Origin: Spirirestis rafaelensis WJT71-NPBG6 | GTDB lineage: Bacteria > Cyanobacteriota > Cyanobacteriia > Cyanobacteriales > Nostocaceae | NCBI GenBank assembly: GCA_019359015.1 | Contig: JAHHID010000008.1 | Location: 62,001-126,000, forward strand | Length of the DNA stretch: 64,000 bases | Reading direction: 5' to 3' | Part shown: in pieces, positions 1 to 64,000 of the stretch | Layout: every line of letters begins with the position of its first letter | Numbering within the stretch: position 1 is the first letter of the stretch | Position numbers and translations under genes: made by a program | Notes under the pieces: generated by a model | What the model was told of the DNA's origin: nothing | What the model saw: only the letters and a program-made list of their open reading frames with translations | Database searches by the model: none

Positions 1-1753
1 ACATTACACCACTCTTAAATTCTCCAGCTTCCACAGCTGCGGCAATGCTACCATGACGGCGGACAGTATTAATTACCTTCAAATGGTGGCGATGTCCGCC
101 CCGCACAGCGACACCCCGCTTCATATCCACACCGAGGGAAGTCCCCATCATATTTTGCTCCATATCGTGGACTGCGATCGCATTTCCACCCAACAGAGCT
201 TGTACATATCCTTCTCTAATTAGCCGCGCCAAATGTTCGCCCCCACCAGTGTGAATCACCACAGGTCCCGCTGTGACAACTACTTTACCGCCAGCATCGC
301 GAATTTTACGTAATTCCCACGCCACCTGCTCAACGACTATTTCCACGCGCCGTTCGCTGGAAACACCCGCCGACATAAAGCTGAATTCTTGAGTGTTGCG
401 TTGTTCCCGCGATTCTGTTTTGCGGATGGTGCGGATACCTTGCACATCGACAACTACATGTTCGCCTATTTCTAAATCGCGTAAAAGTTTACATTGCGCT
501 AGCCAGCCATTGGGAGTTTGGATAACAGCGATCGCGCCATCCATCCGTTGCGAAAGCACCTTCACCCATTGACCATTAATTCGCACTTCGGTAGGATAAA
601 TCGTACTCACATAAAAATCATCTGGTGCAACTCCTGCTTGCAATACAGGCTCAAGTTTGGCGTCGCGCTCATCTTGGGGCAAATCGACCGCACCCAAATC
701 AATTAGGAGAGATACAATTTCTTCCATCACCTCGTGCGAAGGTGCTGATACCTTCACCTCAGCCGCTGAAGTACTTTGTCGCTGTTCTCCCAAGTTGAAA
801 TTTAGCACTTGGAAACTACCGCCACTATCGACAATCATATCTAGAGCGCGGTTAATCAAACCAGAATCAAGCAAGTGTCCTTCAATGCGAATAATGCGAC
901 TTTCTACCGAAACATTAGCGTGAACTTCTGCGCGTACTGGTTCCGTCACCCGCAACGTTAAACATTTAGCGGCGCCACCAGCTTTGAGAAATTCTGTTAA
1001 CGCCGTTTCTATCACTTGGAAACCCGCATCAGCAAGGCGTGTTTTCAGCGCATCACTCGCCTTGTTCATAATAACGATATGGTCTACATTCACCGTATTA
1101 CAGGCGAAGTTTACCGCGTCCGCTTCTTCAATCGCAATCCGCTTTTCTGGTGCGACACGCATTTCAATCATGCGGTTGGAGTAAGAATCAAAAGCACCTG
1201 GATAATACAGCAAATAACCATTTGCCAGGGGACAGAAGCAAGTATCCAGATGATAAAAGCGCTCGTCTATCAAACGTAAAGACACTACCTCGATATCCAG
1301 CCACTTAGCTAAATAGGGGTGAGAATCTAATTCTGAACGAAAACCGTATCCCGCCCATAACCAGCGTCCTTCTCGGTCTAGAAGTGCGTCTCCTGCGCCT
1401 TCAAAGGGCAAATCTTTCGGTAGCACATTGACTTTATAGCCGTTTTCTTCAAACCATTGCTTGAAGTAAGGCTCTTCTCCCTGACGCTCTTTGTGTAAAA
1501 AACGACTAAGAACCACGCTCTCTCCCAACACCAAGCCAGCGTTGGCGGTAAATACCATATCCGGTACACCTTTTTGAGGTGTAACCAAGTCTACAATAGC
1601 GTGTTCTTTAAGGACGAGATGAAGTTTTTGCCACTGTTCCACAGCGCGATCGCGCGATGACTTGTGAATATTCCCTTCCATCCAGGGGTTAATCACATAG
1701 TCCACATCATAGTGGTCAGGGGCGCACATTAAAAAGCGAATCCGGGAATTCAT
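1..1753 (-). CDS. agrE: Bifunctional arginine dihydrolase / ornithine-to-proline enzyme AgrE (ArgZ), 3' end outside window
   Basis: The N-terminal 584 residues of a protein usually about 700 residues long; the C-terminus lies left of base 1. The N-terminal half is an amidinotransferase-fold domain that hydrolyses arginine to ornithine, CO2 and ammonia. It shows the expected active-site residues: Asn71 in FTANAG, His169 in FYHLDT and Cys265 in GGAAKC. After about residue 280 it continues into the LOR/SDH (TIGR00300) region, which in Anabaena AgrE converts ornithine to proline. The enzyme mobilises arginine released from cyanophycin, the nitrogen store of filamentous cyanobacteria. The ATG at 1753 gives the conserved start MNSRIRFLMCAPDHYDV. 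Identification is from family knowledge plus visible motifs. Confidence 0.9.
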   Translation of the reverse strand, partial: MNSRIRFLMCAPDHYDVDYVINPWMEGNIHKSSRDRAVEQWQKLHLVLKEHAIVDLVTPQKGVPDMVFTANAGLVLGESVVLSRFLHKERQGEEPYFKQWFEENGYKVNVLPKDLPFEGAGDALLDREGRWLWAGYGFRSELDSHPYLAKWLDIEVVSLRLIDERFYHLDTCFCPLANGYLLYYPGAFDSYSNRMIEMRVAPEKRIAIEEADAVNFACNTVNVDHIVIMNKASDALKTRLADAGFQVIETALTEFLKAGGAAKCLTLRVTEPVRAEVHANVSVESRIIRIEGHLLDSGLINRALDMIVDSGGSFQVLNFNLGEQRQSTSAAEVKVSAPSHEVMEEIVSLLIDLGAVDLPQDERDAKLEPVLQAGVAPDDFYVSTIYPTEVRINGQWVKVLSQRMDGAIAVIQTPNGWLAQCKLLRDLEIGEHVVVDVQGIRTIRKTESREQRNTQEFSFMSAGVSSERRVEIVVEQVAWELRKIRDAGGKVVVTAGPVVIHTGGGEHLARLIREGYVQALLGGNAIAVHDMEQNMMGTSLGVDMKRGVAVRGGHRHHLKVINTVRRHGSIAAAVEAGEFKSGVM

Positions 1754-1899
1754 AGGAAATATCACAAGCGTTATGAATGCTACAAGCTTAGTACAGACTT
1801 TTGTCGATCCAATTCTGTCAAATTTACTACTAAACTTCTTTCTTCTAGTAGTTGAAGGCAATATTAAGGCTGAGTTTCTATTTTATAGTTCAAAGGGTT

Positions 1900-2343
1900 T
1901 CAAAGCCAGGATTCAACCGATAATGCTCTGGCTTGTTGAATCCGCTCAAAGTCGGTGTCTGCCGAGACAATGGTCAGATTGTGTTGCAAAGCAATGGCAG
2001 CAATCCAGAGATCGTTCTCATCGAATCCTAGTTCGGTAATTTTAGTTTTTCTCCGCTTGCTCTTTTCTTTGGGACCAAATTGAGCGAATATGGCTGCTTT
2101 AAGGCTACCGTAAATATCCGCAGTCACTGGATCTACGTTATAAATATAGATACCTTGAAGAAAGCGTTTAACTAAAACCAAATTACTTTCTTGCCGTTGA
2201 GAACGCTCTGCCATATCGATAAGTTCTCCTTTTACAATCACGCAAGTTGCAATTAGGGTATTTTCAACTTCAGCAATGCGACGTAAAATATTAGACTTGG
2301 CAAGAATTGCACCACTACAGTGGTTAGTATCCAGTAAATACAT
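1900..2343 (-). CDS. vapC: PIN-domain (VapC-type) toxin ribonuclease
   Basis: A 147-residue PIN domain with the acidic metal-binding set: Asp5 (LLDTN), Glu40 (KGELID), Asp111 (ENDLWIAA) and Asp129 (SADTDF). VapC toxins are Mg-dependent endoribonucleases, often cutting tRNA or rRNA, and are held inactive by the partner antitoxin. The ATG overlaps the stop codon of the upstream ORF by one base (TAATG), the tight coupling typical of toxin-antitoxin pairs. All four acidic residues are present, so it looks catalytically intact. The RNA target cannot be read from sequence. Confidence 0.85.
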   Translation of the reverse strand: MYLLDTNHCSGAILAKSNILRRIAEVENTLIATCVIVKGELIDMAERSQRQESNLVLVKRFLQGIYIYNVDPVTADIYGSLKAAIFAQFGPKEKSKRRKTKITELGFDENDLWIAAIALQHNLTIVSADTDFERIQQARALSVESWL

Positions 2344-2654
2344 TACTCATCAAAGGGATTATGCTGATTAAAGTTGGCTTTACCGCGAGTAGCGTATACC
2401 ATTTCCAGACATTCTTCAAAGTCATCTCCTTCCCAATTACCAATGGTTTTCAGATGTTCTAAAAGTGAGCGACCTGTGGATTGAATTGGTGTCTGAGGTT
2501 CTGTTCCAATTTGGTTATTTGCATTCTTGTCATTAATTTTTGGCTGATTTGTGGGTTGTTTTGTTTTCAAAAAGCGCAGAAAGTCTAAAGTTTCGGCAAG
2601 AACGGTTTCTGGTGTCGATTCAATTTCTTGAAGTAGTAATTCTTTAATAGTCAT
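2343..2654 (-). CDS. Putative antitoxin (DUF2281/VapB-like)
   Basis: About 103 residues beginning MTIKELLLQ. An in-frame ATG 15 bases upstream, at 2669, is an alternative start. The first 30 residues form an amphipathic helix ending in LDFLRFLKTKQ, as in DUF2281 antitoxin-like proteins. A polar Asn/Gln/Pro-rich linker follows, then an acidic segment (GDDFEECLEMV) that could bind the toxin. It is the first gene of the pair and its stop overlaps the toxin start. No ribbon-helix-helix or AbrB DNA-binding fold is obvious. Assignment rests mainly on position next to the PIN gene and the N-terminal pattern. Confidence 0.65.
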   Translation of the reverse strand: MTIKELLLQEIESTPETVLAETLDFLRFLKTKQPTNQPKINDKNANNQIGTEPQTPIQSTGRSLLEHLKTIGNWEGDDFEECLEMVYATRGKANFNQHNPFDE

Positions 2655-2768
2655 GATGATTTTTACCAATTTCGATTTTAGTTAATCAATAAACATTATT
2701 TCGTTGGAACATTGCTAATTATATCATGTGCTTAATTTATTAATAGTAATAAAAATACCGGAATCATC

Positions 2769-2799
2769 GTAGAGACGTTTTGCAGTAGATCGTCTCTAC
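2769..2799. repeat. Interspersed hairpin repeat (GTAGAGACG family), copy A
   Basis: The inverted repeat GTAGAGACG / CGTCTCTAC surrounds a 13-base loop. Related copies lie at 6105-6133, 9632-9660 and 46746-46789. It sits between the acetyltransferase stop and the antitoxin start, on a short stretch with no other feature. Confidence 0.7.
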
Positions 2800-2807
2800 A
2801 ATATGTG

Positions 2808-3230
2808 TTATTTATCGTAAATAATATCATTCACTAACCATTTTCCGATGACTTTACTTAATCCGGTAGGCTGTTCTGCAAATCCCAATTTTTTATAAAA
2901 ATCAACAGAGTCATCGGTAAACAAGTAAATGTGTTGTCCTGGCAATTCTTCTGTAAGAATCTCCATCATTTTTCGCGCAATACCCTGATGGCGATATTCT
3001 GAATAAGTCCAAACATCGACGATGTAAGCATTACACACTCCATCAGATAGCGCTCTAGCTGTACCTACAATTTGTTTATCGGCATAAGCAATGCATGTCG
3101 AATAACTATTGGCAAAAGATGTTTGTAATTGCTCTGTAGTTCGTCCGTTATGAAAGTTATCTTTGATTAATGTTGCCTTCATTTCTTCCCAATCAACATC
3201 AACTAAATCGCGTTTATAGGTAATATTCAT
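2808..3230 (-). CDS. GNAT family N-acetyltransferase
   Basis: A 140-residue single GNAT domain. The acetyl-CoA binding motif A is visible as RHQGIA after the beta-4 strand YIVDVWTYSEY. The C-terminal YLFTDDSVDFYKKLGF is the usual motif B, with a tyrosine in the general-acid position. GNAT enzymes move an acetyl group from acetyl-CoA to an amine; the acceptor cannot be predicted. It is monocistronic, with a 138-base gap containing a hairpin repeat before the antitoxin gene. Confidence 0.85.
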   Translation of the reverse strand: MNITYKRDLVDVDWEEMKATLIKDNFHNGRTTEQLQTSFANSYSTCIAYADKQIVGTARALSDGVCNAYIVDVWTYSEYRHQGIARKMMEILTEELPGQHIYLFTDDSVDFYKKLGFAEQPTGLSKVIGKWLVNDIIYDK

Positions 3231-3295
3231 AGATTTTTTGGTTAATGGCTTAGACTTTATTCAGATTCCCAACTTCGTAAAAGTTGTCGGGGATC

Positions 3296-3565
3296 TTATT
3301 TTTTCACGAATCCTAAACAAACTGATATCTCATTTTTAGTATTTGTCAATATGTCAAAGGCTGTCGTTACCACAACAGAAGCCTTCATCAGAAACGCAGA
3401 AGTTGTTGTGATTAAATCATAAATAAAACTTATAAATAAAGAAGTTTTCGTTCCTATAAAATAAGCAAAAATTATGAATGAAGAAGTTGTCGTTACCACC
3501 ACAGAAGCTGTGGTTATGAACGGTGAAACCAAGATTACACACCTGGGTTGTTTATTTTCAATCAT
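3296..3565. other. Low-complexity segment with internally repeated coding-like blocks
   Basis: The segment is open in both directions and repetitive. On the plus strand two short ORFs share the encoded string VVTTTEA: one begins at about 3351 and ends in TAA at about 3422, the other begins at 3474 and stops near 3611. The minus strand gives an 89-residue hydrophobic ORF made of Val/Thr-rich repeats. None has a recognisable family, a good ribosome binding site or conserved residues. It may be a decayed repetitive gene. Confidence 0.3.
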
Positions 3566-3621
3566 GCGATCGCGCTGTCATTCACTCAACAACTATCAAC
3601 GCTCCAACTAACAAACAACAA

Positions 3622-4860
3622 TTATCCCGGTTTCTGATCTAAACGAGTTGCTTGCTCTAAAGCGGCTTTTTCTCTGGCTCTTTTAGCGTAGGGTTGTAAT
3701 TGAGTGCGATCGCATCCTGTTAAAATGCTAAGATTTTCTAAGCTCATGCCGCGCATCAACATTTCTACGCGCCAAGTTTGTTGTGCTTGGATAATTGCTG
3801 GTGGTTGTCCTTGTGGTGTTAACAGTCCCTGTGTCCACATATGCCAGTGTACGTGAATTTGTGATTCTGACATTGGCTCGCCAGATTCATGAATAAACAT
3901 GGCAGATTGATTATCTTTACGACTTTTCAGCCATTTAGTTAATGGATTATTGGTGTAGGAACCATAGCGATTACCCATTATCCATTGATTGACAGGTACT
4001 TGGCGAAATCCGGTGTTATTGACAATTTGCAGAAAATGCCCTTGAGTATCGTAGAATTGATGCGATCGCTGCAAGTTAACTACTTCCGCAACAGATAACC
4101 CAGCAGCAAATAACACATAAGCCATTGCATAATCTTGCACTCCCAATTTTCTCGCTTGTTGGAGAATTTGATGAACTAAAGAAGCCGGCAAATCAGCCAC
4201 TTCTCTAGTAATAGAATCTATTACAGTCAAACTTGAGGAATATTGACTTGTTTCAACTATCGGTGACATTGCTCCTTGTAAAAACAACTGCACCAAATTT
4301 TCGAGAAAATCATCTCTATCTTCCCAAAGTTCGTGAAATTCGCTAGTAAACTCAATTACCGCATATCCCAGCAACATCCCATTTAACAAACTGGCTAATT
4401 TTTCTGCCGGTAGATAGGTATTTAAGTGTCCCTGTTGAATTACAGTAGCTAAGTACTCTGCTACATAACGGTTAGCTTCCGTTAACCCCCGTCCCAAAGC
4501 GCGGCGATTTTCTGTTGGGTATTGGTCGGCTTCACCCACCACAGACCTAACAAACTCTGGAACTTGTTCTAATGCATGTAAGCTTTCACTTGCATAATCT
4601 TTTAGAGCTTGGTAAACATTACCAGGTGGAACTGCTCGACGAACTAAAGACTCACCTAAATTTTTAAAGGCTGCGGATTCTTCCAAGACAGCCAAAAGTA
4701 GTCCGTGCTTATTTCCAAAATGCCGGAATAGCGTCACTTCATTGACTTCTGCTTTTTCGGCAATTTGGCGGGTTGTAGTGCCGCTGACTCCTTGAGCGGC
4801 AAATAATTCAAGCGCTGCTTGAATCAGACGTTGACGAGCTGAATGGGATTGAGAAGACAT
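3622..4860 (-). CDS. TetR-type regulator fused to a degenerate tyrosine-recombinase-like domain
   Basis: 412 residues from the ATG at 4860; a TTG 15 bases upstream falls inside the operator and is less likely. Residues 1-60 are a TetR DNA-binding domain (RQIAEKAEVNEVTLFRHFGNK), followed by a helical ligand domain to about 200. A typical TetR protein ends there. Residues 220-395 instead resemble the catalytic fold of tyrosine recombinases: LFAAGLSVAEVVNL matches box I, QTWRVEMLMRGMSLENLSILTG matches box II, and a Tyr follows in QPYAKRA. The first catalytic Arg, the box II histidines and the H/W position are lost, so strand transfer is unlikely. It is divergent from the desaturase gene and has a palindrome just upstream of its start, suggesting autoregulation. 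Confidence 0.8.
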   Translation of the reverse strand: MSSQSHSARQRLIQAALELFAAQGVSGTTTRQIAEKAEVNEVTLFRHFGNKHGLLLAVLEESAAFKNLGESLVRRAVPPGNVYQALKDYASESLHALEQVPEFVRSVVGEADQYPTENRRALGRGLTEANRYVAEYLATVIQQGHLNTYLPAEKLASLLNGMLLGYAVIEFTSEFHELWEDRDDFLENLVQLFLQGAMSPIVETSQYSSSLTVIDSITREVADLPASLVHQILQQARKLGVQDYAMAYVLFAAGLSVAEVVNLQRSHQFYDTQGHFLQIVNNTGFRQVPVNQWIMGNRYGSYTNNPLTKWLKSRKDNQSAMFIHESGEPMSESQIHVHWHMWTQGLLTPQGQPPAIIQAQQTWRVEMLMRGMSLENLSILTGCDRTQLQPYAKRAREKAALEQATRLDQKPG

Positions 4861-4869
4861 AAAAGAAAA

Positions 4870-4888
4870 ATGCAAGTGTTACTTGCAT
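4870..4888. promoter_or_regulatory. Palindromic operator, site 1 (probable TetR-fusion binding site)
   Basis: A perfect inverted repeat, ATGCAAGT-GTT-ACTTGCAT, ten bases upstream of the regulator's ATG. Length and symmetry fit a TetR-dimer operator. Near-copies lie at 4916 and 6591. The pairing with the regulator is inferred from position. Confidence 0.7.
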
Positions 4889-4915
4889 ACAAATCGCAGA
4901 ACTGTTAGCATAAAA

Positions 4916-4934
4916 ATGTAAGTGGTACTTGCTC
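4916..4934. promoter_or_regulatory. Palindromic operator, site 2 (imperfect)
   Basis: ATGTAAGT-GGT-ACTTGCTC matches site 1 at 7 of 8 left-arm and 6 of 8 right-arm bases, with the same three-base centre length. It lies between the regulator and the desaturase, about 46 bases centre-to-centre from site 1. That spacing is between four and five helical turns. Confidence 0.55.
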
Positions 4935-5181
4935 AACTGTAAACGATTGCTTTAGAAAGAGCTAAACAGATAATCGGGTAAACCAATGCGTGAGGAATGT
5001 TAGAAACACACGACTTACGCACCAAAAAAAAAGAATGACTCTTGTAGGATGAGGCATCTAGCCTCAGCAATCTGCGGAGCCAATTCAGAAGCCAACCTCG
5101 CAAAATCTGTCAAATTATGCCGAGCATATTGCAACTCCCGACAAAAGCAAATCGCTTCCTCACCCATCGACAGGAATTTTT
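4935..5181. other. Intergenic leader of the desaturase gene
   Basis: About 250 bases between operator site 2 and the desaturase ATG. It contains a short hairpin (GATGAGGCATCTAGCCTCA, 5049-5067) and no ORF of note. It presumably holds the desaturase promoter. No clear -35/-10 pair could be assigned by eye. Confidence 0.4.
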
Positions 5182-6021
5182 ATGACTGCAAAATTTTTTA
5201 CCAGCACTCCTAAGGGCGGAAACTCTCTGGCGCTCAATTGGACAAATGTGGTATTTTTCACTACATTTCATGCCATAGCTTTACTTGCCCCGTGGTTTTT
5301 CTCCTGGTCTGCATTAGCTTTAGTGATATTTCTTCACTGGCTATTTGGGAGTATTGGTATATGTTTGGGGTATCATCGACTGCTGAGTCATCGAAGTTTC
5401 CAAGTTCCTAAGTGGTTGGAGTATGCGATCGCTCTTATCGGAGCGCTAGCTTTGCAAGGAGGTCCAATTTTTTGGATTGGTGGACATCGGCAGCATCACG
5501 CTCATACAGAAGACGTTGACTTAGATCCCTACTCTGCCCAACGAGGATTTTGGTGGAGCCACATGCTCTGGATTTTTTATCCTCGTTCAGAGTTCTTTGA
5601 TTATGAAATCTATGCAAAATATGCGCCTGACCTAGCACGACAACCATATTATCGCTGGCTAGATCGCTATTTTCTACTTTTGCAAATTCCCCTCGGTATC
5701 GTGCTGTATCTTATCGGCGGGTGGTCGTTTGTTATCTACGGAATTTTCTTAAGAGCAGTCTTGCTTTGGCACTCAACTTGGTTTGTCAACTCCGCCACAC
5801 ACGCTTGGGGCTACCGCAATTTTGAAGCGAACGACGGTGCGCGTAACCTTTGGTGGGTATCCATTGTAACTTATGGCGAAGGCTGGCATAACAACCATCA
5901 TACCTTTCCCCAAATGGCAAAATCTGGATTGCATTGGTGGGAAGTCGATGTTACTTGGTGGAGCATCAAACTTTTGAAGACTTTGGGTTTAGCCAAAAAA
6001 GTTAACTTGCCTTCTTCTTAA
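5182..6021 (+). CDS. desC: Acyl-lipid delta-9 fatty acid desaturase (DesC-type)
   Basis: A 279-residue integral membrane di-iron desaturase. The three histidine boxes are complete: HRLLSH (65-70), HRQHH (102-106) and HNNHH (236-240). Hydrophobic segments flank the first and third boxes. Cyanobacterial DesC introduces the first double bond at delta-9 of acyl chains on membrane glycerolipids, using ferredoxin as electron donor. The length fits the DesC family. Filamentous species often carry more than one desC, and the paralogue class cannot be fixed here. It is divergent from the TetR fusion, with operators between them, so that regulator probably controls it. Confidence 0.88.
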   Translation: MTAKFFTSTPKGGNSLALNWTNVVFFTTFHAIALLAPWFFSWSALALVIFLHWLFGSIGICLGYHRLLSHRSFQVPKWLEYAIALIGALALQGGPIFWIGGHRQHHAHTEDVDLDPYSAQRGFWWSHMLWIFYPRSEFFDYEIYAKYAPDLARQPYYRWLDRYFLLLQIPLGIVLYLIGGWSFVIYGIFLRAVLLWHSTWFVNSATHAWGYRNFEANDGARNLWWVSIVTYGEGWHNNHHTFPQMAKSGLHWWEVDVTWWSIKLLKTLGLAKKVNLPSS

Positions 6022-6104
6022 AAGTAGTAAGCGTGGATAGCGCTTATTTGCAAACCCCCATCTCACCAAAAGCCTCAAAAGTACAAAAGCAAACCACACA
6101 TATA

Positions 6105-6133
6105 GTAGAGACGTTCCACCAAAACGTCTCTAC
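6105..6133. repeat. Interspersed hairpin repeat (GTAGAGACG family), copy B
   Basis: GTAGAGACGTT and AACGTCTCTAC form an 11-base perfect stem around a 7-base loop, 36 bases before the next ORF. It is the same family as the copies at 2769, 9632 and 46746. Confidence 0.75.
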
Positions 6134-6168
6134 GACGTTTGCTTACAGTTCGGCAAACAGGGTAAAAG

Positions 6169-6585
6169 ATGAACTCTCCAAAATTTCGTCAAAAAATTTT
6201 GCTAGCCATCATCACAGTTAATATCATTTCTACCTGGCTACATTACATCGACAATGCATTGTTTCTAAATCAATATTCTGGTTTTGAGTGGTTCACACCA
6301 GCTGGAGTTATTACAACTGTGATTGTCATGACTCCATTGGGGTTATTTGGATATTGGCTATACACCAAAGGAATGTTTTGGTTAACATACCTGACACTCG
6401 GCTTGTACTCCATAACCAGTATCTCTAGTCCAGGACACTATTTGTTGCCAATGATTGCTCCCATGTCTCTAAAAATGCATAGTCTGATTTGGCTGGATGC
6501 AGTTTCTGGGCTGACATTAATCGCCTTCTTGGTATGGTCTGGTGTGATATTGCAAGAGTGGCGTATTACGCCCACTGCAAATTGA
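6169..6585 (+). CDS. Small integral membrane protein of unknown function
   Basis: 138 residues with four probable membrane helices (about 10-30, 42-62, 68-90 and 108-128) and short polar ends. No family is recognised with confidence. It lies 147 bases after the desaturase on the same strand, and an operator-like palindrome follows six bases after its stop. It may therefore belong to the same lipid-related regulon, which is inference from position only. A polar N-terminus (MNSPKFRQK) and polar C-terminus put both ends on the same side of the membrane. Confidence 0.7.
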   Translation: MNSPKFRQKILLAIITVNIISTWLHYIDNALFLNQYSGFEWFTPAGVITTVIVMTPLGLFGYWLYTKGMFWLTYLTLGLYSITSISSPGHYLLPMIAPMSLKMHSLIWLDAVSGLTLIAFLVWSGVILQEWRITPTAN

Positions 6586-6590
6586 GTATG

Positions 6591-6609
6591 ATGCAAGTGT
6601 TAATTGCAT
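6591..6609. promoter_or_regulatory. Palindromic operator, site 3, downstream of the membrane-protein gene
   Basis: ATGCAAGT-GTT-AATTGCAT differs from site 1 at one base. It lies between two convergent genes, so it is not in a promoter position for any gene recognised here. With sites 1 and 2 it brackets the desaturase and membrane-protein genes over about 1.7 kb. A DNA loop or an unseen transcript are possible explanations. Confidence 0.55.
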
Positions 6610-6775
6610 CTGGTAAACTTCGTTCGTGTTGCTGAAAGCTGGTGGATGCACTTGTTGAACTTTTAATTTTTAACTCCCAACTTTTAACTAAGTACACGCA
6701 TTGCACGCATTTCATAGGGAAATATTTAAGGAAGACTCCGCGTCCCTCCGCATTTAATAGTATTAATGCAAAGTA

Positions 6776-7198
6776 CTAAGACTCCTGCACCCGTTGCAAT
6801 TCTTGCTGAAGATGCTTACCCCACTGTGCAGCTAAAGGAATTTCTGTAAAAGGAACACGCACCGACTTTTCAGGAGAAAATATAAACTCCAACTCAATAG
6901 ACCGACCTTTTTCTGGTGGTGCTTGGGTATCTATTACTTTATCATCTACCAAAAGATGGATTTCTTTGATATCAACTAAAGAAAAAGTTTCCAGCTTGAT
7001 TAAACCTTTTGGCGTGGGTTTTCCCCAAGTTATATCATTGCCTTTTTGACCCAATACCGAGTAAATATCATACTTAGCTCGGTCAAATTGCTCTGCCCAA
7101 ATCCGATAAGCCTCAACTTTTTTATACTCCCTTGAGCCTTGCCAAGCCAACCAGAAAAATATGAATAACAAAGGCAACCATAAAAGACCGCGTTCCAT
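6776..7198 (-). CDS. Hypothetical membrane-anchored protein
   Basis: 140 residues. One N-terminal membrane helix (LLWLPLLFIFFWLAW) is followed by a soluble domain rich in beta-strand-like segments (IKLETFSLVDIKEIHLLVDDKVI). No cysteine pair or catalytic motif is visible. It resembles small conserved cyanobacterial proteins of unknown role. It is divergent from the subtilase gene, with about 120 bases between the starts, so the two may share a control region. Confidence 0.65.
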   Translation of the reverse strand: MERGLLWLPLLFIFFWLAWQGSREYKKVEAYRIWAEQFDRAKYDIYSVLGQKGNDITWGKPTPKGLIKLETFSLVDIKEIHLLVDDKVIDTQAPPEKGRSIELEFIFSPEKSVRVPFTEIPLAAQWGKHLQQELQRVQES

Positions 7199-7319
7199 CG
7201 TAGAAAAAGTCCTAAATCCTGAATGAAAGATATGTAACTAAAGTGCAAAATACATCAACTAAAGGGCGCAGATAAGTTATCGTAGTGAGCAAACTGGCAT
7301 TCATCGGTGATGAGTTAAT

Positions 7320-9179
7320 ATGCGAAGGCTTATATTATTGTGCTTGTTTGTCATCGGGCTTGGTGCTGCGGTGTTTGGTTTCCTGAATTTTCAGGGGCTA
7401 GCAGCCAAAGGTGATTTTGAGACGATTGTGCTGGATTTTCGCGAAGATATACCAGCAGACGTGGTGCAGAAAAATCTGCAAGCGATCGCTCTTCAATATA
7501 ACGTTACACCTAAACTCGATAACAAATTTTCCGAAAAGGATAATGTGTATGTTATTAAAGGCGATCGCCAACGGCTGAAAGCTTTAAGGAAATCTGAATT
7601 CGCCAAAGTTACAGAATTCATTGAGCCAAACTACATCTACAAAATTCCTAATCCCGGTCAAGCAGCTAGGCTGGGAGAATTTTTGCTACCCCAAGACGAT
7701 AACGATGTAAAAGTTTCGCCTAGTCTTACTGGTCCCAACGATGAATATTACAGCAAGCAGTGGAACCTACACAACATCAACGTTGAAGGTGCGTGGCTGC
7801 AAACTAAAGGTAGCGGCATCACGGTTGCAGTAATTGATACTGGTATCAGTCGCGTGCGCGACTTGAAAGAAACAAAATTTGTCCCAGGCTACGACTTTGT
7901 GAACGACACAGAAGAAGCCAAAGACGATAACGGACACGGAACCCACGTTGCCGGTACTATTGCCCAAGCTACTAATAACAAATATGGGGTCGCCGGAATC
8001 GCCTACGAAGCCAATTTGATGCCTTTGAAGGTACTCAGTGCATACGGTGGCGGAACTGTTGCTGATATTGCCGAAGCAATTAAATTTGCCGCTGATAAAG
8101 GCGCAAATGTAATTAATATGAGCTTGGGTGGTGGCGGTGAAAGCCAGTTGATGAAAGACGCGATCGATTATGCCCACAGAAAAGGCGTAGTTATCATTGC
8201 CGCAGCCGGAAACGAAGGTAGTAATGGGGCTTCTTATCCAGCCCGTTATCCTCATGTTATCGGCGTTTCGGCATTAGGGGCAGACGGCGAAAAAGCATCT
8301 TATTCTAACTTTGGTGCTGGTGTAGATATTTCCGCCCCAGGTGGCAGTGATGCTGGTAAAATTCTCCAAGAAACCATCGACCCCGACAATAATGGCGTAG
8401 GGGTGTTTATGGGGTTCCAGGGTACAAGCATGGCTGCCCCTCACGTTGCTGGTGTAGCAGCATTAATTGAAGCTTCTGGAATCAAAGAACCAGATCAAGT
8501 TTTGGCTGTCCTTCAGGAGTCGGCAAGAAGCATTAAAGAAGATGCTTTGAACTACTACGGCGCCGGACAACTGAATGCTGATGCAGCAGTTAAACGTGCA
8601 GTGCAAGGGCAAATCACTTTCCAAGATTTCTTTGCGTGGTTACGGAATAACGGCTATCTTAACCCCGGCTTTTGGATTGATGGTGGTGCGATCGCGTTGT
8701 TGCCCAAGATTTTAATGGTAGTTGGTTCTTACCTGCTAGCTTGGTTTTTACGGGTTTACTTTCCCTTCACCTGGAGTTGGTCTTTAGCCAGTGGCTTAGT
8801 AGCTGGTAGTTCTGGGTTATTCTTCCTAAAAGGGATTTATATCTTTGACGTTCCCCAATGGCCATTGCGCGTGTTGGGTAGTTCAATTCCCGAATTAGGT
8901 AACGCGCTTCAGGGAACTGATGCTTTTAATCCCCTATTTGCCAGCGTCTTGATTCCGATTATTTTAATGGCGCTGCTCTTGGGAAATCCTACTTGGAAAT
9001 GGTTTGCAGTCGGTTCAACCCTAGGTATAGCCGCATGTCTAGGAGTCAGCGCATTTTCCGACCCAGCAGTTTGGGGCTTAGGAAATGGTATTTGGTCGCG
9101 CCTTTTCCTCATCATCAACGCCCTACTCTGTTACGGACTTGTTAGGCTAGCGCTGAAAAATCAGGAACAAGCAGTGTAG
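7320..9179 (+). CDS. Membrane-anchored subtilisin-family (S8) serine protease
   Basis: 619 residues. An N-terminal hydrophobic anchor (1-23) is followed by a propeptide-like region to about 140. The subtilase domain has Asp173 (AVIDTG), His206 (DNGHGTHVAG), oxyanion Asn298 (AAAGNEG) and Ser370 (GTSMAAPHVAG), so the triad is complete. The last 160 residues are unusual: four or five hydrophobic segments (for example 458-478 and 590-610) make a C-terminal membrane domain. The protease domain should therefore face the periplasm or thylakoid lumen while tethered at both ends. Substrate is unknown. Confidence 0.88.
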   Translation: MRRLILLCLFVIGLGAAVFGFLNFQGLAAKGDFETIVLDFREDIPADVVQKNLQAIALQYNVTPKLDNKFSEKDNVYVIKGDRQRLKALRKSEFAKVTEFIEPNYIYKIPNPGQAARLGEFLLPQDDNDVKVSPSLTGPNDEYYSKQWNLHNINVEGAWLQTKGSGITVAVIDTGISRVRDLKETKFVPGYDFVNDTEEAKDDNGHGTHVAGTIAQATNNKYGVAGIAYEANLMPLKVLSAYGGGTVADIAEAIKFAADKGANVINMSLGGGGESQLMKDAIDYAHRKGVVIIAAAGNEGSNGASYPARYPHVIGVSALGADGEKASYSNFGAGVDISAPGGSDAGKILQETIDPDNNGVGVFMGFQGTSMAAPHVAGVAALIEASGIKEPDQVLAVLQESARSIKEDALNYYGAGQLNADAAVKRAVQGQITFQDFFAWLRNNGYLNPGFWIDGGAIALLPKILMVVGSYLLAWFLRVYFPFTWSWSLASGLVAGSSGLFFLKGIYIFDVPQWPLRVLGSSIPELGNALQGTDAFNPLFASVLIPIILMALLLGNPTWKWFAVGSTLGIAACLGVSAFSDPAVWGLGNGIWSRLFLIINALLCYGLVRLALKNQEQAV

Positions 9180-9218
9180 GAGACAAGGAGACAGGGGGAC
9201 AGGGAGACAGGGGGATTC

Positions 9219-9344
9219 CTAACTTCTAACTCCTAACTCCTGACTCCTGACTCCTAACTCCTGACTCCTGACTCCTAACTCCTGACTCCTAACTCCTGAC
9301 TCCTGACTCCTAACTCCTGACTCCTGACTCCTAACTCCTAACTT
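9219..9344. repeat. Heptanucleotide tandem repeat (STRR), TAACTCC/TGACTCC
   Basis: About 17 copies of a seven-base unit alternating TAACTCC and TGACTCC, directly after the protease stop. Short tandemly repeated repetitive sequences of this kind are characteristic of heterocystous cyanobacteria. A purine-rich GGGGGACAGGGAGACA stretch precedes it. Confidence 0.85.
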
Positions 9345-9366
9345 AAAAATCAAGACTTAAAATCAT

Positions 9367-9594
9367 ATGAGCATTACAGTTACAGGTACTATCCAACACC
9401 GTGATATTGGCACAGGCGCTTGGGCGCTAGTTACAGAGGAGGGCGTTACCTACGAAATCCTTAGGGGTGCTGACAAAAACTTACTGAAAGCCGGACAAAA
9501 AGCAAAAGTCACAGGAAAAGTGCGTGAAGATGTCATGACTGTTGCCATGATTGGTCCGGTTTTAGAAGTAAAATCTTTTGAAGTGACGAACTAA
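9367..9594 (+). CDS. Small putative OB-fold protein
   Basis: 75 residues, soluble, with a beta-rich pattern: ITVTGTIQHRDIGTGAWALVTEEGVTYEIL, then AKVTGKVREDVMTVAMIGPVLEVKSFEV. The five-strand layout and the closing 'G.V......G.VLEV' arrangement resemble small OB-fold proteins, but no family is named. The start ATG follows a repeat-rich gap, so it probably has its own promoter downstream of the STRR. Charge is balanced and there is no signal peptide. Confidence 0.65.
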   Translation: MSITVTGTIQHRDIGTGAWALVTEEGVTYEILRGADKNLLKAGQKAKVTGKVREDVMTVAMIGPVLEVKSFEVTN

Positions 9595-9631
9595 CTAGAT
9601 TCACTATCATATCCGCCAAATCAGACATATT

Positions 9632-9660
9632 GTAGAGACGTTCCGGCGGAACGTCTCTAG
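9632..9660. repeat. Interspersed hairpin repeat (GTAGAGACG family), copy C
   Basis: TAGAGACGTTCCG and CGGAACGTCTCTA form a 13-base perfect stem around a single central base (9633-9659). It lies between two convergent genes and could act as a transcription barrier, although no T-run follows. Confidence 0.75.
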
Positions 9661-9743
9661 TAGGATGATATTAATTTTGATGGGTTTAGTTCGTAGATAT
9701 AAGCGTTAAAACGCCTACTACAGAATCACAATTACGTAGACTA

Positions 9744-10061
9744 CTACTTTTCTTCAGAATTGAGAACTGCTTGCAGACGACTTCTAAACTCACCTTTGGG
9801 ATGACCTCCTTTAACCTCGCCCAAAATCTGAAATTCCCCTTCTGGTGAATCACAGACAATGTAAGTGGGCCATCCCATTTCTGATTTATCAGGATATTGA
9901 GTTAACAAAATCTTGCGATATTTGCGGTAGGTAGCTGTGTCTTGCATTTTTACATCTATAAATTGCAAACCTAGTTCTTCTGCCACCTTTTGATCATAAA
10001 AAGACATCTTGTGGCAGATGCCGCAGTCTTCTGAAGAGAACTTAATTATAGCTAATTGCAT
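9744..10061 (-). CDS. Thioredoxin-family protein (CGIC active site)
   Basis: 105 residues with a thioredoxin fold. The redox motif is Cys13-Gly-Ile-Cys16 (EDCGICHKM), and the cis-proline loop is GWPTYIV. The core is beta-alpha-beta (QLAIIKFSS, QKVAEELGLQFIDVKMQD). It is cytoplasmic, with no signal peptide. The CGIC sequence and short length set it apart from standard thioredoxins (CGPC). The partner is unknown. It is convergent with the OB-fold gene, and its upstream region runs straight into the first NsiR1 terminator. Confidence 0.82.
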   Translation of the reverse strand: MQLAIIKFSSEDCGICHKMSFYDQKVAEELGLQFIDVKMQDTATYRKYRKILLTQYPDKSEMGWPTYIVCDSPEGEFQILGEVKGGHPKGEFRSRLQAVLNSEEK

Positions 10062-10117
10062 GGAGTTGCTTGAAATTTTGGCATAGCTGAGTAAACTTTA
10101 ACATACAGGAAATCTAT

Positions 10118-10182
10118 AAAAAAACCCCCTAGCGGGTATAAACCAACTAAGGGAATGAGTTATCAGGGTGCATCTACCAATT
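10118..10182 (-). ncRNA. nsiR1: NsiR1 copy 1
   Basis: The distal-most copy. The TCCGGA element is at 10209-10214, and the terminator ends in seven T on the transcribed strand. It is nearly identical to copy 2 including flanks, so a recent duplication of about 134 bases. The 5' end is estimated from the conserved core to within about five bases. Confidence 0.8.
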
Positions 10183-10251
10183 ACTTCTTCTCAGGCTATA
10201 CACGGCTTTCCGGATAAAATTGTGTATAAAAATTTTATTGTTTGTTGTCAT

Positions 10252-10315
10252 AAAAAACCCCCTAGCGGGTATAAACCAACTAAGGGAATGAGTTATCAGG
10301 GTGCATCTACCAATT
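10252..10315 (-). ncRNA. nsiR1: NsiR1 copy 2
   Basis: The core and terminator match copy 1. TCCGGA is at 10341-10346. Confidence 0.82.
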
Positions 10316-10383
10316 ATTTCTTCTAGGCTATACACGGCTTTCCGGATAAAATTGTGTATAAAAATTTTATTATTTGTTGTCAT

Positions 10384-10444
10384 AAAAAACCCCCAGTGGT
10401 ATAAACCAACTAGGGGGTGAGTTATCAGGGTGCATCTACCAATT
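10384..10444 (-). ncRNA. nsiR1: NsiR1 copy 3
   Basis: The terminator stem CCCCCTAGTTGG/CCACTGGGGG is the strongest version. TCCGGA is at 10471-10476. Confidence 0.82.
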
Positions 10445-10537
10445 ACTTGTTCCTAGAGAAACCAGTACACTCCGGATAAAATTGAGGAAACTGTTGAGTA
10501 ATGTTTTCCGAGTCACTCGGTGTATTGCCAAAGATAC

Positions 10538-10599
10538 AAAAATCCCCCAGTGGTGTAAGCCAACTAGGGGAGTGAGTTATCAGGGTGCATCTACCAATT
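10538..10599 (-). ncRNA. nsiR1: NsiR1 copy 4
   Basis: Nearly identical to copy 5 over a 155-base unit, including the spacer. TCCGGA is at 10626-10631. Confidence 0.82.
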
Positions 10600-10692
10600 A
10601 CTTGTTCTTAGAGAAACCAGTACACTCCGGATAAAATTGAGGAAACTGTTGAGTAATGTTTTTTGAGTCACTCGGTGTATTGCCAAAGATAC

Positions 10693-10754
10693 AAAAATCC
10701 CCCAGTGGTGTAAGCCAACTAGGGGAGTAAGTTATCAGGGTGCATCTACCAATT
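10693..10754 (-). ncRNA. nsiR1: NsiR1 copy 5
   Basis: Intact core, terminator and TCCGGA (10781-10786). A 250-base gap with no repeat features separates it from copy 6. Confidence 0.82.
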
Positions 10755-11041
10755 ACTTGTTCTTAGAGAAACCAGTACACTCCGGATAAAATTGAGCAAT
10801 TCTGAAAAAAAAGCACTTGGCACATTATATAGATAGTTCGTAAGAAGCTATTTATCGCTTTTAACGGACGCTAAAGCACCCACTACGATCTGAAAATTTA
10901 CTTTGTCCTTATAACATTTGTGTTATTGGTTCTTGTATTGATTAAAGAAGTTAAAAATCTGTTTAGTAAAATATTCCTAAGAAATATTTCCATCGCCACC
11001 AAGTTGACAACTTGAAAATGGTGTTAATTAAGATACCAAAT

Positions 11042-11105
11042 AAAAAATCCCCCGGTGGGTGGCAACCAACCAGGGGGGTGAATTATCAGGGTGCATCTAC
11101 CAATT
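11042..11105 (-). ncRNA. nsiR1: NsiR1 copy 6
   Basis: A divergent terminator (CCCCCCTGGTTGG...CCCACCGGGGG) keeps pairing by compensatory change, which supports selection on the hairpin. TCCGGA is at 11132-11137. Confidence 0.8.
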
Positions 11106-11224
11106 AACTGTTCTAGAATAAATCAGTATGTTCCGGATAAAATTAAGAACATCAATGAGAAAGGTTTTTGCCGGCATCAACTATCTAGTATCAACATCAG
11201 TTTTAACAAATGTGTCAAAAAGAC

Positions 11225-11287
11225 AAAAATCCCCCAGTAAGCGTAAGCCAACTAGGGGAATGAGTTATCAGGGTGCATCTACCAATT
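11225..11287 (-). ncRNA. nsiR1: NsiR1 copy 7
   Basis: Core intact, with a slightly longer terminator loop. TCCGGA is at 11314-11319. Confidence 0.8.
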
Positions 11288-11350
11288 ACTTGTTCTATAG
11301 CGAACTCATATCATCCGGATAATATATGTCTTGGGTGTGATAATTTATCT

Positions 11351-11418
11351 AAAAAAACAAAACTGATTAAGGTATAAGCCAAGTAAGGGATTGAGTTATC
11401 AGGGTGCATCTATTAATT
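11351..11418 (-). pseudogene. Decayed NsiR1 copy 8
   Basis: The core GATGCACCCTGATAACTCAAT is kept, but the terminator C/G stem is gone. No TCCGGA lies in the following 60 bases, so both promoter and terminator are lost. Probably not expressed on its own. Confidence 0.7.
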
Positions 11419-11493
11419 AAATGTTATAAAATTAACTAAAAGTATCATCATAATTTTACTGATATCAAAATGTTTTTTTGTTTTATTAAATAC

Positions 11494-11555
11494 AAAAATC
11501 CCCCAGTGGTGTAAGCCAACTAGGGGAGTGAGTTATTAGGGTGCATCTACCAACT
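11494..11555 (-). ncRNA. nsiR1: NsiR1 copy 9
   Basis: Intact unit with two core substitutions (AGTTGGTAGATGCACCCTAAT). TCCGGA is at 11582-11587. Confidence 0.78.
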
Positions 11556-11738
11556 ACTTGTTCTCACTTGAACAATGATGCTCCGGATAAATTCAGAAAA
11601 GGGGAGATGGCAAGTATGTGTAAAACAAAACTTAATTGGGTGGTAGTTCCGGATATACTTAGTAAATTAGAGAAATTTAGACACCATTATCTAGCTAAAA
11701 TGAGTGTGTTAAAAATCGTTGCGCTCATGCTTAAGCAT

Positions 11739-11804
11739 AAAAAACCCCCGACTTGGGTGTAAAGCCAACCGGGGGAATTGAAGATCAAGGTGCATCTACC
11801 AATA
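11739..11804 (-). ncRNA. nsiR1: NsiR1 copy 10 (closest to hetF)
   Basis: The most divergent intact copy. The core reads GGTAGATGCACCTTGATC, and the terminator is CCCCCGGTTGG...CAAGTCGGGGG with six T. TCCGGA is at 11831-11836. A fragment of a further copy (GATGCATCT, about 11889-11907) lies between it and hetF. Confidence 0.78.
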
Positions 11805-11984
11805 AAGTGTTCTGGGCGGAATCATTGCAATCCGGATAAAGTTGTAAACAGGGAGCAACGCAAAACAACTCAAATCAGAAACATTAAGTGTCAAGATGCA
11901 TCTAAGGTATCAGAAGAAGGGAAATATCTAGCGTGAAAATGAACCGCATTTAAAACCAAATTTAGGAGGCAAACAGGAAAAGTT

Positions 11985-14453
11985 GTGACCCAGGAATTTC
12001 ATATTTCCGTAACCCCAGTAGGGCAAAATGACTACTTGGTGCGGACGGAACAAGTCGCGCCTGGGGTGCCATTGGCAGAGGAATTAGTAACTTGGCCTGT
12101 AGCTGATTGGTTGGCGGCTGCGGGGCATTTGATGAATGACCCGTTGAAGTCGGTGTTGCAGGGAGATGCGATCGCCAGAAATGTCAACTTGGTGGCTTTG
12201 GGTCAACAATTTTATAACGCACTGTTTCAAGGCACTCTCAGAGATAGTTGGATTACGGCGCAGGGTATTGCCCAGCATCAGCAAGAGGTATTACGCCTGC
12301 GGTTGGGACTAAAAGATATCAGATTAGCACGTTTGCCTTGGGAGGTGATGCACGCAGGCGATCGCCCTTTGGCAACAGGACCTTATATTGCTTTTTCTCG
12401 CTTCCAAACCGGAATTCATCTGCCATCTCGGCTGCTATCAACAAATATACCAACACCTTTAGAAGAAGGTGGTATCAAAGTATTAATGGTGATCGCTTCT
12501 CCTACAGATCAAGTCCGTCTGGATTTGCTCAAACTAGAAGCAGTCAGGCTGCAAGCTGAACTTCACCGTCAGTCACCACGGTTTTCGGAAACTGGCAATT
12601 ATCTCCCAGAAATCGAACTTACCCTGTTAGAGCAACCAGGGCGAGAAGAACTAACGCAAGCTTTAGAACAAGGACGATACCACGTTCTGCATTACTCCGG
12701 TCATAGTAACTTAGGACCCAACGGCGGCGAAATTTATCTTGTAAATAACAGAACTGGTTTAACAGAAACTCTCAGTGGCGACGATTTGGCAGGCTTGCTC
12801 GTCAACAATAATATTCAAATGGCAGTGTTTAACTCGTGTTTGGGGGCATACGCTGCTACCTCCGATCCGGCTGCTGACACGGGGGAACGCAACCTGGCAG
12901 AAAGCTTGGTGAAACGCGGTATCAGAAGCGTTTTAGCAATGTCAGAACGCATTCCCGATGAAGTGGCGCTGACACTGACACAATTGTTTTATCGCAACTT
13001 GAGTCAGGGATATCCTGTAGATTTGTGCGTCAGTCGAGTGCGCCAAGGCTTAATTTCTGCCTATGGATCTCTCCAGATGTACTGGGCATTACCAATTTTA
13101 TATCTCGATCCTAAATTTAACGGTAATTTGACACCCGAAGTTAGTGTAAGCGAAAATGTCGAGTCCTTTGGTGAGTACAATCCCCGGTTGATGGGAACTT
13201 CAATGTACTCTGGTGGGGCGAATGATATGGAAATGCCTTTACCAATGGAGGATATGATCCCTTCTGGTTTGGGAGGCGATTCAGGGTTGGACTGGCTAGG
13301 TGAAGATACTTGGGGCGATTTGGTTGATGAAATTGAGTATGATGACTCAAGCTATGAAGAAGATTCGGCGATCGTTTCCGATTTGTTTCGGCAAATTGAT
13401 AATCAAAACGCAGCAAATGAGCAACCTTATGTGACTGCGGAATTAATACCAAAGCCTCAAGAAGATAATATCTTGGGAAGACCGATTCCAGGAGATATGA
13501 GTTCTCTCGATAGCGAAACTCCCATATGGGGAGATTGGGATAATGCAAATAACCCGCAAGTAGCCGCTCGAGCGGAAGTGCCAACACCAGCCACACGTCG
13601 GGCAACACGCCGATTGTGGACGATTGCTGGTGTTGTCGGAGTTGGTGCGATCGCCTGTGTGATCGGTTTAAGTTCGTTATGGCAACGACAATTTCCCAAC
13701 TTTTCGGAGCTACCACCAATTCCTAACCAGTCTCAACCAGTTCCAAATAATAACCCAGAAATCGACTTAAAGGCATCTCCGACGGGAATCGTCACTGCCA
13801 CCGCTACTCAGAAATTGATCCAAGGTGACTTGCAAGGTGGGCTACAAGCTGTCGAAGAACTACTCAGCCCTTCGCGGAATGCACTTGGGGCTGCACAAGC
13901 TGCCCTCGATTTGATTCCGTCATCACAAGCCAACGATCCGGGGGTTAATTTTCTCAAAGGGCGAGTAGCATGGCAAGCTATCCAAACTGGTGACAAAAAA
14001 TACAGCGTTGATGATGCCCGCCGTTATTGGGAAACTGCTGTGAAAGCCAAACCAGACTCGCTTTTGTATACAAACGCTTTAGGATTTGCTTACTACGCAG
14101 AAGGCAATATGAATCGGGCAAATGACTCTTGGTTCAAAGCCTTGAGTTTGGCTCTCAAACAGCAAAATAAATCTGGCTATACCCCAACATCCGCAACGAT
14201 GCCCGTAGCAACACCAGATGCTTTGACATCTTATGCGGGATTAGCTCTAGGTTTGTATAAATCTGCACATCAACAGCCATTTAGCAAGCGATCGCAATAT
14301 TTGTCTGAAGCCGTGAAGCTGCGGCAAATGGTAGTAAAAGATGACCCGGTAAATTTTTTACCAAATAAACTAAGTAATAATTGGCTGTGGACAGAGAAGG
14401 CTATCCAAGATTGGCGATCGCTCCTACAGGTTAAAGGTGGGGGGGTAAAATAA
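11985..14453 (+). CDS. hetF: HetF, CHAT-domain (caspase-like) protease required for heterocyst differentiation
   Basis: 822 residues starting at GTG 11985, eight to nine bases after a clear AGGAGG. Residues 150-380 are a CHAT protease domain with probable catalytic His240 (HYSGHSNLG) and Cys285 (VFNSCLGAYA). An acidic, low-complexity linker (about 400-530) leads to one membrane helix (about 544-566). The C-terminal 220 residues are helical and TPR-like (LLYTNALGFAYYAEGNMNRAND). HetF is needed for heterocyst formation and normal cell division in Nostoc and Anabaena. Its placement directly after the NsiR1 array confirms the identity. Any transcript starting upstream of the array would carry sequence complementary to NsiR1. 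Confidence 0.92.
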   Translation: MTQEFHISVTPVGQNDYLVRTEQVAPGVPLAEELVTWPVADWLAAAGHLMNDPLKSVLQGDAIARNVNLVALGQQFYNALFQGTLRDSWITAQGIAQHQQEVLRLRLGLKDIRLARLPWEVMHAGDRPLATGPYIAFSRFQTGIHLPSRLLSTNIPTPLEEGGIKVLMVIASPTDQVRLDLLKLEAVRLQAELHRQSPRFSETGNYLPEIELTLLEQPGREELTQALEQGRYHVLHYSGHSNLGPNGGEIYLVNNRTGLTETLSGDDLAGLLVNNNIQMAVFNSCLGAYAATSDPAADTGERNLAESLVKRGIRSVLAMSERIPDEVALTLTQLFYRNLSQGYPVDLCVSRVRQGLISAYGSLQMYWALPILYLDPKFNGNLTPEVSVSENVESFGEYNPRLMGTSMYSGGANDMEMPLPMEDMIPSGLGGDSGLDWLGEDTWGDLVDEIEYDDSSYEEDSAIVSDLFRQIDNQNAANEQPYVTAELIPKPQEDNILGRPIPGDMSSLDSETPIWGDWDNANNPQVAARAEVPTPATRRATRRLWTIAGVVGVGAIACVIGLSSLWQRQFPNFSELPPIPNQSQPVPNNNPEIDLKASPTGIVTATATQKLIQGDLQGGLQAVEELLSPSRNALGAAQAALDLIPSSQANDPGVNFLKGRVAWQAIQTGDKKYSVDDARRYWETAVKAKPDSLLYTNALGFAYYAEGNMNRANDSWFKALSLALKQQNKSGYTPTSATMPVATPDALTSYAGLALGLYKSAHQQPFSKRSQYLSEAVKLRQMVVKDDPVNFLPNKLSNNWLWTEKAIQDWRSLLQVKGGGVK

Positions 14454-14551
14454 AAGGTGCGTTCTAGATCGCCCTCAGACTGGAAGTCTGGGGGTATACA
14501 AACGAAGCCCACCTGCGTGGGCTATACAAACGCTTTTGGGGCTTATTTATC

Positions 14552-15142
14552 ATGCAAGTTACTGAAAAGCAATACTATTCACCAGAGGAATATTTAGCAC
14601 TAGAGGAAGCTGCTGACTATAAAAGCGAATATATCGATGGTGAAATTATTCCTCTGACTGGTAAATCTACCAATCATAATCAAATTGCACTGAACTTCAG
14701 TACTGAGCTAAATTTTGCTTTCAAAAAACTAGATTATCGAGTGTTTATGAGTGATGTGCGTCTGTGGATACCCACTAGACGAATCTACACTTATCCCGAT
14801 GTCATGATAATAGCGGGAGAACCAGAGTATTTTAATGACCGTACAGATATGATTACAAATCCGAGAGTAATTATAGAGGTACTGTCAGATTCAACTCAGG
14901 GCTATGATAAACACGGAAAATTTGAGTTTTACCGCACTATACCTTCTTTTGAAGAATATTTGTTGATTGACCAAACTAAAATTTATGTAGAACAGTATTC
15001 CAAGACAGCAAATAAGCGTTGGTCATTCCGTGAATATGATGTTGAAGATGAAGCGATCGCTTTAACATCTGTGCAATTTGAAATTTCTCTTGTAGATGTG
15101 TATAACAAGGTGAAATTTGCATCGGTAGATGCACTCTTCTGA
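14552..15142 (+). CDS. Uma2-family (DUF820) restriction-endonuclease-fold protein
   Basis: 196 residues. The PD-(D/E)XK-like core is visible: PDVMIIAGEPEYF, then VIIEVLSDSTQGYDKHGKFEFYRTI and EEYLLIDQ. The family is greatly expanded in cyanobacterial genomes, and its members are often placed near mobile or accessory DNA, but a cellular role is not established. The N-terminal YSPEEYLALEEAADYKSEYIDGEI is the usual family opening. No partner gene is evident, and it stands alone between hetF and the epimerase. Confidence 0.85.
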   Translation: MQVTEKQYYSPEEYLALEEAADYKSEYIDGEIIPLTGKSTNHNQIALNFSTELNFAFKKLDYRVFMSDVRLWIPTRRIYTYPDVMIIAGEPEYFNDRTDMITNPRVIIEVLSDSTQGYDKHGKFEFYRTIPSFEEYLLIDQTKIYVEQYSKTANKRWSFREYDVEDEAIALTSVQFEISLVDVYNKVKFASVDALF

Positions 15143-15260
15143 GTCAGGAAATTAAGGCTGGATTGCTGCTTTAGGGATAGAAGCAATGTTGATGACAATG
15201 TTTTGATTAAGGCGATCGCGCTTGATTAGGATAATAAGTTACCACTAGAAATTCTAACTC

Positions 15261-16085
15261 ATGAAAGTGTTAGTCACCGGAAATCAAGGCATGATTGGTT
15301 CAGTTATAGAAGCCACCTTAAAAACTGAAGGATTTGAGGTGATTGGCTTTGACTTGGCAAATGGTGACGATATCCGCAACTTAGATTCAGTGCGCGATGC
15401 AGCAAGTGGATGTGATTTCATTGTGCATCTTGCAGCTTTGCTGGGTTACAACGATGAGACTGCTGAAGATATTATGGACACTAATCTTCTTGGTACTTGG
15501 CACGTACTTTCGGCAGCAGATCAGGCAAGAGTTAAGCGTATAATTTTCTTTAGCAGCGTTGACGTTTTAGGCATCTTTAAGGGTGAGAGAACCCCAGACT
15601 ATCTCCCACTTGACGATAAGCATCCGTGTTACCCAAAGACTACCTACGGCATTTCCAAATACCTTGCTGAAGAAATGTGCCGATTATTTACGAATAGTAC
15701 TGGTATATCAACGATCTGCCTTAGACCGCCAGGTGTATTCAACGAAGACGTTTACAACTATATTCGATCGCGTCGTCAAGCTGAACCAGAATTTGAGTGG
15801 AAACCGTTTTGGGAATACGGCGCATTTATTGATGTCCGCGACTTGGCAAACGCTACAATATGTGCGCTAAGATGTCCCGATCCTGGACATGTCGCACTGT
15901 TACTGTGCGCTGATGACATTTCATCGGCACAGAAAACAAGCCGGGAATTAGCAAGTTCTCTATTACCCGGTGTCAGTTGGCGAGGAGGTTTAGAATTTGA
16001 CCGTGCCCCTTATAAAGCACTTATAGATACTACTCAAGCACGACAAATTCTTGGCTGGATACCACTTTACCATTGGCGTGCTTAG
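15261..16085 (+). CDS. NAD-dependent epimerase/dehydratase (extended SDR)
   Basis: 274 residues. The Rossmann motif TGNQGMIG is at 6-13, and Ser/Tyr-x3-Lys is visible as FFSSVD and YGISK. The fold is an extended short-chain dehydrogenase of the sugar-nucleotide type. The C-terminus (RQILGWIPLYHW) is typical of the family. The substrate cannot be assigned: key sugar-binding loops do not match GalE or RmlB closely. It is convergent with gatD and has no co-oriented partner. Confidence 0.8.
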   Translation: MKVLVTGNQGMIGSVIEATLKTEGFEVIGFDLANGDDIRNLDSVRDAASGCDFIVHLAALLGYNDETAEDIMDTNLLGTWHVLSAADQARVKRIIFFSSVDVLGIFKGERTPDYLPLDDKHPCYPKTTYGISKYLAEEMCRLFTNSTGISTICLRPPGVFNEDVYNYIRSRRQAEPEFEWKPFWEYGAFIDVRDLANATICALRCPDPGHVALLLCADDISSAQKTSRELASSLLPGVSWRGGLEFDRAPYKALIDTTQARQILGWIPLYHWRA

Positions 16086-16147
16086 GAATAGTTAGGAGTT
16101 AAACGCGGAGGGACGCAGACAAAGAGATACTTGTGTGCGTATTTCAT

Positions 16148-16954
16148 TTAGCGTTGTAGTGCGGGGGTTGGTGGTGTGACTTTCAACCGCTTAAACATCG
16201 CTTCTCGCGCTTGCATTGCTAAAGTATCATCTAAAGGCTTCAAGGAAATCGGTTGTTGATATTTTAGGCGCAATGCTGTTTGAATTAACCAATCTGCGAC
16301 AAAGGGATTTTTTGGTAACAAGGGACCGTGGGAATAAGTAGCGATCGCATTCTGATAAAATGCTCCTTCTGTCCCATCTTCACCATTATTACCTAAGCCA
16401 TACACCACTTTACCCAAAGCTTCAACTTTCCCCAGCTTGGTGCGTCCACCGTGATTTTCAAAGCCAACTAAATATGCTTTACTACCCGTCATCTCTTCTA
16501 AATCTCGCGCCAAACGAGTAGCTGTAACTTCAATTACCAAGTTACCAATACAGCGCTTAGTATTTTCACCAGGATGCACTGAGACTAAATCAAGTATTCC
16601 CAAACCTTCAATTCGCTGTCCCAAACCTGGTTCATAATAATGTCCCAGCAATTGGGGTGAACCGCAGGTAAACACTCCCGGTGTACCATTTTCAATTTTC
16701 TCGCGCATTGCTTCGGCTTTCGCACCTTGCAAATCGCGCATGACAATTTCTTGCTGACGGTCTTGTGCGCCACCACCAACTATCAAATCTACAGACTTTA
16801 TATCATCTGGGGTAGCGTTTTGATCCAGGGGTAAGACCCTCACATTGTATCCCCGCCATTGTGCGCGACGTTCTATGGTGATAACATTTCCGCGATCGCC
16901 ATAGGTACTCATCAACGTTGGATATAGCCAACCTATTGTTAATTCAAAACTCAT
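16148..16954 (-). CDS. gatD: Lipid II isoglutaminyl synthase, glutaminase subunit GatD
   Basis: 268 residues of a class I CobB/CobQ-type glutamine amidotransferase. The nucleophile is Cys97 (VFTCGSPQLLGHYY) and the catalytic His is His209 (TYSHGPLLPKNP). The start MSFELTIGWLYPTLMSTYGDRGN is characteristic of GatD. GatD supplies ammonia to MurT, and the complex amidates the alpha-carboxyl of D-glutamate in the lipid II stem peptide. murT lies about 1.07 kb upstream on the same strand. An opposite-strand gene (17454-17855) separates the two, so they are not a simple operon here. Confidence 0.88.
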   Translation of the reverse strand: MSFELTIGWLYPTLMSTYGDRGNVITIERRAQWRGYNVRVLPLDQNATPDDIKSVDLIVGGGAQDRQQEIVMRDLQGAKAEAMREKIENGTPGVFTCGSPQLLGHYYEPGLGQRIEGLGILDLVSVHPGENTKRCIGNLVIEVTATRLARDLEEMTGSKAYLVGFENHGGRTKLGKVEALGKVVYGLGNNGEDGTEGAFYQNAIATYSHGPLLPKNPFVADWLIQTALRLKYQQPISLKPLDDTLAMQAREAMFKRLKVTPPTPALQR

Positions 16955-17453
16955 AAATCCTCTCTTAACTAATAATTTATAACTTTCTTTTCTAACTATG
17001 GTCGGCTAATCCGTGCATATCTAGAGATAGGGAAATAATTTCGGTTTGGGTAAGCATATCCTGAATTTGTCCTCAATGGTGAATTTGCTGCTAAAAAAAT
17101 GTCATCAACATGTCAAACAGCTTGCTGTAAATCTTACCTTGATTGAACTGTTCGTTAATAAAGGGGATTCGGGACTGAGGACTAGGGATTGGGTACTGGG
17201 GAAGAAATTTGCCTAAAATTCGCGTTTTTTTAACCAAAATTTTCTCATTCCCCAATCTCGAATCCTTTATAATTTATGATTTAAAATACTTACTTTCTAA
17301 TTTATTTTTGTATTTGAAGTCACAGTTTTTCTAGTTTGACAACGTGTCATTTTTAAATTTAAAAATATATAACATTATTGGTAGATTATTGGTGTTGAGC
17401 CGTAATATTACAGAGTGCATCCTTGTTGATTTCAACACCTAAAAAATTCCCAT
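16955..17453. other. Intergenic region between gatD and the 133-residue ORF
   Basis: About 500 bases. It contains a short STRR-like stretch (GGGACTGAGGACTAGGGATTGGG, split across about 17167-17200) and its partly complementary CCCCAATC partner near 17250. The second half is AT-rich. No ORF, tRNA or clear terminator is seen. It must hold the gatD promoter and that of the divergent ORF. Confidence 0.5.
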
Positions 17454-17855
17454 ATGGATTGTAAAACGGCTACTTTGGTCTACCAAACTGAGAATCATCT
17501 CGAAAAAATTAGCGAGATTTTTCCCGAAGCTTGGAAATTTTTAGAGGAAGTATCTTTTGCGTATGTTCAAGGCAAAGAAGACAAGTTTGATTCGGATATT
17601 AGAAATTTGGTAGGTGAAAAACCCTTCAAATTTAGAATGGTTCACCGCGATGATAGAGACCAACTAACAAAAGACCTTTCCGACTTATTAGGAGATATTA
17701 CATCGCGCTTACTACTAGAAAAGCATTTTTCGCAAGTAGTTGGTCAGCAAGTATTTTTTAGCACCATTTGTTGTAACAGTCATTTGACAACCGACCACGA
17801 ATTAACTTTAGAAGAAGTTCTACCTTTACAACGTGCAGCTGTGAAGTTGCAATAA
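17454..17855 (+). CDS. Hypothetical protein
   Basis: 133 residues, soluble, no signal peptide and no recognised family. It is mildly acidic with predicted helices (LEKISEIFPEAWKFLEEVSFAYVQ, DLSDLLGDITSRLLLEKHF). Two adjacent cysteines occur at STICCNSH, and the first residues also include a Cys (MDCKTATLVY). It sits on the opposite strand between gatD and murT. Coding-like codon use and a length without low complexity suggest it is real. Function cannot be inferred. Confidence 0.55.
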   Translation: MDCKTATLVYQTENHLEKISEIFPEAWKFLEEVSFAYVQGKEDKFDSDIRNLVGEKPFKFRMVHRDDRDQLTKDLSDLLGDITSRLLLEKHFSQVVGQQVFFSTICCNSHLTTDHELTLEEVLPLQRAAVKLQ

Positions 17856-18021
17856 TTGGGCATTGGGCAATGGGCATGGGGCAATGGGCATGGGGCATTG
17901 GTAATAATTCTTTCCCTTTCACGGCAGATGCTCCACTTGGGGAGACCCCAAGACCGCACTGCCTCCCCTTTCCCCTTTACCCTTTTCCCCTCTTCAAAAA
18001 GCCCATTGCCCATTGCCCAAA

Positions 18022-19359
18022 TTATCGAATCTTCCTACCTGTCAGGGCTTCTCGCACATCTAGCATGGCTGTATAAGTAGGTAAGATATGTAAAGTTTCG
18101 TTATTTGGGGTACGTTCTAAAGCAGTATTGATAGCTTGACGCAAATTTTCTTCCACAATCAGATTAAAATTGCTTTGGGGAGAAAATTCGCTGTAGCGAA
18201 GACGTAATGCCATATCATAAGCGCGATCGCCACTAACTACTAAAGTACCTCCACGTTCTACCAATTTCTCGGTATCGACATCCCATATCCAGGAAACATC
18301 TTCGCCATCTTGAACTTTATCATTCAACACTAGCAAAGTTGTTTTATCACTGCTTTGAGTTACTACTCTAATAGTTTCATTTGTGCCTACGGGATTTTTT
18401 GATAACAAAATTCTGACATTTTTGCCATTAATTTTTAATTCTTCAGCCCGACCAAAAGCAGCTTGAAAGTTAGGAATTGTATCGCGGATAGTTGCTTCAT
18501 CAATTCCCAATTCTTTAGCCGCAGTTGCAGCAGCTAGAGTATTATATTTGTTATACAACCCGACGAGAATTTGTTGCCATTCGCTGCTATCAAGCGTTGG
18601 TTTACTTCTAGTAAAGCCGCAACTAGGACAAGAGTATTCACCCATATGGGATAAATAAACACCTTTGTAGTCTAAGGCATGTCCGCATTTGGGACAATAA
18701 ATAGAATCAACAGCGTGGGGAATTGCTTCTAAATAATTTTCTGGTTCATTCAAACCGAAGAATGAGACTCGTTGCTGAGATAATTGTTGACCAAGATAGC
18801 AGATTGTTGGATCGTCCGCGTTGGCGACAACAATCGTTTCAGGAGATAAAGTAGCGATCGCCTTTGTCCAACGCTTACTAATAGTATCAACTTCCCCATA
18901 TCTGTCAAGTTGGTCGCGGAACAAATTTAAACAAAGGATTAGCTTTGGCTGAATAGGCGCCAAAACCTTTGGCACAATATTCTCATCCACTTCTAAAATG
19001 GCGTAATCAACATCCAGCTTACCTAGGAAGTTGGAGTTTTCCATCAACGCCGTCATCAAACCATTTTCCAGATTTGCACCTGTAGAATTATGCGCTACAC
19101 GGTAGCCTTTGCGTTGTAGTATCTCACATAAAAGTAGCGATGTCGTAGTTTTACCGTTAGTACCAGCAATCAGAATTACCCCGTTTTTGACTTGGTGACT
19201 CAATAATTGCAATAATTGAGGTTCGATGCGACGAGCAATTGAGCCTGGTAATACACTAGCAGCACCCAGACGAAGCGATCGCACTCCAAAAGTTACACTT
19301 TTCGCCACCGACACCGCGATCGCCAGTCGCAGCCTATCTATAAATTTAATTTTTACCAC
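18022..19359 (-). CDS. murT: Lipid II isoglutaminyl synthase, Mur-ligase subunit MurT
   Basis: 445 residues of a Mur-ligase-type ATPase. The P-loop GTNGKTTT is at 66-73. A four-cysteine zinc ribbon (CPKCGHALDY ... YSCPSCGF, about 220-245) is the hallmark of MurT, and the C-terminal DUF1727 region follows (NETIRVV, WDVDTEKL). MurT activates the D-glutamate alpha-carboxyl of lipid II with ATP, and GatD delivers ammonia. The start MVKIKFIDRLRLAIAV is 19359. A TnpB element ends only about 60 bases upstream and its ORF reads into the first codons of murT, so the native promoter may have been displaced. Confidence 0.88.
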   Translation of the reverse strand: MVKIKFIDRLRLAIAVSVAKSVTFGVRSLRLGAASVLPGSIARRIEPQLLQLLSHQVKNGVILIAGTNGKTTTSLLLCEILQRKGYRVAHNSTGANLENGLMTALMENSNFLGKLDVDYAILEVDENIVPKVLAPIQPKLILCLNLFRDQLDRYGEVDTISKRWTKAIATLSPETIVVANADDPTICYLGQQLSQQRVSFFGLNEPENYLEAIPHAVDSIYCPKCGHALDYKGVYLSHMGEYSCPSCGFTRSKPTLDSSEWQQILVGLYNKYNTLAAATAAKELGIDEATIRDTIPNFQAAFGRAEELKINGKNVRILLSKNPVGTNETIRVVTQSSDKTTLLVLNDKVQDGEDVSWIWDVDTEKLVERGGTLVVSGDRAYDMALRLRYSEFSPQSNFNLIVEENLRQAINTALERTPNNETLHILPTYTAMLDVREALTGRKIR

Positions 19360-20608
19360 ATTCGTATCCTGATTTTGTCGCGGTTACTAGCTTATAGCCA
19401 TAAGTTTCAAATTTAATATGCGTAAGCGAACCCCAGCCCTTTAGGGCTGGGCTTTGTAGTAGCCCTGAAAAGTCTGTGCTGAGAGAACAACACAAACCGT
19501 TCGAGCCTCCAGGCTGGCTTACAGACAGCCCCAAAGCTGCAATCATCTTTGCTCCATTCAAATCAGCATCGCCCGACCAATTGCAATTGCTGCACTTGAA
19601 CTTCTTCTCGGATCTCAAACCAATATGCAAGCAACAATGGCAAGTTTGGGAGGTATAAGCTGAAGGAACAGCAACAACTTCCACGCCGTCCCTAATTCCT
19701 TTGTATTCCAAAAACACCCGCAACTGGTAGAATGCCCAAGAGTTACTCCTACGACGTTCTGTCTTGCTGCGTGGTTGTTGATTGGTACGTTCACGGATAC
19801 CAGTCAAGTCCTCAATTGCCACAAATGCTTGTGTACTTTTGGCTTGTTGGATGATTGTTTTGCTAATGTTATGGTTGACCCATGCTTGAAAACGTCTCTC
19901 ACGCCCCGATAGCCGTACCAACACCTGCCGACATCTACGCCGACTAGACCTTGTGCGTGTGGAAGCTTTTTTCTGGAGAGACGCTCTGACGAAGCTATAT
20001 CTATCTCTGGTTTTTGTTAACTTTTCACCACTCCACAAATCCCCATTACTGGTTACGGCAATATCGCGCCGACCAAAATCGACACCAATTACTTTCTTGG
20101 CAGGTTGTGGGTCAGGAACCTCATCTTTTAATTGAATGTGGATGTAATACAACCCATCACGGTGTTTGCATAATTGGGCGCTAGTTGGTTTGCGTCCCTT
20201 GAGTTTACCTCGCTGATAATTGCCTGCATCGATTTTGATGTGTTCCCTGCCATCTAAAGTAGTCAAACTAATTGACCAATCTTTTTCCCTAAATGAAAAA
20301 ATTCTGGCATCATAATCAGCCGAAGTAGGCTTAAATGCTTTTACGGGTTTATCTTTTTTCTTGGCTGCTAGCCGATTAGCCCCAACTCTGGCACAAGCCC
20401 TGACAGCTAAATTAGCAGCCAACCCAAATTTAGCTCGCAAGTCCTCGTAAACAATGTTTTGAATTGTTGTCTTGCTAGTTATTTGTGGCTTGACTACCTC
20501 GTTTGCGTAGTTGCAAGCTGCTGCAAATGCGTGAAGAACCACTTCCAGTTTTTCAGCTTGACTTGAGGTAGGTTGTAATTTGCAAACTAGCGTCAGTACT
20601 TGTTCCAT
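19346..20608 (-). CDS. tnpB: TnpB nuclease of an IS1341-type (IS200/IS605 family) element, copy 1
   Basis: 420 residues. RuvC residues are visible as GVDFGRRDIAVTSNG (Asp), VAIEDLTGIRERT (Glu) and NWSGDADLNGAKM (Asp), with a zinc finger CHCC...CSNC before the last. All look intact. TnpB is an RNA-guided DNA endonuclease whose guide RNA comes from the element's right end. No tnpA (Y1 transposase) is adjacent. The GC hairpin AGCCCTAAAGGGCT (about 19430-19445), which should belong to the right end, is read as codons near the C-terminus. The last 25 residues are therefore probably flanking DNA, ending inside murT. Confidence 0.88.
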   Translation of the reverse strand: MEQVLTLVCKLQPTSSQAEKLEVVLHAFAAACNYANEVVKPQITSKTTIQNIVYEDLRAKFGLAANLAVRACARVGANRLAAKKKDKPVKAFKPTSADYDARIFSFREKDWSISLTTLDGREHIKIDAGNYQRGKLKGRKPTSAQLCKHRDGLYYIHIQLKDEVPDPQPAKKVIGVDFGRRDIAVTSNGDLWSGEKLTKTRDRYSFVRASLQKKASTRTRSSRRRCRQVLVRLSGRERRFQAWVNHNISKTIIQQAKSTQAFVAIEDLTGIRERTNQQPRSKTERRRSNSWAFYQLRVFLEYKGIRDGVEVVAVPSAYTSQTCHCCLHIGLRSEKKFKCSNCNWSGDADLNGAKMIAALGLSVSQPGGSNGLCCSLSTDFSGLLQSPALKGWGSLTHIKFETYGYKLVTATKSGYECGKN

Positions 20609-21062
20609 GAGTTCGACCTTCTCACATATGACTACAATTGTAGACTACAATTTCTTGTGTTGTGTTTCCGGATACTTTACGGCGAATAAATTCGCGCGCG
20701 CCGAGAATTCGGTGAGTTTAGCGAATCCTTACCAAAAAAGCCAGCCTCTTGACAAGGAGAATAATTCTTCTTTCCCGCCCAACGGGAGAGCCAGTCGCCT
20801 TAACGCTCTTAACCCGCGCACGGTGAGCCAGCGCTGCGCTCCTGGTTTCCCTCTCAATCGCGGAGACGCTACGCGAACGTGCCGGCTAGGAGCGAACCCC
20901 GAAGGGGCGCTGGACTCACCATCCCCCCCTCTCCCCCACTCTCCCCTTCAAGCGTTATCTTAAAACTTGGTACTTCGGCGTAATTATATATCCAGCCTAA
21001 TTCGCTTTATTCAGTACAAACTCACGCAGTAGCCGAACAAAATTGAGGTTAAAAGGTTTCTT
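20609..21062. other. Intergenic region with GC-rich palindromic repeats
   Basis: About 450 bases. Next to the tnpB start is an AT-rich inverted repeat (CTACAATTGTAG, about 20633-20644). Then come several GC-rich interspersed units (CGCGCGCGCCGAGAATTCGG, GGAGACGCTACGCGAACG and related) typical of cyanobacterial small dispersed repeats, and a CCCCCCTCTCCCCC stretch. A 127-residue ORF through this region looks like repeat read-through and is not accepted. Confidence 0.5.
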
Positions 21063-21653
21063 TTGATGACTGGTATAAAGTTAAATTTTTCACACAAAAT
21101 TCTTTTTTCCTGGTGGCGTTTTTTCTCTAAATGCCTGTTGGTAATAGCTTGCCTGTTCATCATTGAGATGCAACCTGCATTTGCAGGTATCAATACTGAC
21201 ACGTATGATGGCAATATTTTTGTGGTCTATGCTGGCAATGGTTCACTGGTTCCTCCAAAACAGACCCTCGCACAAACTTTAGCACAACATAAACCCGCAG
21301 TATTGGCGTTTTATGTGGAGGACAGCAGCGATTGCAAACAATATGCCCTTGTTGTTTCAAGAATACAAGAATTCTATGGTCGCGCGGCAGAAATTATCCC
21401 CGTGAGTGTGGATAGTATCTTACCCAAAGAAACTTATGCTACTACAGAACCAGGTTATTACTACTCTGGCGCTCTTCCCCAAATCGTGGTGTTTAATCAG
21501 TTAGGTAATGTAGTTTTGAATAAAAACGGTCAAGTGCCGTATGAAGAAATAGACGACAGATTGCGCGAAGTGTTTGATTTATTACCTCGTGATAAATCAG
21601 TGCAGTTAAAACGGCGTTCCTTCAATGAGTTAAATAGTGAAATAACTCAATAA
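21063..21653 (+). CDS. Exported thioredoxin-like protein, probable photosystem I accumulation factor
   Basis: 196 residues. An N-terminal hydrophobic signal or anchor (WWRFFSKCLLVIACLFIIEMQPAFA) is followed by a thioredoxin-like fold without a CxxC: LAFYVEDSSDCKQYALVVSRIQEFYG has a single Cys at the usual site. The segment SGALPQIVVFNQ provides the cis-Pro loop. The C-terminal EVFDLLPRDKSVQLKRRSFNELNSE is strongly conserved in cyanobacterial homologues that are annotated as thylakoid photosystem I accumulation factors. I recognise the family from memory and the specific function is moderately certain. A strong terminator follows. Confidence 0.7.
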   Translation: MMTGIKLNFSHKILFSWWRFFSKCLLVIACLFIIEMQPAFAGINTDTYDGNIFVVYAGNGSLVPPKQTLAQTLAQHKPAVLAFYVEDSSDCKQYALVVSRIQEFYGRAAEIIPVSVDSILPKETYATTEPGYYYSGALPQIVVFNQLGNVVLNKNGQVPYEEIDDRLREVFDLLPRDKSVQLKRRSFNELNSEITQ

Positions 21654-21659
21654 GTTATG

Positions 21660-21691
21660 GGGCAGACTGAATTTGTCTGCCCTAATTTTTT
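21660..21691 (+). terminator. Rho-independent terminator
   Basis: The stem GGGCAGAC / GTCTGCCC surrounds a seven-base loop, followed by TAATTTTTT. It lies seven bases after the stop of the thylakoid-protein gene. Confidence 0.85.
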
Positions 21692-21996
21692 GTGAAATCA
21701 GATACGACATAGTAATTGAAATCAGGGGATAATATGTAAATATTACGATGAATAATCAGGCAATAAGCATAAAATCAATCACTGGGGACTAGGGACTAAG
21801 GACTGGAAGACAAAGAAAAAGTAAAAAGGAAAAAGTAACAAGAAAGATTTTCTGCCTTTTGCCTTTTACATGATTAGCTTTTACCCAATGCCCAATGACG
21901 CCAGATGCAACAAGAGCGGCTCGCCACACAACGCGCTGGCTCCCCAATGCTTAATGCCCAATGCTCAATGACCAATGACTAATAGAGTGTGTTCTC
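21692..21996. other. Intergenic region with degenerate short repeats
   Basis: About 300 bases with STRR-like pieces (GGGGACTAGGGACTAAGGACTGG) and a run of CCCAATG-type heptamers just before the next gene (about 21885-21983). No gene is seen. Confidence 0.5.
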
Positions 21997-22605
21997 ATGT
22001 CAAAGGTTTACACTACCGAGGAACTAATCCAAATTTTACGTTCTGAACGCCAAGCCTGTCTCAAGGGTGAGCGTTTAAAGTTAGAGGTAACTGTCTCTGG
22101 CAATCCTTTAATTGACCAGTTTATCAAAAGTGATGGACTACAAAAATTTACTGCGTATGAAGATTTTAAAGCCGCCATTCACGATTATCAAAAAAAATAC
22201 CATGTTTCCGGAATTATCTGGCGTAAGGTAACTATTAAAAGTAAAACTTTCCAGTATCCAGAAGTAGATACTCACTTAATTGCTCTAACCTCTGACCTGG
22301 AAATAATAAAAAATGCTAAAAATTCTGTCTTGAATTTTTGGTATGAAGTAACAGATGGGATGGACTTGTACTTAAGTTTTAATAATAGCAAACAATACCA
22401 AAACATTATAAAAGCTGATGTAGAAAGAATTGCTTTAAGAACAGAATGGGCAAGTTTATGTGTGTTTGAAAATTCTAATTTTTTGGAAATAATTTTGCAG
22501 TTAGGATGGGGTAAACCAGAGGAAGCCAGTTATAAACGAGGCAGACCCCATTCTGGTAGTGAGTATATTCACGCAGTAAATCCGGGTAATCGTCCGATTG
22601 GTTAA
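21997..22605 (+). CDS. Hypothetical protein
   Basis: 202 residues, soluble, no signal peptide. The N-terminal TTEELIQILRSERQACLKGERLKLEVT resembles the opening of several cyanobacterial proteins of unknown function. The middle has alternating strands and helices with many Lys/Asn/Tyr. The C-terminus (GKPEEASYKRGRPHSGSEYIHAVNPGNRPIG) is basic and Gly/Pro-rich, probably disordered. No catalytic signature is seen. It is followed after 160 bases by fabG on the same strand, with no sign of coupling. Confidence 0.6.
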   Translation: MSKVYTTEELIQILRSERQACLKGERLKLEVTVSGNPLIDQFIKSDGLQKFTAYEDFKAAIHDYQKKYHVSGIIWRKVTIKSKTFQYPEVDTHLIALTSDLEIIKNAKNSVLNFWYEVTDGMDLYLSFNNSKQYQNIIKADVERIALRTEWASLCVFENSNFLEIILQLGWGKPEEASYKRGRPHSGSEYIHAVNPGNRPIG

Positions 22606-22735
22606 ATATTGTATTAAGCACAAAGAGGGCTTACTACGAAATAAGGAGAGGCTGAGAAAGCTGATTTTTGATTTTCCAGTCATTTAAATTGCATTTGCTG
22701 TCAGTCCCAGGTACGAATCACCATAAGATAATTAG

Positions 22736-23533
<798 letters not shown>

Positions 23534-23539
23534 TTGAAG

Positions 23540-23655
23540 AAGAGGGGGATGGGGAGATGGGGGGATGGGGGGATGGGGAGATGGGAGAAAGAAGAATTAT
23601 TCTCCTTGTCCCCCTTGTCCCCCTTGTCCCCCACTCTCCCACTCCCCCACTCCTC
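23540..23655. repeat. Purine/pyrimidine short tandem repeats between fabG and the WecA-like gene
   Basis: About six imperfect GGGGGATGGGGAGAT units are followed by CCTTGTCCC x3 and CCCACTC units. The two halves are partly complementary and could pair as a long hairpin between convergent genes. Confidence 0.7.
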
Positions 23656-24736
23656 ACACAGTCGCCCGCATTCTTTGCCAGAGAGTAAAGCCTAAAAGGA
23701 TAATGATGCCGCCGAGGGTAGCAACCATGACTGCTAAACTCATGTGTTGTGTTCTCATCGCCAGCAAGTTGAAAATCAAGGTGATTGACCACAGGGTAAA
23801 CCCAGCGTTGCGCTGGGATAAACCCCAAGCTAGCAAACGATGGTGGAGGTGGTCTTTACCGGGGGTACTCATGGGATTTTTCCCTGCCATCAGCCGCTTG
23901 ACAATCACTTGGGTGGTGTCTAGCACTGGCAACAGTAAAAATAATACTGTCGGCACTAGTGAAAACACAGTAGTTACTTGGAGTTTACCCAGAATACTGG
24001 TTGCCGCTAGCACATAGCCAAAAAAGTAGGCTCCGGCATCACCCATAATAATTCGCGAGGGGTGGAAGTTGTGACGCAAAAAGCCCAGCGCCGCCCCCCC
24101 CAATGCTGCTAAAACTAAAGTTGCTGCTGCTCGATTGGGAAACTGAGCAGAAACTGCCAACAAACTCATGGCGGTGATAAAGCTGACTCCTCCCGCTAAA
24201 CCATCCATCCCATCCATCAAATTGATAGCGTTGGTAATTCCTACTACCCAAAACACCGTCAACAACATTGATAAAATTGAGTCAACGGGTGTGCCAAAAT
24301 TTATATCAATACTGATCTTATTAGCAACCAGCAATAGTGCGGTGAGAATTTGAGTAAACATCCGCACAGACGGGGGTAAGCCGAACTGATCGTCTATAAA
24401 GCCGACAAGGACTAATATTGAACCTCCGAGTAAAATACTCAGCACCTGTACCAATACGTTTTGCACTTCAATTGGGCGTAGAAGGCTAGCTAGTACCAGT
24501 GCAGCAATTACTCCGGTGTAGATAGCCAAACCCCCCGCATTGGGCAAAGGTTCTCGATTTAGCCGCCGTGCGTTTGGTTGGTCAGCCCAACCGACGCGCA
24601 AAGCGAACTTGCGTAAAGTAGGAATCAAACGCCACGTAACTAGCCAAGCCAAAAGAAACGTAAATACTACCGCTAACCAGCCGGAACCGCTAGGTTTAGC
24701 TATACCAATAGACTGAAGGGAGTCGTATAGATTCAT
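23654..24736 (-). CDS. Polyprenyl-phosphate N-acetylhexosamine-1-phosphate transferase (WecA/TagO/MraY-family)
   Basis: 360 residues with about ten membrane helices. The family motifs are present: an Asp-containing loop GFIDDQFG, the NLMDGMDGLAGG signature and the C-terminal cytoplasmic loop DHLHHRLLAWGLSQRN. That His-rich loop points to WecA/TagO (GlcNAc-1-P or related sugar) rather than MraY itself. Such enzymes load a sugar phosphate on undecaprenyl phosphate to start O-antigen, wall-polymer or exopolysaccharide chains. It is divergent from groEL, with the CIRCE element nearer to groEL. Confidence 0.85.
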   Translation of the reverse strand: MNLYDSLQSIGIAKPSGSGWLAVVFTFLLAWLVTWRLIPTLRKFALRVGWADQPNARRLNREPLPNAGGLAIYTGVIAALVLASLLRPIEVQNVLVQVLSILLGGSILVLVGFIDDQFGLPPSVRMFTQILTALLLVANKISIDINFGTPVDSILSMLLTVFWVVGITNAINLMDGMDGLAGGVSFITAMSLLAVSAQFPNRAAATLVLAALGGAALGFLRHNFHPSRIIMGDAGAYFFGYVLAATSILGKLQVTTVFSLVPTVLFLLLPVLDTTQVIVKRLMAGKNPMSTPGKDHLHHRLLAWGLSQRNAGFTLWSITLIFNLLAMRTQHMSLAVMVATLGGIIILLGFTLWQRMRATV

Positions 24737-24830
24737 CTCCCGATTTAAGCATTACTGCCAATAGCCGACGTGAGCATCAACATATTAATCAATTTTTTCC
24801 ATCTATTTGTAAAATGAATTGCCTCCTCAG

Positions 24831-26569
<1,739 letters not shown>

Positions 26570-26674
26570 TCCAGAACTGGGGACTAGGTAATAAAGCTAT
26601 CCAGAAAAAGTGTGACATTTATTTGCTACAATCACACCCTACCCAATCCCTAATTCCTTAAGTAAAATTCTGTA

Positions 26675-26700
26675 AGTAGGGCATATGCCCTACTTTTTTT
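26675..26700 (+). terminator. Rho-independent terminator after groEL
   Basis: The 20-base perfect palindrome AGTAGGGCATATGCCCTACT is followed by a run of seven T. Confidence 0.9.
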
Positions 26701-26737
26701 ATTATTAATTTCTAATAATTTAATATATTTTTACAAT

Positions 26738-27460
26738 ATGCATTTTGTAAGAAAACTACCTAAAATAATCATCAATTTAATTAAAATCAGTTTTTTATCT
26801 TTAGCAGTTTATCTACTTTTCGTATGCATTTGGACTTGGTTAGTAACGCCACAGGCAATCAAATCTGCAACTAAAGAAGAAAGAATACACCTGAGCGATT
26901 TACCACCGGATGCAGAAAATATTATTCTTGCTGTCGAAGATCCAAGCTTTTATAATAACCTAGGCATAGACTTAATTACACCAGGTCAGGGTTTAACAAC
27001 AATCAGTCAATCTTTAGCACGGGATTTGTATATCACAAAACCTATTAACGGAGCATTGGGAATACCTCAAAATATTTTCAGACTCATTTGGAAGTATTTT
27101 AAAAGTATAGACTTGGGTCGCGATGTTATGGCATTAGTCCTAAATACGCGTGTTGAAAAACAAATGCAATTAGAGCTTTTTCTCTCGAATATTTACATGG
27201 GAGATATTCAAAATAAACCTGTTATTGGTTTAAAATCCGCAGCGAAAATATACATAAACAAAGAATTGAAAGATTTATCACTAAATGAAGTGATTTATCT
27301 AACTGCAATCATGAAAGTACCAAATGAATTTAATCCAAAAACAAATATATCTCGCCATACTGAACGAGTTAGACGAATTGAGCTTTTAATTGATAAAAAA
27401 TGTCAACCTCTTAATTTATTTGACTCTAGCTTAAAAGGATGTGCGACAAAAAATATTTGA
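26738..27460 (+). CDS. Monofunctional peptidoglycan glycosyltransferase (GT51)
   Basis: 240 residues. An N-terminal membrane helix (about 12-36) leads into a GT51 domain: VEDPSFYNNLGIDL corresponds to the EDxxFxxHxG active-site motif, PGQGLTTISQSLARDLYI to GGSTITQQLAKNL, and TRVEKQMQLELFLSNIYMG to the second catalytic Glu region. GT51 enzymes polymerise lipid II into glycan strands. There is no transpeptidase domain. Several residues differ from the consensus (His to Asn in the first motif, GGST to GQGL), so activity may be altered. Base composition is more AT-rich than neighbours. Confidence 0.75.
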   Translation: MHFVRKLPKIIINLIKISFLSLAVYLLFVCIWTWLVTPQAIKSATKEERIHLSDLPPDAENIILAVEDPSFYNNLGIDLITPGQGLTTISQSLARDLYITKPINGALGIPQNIFRLIWKYFKSIDLGRDVMALVLNTRVEKQMQLELFLSNIYMGDIQNKPVIGLKSAAKIYINKELKDLSLNEVIYLTAIMKVPNEFNPKTNISRHTERVRRIELLIDKKCQPLNLFDSSLKGCATKNI

Positions 27461-27645
27461 TGGTGATTTCTCGTACTGGGGACTCTTTACTGGGGACTCC
27501 TTGGAGACAAGGGGACTAATGCCCTATGCCCAATCCCTAATTACCATCGTAAAATCCTGTAGGGGCGGGGAATCAAAGCGCCCTCATATAATTTAATTAA
27601 ATAATAAAAAAATTAATAATTAAACCGCAGACAAAAAAAAGTATG

Positions 27646-28278
27646 CTAATTTGTGAGATTTTCCTTTGCCCACAAAGCAGCTTGAGTGCGATCGCGTAAC
27701 CCCAACCGCCCTAAAATTTGAGTAACATAGTTTTTTACAGTACCCTCAGTCAGATATAACATTTGGGCAATTTCTCGATTATTTTTACCGTGAGAAATTA
27801 GCTTTAAAACTTCTGATTCTCGTTCAGTCAAATGATAATGTAAATTTTGCTTGATTGCAGGAGGATGAAGTTGGGCAAAAACTTTTGGTGCAATGGTTGG
27901 ACCTAGCTGACAATGACCTTGGTGTAAAGTGCGAATTGCTGTGGCTAACTGTGCTGAAGGGGTACTTTTAAGTAAATAGCCGAGTGCGCCGGCTTGTAAA
28001 GATTTCCAAATATATTCATCCTCATCAAAGGTAGTCAGCACGAGAATTCTAATCCAGGGAAAGCGTTGATGAATTTCGCCCGTTGCGACTACCCCATCAC
28101 AAATCGGCATCCGTACATCCATGAGAATAACATCGGGTTGTAAGGTTTGGGTTAGAGCGATCGCTTCAAATCCATGACTCGCTTGTCCCACAATTTCCAA
28201 ATCTTCTTCTAGTGATAGCAAAGAAGCTAATCCTTGACGAAACAACGCTTGGTCATCTACTAATAAAACTCGAATCAT
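27646..28278 (-). CDS. NarL/LuxR-family response regulator
   Basis: 210 residues. The receiver domain has Asp8-Asp9 (LVDDQ), the phosphoacceptor Asp54 (ILMDVRMP), and the Thr and Lys switch residues (VLTTFDE, LLKST). The output is a LuxR-type helix-turn-helix (LTERESEVLKLISHGKNNREIAQMLYLTEGTVKNYV, given in pieces at about 148-185). It follows its probable kinase on the same strand by 60 bases. Because that kinase carries an in-frame stop, the regulator may now be orphaned or cross-phosphorylated. Target genes are unknown. Confidence 0.9.
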   Translation of the reverse strand: MIRVLLVDDQALFRQGLASLLSLEEDLEIVGQASHGFEAIALTQTLQPDVILMDVRMPICDGVVATGEIHQRFPWIRILVLTTFDEDEYIWKSLQAGALGYLLKSTPSAQLATAIRTLHQGHCQLGPTIAPKVFAQLHPPAIKQNLHYHLTERESEVLKLISHGKNNREIAQMLYLTEGTVKNYVTQILGRLGLRDRTQAALWAKENLTN

Positions 28279-28338
28279 CTCACACCATCCCCTCGTTCCC
28301 AGATCCTATCTGGGAATGTCATTCAAGCAGTGCCGCTT

Positions 28339-29529
28339 TTATAATGAAATTATTACTTGAATCTGAGTTCCTTTGCCAGGATAACTGTCAATCTTCAATT
28401 CTCCTCCCAAAATCTGAACTCGTTCTTGCATTCCCCGCAGTCCAAAACCAGAAGCAGGTGCGTTAACATCAAATCCTTGACCATCATCAATTAGCTCTAA
28501 AATAATTCCCTCAGAGGTTTGATAACCATTGAGACTAACAACACTTGCACAAGCATGTTTTTGAATATTGGTAAGTCCTTCTTGCACAATACAATAAAGT
28601 TGGTGGCTAGTTTGAATTGGTAGTAGGGGCAGTTTGACATTTAAGTGAATTATAAAAGATTGGTTTCGCCCCACCTGTTCCACTAAAGTATTTAGCGCTT
28701 AATTAAGATTAAAATTGCCATTTCGCATCGTTTGCACAGACCGTCTCACCTCACTCAAACACTGACTAGTTAATTCTTTGGCAATATCTAAAGACTTAGC
28801 AGCTTGGATAAAATCGCGCTGGTACAATTTTTGAGCCAGTTCCAATTGCACATCTAAAGTTGTGAGATAATGACCCAATGAATCATGGATTTCACGAGCT
28901 ATGCGAGTACGTTCTAAAGTTGCAGCTAAACTTTCTACTTCTTTCGCTAAAACTTCTGCTCTTTCACGACTTTTTTGTTCTGCAATAACAACAAAGCTAA
29001 GTAAAATTGCAAAGGTACTCGCCGCTATATACTCACCTGTACTATTAATAAGTTCACGAGTCACAATGAGATTTGTATTATATAAATCAGCTATGCGTTG
29101 AGTTATATGCTCTCGGTAAAAATCTAAAACTGGAGGTAAACTCCAAGCATAGAGAAGATTCCAAAATATTCCCGATATGATAGCTATAATAATTACTTCA
29201 TTGCGTTTGAGTAAAAAACAGCATTTTACAAGTACTAGATAAATAAATATTCCAAAACTGATATTTACTGCTCTACTCAACATTATTGGTACTAACTCTA
29301 AAAATATATAAACTCGCCTTTGCCAAAGAGGGCGATTTATTGGAAATATAAAGCTTAAAAAAGTAGAAACCACAAGACCACCAAAATTTACATATGTAGG
29401 TAGTGCTTCTAATTCATAGCGACCTGGGCGGCGATTTAATAACAGCAGCAAAAGATATACAATCAAAACCGTCCATTCGACATATCGCAAGGTACGGCGG
29501 ATAGAAGTAGTTGTGACTAAATTCATCAC
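28339..29529 (-). pseudogene. Histidine kinase (HisKA_3 / DesK-NarX type) interrupted by an in-frame TAA
   Basis: The frame is continuous from 29529 to 28339 (397 codons) except for one TAA at 28701-28699, codon 277. The first part has five or six membrane helices, a signalling helix and the H-box REIHDSLGHYLT. The part after the stop has the N-box EGLTNIQKHA and G-boxes DDGQGFD and GFGLRGMQER. The stop falls exactly between the phosphoacceptor and ATPase domains, as NFNLN-stop-ALNTLVEQ. CAA to TAA is the simplest origin. It may be a nonsense pseudogene, a read-through gene, or two polypeptides (a GTG/ATG restart exists at 28683). A sequencing error cannot be excluded. Confidence 0.85.
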
Positions 29530-29690
29530 GGTTTTTCCCTTGCAGTGTCAGGGGTAAATCAAGACTTATCATCCACTCTGGATGCCGAACTTAATACATG
29601 ACTTTAGTCATAAATATGTATGACTTTAGCCAAGATTGTCTAGATATTATCTTTGCTAATTTACTTGTAGCCGTTTTTCTAAAAGATTTT

Positions 29691-30218
29691 ATGAAAAGTC
29701 AAGTATTGCTTGGATGTTTAGTTTTGGGAACTGGTTTATTAACTTCGTTCCCATCCGCAACAGCTCAACCAGCACCGCTTTTTCAACCTTTAATTAACGA
29801 TATTCGCAACGAATTACCCAAGGGTTGGAGTATCCGCTTACCTTCCTATTTTCCTACTTATCCCACAAAGCTTTATCCCTACATTCAGTCTGATAGCAAA
29901 GGCTTTAGAGTTAACTTTGCAATCAAGCCTAACTGTTCTGCCCCCAATTGTACTATTGGCGGTCTTGCCATGCTGAAATCTGATGGAAAAAAATTTCCCC
30001 CGAAAGGAGATAATCTCACACCGATCAATTTGAGTAATGGTATTCGTGGCTACTACTTTACTCTTGGTAGTGGGAGAGACAAAGCCCGATACGTTTACTG
30101 GGAGCAGGATAAGGATAAATTTGGTATAGGGGGAATTGCTGAAGTAGTGTCTCAAAAAGAACTAATAGATATTGCTAATTCAATGGCAAATGAACCGCCA
30201 ATTACCAGCACTCCTTAG
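29691..30218 (+). CDS. Exported protein of unknown function
   Basis: About 175 residues from the ATG at 29691. That start gives a clean signal peptide (MKSQVLLGCLVLGTGLLTSF, then SATAQPA with probable cleavage after AQ). The mature part is small and beta-rich with two Cys (NCSAPNCTIG) that could form a disulphide. The region RGYYFTLGSGRDKARYVYWEQDKDKF resembles cyanobacterial periplasmic proteins of unknown role. It is immediately upstream of the broken Omp85 gene on the same strand with a 13-base gap, which suggests one transcription unit for the envelope. Confidence 0.65.
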   Translation: MKSQVLLGCLVLGTGLLTSFPSATAQPAPLFQPLINDIRNELPKGWSIRLPSYFPTYPTKLYPYIQSDSKGFRVNFAIKPNCSAPNCTIGGLAMLKSDGKKFPPKGDNLTPINLSNGIRGYYFTLGSGRDKARYVYWEQDKDKFGIGGIAEVVSQKELIDIANSMANEPPITSTP

Positions 30219-30981
30219 CGATCGCATCTGTATGAAAAACTTACACAGCCTGAGCGCTAGCATTGGAGCGGCTATCATTTTGAGTTTTTTACACTCGGTT
30301 CCTTGCGCGATCGCTCAAGAAACTATTCCTGACAATCCTACCACCGAAGCAGAAAAGAGTGTCTTGGTGGGGGAAGTAGTTGTCAGCGGTGTGGAAGGCA
30401 AATTGCAAGAAGAAGTATACAAAGCATTGCGAACGCAGCCAGGAAAGACAGTAACGCGATCGCAATTACAAGAAGATATTAACGCCATTTTTGCTACAGG
30501 TTACTTTGCCGATGTCCGCGCTATCCCGGAGGATACACCGCTGGGTGTACGAGTCACCTTTGTGGTAAAACCTAACCCAGTGCTGCGTTCTGTACAAGTG
30601 CAGGGTAATCAAGTTTTGCCAGCCAAAGTAGTAAATGACAGCTTTAACCAGCAGTATGGCAGTATTCTCAACCTCCGCCAACTTCAAGAAGGCATTAACA
30701 AATTAAATAAGTGGTATCAAGATAATGGCTATGTTTTGGCGCAGGTAGTTGAAAGTCCCCGCGTCGCTGCTGATGGAACTGTAACCTTGGAGGTGACAGA
30801 AGGAGTTGTTGAAGATATCCAAGTGCGGTTTGTGAATCTGGATGGGGAAGATAAAGACGCTGCTGGTAAACCGATTCGCGGACAAACGCAAAAATATATT
30901 ATCTAAAACGCCGTAATACCCCTTCCTCCACGAAGTAGGGAGGGGATATAAGGCGGCGAGTGACGAAAGGCATCTTAACTC

Positions 30982-31164
30982 TTAAGTTGACCGCAGGTCT
31001 ACAGGAGAAGAGATGCTTGAGGAATGAGCTATCTCTGGGTCGGGCAACGAATCAATCCATTCATCGACCAGACTACTAATAGTTCTGTCCATTTTGGCAG
31101 ACAATAAGACCAGCTTGTGATATCTCCGGTCTGTAATCCTACAATTTAATCTTTTAACTTTCAT
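30982..31164 (-). CDS. Small ribbon-helix-helix protein carried by the TnpB element
   Basis: About 60 residues from the ATG at 31164, preceded by GGGGGA; an ATG 21 bases upstream is the alternative. The pattern is a ribbon-helix-helix: strand VKRLNCRIT, helix DRRYHKLVLLSAKM, turn and second helix TISSLVDEWIDSL. The C-terminal Ser-rich tail is probably disordered. It is divergent from tnpB, with roughly 70 bases between the starts, so it could repress both genes. Function is inferred from fold pattern and position only. Confidence 0.65.
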   Translation of the reverse strand: MKVKRLNCRITDRRYHKLVLLSAKMDRTISSLVDEWIDSLPDPEIAHSSSISSPVDLRST

Positions 31165-31235
31165 GTTGTCCCCCATTGTTTTCATGTTAATGTTAGCATT
31201 TATAAAACGAAGAGAAACAAGGAGGTGATAACGCA

Positions 31236-32420
31236 GTGCTGGTATTAGAGTACAAAGTCAAGGGTAAGCGACAGCAATATCGAGCAATTGATGAAGCTAT
31301 TAGGACTACTCAATTCATCAGGAATAAGGCTATTCGTTATTGGATAGATGCACCCCGTGAATCCAAGATTGACAAAATTGATCTAAACAATTATTCAACA
31401 GCACTGCGTAAAGAATTTGGATTTGTAAAAGAATTAAACTCAATGGCTTGTCAGGCTGCAACTGAAAGAGCCTGGAGCGCTATCGACAGATTTTACGGTA
31501 ACTGTAAATCTAAAAAGCCTGGAAAGAAGGGTTTTCCCCGCTTCCAAAAAGATAATCGTTCGGTTGAATATAAGACCAGCGGCTGGTCGCTGCATCTTAC
31601 AAAGCGACGTATCACTTTTACCGACAAAAAAGGCATTGGTGAAGTCAAGTTGTTGGGGAAGTGGGACATTGAAACCTATCCTATTAAGTCTATTAAACGA
31701 GTTCGGTTAGTTAGAAAAGCTGACGGTTACTATTGTCAGTTCGCAGTTGATATTAAGGCTAAAACTAAACCTAGGACAGGTGACGGGGAACTTGGATTAG
31801 ACGTTGGGTTGGAGTTTTTCTACTCTGATTCCAATGGACATCATGAAGAAAATCCCAAGTTTCTTCGTAAAGCCGAGAAAGCAATTAAACACGCTCAACG
31901 TCAGATATATAAGAAAGAAAAAGGAAAGAACCAACGACGTAAAGCAGGGCAACGATATGCCAAAAAGCATTTGAGAGTAAGTAGGCAGCGGAATGAACAC
32001 GCTCTTAGAATTGCGCGTAACGTATGCAAGGCTAACGCCTTAGCCGCCTATGAAAACTTAAATGTCAAAGGTATGGCAAAGAATCACTGTCTTGCTAAGT
32101 CAATCAATGATGTGGCTTGGAGTCTTTTTCGTCGTTGGCTGGAATATTTTGCTGTTAAGTTCGGTACTACAGTTGTTGCTGTCAATCCTAGAATGACATC
32201 TCAAAAGTGTTCAGATTGCGGTGCAATTGTGAAAAAATCTCTTTCAACTCGTACCCATAAATGTAGTTGTGGATGTGAGCTGCAAAGGGATGTGAATGCG
32301 GCAATTAATATTCTGAATCTTGGAAAACAAGCTAGGGATGGGCAGTCCCAAAGTAACGCTGTAGGAGTCGCGACCACTACGCTACTTGGGGCAACCCTGG
32401 TAGAGCAAGTTGCAACGTAG
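31236..32420 (+). CDS. tnpB: TnpB nuclease, copy 2 (inside the Omp85 gene)
   Basis: 394 residues starting at GTG 31236, seven bases after AGGAGGTGAT, a near-perfect ribosome binding site. RuvC residues: LGLDVGLEFFYS (Asp), AAYENLNVKGM (Glu) and ELQRDVNAAINI (Asp). The zinc finger is CSDCGAIVKK...HKCSCGC. The ORF is full length and all key residues are present. It belongs to a different TnpB subgroup from copies 1 and 3. No Y1 transposase is adjacent, so movement would need TnpA in trans. Confidence 0.9.
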   Translation: MLVLEYKVKGKRQQYRAIDEAIRTTQFIRNKAIRYWIDAPRESKIDKIDLNNYSTALRKEFGFVKELNSMACQAATERAWSAIDRFYGNCKSKKPGKKGFPRFQKDNRSVEYKTSGWSLHLTKRRITFTDKKGIGEVKLLGKWDIETYPIKSIKRVRLVRKADGYYCQFAVDIKAKTKPRTGDGELGLDVGLEFFYSDSNGHHEENPKFLRKAEKAIKHAQRQIYKKEKGKNQRRKAGQRYAKKHLRVSRQRNEHALRIARNVCKANALAAYENLNVKGMAKNHCLAKSINDVAWSLFRRWLEYFAVKFGTTVVAVNPRMTSQKCSDCGAIVKKSLSTRTHKCSCGCELQRDVNAAINILNLGKQARDGQSQSNAVGVATTTLLGATLVEQVAT

Positions 32421-33811
32421 ATTACAGAATCCCCACCCTCAGCCGTCAGGCAGGGTGGGGAGTGTCAATACTCGTGAAATGCAGTTAAAGCCGGGAGTTG
32501 TGTTTAACCGTAACTCTGTGCAAAAAGACTTACAGCGAGTGTTTGGGCTGGGAATTTTTCAGGATTTGAAGGTTTCGCTCAATCCAGGGCAAGACCCACG
32601 CAAGGTAATTGTAGTTGTAAATGCTACTGAAGGCAAAAGCTTTTCTCTAGCGCCTAGTGGTGGATTTAGTTCGTCTAACGGATTTTTTGCCGCTGGTAGC
32701 TTTCAAGCAAAAAATTGGGCAGGAAGAAACCAAAAACTAGGGACTGAAGTGCAGTGGAGTCAGCGAGGTTTGCTATTTGATGCCAACTTTACCGATCCTT
32801 GGATTGCAGGCGATCGCTTTCGTACTTCTTACACGGTGAATGGTTTTAGACGACAAACAATTTCGCGTATATTCGGAAGTAGAATTGCCAAATGGCGTAG
32901 ACGCGCAGCGGCTTGTCGTCAGACATCGCCCCAGAATACATCGCACTGGCGGCGGTATTACTTTTACCCGTCCTCTCAGTAAAAACCCGTTGGAAAAGTC
33001 AGAGTGGGTAGCTAGTGCTGGGTTGCAGTATCAACGAATTTCGATCCGCGATGCTGATGGTAAATTGAGCCCCAAGGATGAACTAGGAAACAACCTCAGT
33101 TTTAGCGGTAATGGAAACGATGATTTGTTAACTTTGCCTTTGGGGTTGATACGCGATCGCCGTAACGATTCACTCAGACCGACACAAGGCTCTGTTTTGC
33201 GATTAACTACCGAGCAGTCAATTCCCATCGGTGAAGCAAGCATTTTATCCAACAAGCTGCGGGGTAGCTATAGCTTTTATCTTCCCACGCGCTTGACCCA
33301 TTTAACTCAAGGCTGCCGTAAAGCAAATTCCACCGCACAGGAATGTCCCCAAGCGATCGCTTTTAATTTTCAAGCGGGAACCGTAATCGGCGATTTACCT
33401 CCCTATGAAGCCTTTTCTCTAGGCGGTGCTAACTCTGTCCGAGGATATGAAGAAGGTAACTTAGGTTCAACTCGCAGCTTTGTTCAAGCGACGGCTGAGT
33501 ATCGCTTTCCGGTTTTTTCGGTTGTTAGTGGTGCCTTATTTTTTGATGCTGCTACCGATTTGGGTACTAGCAGTAGTGTTCCCGGTAATCCCGGTGGTGT
33601 GCGGGGTAAACCTGGTAACGGCTTTGGTTATGGTGTTGGAGTCCGCGTCCAATCGCCACTCGGACCGATTCGCCTTGACTACGGCTTGAATGACGAAGGA
33701 GAAAGCCGCATCCAGTTTGGCTTTGGAGAGCGATTCTAGGCTTGTATAGAATTAGTGCCAGTCGTGGGGCTGGCAGGATGTATTTCTAGCTAATATACAA
33801 ATATTATAAAA

Positions 33812-33843
33812 GCAGTTTGTCTTGTCAAGGCGAACTGTTTTTT
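33812..33843 (+). terminator. Terminator downstream of the Omp85 remnant
   Basis: CAGTTTGTC and GGCGAACTG pair (with G-U) around a short loop, followed by six T. Confidence 0.65.
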
Positions 33844-34088
33844 ATATTATTGGTGATTTATAGGTTAGCGCGTAAACTTTTATAATTATTGACTTTTTGT
33901 TTCATTTTACCTATTGTCTTCTAAGCAAGAAGGTAGACAAGAATAATAACGTAATTATTGAATTACAAGCATAAATAGTAGAAAATGACTAATTTAAACT
34001 AAGAAAGTTACTGGAAATTCAGTAAACAAAATTGCGAAAAGTCAAGAGTTCCAAGTTAATGACTAATGACTAAATCAGGTAAAACTAA
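33844..34088. other. Intergenic region before corA
   Basis: About 245 AT-rich bases without an ORF. No conserved magnesium-sensor leader could be recognised by eye. Confidence 0.4.
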
Positions 34089-35219
34089 ATGATGAGAAAA
34101 ATTCGTCGCCTTCCTTTAGCATTAATCAAACCAGATGATGATGAGGAAGACTTTTTTCACCGACCGGGTGACATGCCCGGAACTCTGATCGTTGATGCAG
34201 ACGCTCCACCACCGATAATTTTTTTGATTGACTATAACCAGACTAAGGTGACTCGCAAGCAACTGAATACGCCAGAGGAGTGTACCCCATATCTGGATAG
34301 AGAATCTGTTTCTTGGGTGGATGTACAAGGTTTAGGCTCTGCTGACATTTTGCATCGACTAGGAAAGGTGTTTGATTTGCATCCTCTGGTTTTAGAAGAT
34401 GTAGTTAATGTACCAGAGCGCCCCAAAATAGAGGATTATGACGATCAATTAGTGATAATTTCGCGCATGGTAGTGCCAAAAGAGAGAGTATGTGGCTTTT
34501 ATAGTGAGCAAGTAAGTTTGGTTTTGGGTAAACATTATCTGCTGACAGTGCAGGAGGAACCAGAGCATGATTGCCTAGAAGGAGTGCGATCGCGTATTCA
34601 AAAAGGTAAAGGTCTTATCCGCTCATCAGGAGCCGATTATTTAGCTTATGCTCTGTTAGATGCGATTATTGATGGCTTTTTCCCAGTTCTGGAGCTTTAC
34701 GGCGATCGCATTGAAGAGTTAGAGGAAGAAGTCATAATCAAACCTACCCCTAAAACTTTACAAAAAATCTATAAAATTAAGCGAGAATTACTGCAACTGC
34801 GTCGCGCTATCTGGCCCCAGCGGGATGCAATTAATTCTTTAATTAGAGAAGGCAACGATCTAATCAGTGAGGAGGTGCGAATCTACTTACGAGACTGTTA
34901 TGACCACGCAGTACAAGTAATGGACATGGTGGAAACCTACCGAGAACTTGCATCTGGGCTGATGGACGTGTATCTTTCAGCAGTCAGTAACAGAATGAAT
35001 GAAGTCATGAAACTGTTAACTGTGGTGTCAGCAATTTTCATTCCGTTAACTTTTATTGCAGGTGTGTATGGAATGAATTTTGAGTATATGCCAGAACTGA
35101 AATGGCATTGGGGTTATTGGGTTTGCTGGGCAGTTATGATAGCGATCGCATTGGGATTAATATTCTTTTTCTGGCGAAAAGGCTGGCTAGAAAATGCTTC
35201 CACAATTAAGCGTGATTAA
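34089..35219 (+). CDS. corA: CorA-family magnesium/cobalt transporter
   Basis: 376 residues. The long N-terminal cytoplasmic domain and stalk helix end in two membrane helices. The signature pore motif YGMNF stands at the end of the first helix (IPLTFIAGVYGMNFEYMPEL), and the periplasmic loop is acidic (EYMPELKWHWG). CorA is a pentameric Mg2+ channel. MRKIRRLPLALIKPDDDEEDFF at the start is typical of cyanobacterial members. It is monocistronic, and no Mg-riboswitch is recognisable upstream. Confidence 0.92.
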   Translation: MMRKIRRLPLALIKPDDDEEDFFHRPGDMPGTLIVDADAPPPIIFLIDYNQTKVTRKQLNTPEECTPYLDRESVSWVDVQGLGSADILHRLGKVFDLHPLVLEDVVNVPERPKIEDYDDQLVIISRMVVPKERVCGFYSEQVSLVLGKHYLLTVQEEPEHDCLEGVRSRIQKGKGLIRSSGADYLAYALLDAIIDGFFPVLELYGDRIEELEEEVIIKPTPKTLQKIYKIKRELLQLRRAIWPQRDAINSLIREGNDLISEEVRIYLRDCYDHAVQVMDMVETYRELASGLMDVYLSAVSNRMNEVMKLLTVVSAIFIPLTFIAGVYGMNFEYMPELKWHWGYWVCWAVMIAIALGLIFFFWRKGWLENASTIKRD

Positions 35220-35282
35220 ACATTCACATGGGCAATGAATCGAATATCTAAGCACATTAGCAGGGAGTCTATATTCTAAGTT

Positions 35283-35999
35283 ATGAGAGGAACAGGCGAT
35301 CAGAATTTATTTGTTTTGACGTTTTATATAATTGGCGTCACTTACACTTTCAATCGGATGATTGAATCAATCGACGATCAAATTAAGTTTGAATATCAAA
35401 AAGCAGTCGTCGCTCAACAACTTCAAGAACAAAATATCCAAGACCATGTAGGCATTACCTTTAAACTCAAACCCTCATACTCACTTGATGCGCTGAAAGA
35501 GTTGTCAATTAGCGTTCAGAATAAATCCGCTAATCTTGCCGTTTACGTTGACTGGGATAATAGCTCCATAGTCGTCGAACATAACAAGCAATCGCGAAGA
35601 GTAATTCGCAAATCACCAGACTTGACCCGCGACCTAGCTGTACCGCAAAGTCCTAGCTTAGTTGCCCCCACTAAAACACTTACACAACTGGTGACAGCTG
35701 AAGATGTTTTCGAGCGCGACAATGTAGCCGGAACCTACTCACCAACAAAACCCATAATTAATATCACCGCGCTGAAAAAAAGTCCCGTGAAGGCGCAAAA
35801 AAAGTTGTACAGCAACTTTATGAACAGAGCAAAAAACTTGGAGTTTTCGCTACAACTAGTGCTAAGGCTATCTGAGGTGCGTGTAGGTCTAGCTCCAGGT
35901 GTAAATATTCCTCCCATGTGCATTATAAATTGTCCCTTTACAGTCAGCAAACTACCTTGGACATACGCCCTACCCTGGAATCAAGAGAGATCGAGTTAA
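35283..35999 (+). CDS. Hypothetical protein
   Basis: 238 residues. An N-terminal hydrophobic stretch (NLFVLTFYIIGVTYTF) may be a membrane anchor. It is followed by a helical Gln-rich part (QKAVVAQQLQEQNIQDH) and a beta-rich region (NLAVYVDWDNSSIVVEHN). No family is recognised. It is co-directional with corA but separated by 63 bases. Its stop lies only 45 bases before the start of rnpB. Confidence 0.55.
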   Translation: MRGTGDQNLFVLTFYIIGVTYTFNRMIESIDDQIKFEYQKAVVAQQLQEQNIQDHVGITFKLKPSYSLDALKELSISVQNKSANLAVYVDWDNSSIVVEHNKQSRRVIRKSPDLTRDLAVPQSPSLVAPTKTLTQLVTAEDVFERDNVAGTYSPTKPIINITALKKSPVKAQKKLYSNFMNRAKNLEFSLQLVLRLSEVRVGLAPGVNIPPMCIINCPFTVSKLPWTYALPWNQERSS

Positions 36000-36043
36000 T
36001 CTCAAACCGGACATACGACCCCATCCAAGATTACACTGTGAGT

Positions 36044-36485
36044 GGGAGAGAGTAGGCGCAGGCGGTTGCAGATCAGTTTCATTGAAACTGGTTTGAGGAA
36101 AGTCCGGACTCCCGAAAGACCAAACTTGCTGGATAACGTCCAGTGCGAGCGATCGTGAGGATAGTGCCACAGAAAGATACCGCCAGGGCTAGGGACTGGG
36201 GACTAGGGATTAGGGACTGGGAAAGAATCTTCCTAATCCCCAGTACCCAATCCCCAGTACCCAATCCCTGGTAAGGGTGCAAAGGTGCGGTAAGAGCGCA
36301 CCAGCAGCGTTGAGAAGCGCTGGCTCGGTAAACCCCGGTTGGGAGCAAGGCGAAAGGAACTACGGTTGGTCTTTTACCAGTTCCGTTAGAAGAGAGCCGC
36401 TAGAGGCGTTTGGTAACAAGCGTCCCAGATAGATAACTGCCCTCGCAAGAGAACAGAACCCGGCTTATGTCCTACTCTCTCCCCT
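36044..36485 (+). ncRNA. rnpB: RNase P RNA
   Basis: The catalytic RNA that matures tRNA 5' ends. Conserved elements: GAGGAAAGTCCGGACTCCC (P3/P4 region), the GCGAAAGGAACTACGG-like core, AGATAGATAACTGCC and the 3' half of P4 (ACAGAACCCGGCTTA). The 5' GGGAGAGAGTAGGCG pairs with the 3' TCCTACTCTCTCCC to form P1. About 80 bases at 36189-36271 are a heptamer repeat block in the P12 region, as reported for heterocystous cyanobacteria. rnc follows on the same strand. Confidence 0.95.
36189..36271. repeat. STRR block inside rnpB
   Basis: Repeats of AGGGACTGGGG/ACTAGGGATT are followed by their complement CCCCAGTACCCAATC, so the insert folds into an extended hairpin (P12 extension). The heptamer type matches repeats elsewhere in the window. 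Confidence 0.85.
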
Positions 36486-36544
36486 ATTTTTAGTACTGAG
36501 TGCTGAGTTAAAACTCAGGAGTCAGAATTCAGAAGTCAGGAGTT

Positions 36545-36622
36545 AAGAATAATCTCCCCCACTCCCCCATTCCCCCACTTTCCCATTCCCCCACTTTCCC
36601 ATTCCCCCACTCCCCCACTCTC
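36545..36622. repeat. Pyrimidine-rich tandem repeat before rnc
   Basis: Units of CCCCCACT and CCCCATTC/TTTCCCATT are repeated about nine times, ending two bases before the rnc start region. A Shine-Dalgarno sequence is not visible within this stretch. Confidence 0.75.
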
Positions 36623-36624
36623 AT

Positions 36625-37347
36625 GTGATGACACTCGCTTATCCACGCCGTCAACGCCAGCTTGAAAGCTTAGTACAAAAATTAGGTCTGTCAATACAAG
36701 CACCTATAAAGTGGCAGCTTCTTGATTTAGCACTGACTCATCCGACTGTCTCTGAGTCGGCAAATTATGAACAATTAGAGTTTGTCGGCGATGCGGTCGT
36801 GCGTTTGGTCGCGGCTATTGTGTTGTGGGAAAATTATCCTGATTGCCCAGTGGGGGATTTTGCAGCAATTCGTTCGGTGTTGGTGAGCGATCGCATTCTC
36901 GCTCAATTGGCAAAAGAATACGGTTTGGAGCTATACTTACTCGTTGCCGGCAGTGCTACCGCTGATAAAGTTGGTCAAGAGTCACGACTGGCAGATGCTT
37001 TTGAAGCTGTTCTGGGAGCGCTTTACCTAAGTACTCAAAATCTCGAACTTATTCACCCTTGGCTAGATCCCCATTTCAAACAATTAGCGGCAGAAATTCG
37101 TCTCGATCCCGCCAGACTAAACTATAAAGCTGCTCTACAAGAATGGACTCAAGCCCAATTTAAAGTTTTACCTGAATATCGAGTTGTGGAAATTAATCTA
37201 CCCTACCAGAATCAAGAACGTTTCATGGCTGAAGTGTGGCTGCACGGCAAAAAGCTCGGTCAAGGCAAGGGACGCTCCATTAAAGGCGCTGAACAAGCTG
37301 CGGCAAAGGTAGCTTTTTTTGCAATAAGTTCCCAGGATAAACACTGA
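36625..37347 (+). CDS. rnc: Ribonuclease III
   Basis: 240 residues. The catalytic domain holds the signature YEQLEFVGDAVVRLVAA and the second acidic cluster LADAFEAVLGALYLS. A C-terminal double-stranded-RNA-binding domain runs from NYKAALQEW to AEQAAAKVAFFAI. RNase III cleaves structured RNA in rRNA maturation and antisense regulation. That role could be relevant for NsiR1-type RNAs, but no direct link is visible. The start at 36625 follows a CCCCCACTC repeat that supplies no ribosome binding site, and MM at 1-2 leaves the exact start open by one codon. It clusters with rnpB. Confidence 0.92.
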   Translation: MMTLAYPRRQRQLESLVQKLGLSIQAPIKWQLLDLALTHPTVSESANYEQLEFVGDAVVRLVAAIVLWENYPDCPVGDFAAIRSVLVSDRILAQLAKEYGLELYLLVAGSATADKVGQESRLADAFEAVLGALYLSTQNLELIHPWLDPHFKQLAAEIRLDPARLNYKAALQEWTQAQFKVLPEYRVVEINLPYQNQERFMAEVWLHGKKLGQGKGRSIKGAEQAAAKVAFFAISSQDKH

Positions 37348-37484
37348 GGCTAAAATTTTTTGAATAAGCTAATAATCAGTTGGTTGTTAATTGTTAGTTG
37401 TTGTTAGTTCTTGGTTGACAGTCAACAGTTATCCGGTAACCACTAACGACTAACTACTAACCACTAACAAATAACTATTAACCA

Positions 37485-38594
37485 ATGATTAAAATCGCTG
37501 TTATCGGAGTTGGACGTTGGGGTGTGCATTTGCTGCGGAATTTTTTAGAACATCCCGATGTGAGTGTAGTCTCGGTAGTAGACCCCAATCCAGAACGATT
37601 AGCAGCAGTAAAACAGCAGTTTAACTTAGATAATAGTGTACTATTAACAACCCAGTGGCATGAACTTAAGCATCTGCCTGGGTTGGAAGCAGTAGTAATT
37701 GCTACTCCCGCCATCACTCATTACTCTTTAATTGCCGATGCTTTACGCTGGGGATACCACGTTTTAGCAGAAAAACCCCTAACTCTAGACCCAACAGAGT
37801 GCCAGGAATTGTGTCAATTAGCAGAACAACTGAACTTGATTCTGATGGTTGACCACACTTATTTATTTCATCCAGTAGTTGAGCGAGGGCAAACTGTAGT
37901 TCAGGCTGGGAAATTAGGTGATTTACGTTACGGCTACGCTAGCCGCACGCATTTGGGACCAGTCCGCCAAGATGTCGATGCTTTATGGGACTTAGCGATT
38001 CACGATATAGCCATTTTTAACAATTGGCTAGGTCAAACACCCGTGAAAGTACAGGCAACGGGTACAGTTTGGCTACAGAAAGGAATGGGGGAGTGGAGGA
38101 GTGGAGAAGTGGGGGAAATTTCTTCTAATTCCCCCCCTCTCCCTCTCTCCCCCTCTCCCCCTCCTCTTCATCAAGGACTAGCGGATTTAGTCTGGGTGAC
38201 ACTTACATACCCGGATGGTTTTCAAGCTTACATACACCTGTGCTGGCTCAATCCGGATAAACAGCGGCGTCTTGTGGTTGTGGGAAGCCTTGGCAGTTTG
38301 ATTTTTGATGAAATGTCAACAGAAGCACCTTTAACGCTATTGCATGGTGAGTTTGCGGTCAAGGGAAATCAATTTATACCTGTGAATCAAAGGCGAGAGG
38401 TGTTGCAAGTAGAAACAAGCGAATCATTGCGGCGGGTTTGTTCGCACTTTGTTAACTGCATCCAGGAGAATACTCCCTCAATGATTTCATCTGGTTGGAT
38501 AGGCACAGAGTTGGTGCAAATTCTCACGGCTTTAACAGAATCTCTCTTTGAAGGTGGTAAATCTGTTTTTCTTGACAAAGTTGTTAGTCATTAA
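37485..38594 (+). CDS. Gfo/Idh/MocA-family oxidoreductase with an in-frame repeat insertion
   Basis: 369 residues. The NAD(P)-binding motif GVGRWG is at about 8-13, the EKPL motif (LAEKPLTLDP) in the middle, and DLAIHDIAIFNNWLG is the usual C-terminal-domain segment. The family oxidises or isomerises sugar-type substrates. Residues about 200-228 are encoded by a STRR-like block (38083-38167) and read as a low-complexity Ser/Pro-rich segment, GMGEWRSGEVGEISSNSPPL, inside the substrate domain. The frame is kept. The stop overlaps that of the convergent kinase gene (shared TTAA). Confidence 0.85.
   Translation: MIKIAVIGVGRWGVHLLRNFLEHPDVSVVSVVDPNPERLAAVKQQFNLDNSVLLTTQWHELKHLPGLEAVVIATPAITHYSLIADALRWGYHVLAEKPLTLDPTECQELCQLAEQLNLILMVDHTYLFHPVVERGQTVVQAGKLGDLRYGYASRTHLGPVRQDVDALWDLAIHDIAIFNNWLGQTPVKVQATGTVWLQKGMGEWRSGEVGEISSNSPPLPLSPSPPPLHQGLADLVWVTLTYPDGFQAYIHLCWLNPDKQRRLVVVGSLGSLIFDEMSTEAPLTLLHGEFAVKGNQFIPVNQRREVLQVETSESLRRVCSHFVNCIQENTPSMISSGWIGTELVQILTALTESLFEGGKSVFLDKVVSH
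38083..38167. repeat. STRR-like insertion within a coding sequence
   Basis: A purine-rich GGGGGAGTGGAGGAGTGGAG half and a pyrimidine-rich CCCCTCTCCCTCTCTCCCCC half surround TTTCTTCTAA, giving an imperfect hairpin. It resembles the intergenic repeats near 23.6 and 36.6 kb. Confidence 0.75.
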
Positions 38595-40735
38595 CTTTTT
38601 AGAGATGGTGGATTAGCACTGTGGGAAGAAAATTCCGATGTCTGACGATAAGTCGTCCGCAAAGTGTCTGCGGCAGGAACTTCTTGCACTTCTCTCCATA
38701 TTCCTGTCTCTTCGGAACTTCCCATCGGTGGAAGCCTATGCTCGGATTTTTCTACATGCACTACTTCTATGGGAGAGGGAAAAATCTTTTCCTGAGAACT
38801 AATTTCTTCTATTTCTTTAATTTGATTTGCGCTCCTTTCCTCTGAAACCTCTTGATGTGCTGAAGTAGATAACAGCGAGGCATCAATTAAGGGTAAAGCG
38901 ATCGCTATTGTGGTGCCTTGGTTAATACCCGCACTCTCAAGAGTAATCGTACCTCCCATGAGTTCTATTAAGTTTCGTGAAATCGCCAGCCCTAGTCCTG
39001 TACCTTCAAATTTGCGTGTATTTGCACTATCTGCCATCACAAAGGGGCGAAATAGTTTGTGCTGTTGAGCCGGATCGATGCCCACACCTGTATCTGTGAC
39101 GGTGATAATCACCTGAGATTGACGAAAACTATTTTCAATTTCTGTAGCGATCGCAATGCTTCCGGCTTCGGTAAACTTAGTTGCGTTGCCAATTACATTA
39201 ATCAAAACTTGCTTCAGCTTTGCTGCGTCTGCCTTAATTGCAATTACTTCCTGCCCTAAATTGATTTTTAATTGCAAGCCTTTTTTTTGCACATTTACTG
39301 ATTGTAAATTAATTACCTCTTGCAATAACCTCCGCAGATTAATTGGTTCTGTGACAACTGAAAGCTTACCTTCTTCAATTTTGGAAAGGTCGAGTAAATC
39401 ATTAATAATTCCTAACAAGTGAATTGCGGCTTCATCTGCATGTAAAAGATACTCCATTTCTTCTTCACGGTCATCACACATGCCATCTCTAACTAGGCGA
39501 ATACAGTTGATAATCGTATGAAGTGGATTTCTCAATTCATGGGAAGTTGTCGCTACAAACTTACTTTTTACATTATTAGCGGTTTTCGCTTCTTTCCAAG
39601 CTATTTCTAGTTCTTCTGCCCAAGCTTTAAGCCTTTCTACCATTTGATCTAGTGCTTGCGCTAGTTGATTGAATTCTCTAATTTTAAAGTTGTGCGGAAC
39701 TGATTCGGCGGAATGATGGCTGTTAAGATTTAGGGCATAGTCTCGCAATTCTTCTACAGGACGTGCTAAGTAACGGCTTAAATACAACGATGCCAAAACA
39801 CTGACGCTAATTAAGCCAAATGTTAAACCGAGTAAAATTAGTTTGATTTCCCCAAGCCCAAACAAAGCATTATCTAAACTTGTTACGGCTAAGACAACCC
39901 ATTTTTGCTGCTGCTGATTTGTAACTGGATTGGGAATAGCTGTGTAACCAGCTACTAATTCTGTTCCTTCTTTTTCTTCCCCTTCTTTAAAATATAAAGT
40001 TACAGAATCTCGTTTTCCTTTGATCGCACGTTTCAAAATCATTTCTAGTCGGGAAGCATCGGGATGCTGTTTGATATTAGTCCCGACTCTTGCTGTCATT
40101 GGATGTGCTAAAATTGTGCCGTCTTCAGCAATTACTACTGTAGAGCCTGTTAATGAACCCCGCTTATTTTTTCTTTGTTGGTGTAATACTGTCTTGAACC
40201 TTAGGGCGTAATGCAAATTACCAAATCTATCGTAAACTGGGGCAGAAAAGAGTAATTGCAGTTGATTTATTGAAGATTTTTTCCCAGTTTTCCCTAACAT
40301 TGATGGGGAAATTGCCTGAACTTCAATTTCGTCATTAGGTAAAGGTAATTTTAATCCGGCAATTGGTTCGTCACCACAAGTACTAGCAATAATCCTAGCG
40401 TTTCGTAGATTTGCTAATTGAATACATTCTATGTGGGTTGGCAATTGCTGTGCGATCGCGTTAAGAAATTGTTGCGCTTCCCAAGAAGAACCAGACTTAA
40501 TAACTGTTGTTTGACTGGCACTTAACAAGTTAGATTTTAGGGCAGCGATCGCATCAACAATCTTCTCCCCTTTAATCATGGAGCTTTCTGTTAAGTTTTT
40601 CCTAGCAGTTTCTAATAGGCTAGAACGTGCCTTGTTTAATGCAAGAACTTCTCCTACTAATAAAACTGGAACGAACAGCAGTAAAATTCTTGACACTAAA
40701 ATTCGACGGAAAGATGATTGACTGGGTTTAGCCAT
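38591..40735 (-). CDS. Membrane-bound sensor histidine kinase (Cache-like sensor, HAMP, HisKA, HATPase)
   Basis: About 714 residues from the ATG at 40735. A first membrane helix (about 12-35) and a second (about 295-320) enclose a periplasmic dCache-like sensor of about 250 residues. A HAMP linker, coiled coil, H-box (TTSHELRNPLHTII) and ATPase boxes (NVIGNATKFTEAG, VTDTGVGIDP, GTGLGLAISRNL) follow. The last 90 residues are a polar tail without a receiver domain. It should autophosphorylate on His and pass phosphate to an unlinked regulator. The signal is unknown. No response regulator is adjacent. Confidence 0.9.
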   Translation of the reverse strand: MAKPSQSSFRRILVSRILLLFVPVLLVGEVLALNKARSSLLETARKNLTESSMIKGEKIVDAIAALKSNLLSASQTTVIKSGSSWEAQQFLNAIAQQLPTHIECIQLANLRNARIIASTCGDEPIAGLKLPLPNDEIEVQAISPSMLGKTGKKSSINQLQLLFSAPVYDRFGNLHYALRFKTVLHQQRKNKRGSLTGSTVVIAEDGTILAHPMTARVGTNIKQHPDASRLEMILKRAIKGKRDSVTLYFKEGEEKEGTELVAGYTAIPNPVTNQQQQKWVVLAVTSLDNALFGLGEIKLILLGLTFGLISVSVLASLYLSRYLARPVEELRDYALNLNSHHSAESVPHNFKIREFNQLAQALDQMVERLKAWAEELEIAWKEAKTANNVKSKFVATTSHELRNPLHTIINCIRLVRDGMCDDREEEMEYLLHADEAAIHLLGIINDLLDLSKIEEGKLSVVTEPINLRRLLQEVINLQSVNVQKKGLQLKINLGQEVIAIKADAAKLKQVLINVIGNATKFTEAGSIAIATEIENSFRQSQVIITVTDTGVGIDPAQQHKLFRPFVMADSANTRKFEGTGLGLAISRNLIELMGGTITLESAGINQGTTIAIALPLIDASLLSTSAHQEVSEERSANQIKEIEEISSQEKIFPSPIEVVHVEKSEHRLPPMGSSEETGIWREVQEVPAADTLRTTYRQTSEFSSHSANPPSLKS

Positions 40736-41026
40736 CGACAGTCTCACTTCGCATCTGCAAACCAAAACAGTAACGATATGCTATTAAAACAGCTAGATGA
40801 GACATTTTGTCAATTTATAACAATTTTATTTCTAGCTATTAAAACTAACAAATCGGGAAATTGCAAAAAGAGACTTGCTATACAAAAACTCTTTGAGAGT
40901 AACTGTAACAGAATTTCTTACAGATAGATACACTTGTGAAATAAAGGAAAACAATTTTTGCTAATGTACGGATTTTTTGATAATTAACACACCAACAAAG
41001 AAAATATTAATCCCCAAATCAACTTA

Positions 41027-41719
41027 ATGATGCAACATCGTCCTCATACGACTGTAGTTATGGCAATGAGTGCAGATGGCAAAATCGCAGATGTCAAGCG
41101 ATCGCCTGCTCGATTTGGCTCCTTAGCTGACAAAGCACACCTGGAAAAGCAAGTAGCTGCCTCTGATGCCATTTTGTTTGGCGCTGGTACTCTTCGTGCC
41201 TACGGTACAACACTGACCGTATCGCATCCACAACTGCTGCAACAAAGAAGGCATCTGGGTAAATTTGCCCAGCCAGTTCATATAGTAGTTACACACTCAG
41301 GCAAGCTAAATCCGGAAATCCGCTTCTTTAAGCAGCCAGTTCAACGGTGGTTGCTGACTACAACACTAGGAGCGCTGTTTTGGCAAGCCAGGACAGAATT
41401 TGAGCAAATTCTAATTTTGGAAACATCAACAGGAAAAATTGACATTTCTACTGCCTTAGAACATCTGAGGAATGTAGGCATAACACGCGTAGCCGTACTG
41501 GGTGGTGGTAGTTTGACTGCCTCCATGCTGGAATTGAATTTAATTGATGAATTATGGCTTACTGTCTGTCCGCTGATTTTGGGCGGTGCTACTGCGCCCA
41601 CACCAGTGGATGGTACAGGATTCATACCACAGTTGGCTCCCAGGTTGCAACTACTAGAAGTTCAGACTTTTGAGCAAGAGGTATTTTTGCACTATCGGCT
41701 GCAACCACTAGTAGATTAG
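41027..41719 (+). CDS. RibD C-terminal-domain (DHFR-like) reductase
   Basis: 230 residues of the RibD_C fold: TTVVMAMSADGKIAD at the start, a cofactor loop LGGGSLTASMLELNLIDELWLTVCPLILGG, and a terminal FLHY. This matches stand-alone reductases like those acting on the riboflavin precursor 5-amino-6-ribosylamino-uracil phosphate. The deaminase domain of full RibD is missing. Cyanobacteria often carry such single-domain homologues besides RibD, so riboflavin synthesis is possible but not certain. It is isolated on the plus strand. Confidence 0.82.
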   Translation: MMQHRPHTTVVMAMSADGKIADVKRSPARFGSLADKAHLEKQVAASDAILFGAGTLRAYGTTLTVSHPQLLQQRRHLGKFAQPVHIVVTHSGKLNPEIRFFKQPVQRWLLTTTLGALFWQARTEFEQILILETSTGKIDISTALEHLRNVGITRVAVLGGGSLTASMLELNLIDELWLTVCPLILGGATAPTPVDGTGFIPQLAPRLQLLEVQTFEQEVFLHYRLQPLVD

Positions 41720-42127
41720 ATTATTTGACCGTCGCTTCGCTCCAATTCAAAATTCAAAAAAAAAAGGATACAAGCCCCTGAATTTATTTATGGAGAAAAT
41801 AAAAAATGTTTTCCCAGGCGCGTAGCGAAGAGTGAAAACGGCATCCTTATTCCAAGCCCCAGACCGCCACGCTTCGCTCGCGGCGCTACGCGATTTATTT
41901 ATGGGGATTCTTCATTTTTAATTTTTAATTTTTAATTCCCCGCAGGGGTTGACCGAACCAATACCCCTCAGGCTGAAGCTGCTGGCTCTACGAACCAAAT
42001 TTGCGATTAGGCAAAGGAGGGGACGCGCGGAAAATTAAGTTCTGTTATAGCCTGCGCTCGTTTGGCTTCGTTCGTATAGCCCTATCCTTCCAGGGTAGGT
42101 GCTGGTAAGTTACCCTAAAAAAAGCTT
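41720..42127. other. Intergenic region with dispersed repeats
   Basis: About 400 bases. There are two near-copies of GATTTATTTATGG (or AATTTATTTATGG) around a GC-rich palindromic unit (CGCTCGCGGCGCTACGCG), and a TTTTTAATTTTTAATTTTTAATT run. Near the right end is a hairpin CCTATCCTTCCAGGGTAGG. No gene was found. Confidence 0.5.
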
Positions 42128-42157
42128 TTGCAAAGTTTTGTATCTCCAAAGCCACCA

Positions 42158-43348
42158 ATGGTCGAACAACTCAAGCCTCGCTATTCTGCTGCCTGGATTA
42201 ACAAAATTGCTGAAATTCCCCGTCAGGCGTGGGATGCTTTGGCAATGCCACTCAAAACCCCGTTTTTAGAGTGGGAATGGCTGAATAATCTGGAAATTTC
42301 CGGCAGCGCAACTCGGAAAACTGGTTGGTTGCCAAATCACTTGACAGTGTGGCGAGACAGAACGCTGATTGCTGCCGCCCCACTTTACCTTAAAGGACAT
42401 AGTTCTGGCGAATTTGTGTTCGATCACCAGTGGGCAGAGTTAGCCGATCGCATTGGTGTGCGCTATTACCCTAAGCTGCTGGGAATGACACCGTTTACCC
42501 CGGCTGAAGGCTATCGATTTTTGATTGCACCCGGAGAAGATGAAGATGAAATAACGTCGCTCATGGTGCATGAAATTGACGCTTTCTGCACCAAAAATCG
42601 CATTTCTGGCTGTCATTTTCTCTACGTAGATCCCCAATGGCGACTCGTTTTAGAACGCCTTGGTTTTACAACTTGGCTGCACCACAGTTACATCTGGGAA
42701 AATCTCGGCTTTAACACCTTTGATGATTATTTGGGTGTGTTTAACGCCAATCAGCGCCGCAATATCAAACGCGAACGCAAAGCTGTCGAGAAAATCGGTT
42801 TACGATTGGAAAAACTGACAGGTGATGAAATTCCCCATTCCCTGTTTCCTTTGATGTACGACTTCTACGCGGATACTTGTGATAAATTTGGCTGGTGGGG
42901 TAGTAAGTATTTAACGAAGCAATTTTTTGAGCAGCTACACACTAATTATCGTCATCGGGTATTGTTTGTTGCTGCATATAGCGAGCAAGATAATCGCCAA
43001 CCTGTGGGAATGTCTTTTTGTTTATATAAAGGCGATCGCCTTTATGGGCGTTATTGGGGTAGTTTTCAAGAAATAGACAACTTGCATTTTGATGCTTGCT
43101 ATTATTCACCAATTGAATGGGCGATCGCTAACGGAATTCAAAGTTTTGACCCTGGTGCCGGTGGTCGCCATAAAAAACGTCGCGGGTTTCCGGCTATGCC
43201 CAATCACAGTTTGCACCGCTTTTACAATAGTCGTTTAGAACAGATTTTACGCCCTTATATTCGTGAGGTGAATGAACTAGAACAGGAACAAATGGATGCG
43301 ATTAATCAAGAGTTGCCATTTAGTCAAAAAGATTCTGAAGGAAAATGA
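42158..43348 (+). CDS. FemAB-like GNAT-fold protein (COG3146)
   Basis: About 396 residues from the ATG at 42158; a TTG at 42128 gives ten more. The sequence matches the peptidogalycan-biosynthesis-like family COG3146 (PF04339): FLEWEWLNNLE, the GYRFLIAPGEDE loop, VFNANQRRNIKRERKAV, YGRYWGS, HFDACYYSPIEWAI and PGAGGRHKKRRGF. The fold is a double GNAT domain as in Fem aminoacyl transferases. The biochemical role is not established. It stands alone, with a repeat-rich region upstream. Confidence 0.82.
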   Translation: MVEQLKPRYSAAWINKIAEIPRQAWDALAMPLKTPFLEWEWLNNLEISGSATRKTGWLPNHLTVWRDRTLIAAAPLYLKGHSSGEFVFDHQWAELADRIGVRYYPKLLGMTPFTPAEGYRFLIAPGEDEDEITSLMVHEIDAFCTKNRISGCHFLYVDPQWRLVLERLGFTTWLHHSYIWENLGFNTFDDYLGVFNANQRRNIKRERKAVEKIGLRLEKLTGDEIPHSLFPLMYDFYADTCDKFGWWGSKYLTKQFFEQLHTNYRHRVLFVAAYSEQDNRQPVGMSFCLYKGDRLYGRYWGSFQEIDNLHFDACYYSPIEWAIANGIQSFDPGAGGRHKKRRGFPAMPNHSLHRFYNSRLEQILRPYIREVNELEQEQMDAINQELPFSQKDSEGK

Positions 43349-43480
43349 ACTACCTTCGTCTTGATCTTTGCGATTAAAAAGAGAAGAAACCAAGAGCGCC
43401 AAGTTAGAGAAGCCAAAAGAAACAATTACACTTGAGAGGAAGTGTAAAAACCCTGATTAAATTTGTTTTTTAGAGTGACT

Positions 43481-43864
43481 ATGGATTTGACAGTTGAAAA
43501 TTTGGCGGCAATTGATGACAAGCTTTCTCAGCGTCATATTGACCTTGACCCTGCCGGATATTTCATTATTTATCTGGATCGGGAAGCGGGTTTAATTTCT
43601 GCCAAGCATTTCACAAATGTGATTGATGAGCAAGGTTTAGCTGTCGATCCAGAAACAGGAAAAGTGATTCCAGCACGAGGTAAGGTGCAAAGAACTCACA
43701 CAACAGTATTTACAGGGAGGACGGCTAAGGAACTGTGTGTAAAGATTTTTGAAGAAACTCAGCCCTGTCCGGTAAGTCTTTTTGACCATGCAGCTTATTT
43801 GGGTCGGGAATTTGCCCGCGCTGAGGTTGCTTTGGTGACAGGGCAAGAGTATATCCAAGATTAG
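43481..43864 (+). CDS. DUF4346 domain protein
   Basis: About 127 residues from the ATG at 43481 (MDLTVENLAAIDDKL); an upstream in-frame start at 43463 is possible. The domain ends in PCPVSLFDHAAYLGREFARAE, which resembles the DUF4346 region found alone in cyanobacteria and at the end of some thymidylate-synthase-like proteins. DPAGYFIIYLDREAGLISAKHF is the conserved N-terminal part. It is cytoplasmic. Function is unknown. Confidence 0.7.
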   Translation: MDLTVENLAAIDDKLSQRHIDLDPAGYFIIYLDREAGLISAKHFTNVIDEQGLAVDPETGKVIPARGKVQRTHTTVFTGRTAKELCVKIFEETQPCPVSLFDHAAYLGREFARAEVALVTGQEYIQD

Positions 43865-43961
43865 GTGATCGGTGGAGCGTTATTAGTTGTTAGTGGATGG
43901 TTGGAGCGTTGTTTCACTAACCACTATCAACTAACCACTATACATCAACTCCTAACAATCT

Positions 43962-44702
43962 CTATTGCCCGTCAGAAGATGGTTGAATTACTAGATAGAT
44001 GTAGTAAGTTGCCATCGGGATGACGGTGGCAGCGATTAAAAGCCCTACTACCCAAGCAGTAGCGTTACCTTTGATAGTTTCCGTTTCTTCTGCTTTTTTA
44101 AATGTGCCTTTTACCTGGACAGTTTCGGCGATTTCGGGTGGTCCTGGGTCGGGTTGACCGGAGAGGACAGCAACAAGGCGATCGCTTGCATCGAGAAATG
44201 CTTGATTGTATTTGTTCCCGTTTCGTAATGGTTCTGCCAAAGTTTCAGATGCGATACTATTAGCGATCGCTTCTGGCATCAATGACTTAACTTTATCGCC
44301 GCTAATAATAGCTGTACCGTTGGTAACGGTGTCAATCATCAGTATGCTTTCATTTGCTTGAGCCTCTTTTGTGGGAAACCATTTTTCAAAAAGGCTTTTG
44401 GTAAAGCTTTCCGGTGTCTCTCCGTAGTCGAGACGGCGCACAGTAACTATTCTCACTTCATTACCAGTTTGCTTTGCCAAGTCTTCCAAAGCGCTGCTAA
44501 TTTTACCTTCATTAGAAAGGCTAATAACTTCGCCTTTATCCACAACCCAGGTGCTGCCTGGTGCGATCGGCATATCATACACACCTGTCGCCAAAGCCGG
44601 TGTAGCAAGCAACGATGAAGCCAAAATTATCATCACCAGCGGCAGAATAAGCCTTAGTAGGTGTTTTGTCATGTTAAATACTTGGTTGAGGAGCTGTTTC
44701 AT
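43962..44702 (-). CDS. TPM-domain protein with signal peptide and C-terminal anchor
   Basis: About 246 residues from the ATG at 44702 (alternative ATG at 44672). A signal peptide (LILPLVMIILASSLLATPALA) precedes a TPM domain: WVVDKGEVISLSNEGKISSALEDLAKQTGNEVRIVTV and WFPTKEAQANESILMIDT. One C-terminal membrane helix (about 210-235) follows a Pro/Glu-rich linker. TPM proteins include Psb32/TLP18.3, which support photosystem II repair in the thylakoid lumen. This member may act there or in the periplasm. The domain is recognised; the exact role is inferred. Confidence 0.78.
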   Translation of the reverse strand: MKQLLNQVFNMTKHLLRLILPLVMIILASSLLATPALATGVYDMPIAPGSTWVVDKGEVISLSNEGKISSALEDLAKQTGNEVRIVTVRRLDYGETPESFTKSLFEKWFPTKEAQANESILMIDTVTNGTAIISGDKVKSLMPEAIANSIASETLAEPLRNGNKYNQAFLDASDRLVAVLSGQPDPGPPEIAETVQVKGTFKKAEETETIKGNATAWVVGLLIAATVIPMATYYIYLVIQPSSDGQ

Positions 44703-44900
44703 GAGATGAATCCTAAAACATTCTTCCGACAAAATACTACACAACTACTGTAAAAAATCACATATTTAACTGCTTTCTCTCCAGCCTTCAATTTTTACTT
44801 TTGCCAAAAGGGGTAAATTTGACTCGCTTGTCGCTGCCATTCCAGCCTAAAAAGGAAAACAACGCATATACCTGGGGCAGTCATTACGAGTCGTGATGCG

Positions 44901-46282
44901 TAAAGCCCCCGTCATTCATGCGGGGGATATAAGCGAATAGCCCTACGGGTTCAGCAGATGCTTTCCGACGCAAGGCGACAGGAACGCACTGCTGAACCAA
45001 ATTTATTTGCCTTTAAAAACGATTAGCCTGTTTTTAAGATATAATAGGTATATGCTAAACCTAACTTATACCTATCGATTAAAACTAAATCAGCAACAAT
45101 CCCAGACCTATGAAGCGTGGCTAGAAACATCTCGCAGGGTTTGGAATTTTGCTTTAGCCGAAAGGAAAGATTGGTATAACTCAAGGTCATGCAGAATTGA
45201 TGTTTGCAGCATCAAAAATGAGTACATCATTCCGTCTGATGCGCCCCGACCAACATTTGCGTCACAATGTAAGTCCTTAACACAAGCAAGAAAAACCAAT
45301 CCTGATTTAAATGCAGCACATTCTCAGATGTTGCAGCAGGTGTTAAGGCGACTAGAGAAGGCTTTTATTGGGATGTGGGAATCGGGCAGAGGTTTTCCCA
45401 GGTTCAAGAAACAGGGCAGAATGCGCTCTTTGCTGTTTCCGCAATTAGGGGTTAATCCCATTCAAGGAAACCGATTAAAGCTCCCTGGTATTGGATGGGT
45501 GAAAATGCAATTATCCCGTCCTGTTCCCGATGGGTTTGTAGCAAAGCAAGCCCAGGTGGTAAAAAAGGCTTCGGGATGGTATGTGATGCTCACACTGCAA
45601 GCTGATGTCGATGTTCCAAGCTTTGCGCCACATGGTCAACCAGTTGGTATTGATTTGGGGCTAAAAAGCTTCTTAGCCACATCTACTGGTGAGCAAGTCC
45701 CTAGACCCAGATTTTTTGTAGATCTCCAACGCAAGCTGAAATTGCTGCAACAAAGAGCGAGTCATAAAAAGTTAGGGTCAAATAATTGGCGGAAGGCTCA
45801 ACACAAAGTATCTAGACTACATGAACACATTCACAATACTCGCTCATATTTCCATTTCAAATTGGCACATCATCTATGTGACCAAGCAGGAATGATATTT
45901 GCGGAAGACTTGAACCTAAAAGCATGGGCTAAGGGAATGTTTTCAAAACACACCTTAGATGCTGGCTTTGGCGATTTTCTTTCTATCTTGGAGTGGGTTT
46001 GTTGGAAGCGTGGAGTATATTTTGCCAAGGTGAATCCTGACGGCACTAGCCAAACTTGCCCTAACTGCAACCACCATACAGGAAAGAAAGAATTGTCTGA
46101 GCGAGTGCATCGCTGCGGTGAATGTGGATTTGAAACAGACCGCGACATTGCCGCCGCTATGGTGGTGATGCAACGTGGTCTAAGAGCCGTGGGGTACACG
46201 GTCAAGATGCTTGGCGAGGGGTTAAGCAATAGCTCCCTTTTTACCCAAGAATCCCCCGTTTTATAAACGGGGGAGTGTCAAT
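44901..46282 (+). mobile_element. IS1341-type element (TnpB only), copy 3
   Basis: The left end has a hairpin CCCCCGTCATTCATGCGGGGG followed by ATATAAG. The right end is CCCCCGTTTTATAAACGGGGG followed by AGTGTCAAT. Both resemble the ends of the Omp85 insertion. Boundaries are approximate to a few bases because no interrupted gene marks them. Confidence 0.75.
45052..46266 (+). CDS. tnpB: TnpB nuclease, copy 3
   Basis: About 404 residues from the ATG at 45052 (MLNLTYTYRLKLN); an upstream in-frame start at 45007 would add 15 residues outside the family pattern. RuvC residues: VGIDLGLKSFLATS (Asp), MIFAEDLNLKAW (Glu) and FETDRDIAAAMV (Asp), with the zinc finger CPNCNHHTGKK...CGECGF. It is intact. 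The region AKGMFSKHTLDAGFGDF is nearly identical in the truncated copy at 50.2 kb, so both belong to one subgroup. The last codons run into the right-end hairpin. Confidence 0.9.
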   Translation: MLNLTYTYRLKLNQQQSQTYEAWLETSRRVWNFALAERKDWYNSRSCRIDVCSIKNEYIIPSDAPRPTFASQCKSLTQARKTNPDLNAAHSQMLQQVLRRLEKAFIGMWESGRGFPRFKKQGRMRSLLFPQLGVNPIQGNRLKLPGIGWVKMQLSRPVPDGFVAKQAQVVKKASGWYVMLTLQADVDVPSFAPHGQPVGIDLGLKSFLATSTGEQVPRPRFFVDLQRKLKLLQQRASHKKLGSNNWRKAQHKVSRLHEHIHNTRSYFHFKLAHHLCDQAGMIFAEDLNLKAWAKGMFSKHTLDAGFGDFLSILEWVCWKRGVYFAKVNPDGTSQTCPNCNHHTGKKELSERVHRCGECGFETDRDIAAAMVVMQRGLRAVGYTVKMLGEGLSNSSLFTQESPVL

Positions 46283-46464
46283 GGGGATATTGTGCTAACA
46301 AACTAGGATCTGATTTCAAACTTAGGCAAATTTATGTTACAGCTAAATTGAAGAAAAACCGTCCCAGCCTTGGGTTTTGGGATTAACCCAAGTGCTTGGG
46401 AGCGGACTCTGTAAACGATGTGTTAATTATATCCTACGAATAAATTTCCCAGCAAGTTGCTTGA
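46283..46464. other. Spacer between TnpB element 3 and the PEP-CTERM remnant
   Basis: About 180 bases with a hairpin (CAGCCTTGGGTTTTGGGATTAACCCAAGTGCTTGGG, split across 46367-46400). No open frame connects to the PEP-CTERM tail. Confidence 0.4.
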
Positions 46465-46653
46465 TGGTTTGCAATTGAGATCAGCAAGTACGCAAATGTA
46501 GATCTTAACCCTTGTAATCTGTGTGACAAGCCATCCCAGCAGGTTCCGGAACCTTCCTATCTCTCTGGATTATTTGCTGTAGCAGGAGTACTGGCAATGA
46601 GTAAGAAACGTTTGGGTGTTAAGCGATCGCCTAATTTTCAGAAAAGCGTTTAG
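46465..46653 (+). pseudogene. C-terminal remnant of a PEP-CTERM (exosortase-sorted) protein
   Basis: A 62-codon open stretch without a start. It ends with the tripartite PEP-CTERM signal: VPEPSYLSG, a hydrophobic helix LFAVAGVLAM and the basic cluster SKKRLGVKR. Upstream Cys-rich residues (NPCNLCDKPS) precede it. In intact proteins this signal is cut by exosortase. The N-terminal region is absent and a TnpB element lies 180 bases upstream, so the gene was probably broken by rearrangement there. Confidence 0.7.
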
Positions 46654-46745
46654 CAAAAAAGCGCTCTTTATACAAGTCAACTATGTTGGGCTACATCTAC
46701 CGATATCAAATAGCAAAAATTATATGGCAGTTCTTATGTGAATTA

Positions 46746-46789
46746 AATACATACTAGAGACGTTACATTTAATGTCTCTAGTATGTATT
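46746..46789. repeat. Interspersed hairpin repeat (GTAGAGACG family), copy D, at the surE start
   Basis: AATACATACTAGAGAC and GTCTCTAGTATGTATT form a 16-base perfect stem around a 12-base loop, 23 bases before the surE ATG. It could act on surE expression as a 5' UTR hairpin. Confidence 0.75.
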
Positions 46790-46812
46790 GCACGCTTTCT
46801 GAAAACCGCTAT

Positions 46813-47493
46813 ATGACTCTCATCCTCACCAATGACGACGGAATCGACGCTCCCGGAATTAAATCGCTGCTCAAAGCTGTCAATGGTCAAGATATAATTA
46901 TCGCCGCTCCCAAACACCATCAATCGGGTTGCGGACATCAAGTGACTACAACTCGTCCGATTCACCTGCAACGACGTTCTGATAATGAATATGCGATCGC
47001 CGGTACTCCCGCCGATTGTATCAGAATAGCTATATCACAAATCGAAAAAAATATCAAGTTTGTTTTATCGGGGATCAATGCTGGTGGAAATTTGGGAGTT
47101 GATGCGTATATTTCCGGAACTGTTGCCGCTGTAAGGGAAGCTGCGATGCACGGTATTCCCGGAATCGCAGTTTCTCACTATCGTAAAGGCAAGCTGAATG
47201 TAGATTGGGATGTAGCGGCAAGATGGACAGAAGGCGTTTTAAGTGACTTACTTCAGCGTCCTTTAGAGCCTGGCAGCTTCTGGAATGTGAATTTACCACA
47301 TTTAGTGCCGGGAGAACCAGATCCAGAAGTAGTATTTTGCCAACCTTGTACTAAACCATTACCGATTAATTACCGAATTGACGGCGATGATTTTTATTAT
47401 GCAGGGGAATATAGCAAACGCGATCGCACTCCTGGCAGTGATGTCGATGTATGTTTTTCCGGTAAAATTGCTGTCACTCAGTTAAGGGTTTAA
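46813..47493 (+). CDS. surE: 5'-nucleotidase SurE
   Basis: About 226 residues from the ATG at 46813, chosen because MTLILTNDDGIDAPGI is the conserved opening; the longer frame from 46783 begins inside a hairpin repeat. The metal site is formed by Asp8/Asp9 (TNDDG), a Ser in the HHQSG region and Asn in LSGINAGGNLG. ISGTVAAVREAAMHGIPGIAVS is also characteristic. SurE dephosphorylates nucleoside monophosphates and is linked to stationary survival. It is monocistronic. Confidence 0.92.
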   Translation: MTLILTNDDGIDAPGIKSLLKAVNGQDIIIAAPKHHQSGCGHQVTTTRPIHLQRRSDNEYAIAGTPADCIRIAISQIEKNIKFVLSGINAGGNLGVDAYISGTVAAVREAAMHGIPGIAVSHYRKGKLNVDWDVAARWTEGVLSDLLQRPLEPGSFWNVNLPHLVPGEPDPEVVFCQPCTKPLPINYRIDGDDFYYAGEYSKRDRTPGSDVDVCFSGKIAVTQLRV

Positions 47494-47656
47494 CTTCCTG
47501 CATGTAAGTCGCACTCATCTAACGGGGAAAAGCAAGTCCCAAAGAAAAATTAAATATAAGCAAGTAGTTTCACCGAAGAATGTTCACTTCCTACTTTATA
47601 CTTCCGATATCCTCGTTAGATGAGAACTTCAGAGATTAAAGACTTCAATTCATGCT

Positions 47657-47959
47657 TTATCCTTCGGGTGCGCCTTGAATTAATGTCATCAAGCGGTCTA
47701 GGGTATATGTAAGATGATTTAGCCTTTGCAGTGTATCATCCTGAGATTCAGTAAGGGTTTGCACTGCATCACATAATGCCAAAATTTGGTAACCCTGCTG
47801 CTGTACCTGCTTTCCCTGTTCTTCTACTTGCACGCTGATAGTATCTACTCTTTCAGCCAGACGTTCAATAGTTTCCGTGGTAGCAAGTACTGCTTCCCCT
47901 ATTTGTTCAACAATGGATTCTAAGCGATTTATTTTAACTTCGACCCCTGCTGATACCAT
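47657..47959 (-). CDS. Small coiled-coil protein
   Basis: About 100 residues from the ATG at 47959 (MVSAGVEVKINRLES); an upstream in-frame start at 47989 is possible. Nearly the whole sequence is a heptad-patterned coiled coil (RLESIVEQIGEAVLATTETIERL, VEEQGKQVQQQGYQ, ALCDAVQTLTESQDDTLQRLNHL, given in pieces). Similar proteins are common in cyanobacteria, often annotated only as hypothetical. No membrane segment is present. Function is unknown. A short divergent ORF at 47978-48247 is not accepted as a gene. Confidence 0.65.
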   Translation of the reverse strand: MVSAGVEVKINRLESIVEQIGEAVLATTETIERLAERVDTISVQVEEQGKQVQQQGYQILALCDAVQTLTESQDDTLQRLNHLTYTLDRLMTLIQGAPEG

Positions 47960-48247
47960 GTCTCTAACACCCCAAGTTTGAGAGAGCATAAAAGTAAACT
48001 CACTAAAGATTGTTTGAATAACTTAATACAGGTAGTAAATGCATTCGCTGCTATTGTCATAGCGTTTTTGCTTTTATTCCTCGGTGCTTTTGCTGAATAT
48101 ATGAAGAAGAGTTGTTTCTCTAGTTGTGATTTGGCTTTTGCTTACATCACATCTAGTATTTACATTGTGTCAGCAGCACCGTCTTACTTATTACCCAGTA
48201 AAATCTATCTTCATCAGGATGCTTTATACATCTGTGCCAGATATTGA

Positions 48248-48572
48248 TTTAACTTGCTTGAAATTGTCAGCCTCGCGTTTTGCACGTTAACTGACGGCAG
48301 TTTGGTGAAGTGGGAAATTTTCTCCAGTATATGCACTCATTTGGTAGAAAATTCTAACATAATTTTATGTTAACTTCACATTTAAAATGATTTTTCATCC
48401 GCCACAAGTAATATTTAATTAACTTTACATTAAGTTTATCAAAAGTGATGATCCCAATCCTATTGATGAAGATTCAGTGAAAGTACTCGGGAGAAGGATT
48501 TTCTTTTTATAAAGCAAAGTCTATAGTCAAATTAATGCTCCGTGATTTTACGTTTTTCGCTAAATATTCGGC
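48248..48572. other. Leader region of the sugar-transferase gene
   Basis: About 325 AT-rich bases. Two related motifs, TTAACTTCACATTTAA (about 48369) and TTAACTTTACATTAAG (about 48418), are spaced about 49 bases apart and may be binding sites for one regulator. No ORF was accepted. Confidence 0.4.
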
Positions 48573-48578
48573 TTGGCA

Positions 48579-49256
48579 ATGTACCAAACACCATTAAAAA
48601 CCGTTTTCCAGGGTGCAACTTCACAAGCTTGGGAATTAGAACTTACCCCTCACCCATCAGTGCAGTCTAAACTTAAACGCTGTTTAGATATTTTGGGAAG
48701 CTTGATAGGACTTTTGATTTTAGCGATCGCTTTTGTGCCGATAGCACTGGCGATTAAAATTGATAGTCCTGGTCCAATTTTCTTCGCTCAAGAACGTTAT
48801 GGACTACAAGGACGTCCATTTCGTATGCGTAAATTCCGATCAATGGTTGTTGACGCCGAGAAGTTAAAATCCTTAGTGGATAATGAAGCTAATGGACTAC
48901 TGTTTAAAAATAAAAATGACTTCCGTGTAACAAAAGTTGGACGCTTTTTAAGAAGTACCAGTTTAGATGAACTTCCCCAGTTTTGGAATGTGCTAGTAGG
49001 TGAAATGAGTTTAGTGGGAACTCGTCCGCCTACCGCTGATGAAGTAGTTTACTACAATCAGCGTCACTGGCTACGTTTAAGCGTTAAACCAGGTATGACT
49101 GGTGAATGGCAAGTTAACGGTCGTTCAAGCGTGAAAAATTTTGAACAAGTGGTCGATTTAGACTTGCGTTATCAAGAAAATTGGCATCCGCTATATGACT
49201 TGCAGTTGATTTTGAAAACAATATACGTCATATTTGCCAAGATAGGAGCTTTTTAG
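48579..49256 (+). CDS. Bacterial sugar transferase (polyprenyl-phosphate phosphoglycosyl transferase)
   Basis: About 225 residues from the ATG at 48579. A membrane segment (ILGSLIGLLILAIAFVPIALAI) is followed by the catalytic domain with RMRKFRSMVVDAE, STSLDELPQFWNVLVGEMSLVGTRPP and KPGMTGEWQVNGRS. These monotopic enzymes move a hexose-1-phosphate from a nucleotide sugar to undecaprenyl phosphate, starting exopolysaccharide or heterocyst-envelope polysaccharide repeat units. The extra N-terminal sensor domain of WcaJ is absent, as in ExoY-like enzymes. No polysaccharide cluster adjoins it. Confidence 0.9.
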   Translation: MYQTPLKTVFQGATSQAWELELTPHPSVQSKLKRCLDILGSLIGLLILAIAFVPIALAIKIDSPGPIFFAQERYGLQGRPFRMRKFRSMVVDAEKLKSLVDNEANGLLFKNKNDFRVTKVGRFLRSTSLDELPQFWNVLVGEMSLVGTRPPTADEVVYYNQRHWLRLSVKPGMTGEWQVNGRSSVKNFEQVVDLDLRYQENWHPLYDLQLILKTIYVIFAKIGAF

Positions 49257-49342
49257 TTAGTTGTTTAGGGGTAATTGCTAATAGGTATTCGCTCATGTTA
49301 TTTAGCAATTACCACAATTTATTGTCTTAAAATTAAACTTGT

Positions 49343-50002
49343 TTATATTATCGAATAGCTAAGAAAAACGATACCCATCGCCCAAAAAGCTAAGCTGGAA
49401 GCATTGCGAATATTCTGAAGTTGTCTCATGCTGATTATATTGCCAATTTCTCTGGCACTCATGGCAACAACATATTGAGTCAAGGTCAAACCTAGCATAT
49501 AAGCAACCTGTGAACTGATTGTTGTCTCTAAAATCGCTTGACCATAAGTGTAACCGTGAAACAAACCAGCTGTAGCGACCAGCAGCACCATCACCATTAG
49601 ATTTGGTTGATTGGCGATCGCCAGGATAACCGCAAAGATGATCGTGAAAAAGGCGATCGCTGTTTCCGCGCCTGGTAAATTTAGATATAGTAGATGATTA
49701 ATAGTTCCTAAAAGCGTTGCTAGCACAAAGCCAGCGGGTATCAAAGCGCCACGTAAAACTATACCAGAGAGTAAGCCAATAGCAACCACATTAACCAAAT
49801 GATGCAAGCCGAGTACAGGATGTGCTAGTCCCCCCAGAAAGCCATCAAACCAGTTAGAGATAAATTGGTGGGGTTGTGAAAGGCTAAATGAACTCAGCAG
49901 GCTAATTAGGAGTAGAGATGCGATCGCGTAAACATGGCGATACGCTAACTTAGATGCAGGAAACTTGTTGGAAACACGATTTGATAACTCAGTTTGAAAC
50001 AT
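49343..50002 (-). CDS. HupE/UreJ-family membrane protein
   Basis: 219 residues with six to seven membrane helices. The family motif HPxxGxxH appears as AHPVLGLHHLV, and a second histidine region is LFHGYTYG. HupE/UreJ proteins are thought to mediate nickel or cobalt diffusion for hydrogenase or urease assembly; no such genes are adjacent here. The first His-Asp of the classical motif (HPxxGxDH) is His-His in this protein, so metal binding may differ. Confidence 0.78.
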   Translation of the reverse strand: MFQTELSNRVSNKFPASKLAYRHVYAIASLLLISLLSSFSLSQPHQFISNWFDGFLGGLAHPVLGLHHLVNVVAIGLLSGIVLRGALIPAGFVLATLLGTINHLLYLNLPGAETAIAFFTIIFAVILAIANQPNLMVMVLLVATAGLFHGYTYGQAILETTISSQVAYMLGLTLTQYVVAMSAREIGNIISMRQLQNIRNASSLAFWAMGIVFLSYSII

Positions 50003-50084
50003 TGTTTATGCCAAATAGTTTTTTTGAGGTTATTTATAGTGCCCAAATCTCAAAAAAACTAACGCATGTTCTCATCTGAGTTTT

Positions 50085-50577
50085 TTGACACTCTCACCGC
50101 TACAAGCTTTGCTTGTAGCGGGAGATTCTTGTTTCATTCCCACTTATCTAGATTAGTATTGCTACTAACCCCCGACAGTACGAGTCAACAAGCATTTTCG
50201 CTCTACCGCCTGCCCAACGGCATTTACACCACGATTTCTAATTACCTGCGAAGCTGCAACATCACGATTTGTTGTATATCCACATTCAGGACAAGAATGC
50301 ACTCTAACATCTAAAGCTTTCTTCCCTGTATGTGCATCACAATTAGGGCAAGTTTGGCTAGTTCCATCTTTGTTGACCTTGCCAAAATACTTACCTCTTT
50401 TCCAGGCTACATAACCCAATATTGTAAAGAACTGCCCAAAACCAGCATCAAGAGTATGTTTGCAAAACATACCTTTAGCCCATGCTTTAAAATCAATATC
50501 TTCGACAAATATTGAATCTCCTTGGTCACAAATCTTGTGTGCTGTTTTAAAGTGAAAATCTTTTCTGGTATGGGATA
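50085..50577 (-). pseudogene. Truncated TnpB element (C-terminal remnant)
   Basis: The open frame from 50577 down to 50165 encodes the C-terminal third of TnpB: HTRKDFHFKTAHKICDQG, FVEDIDFKAWAKGMFCKHTL, the zinc finger CPNCDAHTGKK...CPECGY and the last RuvC Asp (TTNRDVAASQV). The N-terminal 65% is missing. The right end survives as hairpin CCGCTACAAGC/GCTTGTAGCGG plus GAGTGTCAAA at about 50085-50112. The break point is six bases from the stop of the ABC transporter gene. Confidence 0.85.
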
Positions 50578-50582
50578 AAAAC

Positions 50583-52334
50583 TTAATGCAGTAATTCCTC
50601 TACTTGGTGCTGACTCCACAAAGTTCTGTAAAGCCCCGGTTGCTGTACAAGTTCTAGGTGATTACCTGTCTGAACAATTTTACCTTTGTCCATCACAATA
50701 ATTCGATCAGCAACAGCAGCCGCAGACAATTGATGAGTGATAAAAACAACTGTTTTACGTTGCGTACCACCAGAGAGATTTTTTAAGATTTGTGTAGCTG
50801 TTTGATTATCGACGCTGGAGAGTGCATCATCCAAAACCAAGACTGGGGCATCAACTAACATTGCTCTAGCTAAAGCTGTACGTTGTCGCTGACCACCAGA
50901 AAGAGTAATACCACGTTCTCCTACTAAAGTCTCGTATTGTTGCGGAAAATTGATAATTTCTGGGTGAATTTGTGCAAGATGGGCGGCTGATTCTACATCT
51001 TGTTGTTCGCTGAAAGGATCGCCGTAGCGGATATTATTTTTGATCGTGGTACTAAATAGAAAGCTATCTTGAGGAACGTAGGCGATCGCATTTCGCAAAT
51101 CTGCTAACTCTATCTGGGTAATGTCTTTACCATCTAAAAATAACTGCCCTGATTCGATATCTAACAAACGTGGCAAAGCATTCGCCAAAGTTGATTTACC
51201 CGAACCTATAGCGCCGACAATTGACACAGTTTCCCCAGGAAGGATGGTAAAGTTAACTTTATCTAAAGCTGGGGTGGTAGCACCAGGATAAGTGAAACTA
51301 AGGTTTTTTGCCGACAATTCCCCTTTAATTCTGTCTAAAGGTAGATGTATAGCGCCGCTTATATCTTCAATTTTTGGTGTAACAGAAAGAATCGCCTGAA
51401 TGCGATCGATACTCACTTCACCACGTTGGTAAGCAGTAATTGTAAATCCTAACAAAGCGGTAGGGAAAACCAGACGTTCTACATAAAGCAAAAGTGCAAC
51501 AAAGTCACCCACGCCGAGGTTTCCCGAAGCTATCCGCGTTGCCCCCAACCAGATAATAACTAGTGAACTGAGACTAGCTAGTCCACCAATTAGGGGAAAC
51601 AATCTATTTCGCGTATTCGCTAATTGCAGGTTAGCCTCAAATAGATTTTTATTTTTTTCGGAGAAAGCGCGACGCTCATTTTCTTCTTGGGCGTAAATTT
51701 TAATTAAAGCAATGCCGCTGATGTCTTCTTGGATGAGATCGCTGATGTCGGAAAGTTTCTCTTGAACTGCTGCTTGTTGGTTGCGTAAGCGATCGCTAAA
51801 TACATGCACCAACAAAAACATTAAAGGATAAACTGCCAGAGAAGCTAATGTCAAATCCACACTCAAAGACAGCATCACTGGCAGCGTCAATGCATAGGCA
51901 AACACAGTGTTTGCCAAACTTAATACAGCAAAACCCAACAACCGCCTGATATTATCTACATCACTAGTAGCTCTACTAATTAAATCACCAGCAGTATTGC
52001 TAGCAAAATAAGCCGGCTCTAGCTTCAATAAATGTTCAAAAATCCGTTGTTTCAAGTCAAATTCCACCTGACGCCCCACCCCAAACAGCCAGATGCGCGA
52101 AGCCATACGCATTGACCACATCGCTGTACTTAGAAAGAAGATCGGTATTACATAATTTAGTACTTGGTTCAAGCTGAAAGTGGCTGAGAGTTTGTCAACT
52201 GCCGAACGAATTAATAAGGGGATATAAACCCCCAAACCGTTGACAATGAACAAAGCGACAATGCCTAATGTAGCCTCCCGCCAATGGGGACGCATGTAAG
52301 CACCAAGTTTAGCAAGTCGTCGTGATTGTGCCAT
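50583..52334 (-). CDS. ABC transporter, fused membrane and ATPase domains (MsbA/exporter type)
   Basis: 583 residues. Six membrane helices in the first 310 residues are followed by a nucleotide-binding domain with Walker A GAIGSGKST, signature LSGGQRQRTALARAM, Walker B VLVLDDALSSVD and the H-loop FITHQLS. It should work as a homo- or heterodimer exporting lipids, drugs or peptides; the cargo cannot be told. The sequence is complete, and the C-terminus lies six bases from a TnpB remnant that did not disrupt it. Confidence 0.9.
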   Translation of the reverse strand: MAQSRRLAKLGAYMRPHWREATLGIVALFIVNGLGVYIPLLIRSAVDKLSATFSLNQVLNYVIPIFFLSTAMWSMRMASRIWLFGVGRQVEFDLKQRIFEHLLKLEPAYFASNTAGDLISRATSDVDNIRRLLGFAVLSLANTVFAYALTLPVMLSLSVDLTLASLAVYPLMFLLVHVFSDRLRNQQAAVQEKLSDISDLIQEDISGIALIKIYAQEENERRAFSEKNKNLFEANLQLANTRNRLFPLIGGLASLSSLVIIWLGATRIASGNLGVGDFVALLLYVERLVFPTALLGFTITAYQRGEVSIDRIQAILSVTPKIEDISGAIHLPLDRIKGELSAKNLSFTYPGATTPALDKVNFTILPGETVSIVGAIGSGKSTLANALPRLLDIESGQLFLDGKDITQIELADLRNAIAYVPQDSFLFSTTIKNNIRYGDPFSEQQDVESAAHLAQIHPEIINFPQQYETLVGERGITLSGGQRQRTALARAMLVDAPVLVLDDALSSVDNQTATQILKNLSGGTQRKTVVFITHQLSAAAVADRIIVMDKGKIVQTGNHLELVQQPGLYRTLWSQHQVEELLH

Positions 52335-52736
52335 TTAAAGGGACTGGAGACTAAGGACAGGGGAAAAGTTTTTTCCAGATGCTTATTCCTTCCAGACTCG
52401 CATACTTTTGGGGATGGGTGCGACTGATGAAAGGAATAAGTAAAAAAGTAAAAGAATTGCCCCATAAATTTAGGGGCTTGTATCCTTTTAATTTTACCTT
52501 TTACCTTTTCCCTTTTGCCTTGGACTGAAGCCCCCTTAGGGAGATGCAAAAAATAAAATGTCCAGCCCCTCTCTTGTCTACGAGAAGCTGCGCCAACGAT
52601 ACGCTGCGCGAACGGATTCATCAGTACGAATAGACGGCATAGGCTTTTGCCGACTAATTCACCGTCAAACCCAGATCCGCTTAAACCAACCAACCATTTC
52701 AATACACGGCTGGACATTTTATTACTTGTAAGTGCC
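52335..52736. other. Intergenic region with small repeats
   Basis: About 400 bases between the ABC transporter and the next membrane gene. It holds a pyrimidine-rich stretch with CCTTTTACCTTTTCCC units and a GC-rich dispersed unit (GAGAAGCTGCGCCAACGATACGCTGCGCGAACG, split across 52581-52613). A 160-residue frame through it is not coding-like. Confidence 0.5.
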
Positions 52737-53438
52737 TTACCTACCACGCAAGAAAAAGTAAGTCTGATTAAGATAACTTTCCCAAACTCGCGTTGTTAGT
52801 GACAGTGTTTCTGCATTGGGTACAAAGTCTTCAAGCCGCAATCCTCGTCTGGTAATATCCGCAGGATTTTGCAACAGGTAGGGTGGAATTTTAACCTCGA
52901 AGTTGTTTAATGCTATGGTTGCCACACTATCTACGGCAGGTAGAATGCCCGAACCTCCGATATCGGAAATAGTTGCAGTATCAGATGATTGCCCCAATGC
53001 AACTAGTGTGCCAGATGTTGACGCGAGGCGGTAATTTTCGACTTGACTGGCGATGGAGGGTTCACCCACCATTGCGACAGGCGATCTAACTAAGAAATAG
53101 GCAACAGCTGGTGTACTTGCCAACAGTAAAATCGTTAGCGCCCAACCAAGTAAGTATCCGCCTGGTTCGGCTATTCCTCCACCCTTGATTCTTTGAGCTG
53201 CAAACATCATCATCAATATTGATGCTCCCAGAGGCCTGAGCGGAAATGACACCACTCTCCACAACGAAGCCACCGCTGGTTCATTAGGGTTAATAAACGA
53301 CAGCGCCAAAACGAGCAAGAAAATAACTACGACCAATCGTCCAGCAAAAGTTCCTGAGGGATAAAATCTCTGGAACAAAGAATAGACGATTGTGCCAACA
53401 AGCAGCCACAGAAGAACTCGGCTTAACAGTAGAAACAT
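52737..53438 (-). CDS. Hypothetical multi-pass membrane protein
   Basis: About 233 residues from the ATG at 53438 (MFLLLSRVLLWLLVG). The frame upstream is repeat DNA. Four membrane helices occupy the first 130 residues (LLSRVLLWLLVGTIVYSLF, VVVIFLLVLALSFI, LGASILMMMFAAQRI, GWALTILLLASTPAVAYFLV). The rest is a soluble Ser/Thr-rich tail ending WESYLNQTYFFLRGR. The N-terminal part resembles the membrane domain of longer cyanobacterial YdcF-like proteins, but the DUF218 domain is absent. It may be a shortened derivative. Confidence 0.6.
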   Translation of the reverse strand: MFLLLSRVLLWLLVGTIVYSLFQRFYPSGTFAGRLVVVIFLLVLALSFINPNEPAVASLWRVVSFPLRPLGASILMMMFAAQRIKGGGIAEPGGYLLGWALTILLLASTPAVAYFLVRSPVAMVGEPSIASQVENYRLASTSGTLVALGQSSDTATISDIGGSGILPAVDSVATIALNNFEVKIPPYLLQNPADITRRGLRLEDFVPNAETLSLTTRVWESYLNQTYFFLRGR

Positions 53439-53838
53439 GAATTTACTCTCAAATTTTCTAGTGCGGTGAGCCAGTGCGATGGTGAAGCAGCGCGGTCTTG
53501 GGGGTTTCCCCCATGAGCGACTGCTGAAAGGGTCTGCCAACATAAAACAACTGGCGCTTGCATTCGCCCAAGGCAAAGTTGCCGAAGGCTAGCGTATCCA
53601 AAGGATTCACCCGTAAGGGTCAGCCTAGAAGTTTTGGGCAGTTGATTAATTTTATTGTCAAATTGTAAACACATTGTTACCTGACTACAAATACATCACA
53701 ACGCCACTCCCCAAGAACGGGGGTGGCTCCCCTCACACAAAGACTACCGTCGTAGTGATTTTAGAGCAATTTTGTGATATTGCACCCAGTATTTGTAATT
53801 TTCCTGTTCAGTGATGTGTAATTAGTAAATTAAGTTGT
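53439..53838. other. Intergenic region between the membrane gene and galE
   Basis: About 400 bases with dispersed GC-rich hairpins (GGTCTTGGGGGTTTCCCCCATGAG at about 53491) and a CCCCAAGAACGGGGG-like stem near 53708. It holds the galE promoter. No gene was found. Confidence 0.45.
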
Positions 53839-53859
53839 GTGAAATCAAACATAAAAACT

Positions 53860-54858
53860 ATGTCGTCAGAAAAGCCTTGCATTTTGGTTACGGGAGGAGC
53901 TGGATATATTGGCTCTCATACGGTGCTTGCTTTATTGCAGGCGGGATATGAGGTGATAATACTGGATAACCTGGTATATGGGCATCGTGATTTGGTAGAA
54001 AAGGTTCTACAGGTAGAACTGATAGAAGGAGATACAGGCGATCGCCCTTTGTTAGATAAGTTATTTTCTACCCGCAATATTGCCGCAGTTATGCACTTTT
54101 CTGCCTACGCCTACGTGGGAGAATCGGTTACTGACCCAGCAAAATACTACCGTAATAATGTTGTCGGTACTTTGACGCTGTTAGAAGCAATGCTCGCAGC
54201 TTCTATTAAGAAATTTGTCTTTTCTTCTACTTGTGCCACTTATGGTGTGCCGGAAATTGTCCCAATTCCCGAAGACCATCCTCAAAATCCGATTAATCCC
54301 TACGGCGCAACTAAGCTGATGGTAGAAAGGATTCTTTCTGACTTTCATACCGCCTACGATTTTAAATCAGTTCGTTTCCGCTACTTTAACGCCGCTGGTG
54401 CTGATCCTAATGGTCGCTTGGGTGAAGATCACAACCCAGAAACTCATTTAATTCCTTTGGTGTTACAGACAGCTTTAGGCAAACGCGAATTTATCTCAAT
54501 TTTTGGTACTGATTATCCCACGCCTGATGGTACTTGTATTCGCGATTATATTCACGTTAACGATTTAGCAGACGCTCATGTTTTGGGATTGAAATATCTC
54601 TTAGACGGGGGGGACAGCGAAGTTTTCAATTTAGGTAATGGTAACGGCTTCTCAGTCAGAGAAGTTATTGAAACAGCAAAGCTTGTCACAGGACGTGAGA
54701 TTCCCATCAAAGAATGCGATCGCCGTCCTGGAGATCCACCATCACTCATCGGTAGTGGCGAGAAAGCCAGAAAAATCTTAAATTGGCAACCTCAATATTC
54801 ATCCTTGAAAGATATTCTCGTTCACTCGTGGCAATGGCATCAGCAAAGACATAAATAG
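53860..54858 (+). CDS. galE: UDP-glucose 4-epimerase GalE
   Basis: About 332 residues from the ATG at 53860 (MSSEKPCILVTGGAGYIGS); a GTG at 53839 is an alternative. The NAD motif TGGAGYIG, the catalytic Ser/Thr (FSSTCATYG), YGATK (Tyr-x3-Lys) and the C-terminal RRPGDPPSLIGSGEKARKILNW are typical of GalE. The enzyme interconverts UDP-glucose and UDP-galactose for glycolipids and polysaccharides. It is monocistronic, with a 1.2-kb gene-poor region downstream. Confidence 0.93.
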   Translation: MSSEKPCILVTGGAGYIGSHTVLALLQAGYEVIILDNLVYGHRDLVEKVLQVELIEGDTGDRPLLDKLFSTRNIAAVMHFSAYAYVGESVTDPAKYYRNNVVGTLTLLEAMLAASIKKFVFSSTCATYGVPEIVPIPEDHPQNPINPYGATKLMVERILSDFHTAYDFKSVRFRYFNAAGADPNGRLGEDHNPETHLIPLVLQTALGKREFISIFGTDYPTPDGTCIRDYIHVNDLADAHVLGLKYLLDGGDSEVFNLGNGNGFSVREVIETAKLVTGREIPIKECDRRPGDPPSLIGSGEKARKILNWQPQYSSLKDILVHSWQWHQQRHK

Positions 54859-55062
54859 GAATGGAGAGATGGGGCATGGGATAATTCTTCCTTGCCCATG
54901 CCAGATGCTTCAACGCGGGAAACCCGACGCGGCTGTTGCTCAACCACGAAATATTTAAGATGCCGTAATTCCATGAAATTGTCTGGGGTATGCCTAAAAC
55001 CTATAGCTCCAGTAACTACAAAGCATTTGACATGAGGGAGGTGCCCGTTTACTATGAGAGGA
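54859..55062. other. Spacer downstream of galE
   Basis: About 200 bases without a gene. A short stretch, GATGGGGCATGGGATAATTC, resembles other GGGCAT-type repeats in the window. Confidence 0.4.
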
Positions 55063-55228
55063 TGTCTGAGAAGTATTATTTTTTACTTTAGGGGCGACTA
55101 TAAGTCGCGGCTACACAATCAAAACCCGCCTACGCGGGTTTAAAATCCCTTGTTTTCATTAATAATCTGCGTAGGCAGACTTTGCCTGTGTAGTAGCGAA
55201 TTATATTCGCCCAAAACTTTTCAGACAT
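55062..55228. mobile_element. MITE-like element
   Basis: Terminal inverted repeats ATGTCTGAGAAGT (55062-55074) and ACTTTTCAGACAT (55216-55228) match at 12 of 13 positions and enclose about 140 bases without an ORF. Internal hairpins include GCGACTATAAGTCGC and AACCCGCCTACGCGGGTT. Size and structure fit a non-autonomous transposon relic; the parent transposase is not in the window. Confidence 0.65.
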
Positions 55229-55232
55229 GATG

Positions 55233-55326
55233 TTAAGAGTTGTCTTACTTTTACCGCTTTATTGAGAAAAATCAGTGCTGACTTAAGGTACATCTTAAAA
55301 GTTATCTTACTTCTACCGCTTTATTG
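55233..55326. repeat. Imperfect 33-bp direct repeat
   Basis: Two copies, 55233-55265 and 55294-55326, share TTACTT(T/C)TACCGCTTTATTGA at their right ends and TTAA(G/A)AGTT at their left ends, 61 bases apart. They adjoin the MITE-like element. Confidence 0.65.
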
Positions 55327-56088
55327 ATGATAAAAACACGTAGGTACTTAGTTATTAATTAATTATTTCTTAACAATCAATTTAATGATTGTTGTTATAG
55401 AATGCTTTCAGCCAAATAAAACTTCCATTTATAAGAACCGATGCCACTAATAATATAATATTTTGTGAATCCAGGTGTGGATAGTAACGAGGTCAATAAA
55501 TGCGTCAAAATAAACCTTTCGACGCTCCCATCTGAGGACGACACGAGGTTATTTGCGTTGAAAAAAAGCGAAACACCGCTCAGAAGTGAAATCGAAGTGA
55601 AATCTAGGAATAGAAATTTTGATGGGTCTTCCTGTGTTTTTCCTGGTTTTCCAAACTCGTTTTCGCCATTGGGGGCGAATACCTCGTTTGCTTCGGGCAG
55701 CACGTTTAACAGATTATTAAATATTTATTAAGTATTTATTTAACTGTCTTAACTGTCTTAACTGTCCTTGTATTTTTATGAAAATTTTGAGATATTGAAA
55801 GCTTGAAGTGCGCTGAGATACATTTCAAGCGGCTTCCATTAAAGCATTTGTCAAGCTAGACGCTTTAAGCCAGCGACTATGTACGCTGCTGCAATAGTAT
55901 TCTGCCCTGGACTGATGTCTTGAGGCGAACACTGTTGTGCAGAGTTGTCTTTTGCGTTGACTAAACCTGCACTCATTCATTTTAAAAATCCAGTAATTTT
56001 TAGAGTCAAATCATGGTAGCAATACCCATCCAAACTTAAAACCCTTTGCCTGAACGTAAACAGCATTAAAGGAAAAGTAAGATTTTTT
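55327..56088. other. Gene-poor region before the oxylipin locus
   Basis: About 760 bases. Two overlapping opposite-strand frames of about 90-100 codons (55395-55731) lack family features, so neither is accepted; one could be a decayed gene. AACTGTCTT is repeated about three times at 55741-55767. The last 50 bases carry a Shine-Dalgarno-like AAAGGAAAAG before the hydrolase gene. Confidence 0.45.
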
Positions 56089-57096
56089 ATGAAACGTATT
56101 GTAGTTTGCTGTGATGGAACCTGGCAACAGTTAACGAGTCCTTACCCAAGCAATATAGTTAAGCTGGCTCAATCGGTGAAACCGATCGCTAGTGACGGAG
56201 TTACACAGGTCGTGTTTTATGACGAGGGCATTGGAACCGACAGTCAAAAGGTTTTAGGTGGAGCTACCGGACTAGGAATTGATAGAAATATAGAAGATGG
56301 CTACCGATTTCTTAGTCTCAACTATGTTCCTGGTGACGAAATCTATCTGTTCGGTTTCAGTCGCGGTGCTTACACAGTTAGGAGTCTAGCGGGGATGATC
56401 TATTGCTCCGGTCTTTTAGACCGTCCCCATGTCACCAAAGCACATGAAGCTTACGAGCTTTACCGTAAACGGGGTGTTAAACCCAGAGATCAGGAAGCAA
56501 CGGAATACCGTCAAACTTACGGCGATCGCGTCCCTATCACCTTGGTCGGTTGTTTTGACACCGTCGGTGCCCTTGGTATTCCTGGGATACCCGCCTTCAG
56601 TAAGTTGCACGAACAGCTAAATAAGCGGTATAGATTCCATGACACTACTTTAAACAAATGTGTTCAGAATGCATTGCACGCTGTGGCGATCGACGAAATC
56701 CGCGAAGTCTTTGATGTAACTCCTATGAAGAAGCATCCTGACGCTGAAAACCAGCGGGTGATTCAAAAGTGGTTTCCAGGTGAGCATGGTTGCGTTGGCG
56801 GTGGAACCGAAGAACACAGCGGGTTATCAGATGCTGCCTTACAGTGGATGATTGATTCCATCGGTGTTCTGGAATTGGGGCTTGACTTAGATCCAAGTGT
56901 GATTCCGACAGGCATTAACCCCAATTATGAATGTGACTTTAAGAACGATGTTGGATTCTTTAAATTCGCAGGAATCAAGTTTCGTGAGGTCAGCGATGTC
57001 ATTGATGATCTTCATGAAAGCGCACTCAATCGTTTGAAAAGTCGCAAGGACTATCGACCCAAGAATCTACAAAAGATTATTGACAAACTGAATTAA
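56089..57096 (+). CDS. DUF2235 alpha/beta-hydrolase (Tle1-like phospholipase catalytic domain)
   Basis: 335 residues. KRIVVCCDGTWQ at the start and GFSRGAYTVRSLAGMI with Ser91 in the GxSxG nucleophile elbow define DUF2235. VALTLVGCFDTVGALGIP-like text appears as ITLVGCFDTVGALGIP, and WFPGEHGCVGGG supplies the likely acidic and His region. In type VI secretion Tle1 effectors this domain is a phospholipase A. No secretion genes or VgrG/PAAR domains are here. It lies 278 bases upstream of the fatty-acid dioxygenase on the same strand, so release of fatty acids for that enzyme is a reasonable inference. Confidence 0.85.
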   Translation: MKRIVVCCDGTWQQLTSPYPSNIVKLAQSVKPIASDGVTQVVFYDEGIGTDSQKVLGGATGLGIDRNIEDGYRFLSLNYVPGDEIYLFGFSRGAYTVRSLAGMIYCSGLLDRPHVTKAHEAYELYRKRGVKPRDQEATEYRQTYGDRVPITLVGCFDTVGALGIPGIPAFSKLHEQLNKRYRFHDTTLNKCVQNALHAVAIDEIREVFDVTPMKKHPDAENQRVIQKWFPGEHGCVGGGTEEHSGLSDAALQWMIDSIGVLELGLDLDPSVIPTGINPNYECDFKNDVGFFKFAGIKFREVSDVIDDLHESALNRLKSRKDYRPKNLQKIIDKLN

Positions 57097-57374
57097 TGGG
57101 ATATCTTGACATTATTCGTTCATAACTCAGGGTCTTCTCACCAGATGCGATCGCGTAGCGTGTCGTTCAGACAATTGCTTCTTCATCTTTTTCTTACAAG
57201 TAACTAGATAAGCTGCACTAGATTTTTATACATTTTCTCTGCTAATGCTCCCAAGTCAGAAGTCCTAGTACAAAAAGTATTCGATTTTTTCAATTAATTG
57301 GGCAACTGAAGCAGTTAAATTTAGGGTGCATTGAATACAAATAAAAAATTTGAAAAAAGAAAAGTAAACAAATT

Positions 57375-59003
57375 ATGGCTGGAAAAAGAGATACATCCAA
57401 AGACGGGTTAAACAACAAGCTTCAGACATTAGCTTTAACAAACTTTAAAGGGCTTTGGCAACTTCTACAAAGTAACGAATCTATAAAACGTAAAGTTAAT
57501 AAAACTTTGATTAATAGTCTCATCTATAAAATTCCTACTCGTCCTAATGCCTACAGTATGATGAGTCTAGATAAGCATATTCCTGATACTGAAATTCCTA
57601 AGAAAACTGATAGTTATACTTCCTGGGAATCACTCAACGATCGCAGTTATACAGGACGACATCTACCACCCGATCCAAAGTTAAACTCTGAGGGGAATTT
57701 ACCAAAAGTTGAAGACCTGGCTGTTTTATTCCGTAAAAGAGATGGAAAAACGATTTATTCTACCAAATCAACTATGCTGTTTCCCTATTGGGTGCAGTGG
57801 TTTACTGATAGTTTTCTCCGCTTGGATCACTCTAATAAATTAAAAAATACTTCCAACCATGAAATTGATTTGTGTAATGTTTATGGTTTAACCAGAAAAC
57901 AATCACATCTTTTAAGAACCTTTCAAGGAGGTAAATTCAAAACTCAGAAACTCAAGCGCCAAGATGGTGTAGAAGAAGAATATCCTTTGTTTTATTATGC
58001 CGATCCAGCGCAGGGTATAGTTGATCCTCAATTTGAGGGTCTTTATGAACCCATCAATGATGAAAAAAGACAGCCCGCAGATAAAAAACAATATCTGTTT
58101 GCAATGGGAGTAGAACGAGCAAATGTCCAAATTGGCTATGTCATGCTCAATACTCTATGTATCCGGGAACATAATCGCCTTTGTGATGAATTAGCAAGCA
58201 ATTATCCAGATTGGGATGATGAACGTCTCTTCCAAACCTCAAGAAATATTCTCATGGCGATTATTCTCAAAATCATCATGCAAGAGTACATTAACCACAT
58301 AACTCCCTATCACTTTAAATTGTTTGCCGATCCTGAAGCTTTTACTAAGGAAAGTTGGCATCGTCCCAATTATATGGCAATTGAGTTTGACTTTGTTTAT
58401 CGCTGGCATAGCGCGATTCCCGAAACATTTAACTATAACGGTAAACCAACTCATATTGCTACATCTCTCTGGAACAATAAGATGTTTATTGACCAAGGTT
58501 TGGGAGCATTGATGGAGGAAACTTGTTCCCAACCAGGTACAAAAATTGGATTATTCAACACCCCTGATATATTAGTTGAGTTAACCGAGTTACCCTCAAT
58601 TAAATTGGGACGGCAATTGCAATTAGCAAGCTACAACGATTATCGGGAATTGTGCGGTTTCCCCAGAGTGACGAAGTTTGAGCAAATTACGGGCAATGAA
58701 TTTGCTCAAGAGAAACTCAAAGAACTATATGGTCATGTTGATAAGATTGAGTTCTTTGTGGGGCTTTATGCCGAGGATGGGCGGCAAAATTCAACTATTC
58801 CTTCCCTAGTAGCACGCTTAATTGGGATTGATGCCTTTTCTCAAGCGCTAACTAATCCTTTACTATCACCCAATATCTTCAATAAAGACACTTTTTCTCC
58901 TGTGGGTTGGGAAATAATTCAAAATACCAACACAGTCTCAGATTTAGTTAATCGCAACGTTCCTCCATCAGGCAAAAAGTACAAAGTTACTTTTGACCTT
59001 TAA
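57375..59003 (+). CDS. Cyclooxygenase-like fatty-acid heme dioxygenase (linoleate 10S-dioxygenase type)
   Basis: 542 residues of the animal-peroxidase/cyclooxygenase superfamily. FDFVYRWHSAIPE contains Tyr342 and His345, equivalent to the catalytic Tyr385 and proximal heme His388 of COX. NVYG, REHNRLCDEL and the LxxGRQLQLASYNDYRE region also match. The segment aligning with COX QHFTHQF reads QWFTDSF, so the distal His appears replaced by Asp145. In Nostoc punctiforme a close relative is a linoleate/oleate 10S-dioxygenase acting with the adjacent catalase-related lyase, and the same arrangement occurs here. The gap to the next gene is 237 bases. Confidence 0.88.
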   Translation: MAGKRDTSKDGLNNKLQTLALTNFKGLWQLLQSNESIKRKVNKTLINSLIYKIPTRPNAYSMMSLDKHIPDTEIPKKTDSYTSWESLNDRSYTGRHLPPDPKLNSEGNLPKVEDLAVLFRKRDGKTIYSTKSTMLFPYWVQWFTDSFLRLDHSNKLKNTSNHEIDLCNVYGLTRKQSHLLRTFQGGKFKTQKLKRQDGVEEEYPLFYYADPAQGIVDPQFEGLYEPINDEKRQPADKKQYLFAMGVERANVQIGYVMLNTLCIREHNRLCDELASNYPDWDDERLFQTSRNILMAIILKIIMQEYINHITPYHFKLFADPEAFTKESWHRPNYMAIEFDFVYRWHSAIPETFNYNGKPTHIATSLWNNKMFIDQGLGALMEETCSQPGTKIGLFNTPDILVELTELPSIKLGRQLQLASYNDYRELCGFPRVTKFEQITGNEFAQEKLKELYGHVDKIEFFVGLYAEDGRQNSTIPSLVARLIGIDAFSQALTNPLLSPNIFNKDTFSPVGWEIIQNTNTVSDLVNRNVPPSGKKYKVTFDL

Positions 59004-59028
59004 GAGATTGTAGTATTCTAATCTGTAG

Positions 59029-59118
59029 GGTGCGTTATAGCGAAGCGTAACGCACCGCAGATCAGATAAAAATGGTGCGTTACTTGCCTACGGCAGGCTA
59101 CGCGAACGTTAACGCACC
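59029..59118. repeat. Tandem hairpins (GGTGCGTTA family) between the oxylipin genes
   Basis: Two adjacent inverted repeats, 59029-59056 and 59074-59118, each with GGTGCGTTA/TAACGCACC-type arms. This is a common cyanobacterial dispersed repeat. The hairpins could attenuate read-through from the dioxygenase to the lyase gene. Confidence 0.75.
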
Positions 59119-59240
59119 TTACCAATATCTGATAGTTTATTTTTTCAAACAAATCTCGAAGCTGGATGAGTAATAACTGCAAACAAGCGATTGCAGCTTA
59201 AAATAAACTCAATTAATTAATTAATGCCACTTAAAAGAAA

Positions 59241-60422
59241 ATGAAACTATTTACAGAATATCCAGAAAAAGACGAAGCAAAATATTGCGCTCTCATGAGC
59301 GATCTAGTTAAAAAGAACATGGACAATCTTTACGGAGGTGATAAGAAAAAAATTGCCAAGAGAGATACTCACGCGAAAACCCACGCTGCTGTTCAAGGAA
59401 CTCTAGAAATATTTGATTTTGATGAAGCAGCAATTAAGCAGGAATTGAGCAAACGCACCTCATTAACTGAAGCTCAACTTCAAGGAATTTCCTTAAAACA
59501 AGGTTTATTTGCCAAAGCGAAACAATATCCGGTGTGGCTACGATTTGCAAGTGGTGCGTTCTCAGTCAAGAATGATTATGAAGGAGATACGCGCTCGATG
59601 GCTATAAAAATCATCGGCGTAGAAGGAGAACGACTACCGCAAAGTCACGAGTTAAAAACCCAAGATATTATTGTCCACAATACCGAATTCTTTTTTGTTA
59701 GAACCATCAAAGACTTCCACAGCTTTTTTACGGCGGTTTATCGAGCAGGATTGTTTCCGCTTTTTAAGTTGTTGGTGCTTTTATGGCTAAAGTTGCATCC
59801 CTACGAATCCACTCTTTTACAAACGAGTTTCAAACGGTTTCCCAAGAGTTTGCTCACAGAACGCTATTGGAGTGCTTCAGCGTATTCTGTGGGACTCAAA
59901 CCTGATTTTGACCCATCCCAACCAGGTCGAGTTCCTGTGGAATATCCGGCTGTGATAAAGTTTGGATTTACTCCGGTTTCCAGTCAACCACCTCATCAAC
60001 ACCTGACTCTGGAGTCCAGACCAGAAAGTGAGCTTCAGCGTGCCAAAGAGGAAGGGAAAGAGGACAACTACTACCGAGAGGATATCAATCAAGCTTTAGC
60101 CAAGCCTGATGCTGAATACAGTTGGGACTTTCAAATCCAATTTCAAACTAGCCCAGAAATGTCCATTGATGATACCACCATTGTTTGGAATGAAGAGGAT
60201 GCACCCTTCTTTACAGTTGGTCGTTTGACAGTTAAGCATCAGAAGGTTGATTCTCCCCTAGAAAATGACTTTGGGGAAAATCTCAGTTTTTCTCCTGCGA
60301 ATGGTCTAGCAGTGCATCGTCCTGTCGGTGCAATCAATCGGTTACGCAGCATCGTTTATCCTATCGTTGCTGATTCCCGTCATGAAAAACGAGGAGTTAA
60401 ATACCAGGAACCAACTGTCTAA
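59241..60422 (+). CDS. Catalase-related hemoprotein (10S-hydroperoxide lyase / allene oxide synthase type)
   Basis: 393 residues, much shorter than catalase. Distal His48 is preceded by Thr47 (KTHAAVQG), the Thr-His pair seen in coral allene oxide synthase, where true catalases have Val-His. The heme-pocket Asn lies in VHNTEFFFVR. Proximal Tyr373 stands in the catalase motif RxxxY (RSIVY). Loss of the peroxide-selective residue fits a fatty-acid-hydroperoxide substrate. In N. punctiforme the neighbouring homologue cleaves the linoleate 10S-hydroperoxide to 10-oxo-8E-decenoic acid and C8 alcohols, mainly 1-octen-3-ol. This copy probably does the same. Confidence 0.85.
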   Translation: MKLFTEYPEKDEAKYCALMSDLVKKNMDNLYGGDKKKIAKRDTHAKTHAAVQGTLEIFDFDEAAIKQELSKRTSLTEAQLQGISLKQGLFAKAKQYPVWLRFASGAFSVKNDYEGDTRSMAIKIIGVEGERLPQSHELKTQDIIVHNTEFFFVRTIKDFHSFFTAVYRAGLFPLFKLLVLLWLKLHPYESTLLQTSFKRFPKSLLTERYWSASAYSVGLKPDFDPSQPGRVPVEYPAVIKFGFTPVSSQPPHQHLTLESRPESELQRAKEEGKEDNYYREDINQALAKPDAEYSWDFQIQFQTSPEMSIDDTTIVWNEEDAPFFTVGRLTVKHQKVDSPLENDFGENLSFSPANGLAVHRPVGAINRLRSIVYPIVADSRHEKRGVKYQEPTV

Positions 60423-60569
60423 CTTTTCACCTGTATAACTTCTTTGCCTTTGCACCCCTAACTTTGTGCCCACAGATCGAAACAAACACAAAGTTAGGGT
60501 AATCGTAAAAAGGAAAAAATGAGAATCTCATTGCATTAGCATTCTTTGTCTCCCCATCTTTTAGTCTCC

Positions 60570-61208
60570 TCATCTCCTTCGTTGCAGTACGACAAATATG
60601 ATGCCTCCTGCTGCAAGGGCTGATAAAGCGATCGCTATTGGTATAAACCCGCTTTTTCTATCTTCTACAACATCATTGACATTTTTTACATTCTGTGTAC
60701 TAAACGCTGATGCTGAACCAGCGGCGACAGTGACTTCAAACTTTAACTTAAACGGTTGGAAACTCGCGCCAGATGCAGGTTTGCCGCTGAGTTCTAGCAG
60801 ATAAGCTCCGGGCTTGGGGAATGTAATTTCTGAACCGGGAATGCCTTTATAACGCTCGGCACTAATGGCTTGCAAGGGTGGCTCAAGCAGTGCTGGCTCA
60901 TTTGGTGAATGAGGTTCCGCGTAAACAGCTAATTGGCAATTACACTCTTTTAGGGGGATAACCTTTCCACCTTTACGGGTAAGGGCAACCCAAAGTTGCG
61001 AAGGCTCCCCAGCACGGGGATTATCGTTTGGTTGAATGTGCAGCGTACCGCCAACATCTGCCGCTGTTTTGACGTTATGGGCAGAGGCTAAGGCAAAAGG
61101 CAGAAGGCAGAAGGCAGAAGGCAGAAGGCAGAAGGCAAAAGCAAGAATCCCCTCGACTTTAGCCAGGGGAATGTCAACGCGACTTGGTTGGGGTGTCGTA
61201 GGCATCAT
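60570..61208 (-). CDS. Exported membrane-anchored protein with a repeat-encoded signal peptide
   Basis: About 212 residues from the ATG at 61208, which overlaps the TGA of the upstream gene (ATGA), so translation is coupled. The signal peptide region reads FAFCLLPSAFCLLPFALASA and is encoded by seven GGCAGAA-type heptamers (61091-61139). The mature domain is beta-rich with a possible metal site (ECNCQLAVYAEPHSPNEP) and one C-terminal helix (IPIAIALSALAAGGIIFVVL) ending QRRR. It may be a copper-handling or cell-surface partner of the TauE/SafE-like protein. No family is recognised. Confidence 0.72.
   Translation of the reverse strand: MMPTTPQPSRVDIPLAKVEGILAFAFCLLPSAFCLLPFALASAHNVKTAADVGGTLHIQPNDNPRAGEPSQLWVALTRKGGKVIPLKECNCQLAVYAEPHSPNEPALLEPPLQAISAERYKGIPGSEITFPKPGAYLLELSGKPASGASFQPFKLKFEVTVAAGSASAFSTQNVKNVNDVVEDRKSGFIPIAIALSALAAGGIIFVVLQRRR
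61091..61139. repeat. Heptanucleotide repeat inside a signal-peptide coding region
   Basis: Seven units AGGCA(A/G)A in tandem, 49 bases. Because seven is not a multiple of three, gain or loss of one unit would shift the frame of the exported protein. Confidence 0.88.
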
Positions 61209-62425
61209 GAGCGAATTTTCAATTTTGAATTTGAATTTTGAATTTTTGATGGTGGGTTTCGCCAACGCAACAGCAATACACCAAGAGTGACAATTCCTAT
61301 GAGCACTGTTGCTAATTTATTTCCCCAAGTTAATTGTAAAGAGCCGAGGTAATGGGAACCAATTAGCACAGAATGAATGACACTAAAAAGCAAAGCTGGT
61401 AAGCTTAATAAATGAATTTGTCGCCAACGCTTGCCTAAGGATTTTTGCAAAGAGTCAAAACTTGTCAAAGCTGCGGGAGTCATCAATATCAGTGCTACAG
61501 CACCTATAGCTATACCCCATTGAAAATCAGGTGGCAAAAAGAAGAAAGCGGCAAAATTCCATTGCAGGGTATGTTCCATCATGTGGACTGTGTGAGCCAA
61601 AGACAAAACAAAAGCCCCCACTCCCAAAGCACGACGGTAACGCATCGGTGCTGCCCATAAGTTGCTAATCGGACGGGCAATTAATGCCATTATCAAGCAT
61701 ATCAAAGCAGCGTGTCCGGTGTAGTCTACCATTGTGTTGCCAGTCCGCAACAGAGTAATAGCACCAATGGCGAGAGTAACCCAACCACCTAAGCGAAATA
61801 GCTGACTGCGTTTGTCTTGACTTACCAAAGATGCAGACACACCCACACCTAACATCATGGGTAAAGTTCCCAAGCCAAAAGCCAGCATAGTTGCTGCCCC
61901 CATCCACAGATTACCAGTTTCCGCAGCTTTAATTTGAGCCGCATACAAAAAACCACAAGGCATCAAACCCCATGTCATGCCTAAAAGTGCTGGTGTCCAC
62001 CATGTTGATTTTAGGGAAAGTTTGACCATTCCTTTATTTAGGCGATCGCGTAATTTACCCTGCAATAAAGGATGTAACATCGGTATACGCGGCAATAAGT
62101 CGGGTTTTATTTGTCTTAAGCCAAACCATATCAGCATTAAACCAGTGATAATTGCCATCCATCGGCGTAAATCGCTACCCACTCCCGCAAATTTTCCACT
62201 GGCTAGCAACACCGAACCCAGTGCCCCAATGCCTGCACCAACTAAGGCATAACTCAACATCCGCCCCAAGTTAAGCAGTGTATGAAATTTTAATTGCTGT
62301 CGCCAATTGAGACTTTTCTGTTTATTAGATAAAGAAAACGCTACGGATAGGGGACCACACATACCTACGCAGTGACCAAAACTCCCCAGGAATCCTAAAA
62401 CGACAATGAGCAACAAATCTAGCAT
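61205..62425 (-). CDS. TauE/SafE-like (UreH/DsbD-fold) membrane protein fused to a C-terminal cytochrome-like membrane domain
   Basis: 406 residues. The N-terminal half has six helices with a CxxxC pair (GHCVGMCGP) and GLMPCGFLY, as in the urease-accessory/SafE-like family that handles metals or reductant. After about residue 230 come further helices with several histidines (SLAHTVHMMEHTLQW, HLLSLPALLFSVIHS), resembling ferric-reductase-like transmembrane domains that bind heme. The C-terminal tail SKIQNSNSKLKIRS derives from an ATTCAAAATTC-like repeat. Its TGA overlaps the start of the exported protein gene, indicating an operon. Confidence 0.75.
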   Translation of the reverse strand: MLDLLLIVVLGFLGSFGHCVGMCGPLSVAFSLSNKQKSLNWRQQLKFHTLLNLGRMLSYALVGAGIGALGSVLLASGKFAGVGSDLRRWMAIITGLMLIWFGLRQIKPDLLPRIPMLHPLLQGKLRDRLNKGMVKLSLKSTWWTPALLGMTWGLMPCGFLYAAQIKAAETGNLWMGAATMLAFGLGTLPMMLGVGVSASLVSQDKRSQLFRLGGWVTLAIGAITLLRTGNTMVDYTGHAALICLIMALIARPISNLWAAPMRYRRALGVGAFVLSLAHTVHMMEHTLQWNFAAFFFLPPDFQWGIAIGAVALILMTPAALTSFDSLQKSLGKRWRQIHLLSLPALLFSVIHSVLIGSHYLGSLQLTWGNKLATVLIGIVTLGVLLLRWRNPPSKIQNSNSKLKIRS

Positions 62426-62668
62426 TTTGATAGTTGTTAGTGGTTGGTGGTTGGTGGTTAGTGGTTGGTTGATAAGTAAGTCAACCTAATTAAACCTAAA
62501 TGCTCAGGATATAGATCCCAGAGAACTTTTACGAAGCCGGGGATCTGGGGTGTTGGTAAGACAATTAACAATTAACCTTTAACAATACTTAATCCCTTGT
62601 CAAAAGACGAGGCGTCAAACTTCCTCTTTGGCGCTATCGTATGCTGAGGGACAAGGGAGAGGTTTTTA
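62426..62668. other. Divergent control region with G/T-rich repeats
   Basis: About 240 bases between divergent genes. It begins with GTTGTTAGTGGTTGGTGGTTGG-type repeats (62433-62473, broken for length), then unique AT-rich sequence. It carries promoters for both genes. Confidence 0.5.
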
Positions 62669-63694
62669 ATGAAAAAATGGATTTGGCTGGTGCTGGTGGT
62701 GCTTGTAGCAGTTGTAGTGATGAGTATTGGTGTGTTTTTTCGTCCAACGGAAAAGACACCAGTTATTGCAACTACGCAAGTGGAAACATCGCAAACAAAG
62801 GCAGAATCAAAGCAGGTGAGGAACACTCCCCAAGTGTCTGCTGACAGGTTATTTGCTCACATTCAAAAGTTGAATTTTAAGCGCTTTACAGATGTAGAGC
62901 GATCGCGTTCTCGCACTTACATTACATCTGAACTGAAAAAATTAGGTTGGGAACCAACTTTAGAAAAATTCTCTGACGGGGTGAATATCTTTGCTGAACG
63001 TCAAGGAACTGACAAAACAGCAGGAGCAATTCTCGTCGCCGCACATTACGATACAGTTGCCATCTCTCCTGGTGCTGATGATAACGCAAGTGGTGTGGCT
63101 GTAGTGCTGGAAGTTGCCCGACTTCTCGGTTCTCGTCCTACTCCCAGAACATTACAGTTAGCATTGTTTGACAAGGAAGAAGCGGGACTTTTGGGTAGTA
63201 AGGCTTTTGTCGCAAATAACACTCGCTTGGCAAATCTGCGCGGTGTAATTGTGATGGATATGGTGGGTTATGCTTGCTACAAAGTTGGATGTCAGCAGTA
63301 TCCAGCGGGTTTACCTGTCAGCCCACCTAGTGACAAAGGCGATTTTTTAGCAGCGATCGGGGATGCAGAACACTTGCCTTTACTTAATGCTTTTCAAAAC
63401 TCACAGTTACCACCAACTCCTATAAAAAAGGGGGATGTAGAAATGCCAGCATTGCTAAAGCTGGCAGTTCCCCTTAAAGGCTGGCTGGCACCGGACACGC
63501 TACGCAGCGATCATGCACCATTTTGGTATCAAGGAGTGGGTGCAGTGTTAGTGACGGATACCGCAAATTTACGTACTCCGCATTACCACCAAGCTAGCGA
63601 TACACCAAAAACAATCGAGCGATCGTTTTTCACAGGTTCGGCGCAGATTGTGGTAAATGCTACTACTGTGTTGTTAGGCGATCGCACATTTTGA
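62669..63694 (+). CDS. M28-family zinc peptidase
   Basis: 341 residues. An N-terminal signal anchor (WIWLVLVVLVAVVVMSIGVFF) is followed by a Lys/Thr-rich linker and the peptidase domain. Zinc ligands are visible: His and Asp in AAHYDT and PGADDNASG, Glu-Glu in FDKEEAGLLG, Asp in VIVMDMVGY, and His in LRTPHYHQASDT. M28 enzymes are aminopeptidases (or glutaminyl cyclases) acting outside the cytoplasm. All ligands are present, so it should be active. It is monocistronic. Confidence 0.9.
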   Translation: MKKWIWLVLVVLVAVVVMSIGVFFRPTEKTPVIATTQVETSQTKAESKQVRNTPQVSADRLFAHIQKLNFKRFTDVERSRSRTYITSELKKLGWEPTLEKFSDGVNIFAERQGTDKTAGAILVAAHYDTVAISPGADDNASGVAVVLEVARLLGSRPTPRTLQLALFDKEEAGLLGSKAFVANNTRLANLRGVIVMDMVGYACYKVGCQQYPAGLPVSPPSDKGDFLAAIGDAEHLPLLNAFQNSQLPPTPIKKGDVEMPALLKLAVPLKGWLAPDTLRSDHAPFWYQGVGAVLVTDTANLRTPHYHQASDTPKTIERSFFTGSAQIVVNATTVLLGDRTF

Positions 63695-64000
63695 CACTCC
63701 TTGAATTCTCTGAAATTTAGAAGCTTCAAAGCCTTGTTGTGCGTTATTAAATTGCTGTACCACATAGGCTATACTATCGCTCTTAGGGTTGGAGGTATGA
63801 TCGCTTGCTGCTGGCTACCAGGAATCATACCCGTCTTAACACCCCTCGTTTTTCGCAATCCCCGTGGCATAGCATTGGCTCGAAAGAAGTGTCTACTCGT
63901 ACCAAATTCTTCTATTCCACCTTAATGCCCTTTCGTGGAATGCTGCGTTATTAAAGTGATATCAACTATATGGCTAAAATTTCTTAGTCTCTAAGAACAC
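63695..64000. other. Window end without an accepted gene
   Basis: About 305 bases. A 74-codon frame (63701-63925) lacks family features and a good start, so it is not accepted. Confidence 0.5.

Follow-up and report, generated by a model that had tools for sequence, protein, structure and literature searches.

The closest described system to the locus reported here is a pair of haem enzymes in Nostoc punctiforme, a cyclooxygenase-like dioxygenase (DOX) and a catalase-like lyase, whose second cleavage product is a C10 oxo-acid. According to the excerpts of PMC13049297 and PMC9579011 at hand, both of which trace the pair to Brash et al. 2014, the dioxygenase forms a 10S-hydroperoxide and its catalase-like partner converts this to 1-octen-3-ol. 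The characterised dioxygenase, UniProt B2J5P4, is 542 aa long; its key positions are printed in the excerpts of PMC13049297, which also report oleic and linoleic acid as its substrates. Neither set of excerpts mentions a DUF2235 gene upstream of the Nostoc pair.

The window, by which we mean the whole 64,000-nucleotide stretch analysed from Spirirestis rafaelensis WJT71-NPBG6 (contig JAHHID010000008.1), carries a comparable pair with a third gene in front of it. A first-pass annotation had described three open reading frames on the plus strand, separated by 278 bases (DUF2235 to DOX) and 237 bases (DOX to lyase), and our open reading frame coordinates are identical:

56089-57096, + strand: DUF2235/PF09994 alpha/beta hydrolase, putative lipase, 335 aa (PF09994, 2e-81)
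57375-59003, + strand: COX-like haem dioxygenase (DOX), 542 aa, orthologue of the N. punctiforme linoleate 10S-dioxygenase (PF03098, 4.7e-51)
59241-60422, + strand: catalase-related haem protein, probable 10S-hydroperoxide lyase, 393 aa (PF00199, 3.6e-8)

The Nostoc-type pair and its DUF2235 neighbour

That the last two genes correspond to the tandem known from Nostoc, as first proposed, is borne out by the dioxygenase. Its key residues (FTDSF at 143, Y305, I306, T310, Y342, G469, I483, A487 and Q490) agree with the positions printed for B2J5P4 in the excerpts of PMC13049297, in the same numbering; the two proteins are of equal length, the lyase gene lies next downstream, and the single mismatch to the printed motif is S477, an alanine in the Nostoc enzyme, at a position occupied by A, S or P among DOX orthologues. 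The best PDB match is COX-2 (8e-64). The catalytic tyrosine and proximal histidine both lie in YRWH (Y342, H345), and the position of the COX distal histidine is Asp145, as in the characterised Nostoc enzyme (excerpts of PMC13049297). When homologues of at least 480 aa were aligned (105 sequences, 87 of them distinct), YRWH, Asp145 and Ala487 were present in all 87, and the other substrate-site residues I306, T310 and I483 in 74, 77 and 72 respectively.

The AlphaFold2 model of the lyase (pLDDT 78, pTM 0.83) has a minimal catalase fold. In a Foldseek comparison with the PDB, the catalase-related protein 3e4y came first (E 2.1e-13) and 1u5u, a coral allene oxide synthase, scored 4.2e-11; a profile search of the PDB placed 1u5u first. 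H44, R369 and Y373 are invariant in 14 of 14 sequences, and we take H44 to be the distal histidine and R369 and Y373 the proximal Arg-x3-Tyr. To judge from sequence, the window pair is of the known Nostoc dioxygenase-lyase kind, and by orthology its products would be the 10S-hydroperoxide, the C8 alcohol and the C10 oxo-acid.

The first-pass annotation had also recognised a GxSxG hydrolase directly upstream on the same strand. The motif is present as GFSRG (S91), and the protein scores 273.9 bits against PF09994, where the curated cut-off is 27; this family, named 'T6SS_Tle1-like_cat' in Pfam, is presumably the former DUF2235. NCBIfam assigned no family to any of the three proteins of the cassette. 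The candidate catalytic residues are S91, D157 and H233, of which the first and last are conserved in 106 of 106 aligned homologues and D157 in 105, and we assume from this alignment and from general knowledge of such hydrolases that they form a Ser-Asp-His triad. AlphaFold2, given 15 close homologues, produced a model of low quality (pLDDT 51), and a Foldseek search with it returned no fold match at E<=0.001, although many of its top rows, all above that value, were alpha/beta hydrolases. On its family and motifs, the DUF2235 protein probably acts as a lipase.

The described proteins nearest to it are the T6SS phospholipase effectors of the Tle1 type, with which it shares the Pfam catalytic domain and whose GFSRG, FDTV and PGxH motifs align with its own, although its profile matches the Tle1 structures weakly (E 0.16-0.2). 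This raises the alternative that the window gene encodes a T6SS-type effector travelling by chance with the pair, in keeping with the domain's name and with a DUF2235-phospholipase literature that, in the titles and abstract openings seen, concerns T6SS effectors or toxins. Unlike Tle1, however, the window protein is short, stand-alone and linked to fatty-acid oxygenases, and its genome has no match to T6SS_VipA (PF05591), the one T6SS family screened, for which an E. coli control was positive. Moreover, neighbour clustering (which is not a full VgrG, PAAR or immunity-gene screen) shows no fourth gene family at a frequency above 11 loci out of 47, and homologues share a reading frame with a haem dioxygenase (see below). 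We accordingly give the effector interpretation almost no credence.

Distribution of DUF2235 beside fatty-acid oxygenases

A search with DOX recovered 46 loci, which together with the window make up the 47 that were clustered by neighbouring gene family: DOX is present in 47, the lyase in 36, DUF2235 in 25 and the next commonest family in 11. In all 24 relatives' loci that possess it, DUF2235 lies immediately upstream on the same strand. Within the S. rafaelensis genome (7.07 Mb, 143 contigs), PF09994 has a single match at E<=0.001, at this locus, and PF03098 has two. Since the only PF09994 match of the genome sits here, and since the trio recurs where the relatives' other neighbours differ, the association goes beyond chance.

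In a survey of 217 same-family genomes, DOX was found at 54 places in 50 genomes, which we divide into type A (at least 80% identity, 36 places) and type B (lower identity, 18 places). The first-pass proposal presupposed that DUF2235 is conserved beside the pair in other genomes, and it is indeed upstream at 33 of the 36 orthologous, type-A places, with the lyase downstream at 33 and both at 32. Three of these upstream copies are truncated, leaving 30 of 36 full length; as six places have a truncated or missing copy (one of those without it, in genome G453, being near a contig end), DUF2235 is not strictly required. Among type-B places, DUF2235 accompanies DOX at 11, the lyase at 15 and both at 10, while seven are without DUF2235; in five type-B loci (L030, L041, L043, L121 and L127) a second catalase-related type, 25-31% identical, occupies the lyase position. 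Counted by genome, 44 have both DOX and DUF2235 (at least 60% identity), six DOX only, nine DUF2235 only and 158 neither (Fisher p 2e-30, kinship ignored). These counts come from the surveys of the 217 genomes; a pooled locus list, partly seeded by DOX searches and with some genomes in duplicate, was set aside for counting. The link is looser in the wider taxonomic class, where 19 DOX loci (L131-L149), some on short contigs, include two with DUF2235, six with the lyase and 13 with neither.

Two genomes show irregular forms of the cassette. Genome G524 carries a decaying copy (L177:3911-5904) in which DUF2235 (91%) stands in line with fragments of the DOX and lyase genes. G453 (L118, L193, L277) has both a type-A and a type-B DOX, and its lyase is present in at least two closely similar copies at contig edges, where the assembly breaks.

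The strongest support for a link between DUF2235 and oxygenases comes from the reverse search. In the 217 genomes, DUF2235 homologues of at least 66% identity occur at 54 places, 44 of them beside DOX, four beside a lipoxygenase and six beside neither, so that 48 of 54 close homologues adjoin a fatty-acid oxygenase, against none of 13 distant ones (below 57% identity), which lie beside neither DOX nor lipoxygenase; both homologues at 57-66% adjoin a lipoxygenase. Of the six exceptions, one lies by a lipoxygenase remnant (G456:C80), one by dioxygenase and lyase remnants (G524), and one is itself a 390-base contig-edge piece (G526:C59); the copy in G560 and two in G521 have no oxygenase within about 4 kb on either side. 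Outside the family but within the order, all 20 places at 66% or above were inspected, and comprise 15 beside DOX, four beside a lipoxygenase (one only 26% alike) and one contig end. Among the places below that identity, 32 were inspected (L240-L271), of which two adjoin DOX (L248, L250) and none the lipoxygenase.

The lipoxygenases (identified by PF00305 and 5ek8) lie outside the window, in other genomes, and belong to an oxygenase class unrelated to the COX-like DOX. The DUF2235-linked enzyme matches 5ek8 over its full length (1071.7 bits); the PDB table calls this entry 'Lipoxygenase' only, and we take it to be the Cyanothece 9R-lipoxygenase CspLOX1. A converse search of the 217 genomes found ten matching the lipoxygenase at E<=1e-60, eight of them at 70% identity or more, six of the eight with DUF2235 upstream (stop-broken in G431), one with a remnant (G436) and one without it (G205). 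Nine cassettes with a full-length lipoxygenase of this kind were examined (L167, L169-L173, L236-L238); a P450 (PF00067) is present in seven and an NTF2-like gene in three. Motif rules separate CYP74-like from ordinary P450s, and a CYP74-like identity was not adopted for the lipoxygenase-side P450, which has an ordinary ETT I-helix and an FGxGxHxCxG haem motif. Separately, in G390 (L276:1045-10450) the order DUF2235-P450-DUF1304-lipoxygenase lies between two inverted, near-identical transposase-like frames (weak MULE/IS66) in the manner of a composite transposon, and in G565 (L278:6979-8562) a serine recombinase gene lies just upstream of DUF2235.

Spacing, exchange and fusion of the cassette genes

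From the widths of the gaps, the first-pass annotation had concluded that the genes are not a tight operon. This is misleading, since DUF2235 and DOX are 63-105 bases apart at 29 of the 33 type-A places that have both (the window counted among the 33), three genomes have the two genes in one frame, and the long gaps of the window look like local insertions. Survey gaps are measured from where the protein match ends, stop codon included (281 for the window's 278), and some type-B gaps are overstated where the match started at residue 83. Two features lie within the window's gaps:

57097-57290 (end approximate), no strand: probable local insertion of about 200 bases in the DUF2235-DOX gap, by comparison with relatives' spacers
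59025-59122, no strand: repeat-like element in the DOX-lyase gap with a 13-base imperfect inverted repeat (arms 59025-59037 and 59110-59122)

By eye, the final 85 or so bases of the first gap look like the complete spacer found in L004 and other relatives, and pairwise alignment of the window and L004 spacers has 198 gap columns; sequence like the repeat is likewise seen by eye in the DOX-lyase gap of L158. A scan of 55700-60600 found no terminator-like site on the plus strand and one on the minus strand. The cassette is probably co-transcribed. A promoter scan gave six sites, fewer than the 11.9 in shuffles, and is given no weight. The leader upstream of DUF2235 (55870-56088) is, by eye, without the TCAAAG..CTTTGAAAT-like stretch of several relatives. 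Elsewhere in the window, 50165-50470 on the minus strand encodes a fragment from the C-terminus of a TnpB-type protein (PF07282, 8e-20).

A DUF2235 tree was drawn from 125 loci (115 distinct, 96 rows, excluding sequences shorter than 250 aa or below 50% identity). One clade (SH-aLRT 99) holds 64 rows, of which 50 are linked to DOX, 11 to a lipoxygenase, two to none and one is short; two of the lipoxygenase rows are nested within the DOX part of the tree. DOX-linked rows outside this clade (L131, L248 and L250) fall in a group of 17, 13 of them without an oxygenase. Partner type (DOX A, DOX B or lipoxygenase) changes at least ten times on the tree as drawn, and fewer times on well-supported branches alone.

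Exchange can be followed at the nucleotide level. Loci L004 and L116 are 91.5% identical in DUF2235 and 93.4% in the lyase, with only 66.9% in the DOX between them; L116 and L118 are 89.8% identical in DUF2235 and 94.5% in DOX, with 67.4% in the lyase. Judged by these identities, the DOX type is exchanged between near-identical flanks. Recombination in the flanks could bring this about, as could the loss of one member of an earlier tandem. As the substrate-site residues of DOX are largely shared, a swap between types A and B is not predicted to change the product.

In three genomes (G654, G703 and G785), a single uninterrupted frame of 932, 944 and 920 aa respectively encodes DUF2235 joined to a type-B DOX, and the lyase gene comes next. 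The linker of G785 is unlike that of G654 and G703, and the two kinds of fusion stand apart on the DUF2235 tree, which suggests, without proving, two fusion events. An in-frame ATG persists at the point that corresponds to the start of stand-alone DOX proteins and might allow internal initiation. Genome G189 has the shuffled order DOX-lyase-DUF2235. In a single locus, L012 (Nostocales HT-58-2), DUF2235 is absent and its place ahead of DOX, at a distance of about 170 bases, is taken by a class-3 lipase (PF01764, 1.7e-28). A PF05990 alpha/beta hydrolase beside DOX in an Eremiobacterota MAG (L029) was discarded as too weak (3e-5).

An alternative explanation for these patterns is that the genes spread jointly on mobile DNA and have no common function. 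The surroundings of the cassette do vary, and transposase-like or recombinase genes flank some copies (L276, L278). Such neutral linkage would nevertheless have to produce, without selection, an association with two unrelated oxygenase classes, shuffled order and shared frames, as well as DUF2235 of another clade beside DOX (L131, L248, L250) and, in one case, a different lipase in the same place. We therefore regard it as quite improbable.

The fusions have a parallel in the fungal linoleate dioxygenases described in the excerpts of PMC13049297, where a haem dioxygenase is likewise joined to another protein that acts on lipids or carries haem; the fungal partner is a P450, whereas the cyanobacterial one is a lipase-like domain. 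When the DOX loci were screened with P450 queries, a P450 directly upstream of DOX was found in L143 and L146 only (L143:1170-2540, L146:6370-7626), on the same strand as deep-branching dioxygenases, an arrangement relevant to the origin of the fungal dioxygenase-P450 fusions.

A proposed pathway and its meaning

We propose, with a probability of roughly three in four, that the three genes constitute one oxylipin cassette for lipase action, oxygenation and hydroperoxide cleavage, in which the lipase is constant and the oxygenase module exchangeable. In the first step, the DUF2235 alpha/beta hydrolase would free a C18 fatty acid from the cell's own membrane lipid, a source suggested by the lack of a T6SS_VipA match in the genome and by the presence of a fatty-acid desaturase family (a family-level match, which does not distinguish the delta-12 type). 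The COX-like dioxygenase would then oxygenate the acid with O2 at C10, yielding the 10S-hydroperoxide, which the catalase-related protein would split into 1-octen-3-ol and the C10 oxo-acid. Across the cyanobacteria examined, what changes would be the oxygenase together with the haem protein that processes its hydroperoxide, either COX-like with catalase-like or lipoxygenase mostly with P450. A three-step route had been put forward in the first-pass annotation. Its linkage of DUF2235 to the pair now stands on 33 of 36 places, and is strengthened by the DUF2235-DOX fusions and by the occurrence of DUF2235 beside an unrelated lipoxygenase; the lipase step, its lipid substrate and co-expression keep the standing of predictions.

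Adjacency and fusion are compatible with any order of steps, and DUF2235 might instead act after oxygenation, cleaving oxidised lipids or oxylipin esters or lactones, with the oxygenase working on membrane-esterified fatty acids. The excerpts of PMC13049297 bear on this in both directions: in the 10S-DOX model the COX membrane-binding domain survives as three helices, as such an order might lead one to expect, but for the Nostoc enzyme they name oleic and linoleic acid as substrates. We consider this order unlikely, if the most serious of the alternatives, and retain the sequence that begins with the lipase.

What is already known is the DOX-lyase pair; what is new is the lipase as its constant, exchange-tolerant and sometimes fused partner. 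Our literature searches covered open-licence full text, with subscription papers outside their scope, and found no report of a DUF2235-oxylipin link there. Work joining DUF2235 with oxygenases, as far as its titles and abstract openings go, held nothing on cyanobacterial oxylipins; nothing was found on lipase and lipoxygenase gene clusters with hydroperoxide lyase in cyanobacteria; the literature on cyanobacterial oxylipins, 1-octen-3-ol and lipases consisted of reviews only, and DUF2235 in cyanobacteria appeared in a toxin context only.

To our knowledge, little is understood of how free fatty acids are supplied to bacterial oxygenases, and DUF2235 is a specific candidate lipase for this step, which would extend to a metabolic role a domain treated, in the titles and abstract openings found, as a T6SS toxin. 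The natural DUF2235-DOX frames are ready objects for studying channelling from membrane lipid to hydroperoxide. More broadly, and here the case seems to us evenly poised, cyanobacteria may have a modular oxylipin system that retains a dedicated lipase family and swaps the oxygenase together with its haem partner, with the genes travelling as cassettes and becoming fused in some lineages; this would be a bacterial counterpart of the phospholipase-cyclooxygenase-synthase logic of animals, possibly triggered by cell damage such as wounding. The exchangeable oxygenase module suggests that oxylipin output can change while the supply step stays the same.
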